This document shows, piece by piece, positions 1-9,848 of a stretch of DNA of 9,848 bases (its first letter is position 1; each line of letters begins with the position of its first letter). The notes beneath the pieces are model-generated. The model did no database searches and was not told the origin of the DNA. It saw nothing but the letters and a program-made list of their open reading frames with translations. Source of the stretch: Candidatus Cloacimonadota bacterium. Lineage in GTDB: Bacteria > Cloacimonadota > Cloacimonadia > JGIOTU-2 > B8-G9. The stretch is from NCBI GenBank assembly GCA_003647765.1, contig QMNM01000031.1, positions 1 through 9,848 of the forward strand, written 5' to 3'. Position numbers and translations under genes: made by a program.

Positions 1-156
1 CTATAAACTATATTAACTTATAAGTGCTTAATTAACACCACATTACTATAATCAAAAATACAAAATCAAATTCTATTTTTGTAAATTTATTGACTCAGCA
101 TCAGTATTTACACGGTCGCACCCTAAGTTGACAAAGTAGAGTAGTATATAATAATA
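1..156. other. Intergenic left flank, no gene seen
   Basis: This stretch lies downstream of the leftmost gene. It is very AT-rich apart from a short richer patch at about 97-131 (GGTCGCACCC at 114-123). I see no coding frame, no tRNA-like fold and no hairpin followed by a T-run that would serve as a clear terminator for the gene ending at 157. Confidence 0.5.
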
Positions 157-1209
157 CTATTTTAATGTGTCTTCTATTTCTTTAATTATTGCTTCTGCTT
201 TATATCTTTTTTCTCTGATCTTTATCAAGTTATCTTCCAGAGGATTCTCTGTATCAATTCCACCACTTTCCTCTGTTAATGGTCTATTTATAATCACAGT
301 TGTTTCTGGTGCCTCTTTATCAATTTGAGAAAAAGTTGGCCTTCTATCTGAATATTTCTTGTTAGATAGCAAATCAAAATTATACTGAATACCAAATGCA
401 ACACGCGGATGTGGATTAAAATGTAATTCATTTATTCTGTAAATTCCTAACATACCGCTAAATTTTTCTATCTCATATTTAATTCCAAAATTAACATTAT
501 AGCCATCATCCTCTAAAACAAGAGAGATAGATTTGGATAATTTGCTTTCCATACTGCCAAATATACCATTCATAGTTTTTCCTACGCCAGATTGCCCTAC
601 AAATCTATTAAGCCCAATACCTAATGTCCAATACATTTCCATATAATCTGCAAAAGGTATACCCCTTAAAAGCAGCGATTTTGATATAGCCAAATAAAAA
701 GAATTTGCTTTATAATCATCTATATCATGATTATAAGTCTGATCATCATTAGAATCAAATTTGTCTTTATAAATATCATCAATATTCTTGTCAGCAAATA
801 GATTTTCCACACCAATAGAAATAGAAGGATATTTACCAGTTTCTTTAAGAAAATTCAACTTGATATTGGCATAATAAATATCTTTTGTTATTTTATCATT
901 TGGCCACTTAACTGTATCATCAATGGTTGGCAGTAGATTATAAACAAAGCCGATTTCCGCGATGTCCATAACCCCAAAATTCAGATTAAAAGCCGGAGTG
1001 AACTGCATCTCATCAGGCAGGGTTTTTGCATACTCATCATTTTGGTCGTTATAAATATATGCAGAAGTAGAGATTTTTATAATGTTTTTCGGCAACACAT
1101 AAGCATCCGGAACTTTCATAAAGCCCATAGTCGTAAATGGAACAGCATTGACTATTACATAAGATAACAATATTAGAAATAAGACCATAACACATATTTT
1201 GCGTTTCAT
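157..1209 (-). CDS. Secreted, probable outer-membrane beta-barrel protein of unknown function
   Basis: The 350-residue product starts with a clear signal peptide: MKRK, a hydrophobic run to about residue 20, then a VNA|V cleavage-like site near residue 22. The mature part is rich in alternating hydrophobic/aromatic strands with glycine turns (for example FNLNFGVMDIAEIGFVYN near 74-91, and VAFGIQYNFDLL before the tail), as in outer-membrane barrels. The opening GFMKVPDAYVLP resembles the start of barrels of the YjbH/DUF940 type, but I cannot assign it firmly. After the last strand-like segment comes an acidic tail of about 65 residues ending in a helix-prone stretch (KIREKRYKAEAIIKEIEDTLK region). 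An upstream ATG at 1318-1320 is in frame but would translate a repeat tract and lacks a ribosome site; the ATG at 1207-1209 has a strong one. It is the last gene of an envelope-related group (LptD, GmhB, epimerase). Function unknown. Confidence 0.75.
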   Translation of the reverse strand: MKRKICVMVLFLILLSYVIVNAVPFTTMGFMKVPDAYVLPKNIIKISTSAYIYNDQNDEYAKTLPDEMQFTPAFNLNFGVMDIAEIGFVYNLLPTIDDTVKWPNDKITKDIYYANIKLNFLKETGKYPSISIGVENLFADKNIDDIYKDKFDSNDDQTYNHDIDDYKANSFYLAISKSLLLRGIPFADYMEMYWTLGIGLNRFVGQSGVGKTMNGIFGSMESKLSKSISLVLEDDGYNVNFGIKYEIEKFSGMLGIYRINELHFNPHPRVAFGIQYNFDLLSNKKYSDRRPTFSQIDKEAPETTVIINRPLTEESGGIDTENPLEDNLIKIREKRYKAEAIIKEIEDTLK

Positions 1210-1213
1210 TATA

Positions 1214-1221
1214 CTTCCTCC
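1214..1221 (-). promoter_or_regulatory. Ribosome binding site that fixes the start at 1209
   Basis: On the minus strand GGAGGAAG precedes ATG by four bases (GGAGG itself by seven). This near-perfect Shine-Dalgarno selects the internal ATG rather than the in-frame ATG 111 bp upstream, and puts the hydrophobic signal sequence at the protein's N-terminus. Confidence 0.8.
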
Positions 1222-1246
1222 AATAAATTTTGTATTATCAAACTTT

Positions 1247-1298
1247 TTAGCCACGAAATTACACGAAAAAACAAGAATCCACAGCCACGGAGAAACAC
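1247..1298 (+). repeat. Intergenic word tract (CACGAAATTA / CCACGGAGAAACAC)
   Basis: Two 10-bp units, CACGAAATTA (1252-1261) and CACGAAAAAA (1262-1271), stand in tandem. They are followed by a second word, CCACGGAGAAACAC (1285-1298). The first 27 bases (1247-1273) match the minus strand of 6380-6406 at 24 of 27 positions. The second word matches the minus strand of 8944-8957 at 11 of 14. The tract lies in the upstream region of the 157-1209 gene, with no coding sense of its own. Function unknown. Confidence 0.75.
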
Positions 1299-1393
1299 TA
1301 CTATTACATTTTGGTAGCAATCAGTAAGTGGCTCAATAGTCCAAAATTTATGTAATTTTGAATTCTTAAAGACACTGCACTGACTATAACTTG

Positions 1394-2341
1394 CTATTCT
1401 CTAAAATAGTCAATTGTTTCTTTTATTCCATCTAATAGAGAATATTTTGGTGTCCATAATAGAATTTCTTTTGCTTTGTCTATATTCAAACAGCTTTTAT
1501 GAACATCCCCTGGTCTTGCTGAAGCCATAATAGGTTCTATCATGTTAGATTTTCTGGCAATCTGTCCATTCAATTGCGTATAAATAATCTCATACAGATT
1601 TTTAGTTTTGGTCTCTTTATTCGTGCCAATGTTAATTATTTCGTTATTACCTTTTTCTAAAGCGATTACATTTGCTTCTGCTACATCTTTTACATACACA
1701 TAATCTCGTATCATACCTTCTGGCTCTCCATTATATGTATAAATATATGACTGCTTATTTGCTAATAGATTCTCAATAAATATAGAGACCACTCCTGCTT
1801 CACCACAAGGAATCTGCCGAGGACCATATACATTAGCATATCTTAACACAGTGTAATTAAGTCCGAATTGCTTATAATAATAGTATAGATATTTTTCAGA
1901 ACTTAATTTATTGATAGCATACGGAGAGATAGGTTTCGGAACATAATTTTCTGAAGTAGGATATTCTTCTGCTTCACCGTATATTGCACCGCCAGTAGAA
2001 CTGAAAATTACCTTTTTAACATTGTACTTTACGCATTCTTGAAGAACATTTAATAAGCCAATAATATTTATATCTGCATCTGATATAGGGTCTTTGATAG
2101 AAAGAGGGACACTAATTTGTGCGGCATGATGATTAACTATATCAGGTTTTTCTATTTCAATAATCTTTCCTAATTCTGAAGCACGGATGTCAATTAGATA
2201 AAATTTTGCATCTGGATTTACATTAGCCAAGCTCCCTGTGGATAAATTATCAACAATAATAACCTCATTATCTTCTTTTAAGTATCTATCTACAATATGA
2301 GAACCAATAAAACCAGCACCACCTGTAACTAATATTTTCAT
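1394..2341 (-). CDS. NAD-dependent sugar-nucleotide epimerase/dehydratase (GalE-like extended SDR)
   Basis: The 315-residue protein belongs to the extended short-chain dehydrogenase/reductase family that acts on nucleotide-sugars. A Rossmann dinucleotide motif GGAGFIG is at 7-13, followed by VDNLSTG (acidic D31 for the NAD ribose), D51 at the adenine pocket, HHAAQ at 71-75, the SST of the active site at 114-116 and the catalytic pair Y141/K145 in SPYAINK. NVYGPRQ follows at 170-176. The RPGDV segment and the C-terminal KAKEILLWTPKYSLLDGI are typical of UDP-glucose 4-epimerase-like members. It probably makes a sugar precursor for surface polysaccharide or LPS, in keeping with the nearby gmhB and lptD. 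The exact substrate (UDP-Glc, UDP-GlcNAc, uronic acid or a dTDP-sugar) cannot be read from sequence. The ATG has AAAGGAA (2349-2355) at good spacing. Full length, no defects seen. Confidence 0.93.
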   Translation of the reverse strand: MKILVTGGAGFIGSHIVDRYLKEDNEVIIVDNLSTGSLANVNPDAKFYLIDIRASELGKIIEIEKPDIVNHHAAQISVPLSIKDPISDADINIIGLLNVLQECVKYNVKKVIFSSTGGAIYGEAEEYPTSENYVPKPISPYAINKLSSEKYLYYYYKQFGLNYTVLRYANVYGPRQIPCGEAGVVSIFIENLLANKQSYIYTYNGEPEGMIRDYVYVKDVAEANVIALEKGNNEIINIGTNKETKTKNLYEIIYTQLNGQIARKSNMIEPIMASARPGDVHKSCLNIDKAKEILLWTPKYSLLDGIKETIDYFRE

Positions 2342-2377
2342 AAAGCTATTCCTTTCGCTAATAAATAATGCTCTAAA

Positions 2378-2406
2378 AATAAATCTTACATAAGAATTCC
2401 TGTCAA
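2378..2406 (-). promoter_or_regulatory. Candidate sigma-70-type promoter for the epimerase gene
   Basis: On the minus strand a perfect TTGACA (2406-2401) is followed by 17 bases and then TTTATT (2383-2378), a four-of-six match to TATAAT. The inferred transcription start would lie about 30 bases before the ATG at 2341, leaving room for the AAAGGAA ribosome site. This suggests the epimerase is transcribed separately from gmhB, across a 190-bp gap. Confidence 0.5.
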
Positions 2407-2432
2407 TAATTTTTTATTGCCCACACTTGATT

Positions 2433-2455
2433 TTACAGAATCTGTAATCCTGTAT
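2433..2455. repeat. 15-bp palindrome and associated word
   Basis: TTACAGA, one base, then TCTGTAA gives a perfect 7+1+7 palindrome (2433-2447), followed by TCCTGTA. It lies about 27 bp upstream of the candidate -35 box of the epimerase. It could be a regulator site, or a variant of an AGGATTACAG-type intergenic word like those in the other gaps. The sequence does not decide between these. Confidence 0.4.
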
Positions 2456-2487
2456 TTTCACAAATAAAGCACCATTACAACGAGATA

Positions 2488-2520
2488 AAATTTGAAATTT
2501 GAAATTAGGATTTAGAAATT
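2488..2520. repeat. Intergenic word tract (AAATTTG type)
   Basis: Overlapping copies of AAATTTG/TTTGAAA run into the related strings AGGATTTAG and AAATT. This is a short low-complexity tract of 7-8 bp period, ending about a dozen bases from the gmhB stop codon. It looks like a member of the same class of intergenic word tracts as those at 1247, 6331, 7395 and 8877, but with a different word. Confidence 0.6.
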
Positions 2521-2531
2521 AAAAAATGGGT

Positions 2532-3107
2532 TTATTTTGTCAGAAATAATATCAATTCCACAGCACTTAATAAATCATCTGCAATATAATCTGGTTTGAC
2601 CTTCCAGTTATGCCGTCTATAAATAAATTCACCTTTACCATAGCCAGTAAGCACCATTATTGTCTTTAATCCACATCTTTTACCAAACTCAATATCTGAT
2701 GGCTTATCTCCAACCATAAAACTGTTCTTAATATCAAAATCAAAATCCTTTAATGCTTTTTTAAATAAACCTGTTTTTGGTTTACGACAATCGCAATCTT
2801 TTCTGAATTCCTCTATCATTCCATCAGGATGATGTGGGCAATAATAAAGAGCATCGTAATGCGCATTTTTTTGTGATAATAACCTGTTCATTCTTTGATG
2901 AACCTTATCTAAAACTTCTTGGGAAAAGAATCCTCTTGCTAAACCTGATTGATTGGATACAATAAATACAAGAAAATTGTTTTTATTTAATTGTCTAATG
3001 GCTTGGGCTACAGAGGGTATAAGTTCAAACAGGTCTTCATGATTGATATATCCTTTATCTACATTGATTGTGCCGTCACGGTCTATAAATACTGCTTTTT
3101 TAATCAT
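2532..3107 (-). CDS. gmhB: D-glycero-D-manno-heptose-1,7-bisphosphate 7-phosphatase (HAD family)
   Basis: The 191-residue product has all hallmarks of GmhB, the HAD phosphatase that removes the 7-phosphate in ADP-heptose synthesis for the LPS inner core. The nucleophile motif is FIDRDGT (D9 nucleophile, D11 acid/base). SNQSGLARG at 51-59 is motif II, CRKPKTG at 107-113 holds the motif III lysine, and VGDKPSDIE at 132-140 is motif IV. The zinc-binding set is visible as CPHH (C90, H92, H93) with CDC (C105, C107). Length is normal. An in-frame ATG further upstream (3162-3164) would add 19 residues lying inside lptD. The ATG at 3105-3107 is preferred because AGGAAA stands seven bases before it and it gives the usual family N-terminus. 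It overlaps the lptD stop by 8 bp, implying translational coupling to LPS export. Histidinol-phosphatase relatives share the fold, but the zinc motif and context favour GmhB. Confidence 0.92.
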   Translation of the reverse strand: MIKKAVFIDRDGTINVDKGYINHEDLFELIPSVAQAIRQLNKNNFLVFIVSNQSGLARGFFSQEVLDKVHQRMNRLLSQKNAHYDALYYCPHHPDGMIEEFRKDCDCRKPKTGLFKKALKDFDFDIKNSFMVGDKPSDIEFGKRCGLKTIMVLTGYGKGEFIYRRHNWKVKPDYIADDLLSAVELILFLTK

Positions 3108-5577
3108 AATACTTTTTCCTATCAGAAAATCTAAACATAATGTCATTTGGTAAAGCTTTAACATTTATTTTGAATCTGTATGACCAAATATCACCTGATT
3201 TTTCCCAAGATAAAGATGCAGACCAACAATGTAAATCCCGATAAATTCTTAAACTTTGTGAAACCAATCTCTTCTCTTTGAAGTTATAATAATTAGAATA
3301 AGAAATTTTCCAATTCATGGTAAGATTAAATTCAATACTATTATGCAGATTTGAGCTATAATAACCAGTTTGCTTATTTTTATTATAACTAAAACTTGAA
3401 GACACATTCCATCTTTTTTTCTCTGGTTTTGTTTCAGCATGGCTATTCTGTATTTCTGCCTTCTGTCTTCTGCCTTCTGATTCCTGGTTCTCATTATTTC
3501 TTGATTTCTTGATTTCTTGAACTCTTGATTTCTTGAACTCTTGATTTCTTGAACTCTTGAAACAAGGAAAATCAACTTTTTGATGATGAAAATAAGTATT
3601 ATAAAATAAATTTCCTGTTAAAGATATTTTGGCAGAGAGTGAATAATTTTTCGGCTCCAATGAATAGAAATCTTGTATTAACCGTAATGAATTAGATAAA
3701 GTAATATTAGTTGATTTTAAACTTAATTTCCCTGGATTTATTCTTAATGAATGCGATATATCAGAAAAGTGTTTTCCCGTTTTCTCAAAGTCATATCCAG
3801 TAGAAGACGAAATTGTAAGCAATTGATTTAATCTTTTCAGCTTTCCTTCTTTTGTTGATAGTTTTGCCTGCAATTTATTGTTTATAGAGATGGACATTCT
3901 TTTAGAACGCTTTGATTTACTGATGCTAATGCCAGAAAAATTATCTATATCCTTGTTAATGTTGGAAAAGTCCGGTGCATAAAAGAAACTAATATTTGGT
4001 GAGATGATATGTCGTAATGCTTTTAACCTACCGACATTAGTAGAGAAAATTCCATATATGGAAAAAGAGAACGAAGAACTTGTATTATAATCATAGCCAC
4101 GATTTATGCTCTTATTATCTTTGTCTAACCATACTTCGTTATATCTAAATGCTTGTGATAAGTTTAGCCATCCTTTGATTTTATCTACATAAGAAAGTGA
4201 TAGATTATGTTTAATACCTTCGCGATGGTTTGATAGTATATTACCCTCTTTGTCATAGCTATTATGATAGAAAAATTGAGAAGCTGTTGGAGATGTTACA
4301 TTGATAGTTGCAGTATGTAATATATTATTTCTGTATGAGAAATAAAGCTTTCCCAACCAAGAGTGCAATATATTATAATTGGGCTCTTGTGTTGCCTTTG
4401 CAACGATTTCATACACAGGTCTTGAAGATAATATAAAAGAGGCGGATGGAAATTTTAGAGATTTATGTCTTGTATCTAAATCCTCTCTGTAATCCATAGT
4501 GAGTGAAAATGAGCTAGCTCGCCAGGACTTTGAATAAGATAGATAAGATGTAAGAGTTTTGTCCATTCGCACTTGCTTATCATCGCTGATTTGACGCACT
4601 GTTTGGTCACTGACAAAATTTAGTCGTATGGATAAATTACTTGTACAGGAGAATCGTTGCCTGTGAAAAGCACTAATCAGCCAATGATAGCGATAATCAT
4701 ACGGACCTAAATTATAGCGGATGAATTTACTTGTTAAATTGCCGTTTAATGTATATCTTGTTTTATACCGAGTGTCTAATATAAATTGCCAGCCAGTATA
4801 TTCCATATAATCAAATGATAAAGTAGCATCGCCATACTCACCAAATGTCTGATAATAAGCAATATTCTTGATGAACTTTCCTTCACGATTATTATAGCCC
4901 GGCTCTGGAATTAGAAAGCCAGATTCTCTTGCTCGTTTTATAGATATAGTCCCAAAAGGCAATGCAAAAATAGGAAAATGATTCACATACAGGACAATAG
5001 GCTTAGCCACGATTTTATCACCTACATATAGACGCAATCTAATACTACGGATTTCATAATGTGGATTCACATTATCACAGGTAGTAAAAGCTGCATTATC
5101 AATATCAAATATCTTTGGTCCAACTTTTCGTATTCTCTGCCCAAAATAAAATCCCTTTTCAAATTTTGTCCTACCACTCAATATCAGGCCTTGCTCGCTC
5201 TCAAAATCATAAAATACACCATTACCATAAATAATCTGCTCAGCATCCTTTAACTCAATATTGCCACTTGCATAAGCAGTACTCTCTTTCATATTGATGA
5301 TAATAGAGTCAGAACTAATATATGAGTTTTTATAGTTAATCTGGGCATTATTTAGCAATCTTATCTGTTCTTTCTTCAAGTTATATACTATACTGTCAGC
5401 TACGTAATTAAGAGAATCAATAACATAAGTGGTGTCAGCCAATCCAGTAGGATTTTCTTTCTCATTCTGAGCATTAGCAATACGAACGAATAAACAAGAA
5501 AACAAGATCACAAGAAGAGATTTAAAATGACATATTATTATAGAAAATTTACAATTATACTTCCTATCAATTTCCAA
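3100..5577 (-). CDS. lptD: LPS-assembly outer-membrane protein LptD (OstA-type domain plus beta-barrel)
   Basis: The 825-residue product matches the plan of LptD, which inserts LPS into the outer leaflet. A hydrophobic signal segment (about 20-33) ends in ANA|Q at residue 36. A periplasmic OstA-like beta-jellyroll follows (about 50-165: NNAQINY, ASGNIELKDAEQIIYGNG), then FTTCDNVNPHYEIRS (164-178), the LptD junction motif, and an FPIFALPFG segment (201-209). A long region of aromatic, alternating strands from about 235 to the end forms the barrel. No ATG lies near the start. TTG at 5575-5577 comes directly after an in-frame TAG, so it is the first possible codon; GGTGG seven bases upstream could serve it. 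Residues about 673-711 are encoded by a short-word repeat tract (3446-3559) giving a Lys/Arg/Glu/Asn/Gln-rich insertion between predicted strands. The 3' end overlaps gmhB by 8 bp. Family assignment is firm; the exact start is less so. Confidence 0.88.
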   Translation of the reverse strand: MEIDRKYNCKFSIIICHFKSLLVILFSCLFVRIANAQNEKENPTGLADTTYVIDSLNYVADSIVYNLKKEQIRLLNNAQINYKNSYISSDSIIINMKESTAYASGNIELKDAEQIIYGNGVFYDFESEQGLILSGRTKFEKGFYFGQRIRKVGPKIFDIDNAAFTTCDNVNPHYEIRSIRLRLYVGDKIVAKPIVLYVNHFPIFALPFGTISIKRARESGFLIPEPGYNNREGKFIKNIAYYQTFGEYGDATLSFDYMEYTGWQFILDTRYKTRYTLNGNLTSKFIRYNLGPYDYRYHWLISAFHRQRFSCTSNLSIRLNFVSDQTVRQISDDKQVRMDKTLTSYLSYSKSWRASSFSLTMDYREDLDTRHKSLKFPSASFILSSRPVYEIVAKATQEPNYNILHSWLGKLYFSYRNNILHTATINVTSPTASQFFYHNSYDKEGNILSNHREGIKHNLSLSYVDKIKGWLNLSQAFRYNEVWLDKDNKSINRGYDYNTSSSFSFSIYGIFSTNVGRLKALRHIISPNISFFYAPDFSNINKDIDNFSGISISKSKRSKRMSISINNKLQAKLSTKEGKLKRLNQLLTISSSTGYDFEKTGKHFSDISHSLRINPGKLSLKSTNITLSNSLRLIQDFYSLEPKNYSLSAKISLTGNLFYNTYFHHQKVDFPCFKSSRNQEFKKSRVQEIKKSRNNENQESEGRRQKAEIQNSHAETKPEKKRWNVSSSFSYNKNKQTGYYSSNLHNSIEFNLTMNWKISYSNYYNFKEKRLVSQSLRIYRDLHCWSASLSWEKSGDIWSYRFKINVKALPNDIMFRFSDRKKYYD
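3115..3120 (-). promoter_or_regulatory. Ribosome binding site of gmhB inside the end of lptD
   Basis: AGGAAA on the minus strand lies seven bases before the ATG at 3107 and is itself part of the last lptD codons. It selects the internal start and supports coupled translation of lptD and gmhB. Confidence 0.65.
3446..3559 (-). repeat. Short-word tandem tract inside the lptD reading frame
   Basis: On the minus strand eight contiguous 8-mers (3559 down to 3496) alternate between CAAGAGTT and CAAGAAAT: the first six alternate, the last two are CAAGAAAT. After a short linker (AATGAGAACCAGGAATC) come three contiguous 7-mers, AGAAGGC, AGAAGAC, AGAAGGC (3478-3458), with decayed copies beyond. Because 8 is not a multiple of 3, the protein repeats only every 24 bases (KSSRNQEF, KKSRVQEI, KKSRNNEN). 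These words contain no stop codon in any of the three minus-strand frames, but the opposite strand has TGA in them. So only this orientation could be tolerated inside a gene. Elsewhere in the window such tracts lie between genes. Confidence 0.9.
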
Positions 5578-5643
5578 CTATCAACCACCATACTTTCTTT
5601 ATTATTCTTAATTTCTTTTGGAGTGCTTGACTCTATCAAGCGA

Positions 5644-6351
5644 TTATTTTTCTAATTCTGCTATGAAAAGATGAAATTCATCTTTATATTCTTCATCTGA
5701 TTTGATAGTATCTATTCTTCCATTTTTATTATGATAAAGATGATATGTTGCCTTTTCAAAAGTGAATCTTCTTAATTCCTGTCTGAATTCAGAAAGTCGT
5801 TCTTTTGGATAGATAATAAGAGCGATGCAATGCTTTTTTAATAGAAATTGTGAAGCAGAGATTATATCAATTAAATTGCATTTTATCTCATATTTGGCAA
5901 TTCGTTTTTCCATTGACGGACTTAATCGTCCAGTTCCTATTTTATAATAAGGTGGATTCGTAATAAGTAAATCGTATTTTTGGGGTATCATTTTGTTAGG
6001 GATATTTCTAATGTCAATGTGCCTTAAAAGGATGCGTTGTTTAATTGTATCAGGTAATTGACTGATATTTTTCTTTGAAAGTTCTAATAAAGAATCTTGT
6101 ATTTCTATCGCAGTAATTTTGATATATGGAATCTTTGCGGCTAAAAGCATTGAGATAATACCAGAGCCAATTCCTAATTCAATTACATCTTTTATATGTC
6201 GCCTGACACTGATTTTCTCTAATGCAAAATTAAGCAAAAAAAGAGCATCCTGACTGCTTCTATATCCAAATTTTGACTGCCATAATTTGAGGCCTTTATA
6301 TTGTAAGTCATCACAGGTTAAAAAATTATTGTTCATTAGCCATTGGTCCAT
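5644..6351 (-). CDS. TrmN6/YfiC-like SAM-dependent N6-adenine methyltransferase
   Basis: The product (235 residues from the first ATG) is a class I SAM-dependent methyltransferase of the YfiC/TrmN6 type, which in E. coli methylates adenine 37 of tRNA1(Val). FGYRSSQDALFLL (28-40) is the family's N-terminal signature. ELGIGSGIISMLLA (58-71) is the SAM-binding motif I, E83 in AIEIQ the acidic end of strand 2, HIDIR (111-115) motif III, and TNPPYY (131-136) the catalytic NPPY motif of N6-adenine methylases. The tRNA substrate is inferred from family only. The possible starts, ATG at 6351 and ATG at 6336, both lie in a tandem word repeat (6331-6354), and neither has a recognisable Shine-Dalgarno. 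The conserved region begins about residue 18, so one of them is probably used. It sits 66 bp upstream of lptD and 79 bp after nadA. Confidence 0.85.
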   Translation of the reverse strand: MDQWLMNNNFLTCDDLQYKGLKLWQSKFGYRSSQDALFLLNFALEKISVRRHIKDVIELGIGSGIISMLLAAKIPYIKITAIEIQDSLLELSKKNISQLPDTIKQRILLRHIDIRNIPNKMIPQKYDLLITNPPYYKIGTGRLSPSMEKRIAKYEIKCNLIDIISASQFLLKKHCIALIIYPKERLSEFRQELRRFTFEKATYHLYHNKNGRIDTIKSDEEYKDEFHLFIAELEK

Positions 6352-6354
6352 TGG
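6331..6354 (-). repeat. Three 8-bp units (CCAATGGA type) at the start of the methyltransferase gene
   Basis: Reading the minus strand, CCAATGGA (6354-6347), CCAATGGC (6346-6339) and TAATGAAC (6338-6331) are contiguous. Each unit carries an ATG; the first (6351) and third (6336) are in frame with the methyltransferase and the second is not. The tract encodes its first residues, MDQWLMNN. Confidence 0.8.
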
Positions 6355-6371
6355 CTTGCCATCGGTTGATA

Positions 6372-6406
6372 TCTTTTTGTGTTTTTTTGTGAAATTTTGT
6401 GGCTAA
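6372..6406 (-). repeat. Intergenic 10-bp word tract (CACAAAATTT type)
   Basis: On the minus strand three 10-bp units follow each other: CACAAAATTT (6401-6392), CACAAAAAAA (6391-6382) and CACAAAAAGA (6381-6372), preceded by TTAGC. The segment 6406-6380 matches 1247-1273 of the plus strand at 24 of 27 positions. It is therefore a second, oppositely oriented copy of the same word family about 5 kb away. Confidence 0.8.
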
Positions 6407-6430
6407 TTACAAAGTTTTAGCGAAGTATGA

Positions 6431-7366
6431 TTATTGGGATAATTTCAGCATTCTGTCCACTGCTTGATAAGCTTTTTTGGCTATTCTTTCTGGCACAATT
6501 ACTTCATTTTGTTCATAATATAGCGTCATTGCAACATCTACCAATTTGGTTTTTTTCATATTTTGACACACCATTTTTTTACTTAAAGGCGTCAATTGTT
6601 TCTGTGGATATTTATGTTGTAATTTATGATACATACCAATCTCAGTGCCAATAATCACTTTATCATGCGTGTCCACATAATCCTCAATTTGTTTTGTTGA
6701 ACCAACTGCGTCTGCGGCATTATAAACTTCTGGCTTGCATTCTGGATGCACAATCAGAGAATAGTCAGGATATTTCTGACGAGCAAGATTAACATCTTCC
6801 AATGTTATAATATCGTGAACAATGCAATATCCATTCCAAAGCAAAATATCTCTACCTGTTTTCATTGCTGTGTATGAGCCAAGATTTTTATCCGGGACAA
6901 AAATGAATTTCTGGTCTTTGGGAAATGAATTTACAATTTTTACTGCATTAGCAGAGGTGCAACATATATCACTTTCTGCTTTCACTTCTGCTGTGGAGTT
7001 GACATAACAAACGACTTTTCTGTTACTTCCATATTGGTTTTTCAATTTTTTAAGTTCATTAGCAGTAATCATTTCAGCCATTGGACAACCAGCATCCTTA
7101 TGTGAAAGTAGCACCTTTTTCTCTGGGCTGAGAATCTTTGCAGTTTCAGCCATAAATTTAACACCGCAAAAAAGTATTATATCCGCATCTGTTTGCTCTG
7201 CTTTTTGTGATAAATCTAAAGAATCACCAATATAGTCCGCAATATCCTGAACTTCTAAAAATTGATAATTATGAACTAATACAACAGCATTTTTTTCCTT
7301 TTTTAATCTGATAATTAGATTTTTCAGCTCTTCATTCGTCATCTGGTGAAATTTTAGTTCGTCCAT
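6431..7366 (-). CDS. nadA: Quinolinate synthase NadA
   Basis: The 311-residue enzyme condenses iminoaspartate with dihydroxyacetone phosphate to form quinolinate in de novo NAD synthesis, using a [4Fe-4S] cluster. The sequence has the internally repeated NadA plan: HNYQFLEVQDIADYIGDS (32-49), FMAETAKIL (71-79), YVNSTAEVKAESDICCTSANA (121-141), VPDKNLGSY (157-165), VHPEC (206-210) and GTEIGMYHKL (240-249). The three cysteines that by family comparison hold the cluster are present: C94 in GCPMAE, C181 in GYCIVH and C267 in VCQNMK. An ATG eight codons upstream (7390) is in frame, but the one at 7366 has AAAGG seven bases before it and matches the family start. No nadB or nadC lies next to it, so aspartate oxidation and the later step must be encoded elsewhere. 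Intact. Confidence 0.96.
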   Translation of the reverse strand: MDELKFHQMTNEELKNLIIRLKKEKNAVVLVHNYQFLEVQDIADYIGDSLDLSQKAEQTDADIILFCGVKFMAETAKILSPEKKVLLSHKDAGCPMAEMITANELKKLKNQYGSNRKVVCYVNSTAEVKAESDICCTSANAVKIVNSFPKDQKFIFVPDKNLGSYTAMKTGRDILLWNGYCIVHDIITLEDVNLARQKYPDYSLIVHPECKPEVYNAADAVGSTKQIEDYVDTHDKVIIGTEIGMYHKLQHKYPQKQLTPLSKKMVCQNMKKTKLVDVAMTLYYEQNEVIVPERIAKKAYQAVDRMLKLSQ

Positions 7367-7373
7367 TTTCCTA

Positions 7374-7378
7374 CCTTT
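7374..7378 (-). promoter_or_regulatory. Ribosome binding site that fixes the nadA start
   Basis: AAAGG on the minus strand stands seven bases upstream of the ATG at 7366. The alternative ATG at 7388-7390 lies near the edge of the inverted repeat at 7395-7471 and has no such site. Confidence 0.6.
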
Positions 7379-7394
7379 TATAGAACACATATTC

Positions 7395-7471
7395 CACAGA
7401 TGACGCAGATATACACAGATAAAAATTAAAAAATTAATCAGTGAAAATCAGTGTAATCAGTGTCATCGGTG
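7395..7471. repeat. Imperfect inverted repeat of CACAGATGA-type words
   Basis: The left arm (7395-7420) is made of CACAGATGA, CGCAGATAT and ACACAGAT. The right arm (7447-7471), read on the minus strand, gives CACCGATGA, CACTGATTA and CACTGAT, so the arms pair with only a few mismatches and one offset base around an AT-rich loop of 26 bases. The element sits just before nadA, its near end 29 bp from the start codon. If transcribed it could fold as a long hairpin between hicA and nadA. No T-run of a classical terminator directly follows. Confidence 0.75.
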
Positions 7472-7588
7472 TGCTATTAATTGGTATTGAATTGTGTAAC
7501 TTTTACCATTTTAATATTTCATCGTAAGTAATCTTGTCTTTATCCATAATGTAGATAATTTTTATGTATAACGAGGGTTAGATAGCCA

Positions 7589-7813
7589 TTATAGATGCTT
7601 TAAGAATTCTTCTACTGATAAGCTAATATCTTTTGCTATTTGACGCAATAAGATAGGTGAAATATCCCTACCTTTATGAAATGGAACTGTTGTTCCTCGA
7701 CCGTCATTATGACGAAATTGCTTGTGTGAACCTTTCTGGCGAACTTCTTGAAAACCTAATGAATTGAGAATCTTTACAACTTCTCTTGGTTTTAATACAG
7801 GATATTTACTCAT
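7589..7813 (-). CDS. hicA: HicA-type toxin (mRNA interferase)
   Basis: The 74-residue protein has the full HicA signature. A short double-stranded-RNA-binding-like fold opens with LKPREVVKILNSLGFQEVRQKGSH, with the catalytic histidine H30 in GSHKQFRH. TTVPFHKGRDISPILLRQIAKDISLSVEEFL closes it. HicA cleaves mRNA and is neutralised by the HicB partner. Its ATG overlaps the hicB stop codon by one base (TAATG), so translation is very likely coupled. The antitoxin-first order differs from the classic hicA-hicB order but is common. Length is normal and the catalytic residue is retained, so it is probably active. Confidence 0.93.
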   Translation of the reverse strand: MSKYPVLKPREVVKILNSLGFQEVRQKGSHKQFRHNDGRGTTVPFHKGRDISPILLRQIAKDISLSVEEFLKHL

Positions 7814-8025
7814 TATGCCTCAACCGCAATGTTTTGTGTTCCTACAAATTCAGCCTCTAAATATGGTTCACCTTCTTCCATTAACATCTGGATTACTTCT
7901 ATTAAGTTATTATGTAATTCATCGAGCGTTTTTCCTTGAGAATGTGCGCCTGGAAATCCTGGAACATACCCTACATACAAGTTAGTATCTGGACATTTTT
8001 CAACAACAGCAGTATATATTTTCAT
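7813..8025 (-). CDS. hicB: HicB-type antitoxin, short form
   Basis: The 70-residue protein has the HicB partial RNase-H fold: KIYTAVVEKCPDTNLYVGYVPGFPGAHSQGKTLDEL, then a helix (HNNLIEVIQMLMEEG). It neutralises the adjacent HicA by direct binding. The usual C-terminal DNA-binding extension of longer HicB proteins is missing, so autoregulation through HicB itself is uncertain. The ATG is preceded by GGAAGG at good spacing. Upstream, between 8026 and 8093, a short inverted repeat (ACAAA 8067-8071 / TTTGT 8079-8083) lies where a promoter or operator would be, but I see no convincing -35/-10 pair. The pair sits beside a truncated DNA methyltransferase, typical of an accessory locus. Confidence 0.92.
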   Translation of the reverse strand: MKIYTAVVEKCPDTNLYVGYVPGFPGAHSQGKTLDELHNNLIEVIQMLMEEGEPYLEAEFVGTQNIAVEA

Positions 8026-8093
8026 AATTCATTTCCTTCCATTTAAGTATATTTTACCAATTGTAGACAAAACAGAACTTTGTTCATGGCTAT

Positions 8094-8420
8094 CTAAATC
8101 TCTACTTCGCTAACTAATCCATTATTTTTTAGAGCATCTACAATTTCCTTATTTATTTCAATACCATACTTTTTGCTTTTATTGAAAAATTTAGGATTAC
8201 TTCTTTTTATCCCACTTAAAAACTGTATCAATCCACAAGCAGGTTCTAAAATTATAGTTTCCGCTTTATCCGTATATTTATCATAGTTGATTAGCCCAGT
8301 CATAAAATCTATAATCCATTCTGGAGTAAAAAAAATACCACAATCCTTCTTAATTGACTGGTCTGTAAAGTAAGCCTCAACATTATTATTTACAACATTC
8401 TTAACTGACATATTTCTCAT
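8094..8420 (-). pseudogene. N-terminal fragment of a type II/IIG-like N6-adenine DNA methyltransferase
   Basis: The 108-residue frame resembles only the front of TaqI/Eco57I-type restriction-modification methyltransferases. It has CGIFFTPEWIIDFMTGLI (27-44, the G-x-[FY]-[FY]-TP entry motif), ILEPACGLIQFL (57-68, SAM motif I) and YGIEINKEIVDAL (85-97, motif II). It then ends before the catalytic NPPY. The two other frames of the next 70 bases show no continuation. Motif I normally reads EPxCGxGxFL; here the second glycine is replaced by isoleucine, a further sign of decay. It begins 6 bp after the dut stop codon, and hicB begins 68 bp beyond its end. Most likely this is a remnant of a restriction-modification gene cut off by a deletion or by arrival of hicBA. 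A small functional protein is possible but less likely. Confidence 0.7.
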
Positions 8421-8426
8421 TTTGTA

Positions 8427-8861
8427 TTATATCTTTGTATGTCCAAATCCACCATCATTACGCTTTGTTTCAGGCAATTCTTTCACTGCAATAAATTCTA
8501 CATCTTCTATTTTATTGATAATCATTTGAGCAATACGCATTCCATTTTTCACAATAAAATCTTTCTTACCAAAATTAAAAAGTATAACCTTCACTTCTCC
8601 ACGATAATCAGCGTCAATAGTGCCTGGTGAGTTGAGTATTCCTATTTGATGATGTAATGCCAAACCAGAACGAGGTCTAATTTGTGCCTCATAGCCAACT
8701 GGTAAAGCAATAGAAAAACCAGTGGCAATGAGTGCAAAATTGTTTGGCGAGAGAACAACATCTTGATTTATACATGCATATATATCATAGCCAGCAGAAT
8801 GAGTTGTCATTTTAGTAGGTATGTATGCCTTTTCATTAAGTTTTTTAATATACACAAACAT
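8427..8861 (-). CDS. dut: Deoxyuridine 5'-triphosphate nucleotidohydrolase (dUTPase)
   Basis: The 144-residue trimeric dUTPase hydrolyses dUTP to dUMP and pyrophosphate, keeping uracil out of DNA and feeding dTMP synthesis. All five family motifs are present in order: I, SAGYDIYA (22-29); II, RPRSGLAL (62-69); III, GTIDADYRGEV (80-90), with the water-activating aspartate D83 and the sugar-selecting Y86; IV, GMRIAQMII (107-115); V, NDGGFGHTK (135-143), the P-loop-like C-terminal arm. Motif V normally has Ser/Thr after FG, whereas here it is His (GFGHTK), a minor variation. The ATG lacks a strong ribosome site (AAGACGAAG precedes it), and a repeat tract begins 15 bp upstream. Intact and probably functional. 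Confidence 0.95.
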   Translation of the reverse strand: MFVYIKKLNEKAYIPTKMTTHSAGYDIYACINQDVVLSPNNFALIATGFSIALPVGYEAQIRPRSGLALHHQIGILNSPGTIDADYRGEVKVILFNFGKKDFIVKNGMRIAQMIINKIEDVEFIAVKELPETKRNDGGFGHTKI

Positions 8862-8876
8862 AACTTCGTCTTATTG

Positions 8877-8957
8877 CCACAGAAACACACATGGCACAGA
8901 GGATAATTTATGACAAGGATAAACAAGTTATTTTAAATAATCTTTGTGTCTCTGTGG
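8877..8957. repeat. Imperfect inverted repeat of CCACAGAGACACA-type words upstream of dut
   Basis: CCACAGAAACACAC (8877-8890) and, on the minus strand, CCACAGAGACACAA (8957-8944) match at 12 of 14 positions, separated by 53 AT-rich bases. A further GGCACAGAGG lies at 8894-8903. The word family is also seen at 1285-1298. The element fills most of the gap between the mreB remnant and dut. Confidence 0.75.
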
Positions 8958-8964
8958 TGAATTT

Positions 8965-8985
8965 ACGCATTACGCCCTACGCATT
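8965..8985. repeat. Three tandem 7-mers (ACGCATT type) abutting the mreB stop codon
   Basis: ACGCATT (8965-8971), ACGCCCT (8972-8978) and ACGCATT (8979-8985) are contiguous, and a partial CTTACG follows. The array ends one base from the stop codon (8987-8989) of the mreB-derived frame and directly neighbours the inverted repeat at 8877-8957. Confidence 0.75.
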
Positions 8986-8986
8986 C

Positions 8987-9733
8987 TTACGATTTCATCA
9001 ATACAGGTGCATAATAATTAAGATTATCTAAAATTTTTCCACTGCCCAAGACAACAGAAGTTAAAGGATTGTTGACGATATTAACAGGCAAGTCAGTAGT
9101 ATCTCTTAATTTTTGGTCAAGGCCTCTTGTTTGACATGCTCCGCCAGTAAGAACTATTCCATTATCTGCTATATCAGCAGCTAGCTCTGGTGCAGTGCTT
9201 TCAAGCAGCCATTTAACAGCATCAATAATTGTCATTATCGTTTCTGATAAAGCATCTCGTATCTCTTCTGATTTTACTTCAACTGTTACAGGAAATCCAG
9301 TTACCAAATTTCGTCCTTTTACTTTCATTGATAATTCTTTCTCTAATGGATAAGCAGATCCTATCTGGATTTTTATATGTTCTGCTGTCTGTTCTCCGAT
9401 ATAGAGATTATATTTCTTACGAAGGTAGTTTATTATTGCAGAATCCATCTCATCTCCACCTACACGAATGGAGTTATGCTCTACTATATGAGATAGAGAT
9501 ATAATAGCTACCTCTGTTGTGCCACCTCCAATGTCAATTATCATATTCCCACACGGCTCATTTACCGGCAAATCAGTGCCAATAGCGGCTGCTATCGGTT
9601 CTGATACCAAATACACTTCTCTAGCTCCAGCATGTTTAGCAGAATCTCTAACTGCTCTCTCTTTTGTTTTATAATCAAATCCAATCAGACCAAATCTTGG
9701 TTCAAAACCTTCTGCCCACTCCCAATTATCCAT
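8987..9733 (-). pseudogene. mreB: MreB C-terminal two thirds fused behind a GH1 fragment
   Basis: The open frame of 248 residues is MreB, the bacterial actin that guides rod-shape cell-wall synthesis, from about residue 24 onwards. ERAVRDSAKHAGAREVYLVSEP leads in; IIDIGGGTTEVAIISL (65-80) is the phosphate-2 loop. RVGGDEMDSAI, IGEQTAEHIKIQIGSAYP and VLTGGACQTRGL (194-205, adenosine motif) follow, to a normal C-terminus. Missing are roughly the first 115 residues of MreB, with the phosphate-1 loop (DLGTANT) and subdomain IB, so it cannot form a normal nucleotide-binding actin. In their place residues 1-23 (MDNWEWAEGFEPRFGLIGFDYKT) are the end of a family 1 glycoside hydrolase. The ATG at 9733 is the GH1 internal methionine and has no ribosome site. 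The usual partners mreC/mreD are not adjacent. An intact mreB presumably exists elsewhere. Confidence 0.82.
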
Positions 9734-9848
9734 AGATCCCCAATAGAAAAATCCTACTCCACTCTATACCAGTTCGATGTGCATTTAGATTTAAACTTCC
9801 TAACAATTCAAAGTCTTTATCAAATCGATTATAATGATCACAGCTCTC
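9665..9848 (-). pseudogene. Two joined fragments of a family 1 glycoside hydrolase (beta-glucosidase type)
   Basis: From the window edge the minus strand reads ESCDHYNRFDKDFELL, then GSLNLNAHRTGIEWSRIF (to about 9747). This is the N-terminal barrel region of GH1 enzymes (pattern DHYxRxxEDFxLxxxLGxNAxRxxIEWSRI). That frame then runs to a TAA at 9726-9728. In the next frame, from about 9754, the sequence reads GFFYWGSMDNWEWAEGF followed by EPRFGLIGFDYKTKER, the C-terminal GH1 segment (WSLxDNFEWAEGYxxRFGLxxVDYxTxxR). So about 300 codons, including the NEP and ENG catalytic glutamates, are absent, and the two ends are joined out of frame. The C-terminal piece then runs in frame into MreB near 9645-9668. 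No activity is possible. The gene may continue beyond the window on the right. Confidence 0.8.

Follow-up and report, generated by a model that had tools for sequence, protein, structure and literature searches.

A repeat tract in lptD of a Cloacimonadota genome is probably a tolerated in-frame copy of a dispersed, lineage-specific repeat

In a Cloacimonadota MAG (1.97 Mb in 360 contigs), the lptD gene contains a tract of short repeated words that is read through without a break. This tract is likely (probability about 0.8) a tolerated in-frame copy of a composite repeat that is dispersed, lineage-specific and probably mobile. Octamer arrays may have spread over the genome by a process of copying or insertion. 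Secondary changes in array length would then have occurred mainly in two-unit, 16-bp steps, as the spacer statistics support. Support also exists for a further step, in which the intragenic survivors would be the copies that lie in tolerant loops, linkers and termini and that have a frame-keeping orientation and length. The window is the whole 9,848-nucleotide stretch of DNA that was analysed, and it corresponds to contig C31 of the assembly.

The repeat tract in lptD and its protein loop

The tract spans 114 bp, or 38 codons, and is translated entirely in frame. The initial annotation had described a word tract that enters lptD without breaking it, and this is what is found; that the insert keeps the frame is shown by the open ORF. 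LptD is matched in 35 of the 40 genomes searched, its own genome included, without internal stops. A PDB profile search confirms the identity of the protein, and its alignment does not extend across the tract. The features of the gene are as follows.

3100-5577, minus strand: lptD, LPS-assembly outer-membrane protein, 825 aa with the TTG start as listed (PF19838, E 2.7e-59)
3412-3591, minus strand: whole LptD loop with the tract, residues 663-722 (60 aa), flanked by the predicted strands 642-658 and 720-734
3452-3486, minus strand: five CAGRANN heptamers (CAGGAAT CAGAAGG CAGAAGA CAGAAGG CAGAAAT), encoding the ESEGRRQKAEI stretch
3496-3559, minus strand: octamer array of eight CAAGANNN units, encoding FKSSRNQEFKKSRVQEIKKSR
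5492-5516, plus strand: second CAAGANNN array, three units, antisense to lptD; its complement encodes LLVILFSC in a putative signal peptide

Read directly on the minus strand from 3559 to 3496, the octamers are CAAGAGTT CAAGAAAT CAAGAGTT CAAGAAAT CAAGAGTT CAAGAAAT CAAGAAAT CAAGAAAT, with the spacers GTT AAT GTT AAT GTT AAT AAT AAT in this order. A 9-base junction, AATGAGAAC, lies between the octamers and the heptamers on the same strand. The earlier count of eight 8-mers stands; that of three 7-mers becomes five if CAGGAAT and CAGAAAT are included. The octamers run through all three reading frames, and the proposal that the coding strand is free of stops in every frame holds for them but fails at the AATAATGAG junction. 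The array consists of direct repeats only, with no palindrome, and the lptD copy is the array alone, with no GTAG hairpin or other fixed module.

The lptD repeat is real and exceeds chance. TRF reports the octamer part at 3496-3560 with period 16 (score 116) and the heptamer part at 3454-3479 with period 7 (score 45). The self-match of the tract reaches 43 at lag 16 and 28 at lag 8, whereas 100 dinucleotide shuffles give at most 13 and 11. By the same measure, the heptamers alone are within chance (13, shuffle maximum 14). Heptamers of the CAGRANN type also occur at other loci of the genome.

Between Y662 and W723, the loop is 60 residues long in this protein, compared with 25-31 in seven proteins of the sister family (five genera) and 27-44 in the rest of the class. 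The repeat segment is absent in all 29 LptD relatives compared. The expectation that relatives lack the segment is thus borne out, with a sister-family loop about half as long (25-31 against 60) and no sign of the segment as conserved protein. The nearest relatives compared belong to the sister family. Because relatives in the order are only about 42-50% identical in LptD, the site is not alignable at the DNA level. The tract is located between predicted strands and not in a conserved transmembrane strand, the one position that the initial annotation had set against its own reading.

An AF2 model of LptD built from six sequences is weak (mean pLDDT 44), with the tract below 40 and the strands on either side of it (642-658 and 720-734) at about 60-73. 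The tract is highly charged and probably disordered, and it extends a loop that varies among relatives. Counting strands back from C784 would place this loop on the periplasmic side, a placement of low weight. The E. coli LptD cysteine pair that aligns near C784 is taken here to sit in a periplasmic turn. The loop, with 25-44 residues in relatives, is a plausible site for harmless inserts, and the tract most likely has little effect on LPS insertion. The loop could also have lengthened gradually instead of by one-step insertion.

Two further observations concern the rest of the window. Other intergenic word tracts of similar make-up (CCACGAA..., AAATTTG, ATTAGCCATTGG, CACAGAT/AATCAGTG and TTACGCA) are present at 1249-1310, 2478-2525, 6335-6360, 7390-7472 and 8876-8990. 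At 8987-9848, an MreB ORF lacks its N-terminal third and starts with a match to the C-terminus of glycoside hydrolase family 1 (GH1 profile 409-443; MreB from position 108). This join at the contig end is probably an assembly chimera.

The octamer family in the genome and in other genes

The 21-base pattern CAAGANNTCAAGANNTCAAGA occurs exactly at 57 places in this genome, at none in 17 genomes of the same order, and at three places, in two genomes, among the other 106 genomes of the class. On these counts, the octamer family is lineage-specific among the genomes compared. With at most one mismatch, the pattern is found at 182 places in its own genome and the reversed pattern at none. A variant whose first spacer ends in A is matched exactly at 106 places. 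Counted only in the stretches taken around pattern matches, 62 arrays have about three or more units and 58 have exact cores, which places the genome total at 58 or above (at least 58). The MAG is fragmented and several of its contigs end inside arrays, so the unit numbers may be collapsed. The pattern match on a viral contig (L264) is a three-unit run with no further array.

The majority of CAAGANNN arrays are intergenic or at gene edges. A fraction of about 0.86 of the genome is coding, by approximate ORF calling in a sample of 20 contigs without array hits, which was used only for this fraction and for other word families. Arrays are therefore under-represented in genes. The suggestion that an intergenic-type element is present inside lptD agrees with these results, since the family is mostly intergenic and the in-frame copy is located in a variable loop. 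The literature search returned no description of these repeat words in Cloacimonadota.

Internal in-frame sense copies are present in at least eight Pfam-supported genes: lptD, YjeF/NnrD (NAD(P)H-hydrate repair), LptF/G, PD40-Omp85, radical SAM-DUF2344, DUF4175, CarboxypepD_reg and SprA-like. In YjeF/NnrD the array lies between the two domains, and in radical SAM-DUF2344 it also lies between domains. The inserts are absent in every set of relatives compared: about 22 residues in YjeF (17 relatives), about 27 in PD40-Omp85 (18 relatives), about 22 in LptF/G (14 relatives) and about 11-13 in radical SAM-DUF2344 (15 relatives). Terminal copies are present in PGK, KsgA, a histidine kinase, a DHH protein, FtsH and a kinase/TPR gene pair. 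In the histidine kinase and in KsgA, the element encodes near-identical C-terminal tails (QEENADAVK and QEENADAIK).

These copies also bear on whether a repeat-mediated misjoin placed an intergenic array into lptD. Several contigs (C123, C155, C166 and C171) do end inside arrays. Relatives, however, align with both halves of lptD on either side of the array in a single frame, and the same pattern in YjeF, PD40, LptF/G and radical SAM makes an assembly artefact highly improbable.

Eight of the nine internal copies are read in the CAAGA sense; the only antisense internal copy is in a peptidase C25. All three frames are open on the CAAGA strand in 39 of 58 arrays and on the opposite strand in 5 of 58, so surviving internal copies are expected mostly in the CAAGA sense. 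Selection after arrival is enough to account for the bias, and gene targeting is not needed. Antisense arrays are present in two probable signal peptides (lptD 5492-5516, and L113), where the complement encodes a Leu/Phe/Val-rich peptide. A PurQ-like ORF (L087:13994), RecG (L107) and L120 have apparent antisense arrays at their N-termini; these were discounted, since the likely true starts lie downstream of them. Heptamer tracts of other word families (CGCTCTT, ACGCATT and GCTCTACGCATTAC) are in frame in ORFs of more than 1000 codons (L200:8874-8960, L205:8556-8587 and L212:5503-5562).

Octamer arrays often adjoin heptamer words or fixed modules. A recurring module directly follows about 40% of the arrays (24 of 58, or 31 counting inverted pairs). 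The GATGCTG-type module ends in TTCGTGGCTAA, after which another array often begins, and two related modules are also present. Another array-adjoining module, GTAGAACGACCTTCCAAGGTCGTT, is a GTAG tag with a perfect hairpin. This hairpin is found at 22 places here (at most two mismatches), in six same-order genomes and at a single place in the remainder of the class; because of its presence in the order, it probably predates the octamer family. The array and the GTAG hairpin in YjeF are both translated (VERPSKLVN), and single GTAG hairpins are located inside long ORFs at L138 and L141. The genome has one Y1_Tnp gene (L127, contig C246); the REP-like hairpin beside it, GTAGCCCAGTCGTTTACGACTGGG, belongs to a different family. 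The arrays could have been moved by a REP-type transposase; a link between this Y1_Tnp gene and the octamer arrays is a conjecture.

In inverted pairs, CAAGANNA units are found shortly before TCTTG units, and such pairs could form long intergenic hairpins (L092, L098:2466-2663, L106, L107 and L125). A separate dispersed repeat, TTATTGACTCAGC(A/C)TC(A/G)GT(A/G)TTTACAC..., is present on several contigs (window 88-130, L124 and L093).

Unit structure and the origin of the arrays

In 246 interior units, the core CAAGA differs at 6 of 1230 positions, while the spacers comprise 25 triplets. GTT is the most frequent (36%), followed by AGA, AAA, TAA, AAT, TGA, GGA and GAA, and C is nearly absent. The unit search was seeded from the core and misses strongly decayed arrays, but runs were allowed to bridge two non-core units, so the contrast between core and spacer is not merely ascertainment.

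Within arrays, adjacent spacers are identical 48 times, compared with 67.9 in shuffles (1 of 2000 as low), and spacers two apart are identical 69 times, compared with 53.4 (6 of 2000 as high). With lag-1 identity below and lag-2 identity above the shuffles, the effective unit is 16 bp, or two octamers. Slippage by single units should leave neighbours most alike. Adjacent units are instead less alike than shuffled ones, and single-unit slippage is therefore not the main history.

Another possible origin of the lptD array is local growth by replication slippage, starting from a chance CAAGA-rich sequence and involving no mobile element. The array is locally repetitive, its 16-bp periodicity indicates some local duplication, and loop length differs among LptD relatives. 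This origin is nonetheless unlikely, because one core is present at about 60 loci here and none in the 17 same-order genomes, the core is near-invariant while spacers vary and neighbours are less alike than shuffled, and identical modules adjoin arrays at many loci. The lptD array also shares 48 exactly identical bases with the array that opens contig C155 (L110). This identity suggests copying, and local duplication reduces its weight. No target-site duplication was established for the octamer arrays, which counts against an insertion.

A direct sign of array length change is seen in L126:10252-10312 and L124:30-160, where common flanks surround CAGAANN heptamer arrays of 61 and 131 bp. The initial annotation had raised the possibility that lptD is a contingency switch, in which a change in octamer number shifts the frame and turns LptD on or off. 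In its favour, neither the 8-bp unit nor the apparent 16-bp step is a multiple of three, and the difference between these paralogous arrays shows that such arrays do change length. If the lptD array changed by 16 bp, the reading frame would shift and the last strands would be lost, which makes a switch possible in principle. Against it, arrays are also present in many unrelated housekeeping genes and are mostly non-coding or at gene edges, spacer variation interrupts the units, relatives lack the repeat at the lptD site, and lptD is essential in most bacteria studied. Single-unit slippage is also not the main history. The lptD copy calls for no special role, since the repeat is also found in many other genes and outside coding sequence, and phase variation is very improbable.

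The arrays could alternatively be binding sites, with CAAGA selected every 8 bp for a nucleoid protein or regulator. We know of no binding protein for CAAGA arrays. The constant core and free spacer fit such a role, as do the inverted array pairs able to form a hairpin (L092, L098, L106, L107 and L125), and the paired octanucleotide arrays of Geobacter metallireducens, for which such a role was proposed, are a precedent (PMC2700814). Given the copies in protein interiors and C-terminal tails, it is unlikely that every site has a regulatory role. This reading seems doubtful overall, but it is compatible with mobility and the two are not exclusive.

A stronger form of the preferred reading, in which the tract is a tolerated copy of a dispersed repeat, is more speculative and rather unlikely. 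Under it, a dedicated mechanism, such as a REP-type HUH transposase or a template-copying polymerase, would write a fixed 5-base core with variable 3-base spacers into many sites, genes included. The arrays would then belong to an undescribed class of mobile or templated repeat, and the same charged peptide would be added to unrelated proteins by array writing.

Comparison with known repeat systems

Rickettsia provides the best-known case of non-coding repeats that spread in frame into conserved proteins. Here, a candidate phylum shows such spread with a unit not divisible by three. Genes for LPS transport, metabolism and RNA modification are affected at once, and the core/spacer structure goes beyond simple slippage. 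The copies form a natural set of protein insertions for loop tolerance and a lead on word-like repeat spread in uncultured bacteria.

Rickettsia palindromic elements are short and dispersed, and are found between genes and in frame in unrelated conserved genes, where they add a protein segment (PMC10969869). The octamer repeat follows the same mode: it is dispersed at many unrelated loci, intergenic and in frame in conserved genes, and is absent from orthologues. Unlike the Rickettsia elements, which are palindromic, about 150 bp long and encode a conserved peptide, the lptD copy is a non-palindromic octamer array with variable spacers.

One REP superfamily is defined by a GTAG tag and a palindrome; RAYT transposases are credited with its mobility, and REPs are also known inside genes (PMC3733652). 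The GTAG hairpin family here (GTAGAACGACCTTNNAAGGTCGTT) is similar in that it adjoins several arrays and has copies inside ORFs. The octamer array itself is not a REP. The combination of GTAG and an imperfect palindrome of 20-40 bp is absent from lptD, which has the array only, and is present in the module that adjoins other arrays, including that of YjeF.

Tandem repeats in Borg ORFs also give rise to disordered stretches of protein, and the proteins concerned are often membrane-bound or extracellular (PMC9879509). The Borg repeats are perfect, have units divisible by three and are nearly unique to each locus, whereas the units here are imperfect, 8 bp long and share one core everywhere.

In Geobacter metallireducens, families of about 50 copies of tandem 7- or 8-mers have degenerate positions and are located between and within genes, some as inverted pairs, according to the passages of PMC2700814 on these repeats. 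The same passages give other words, three to five units in each copy and a proposed role as regulator sites or RNAs, and do not describe consequences for proteins. The tandem hepta- and octanucleotide families of Geobacter metallireducens are the nearest formal match to the arrays described here.
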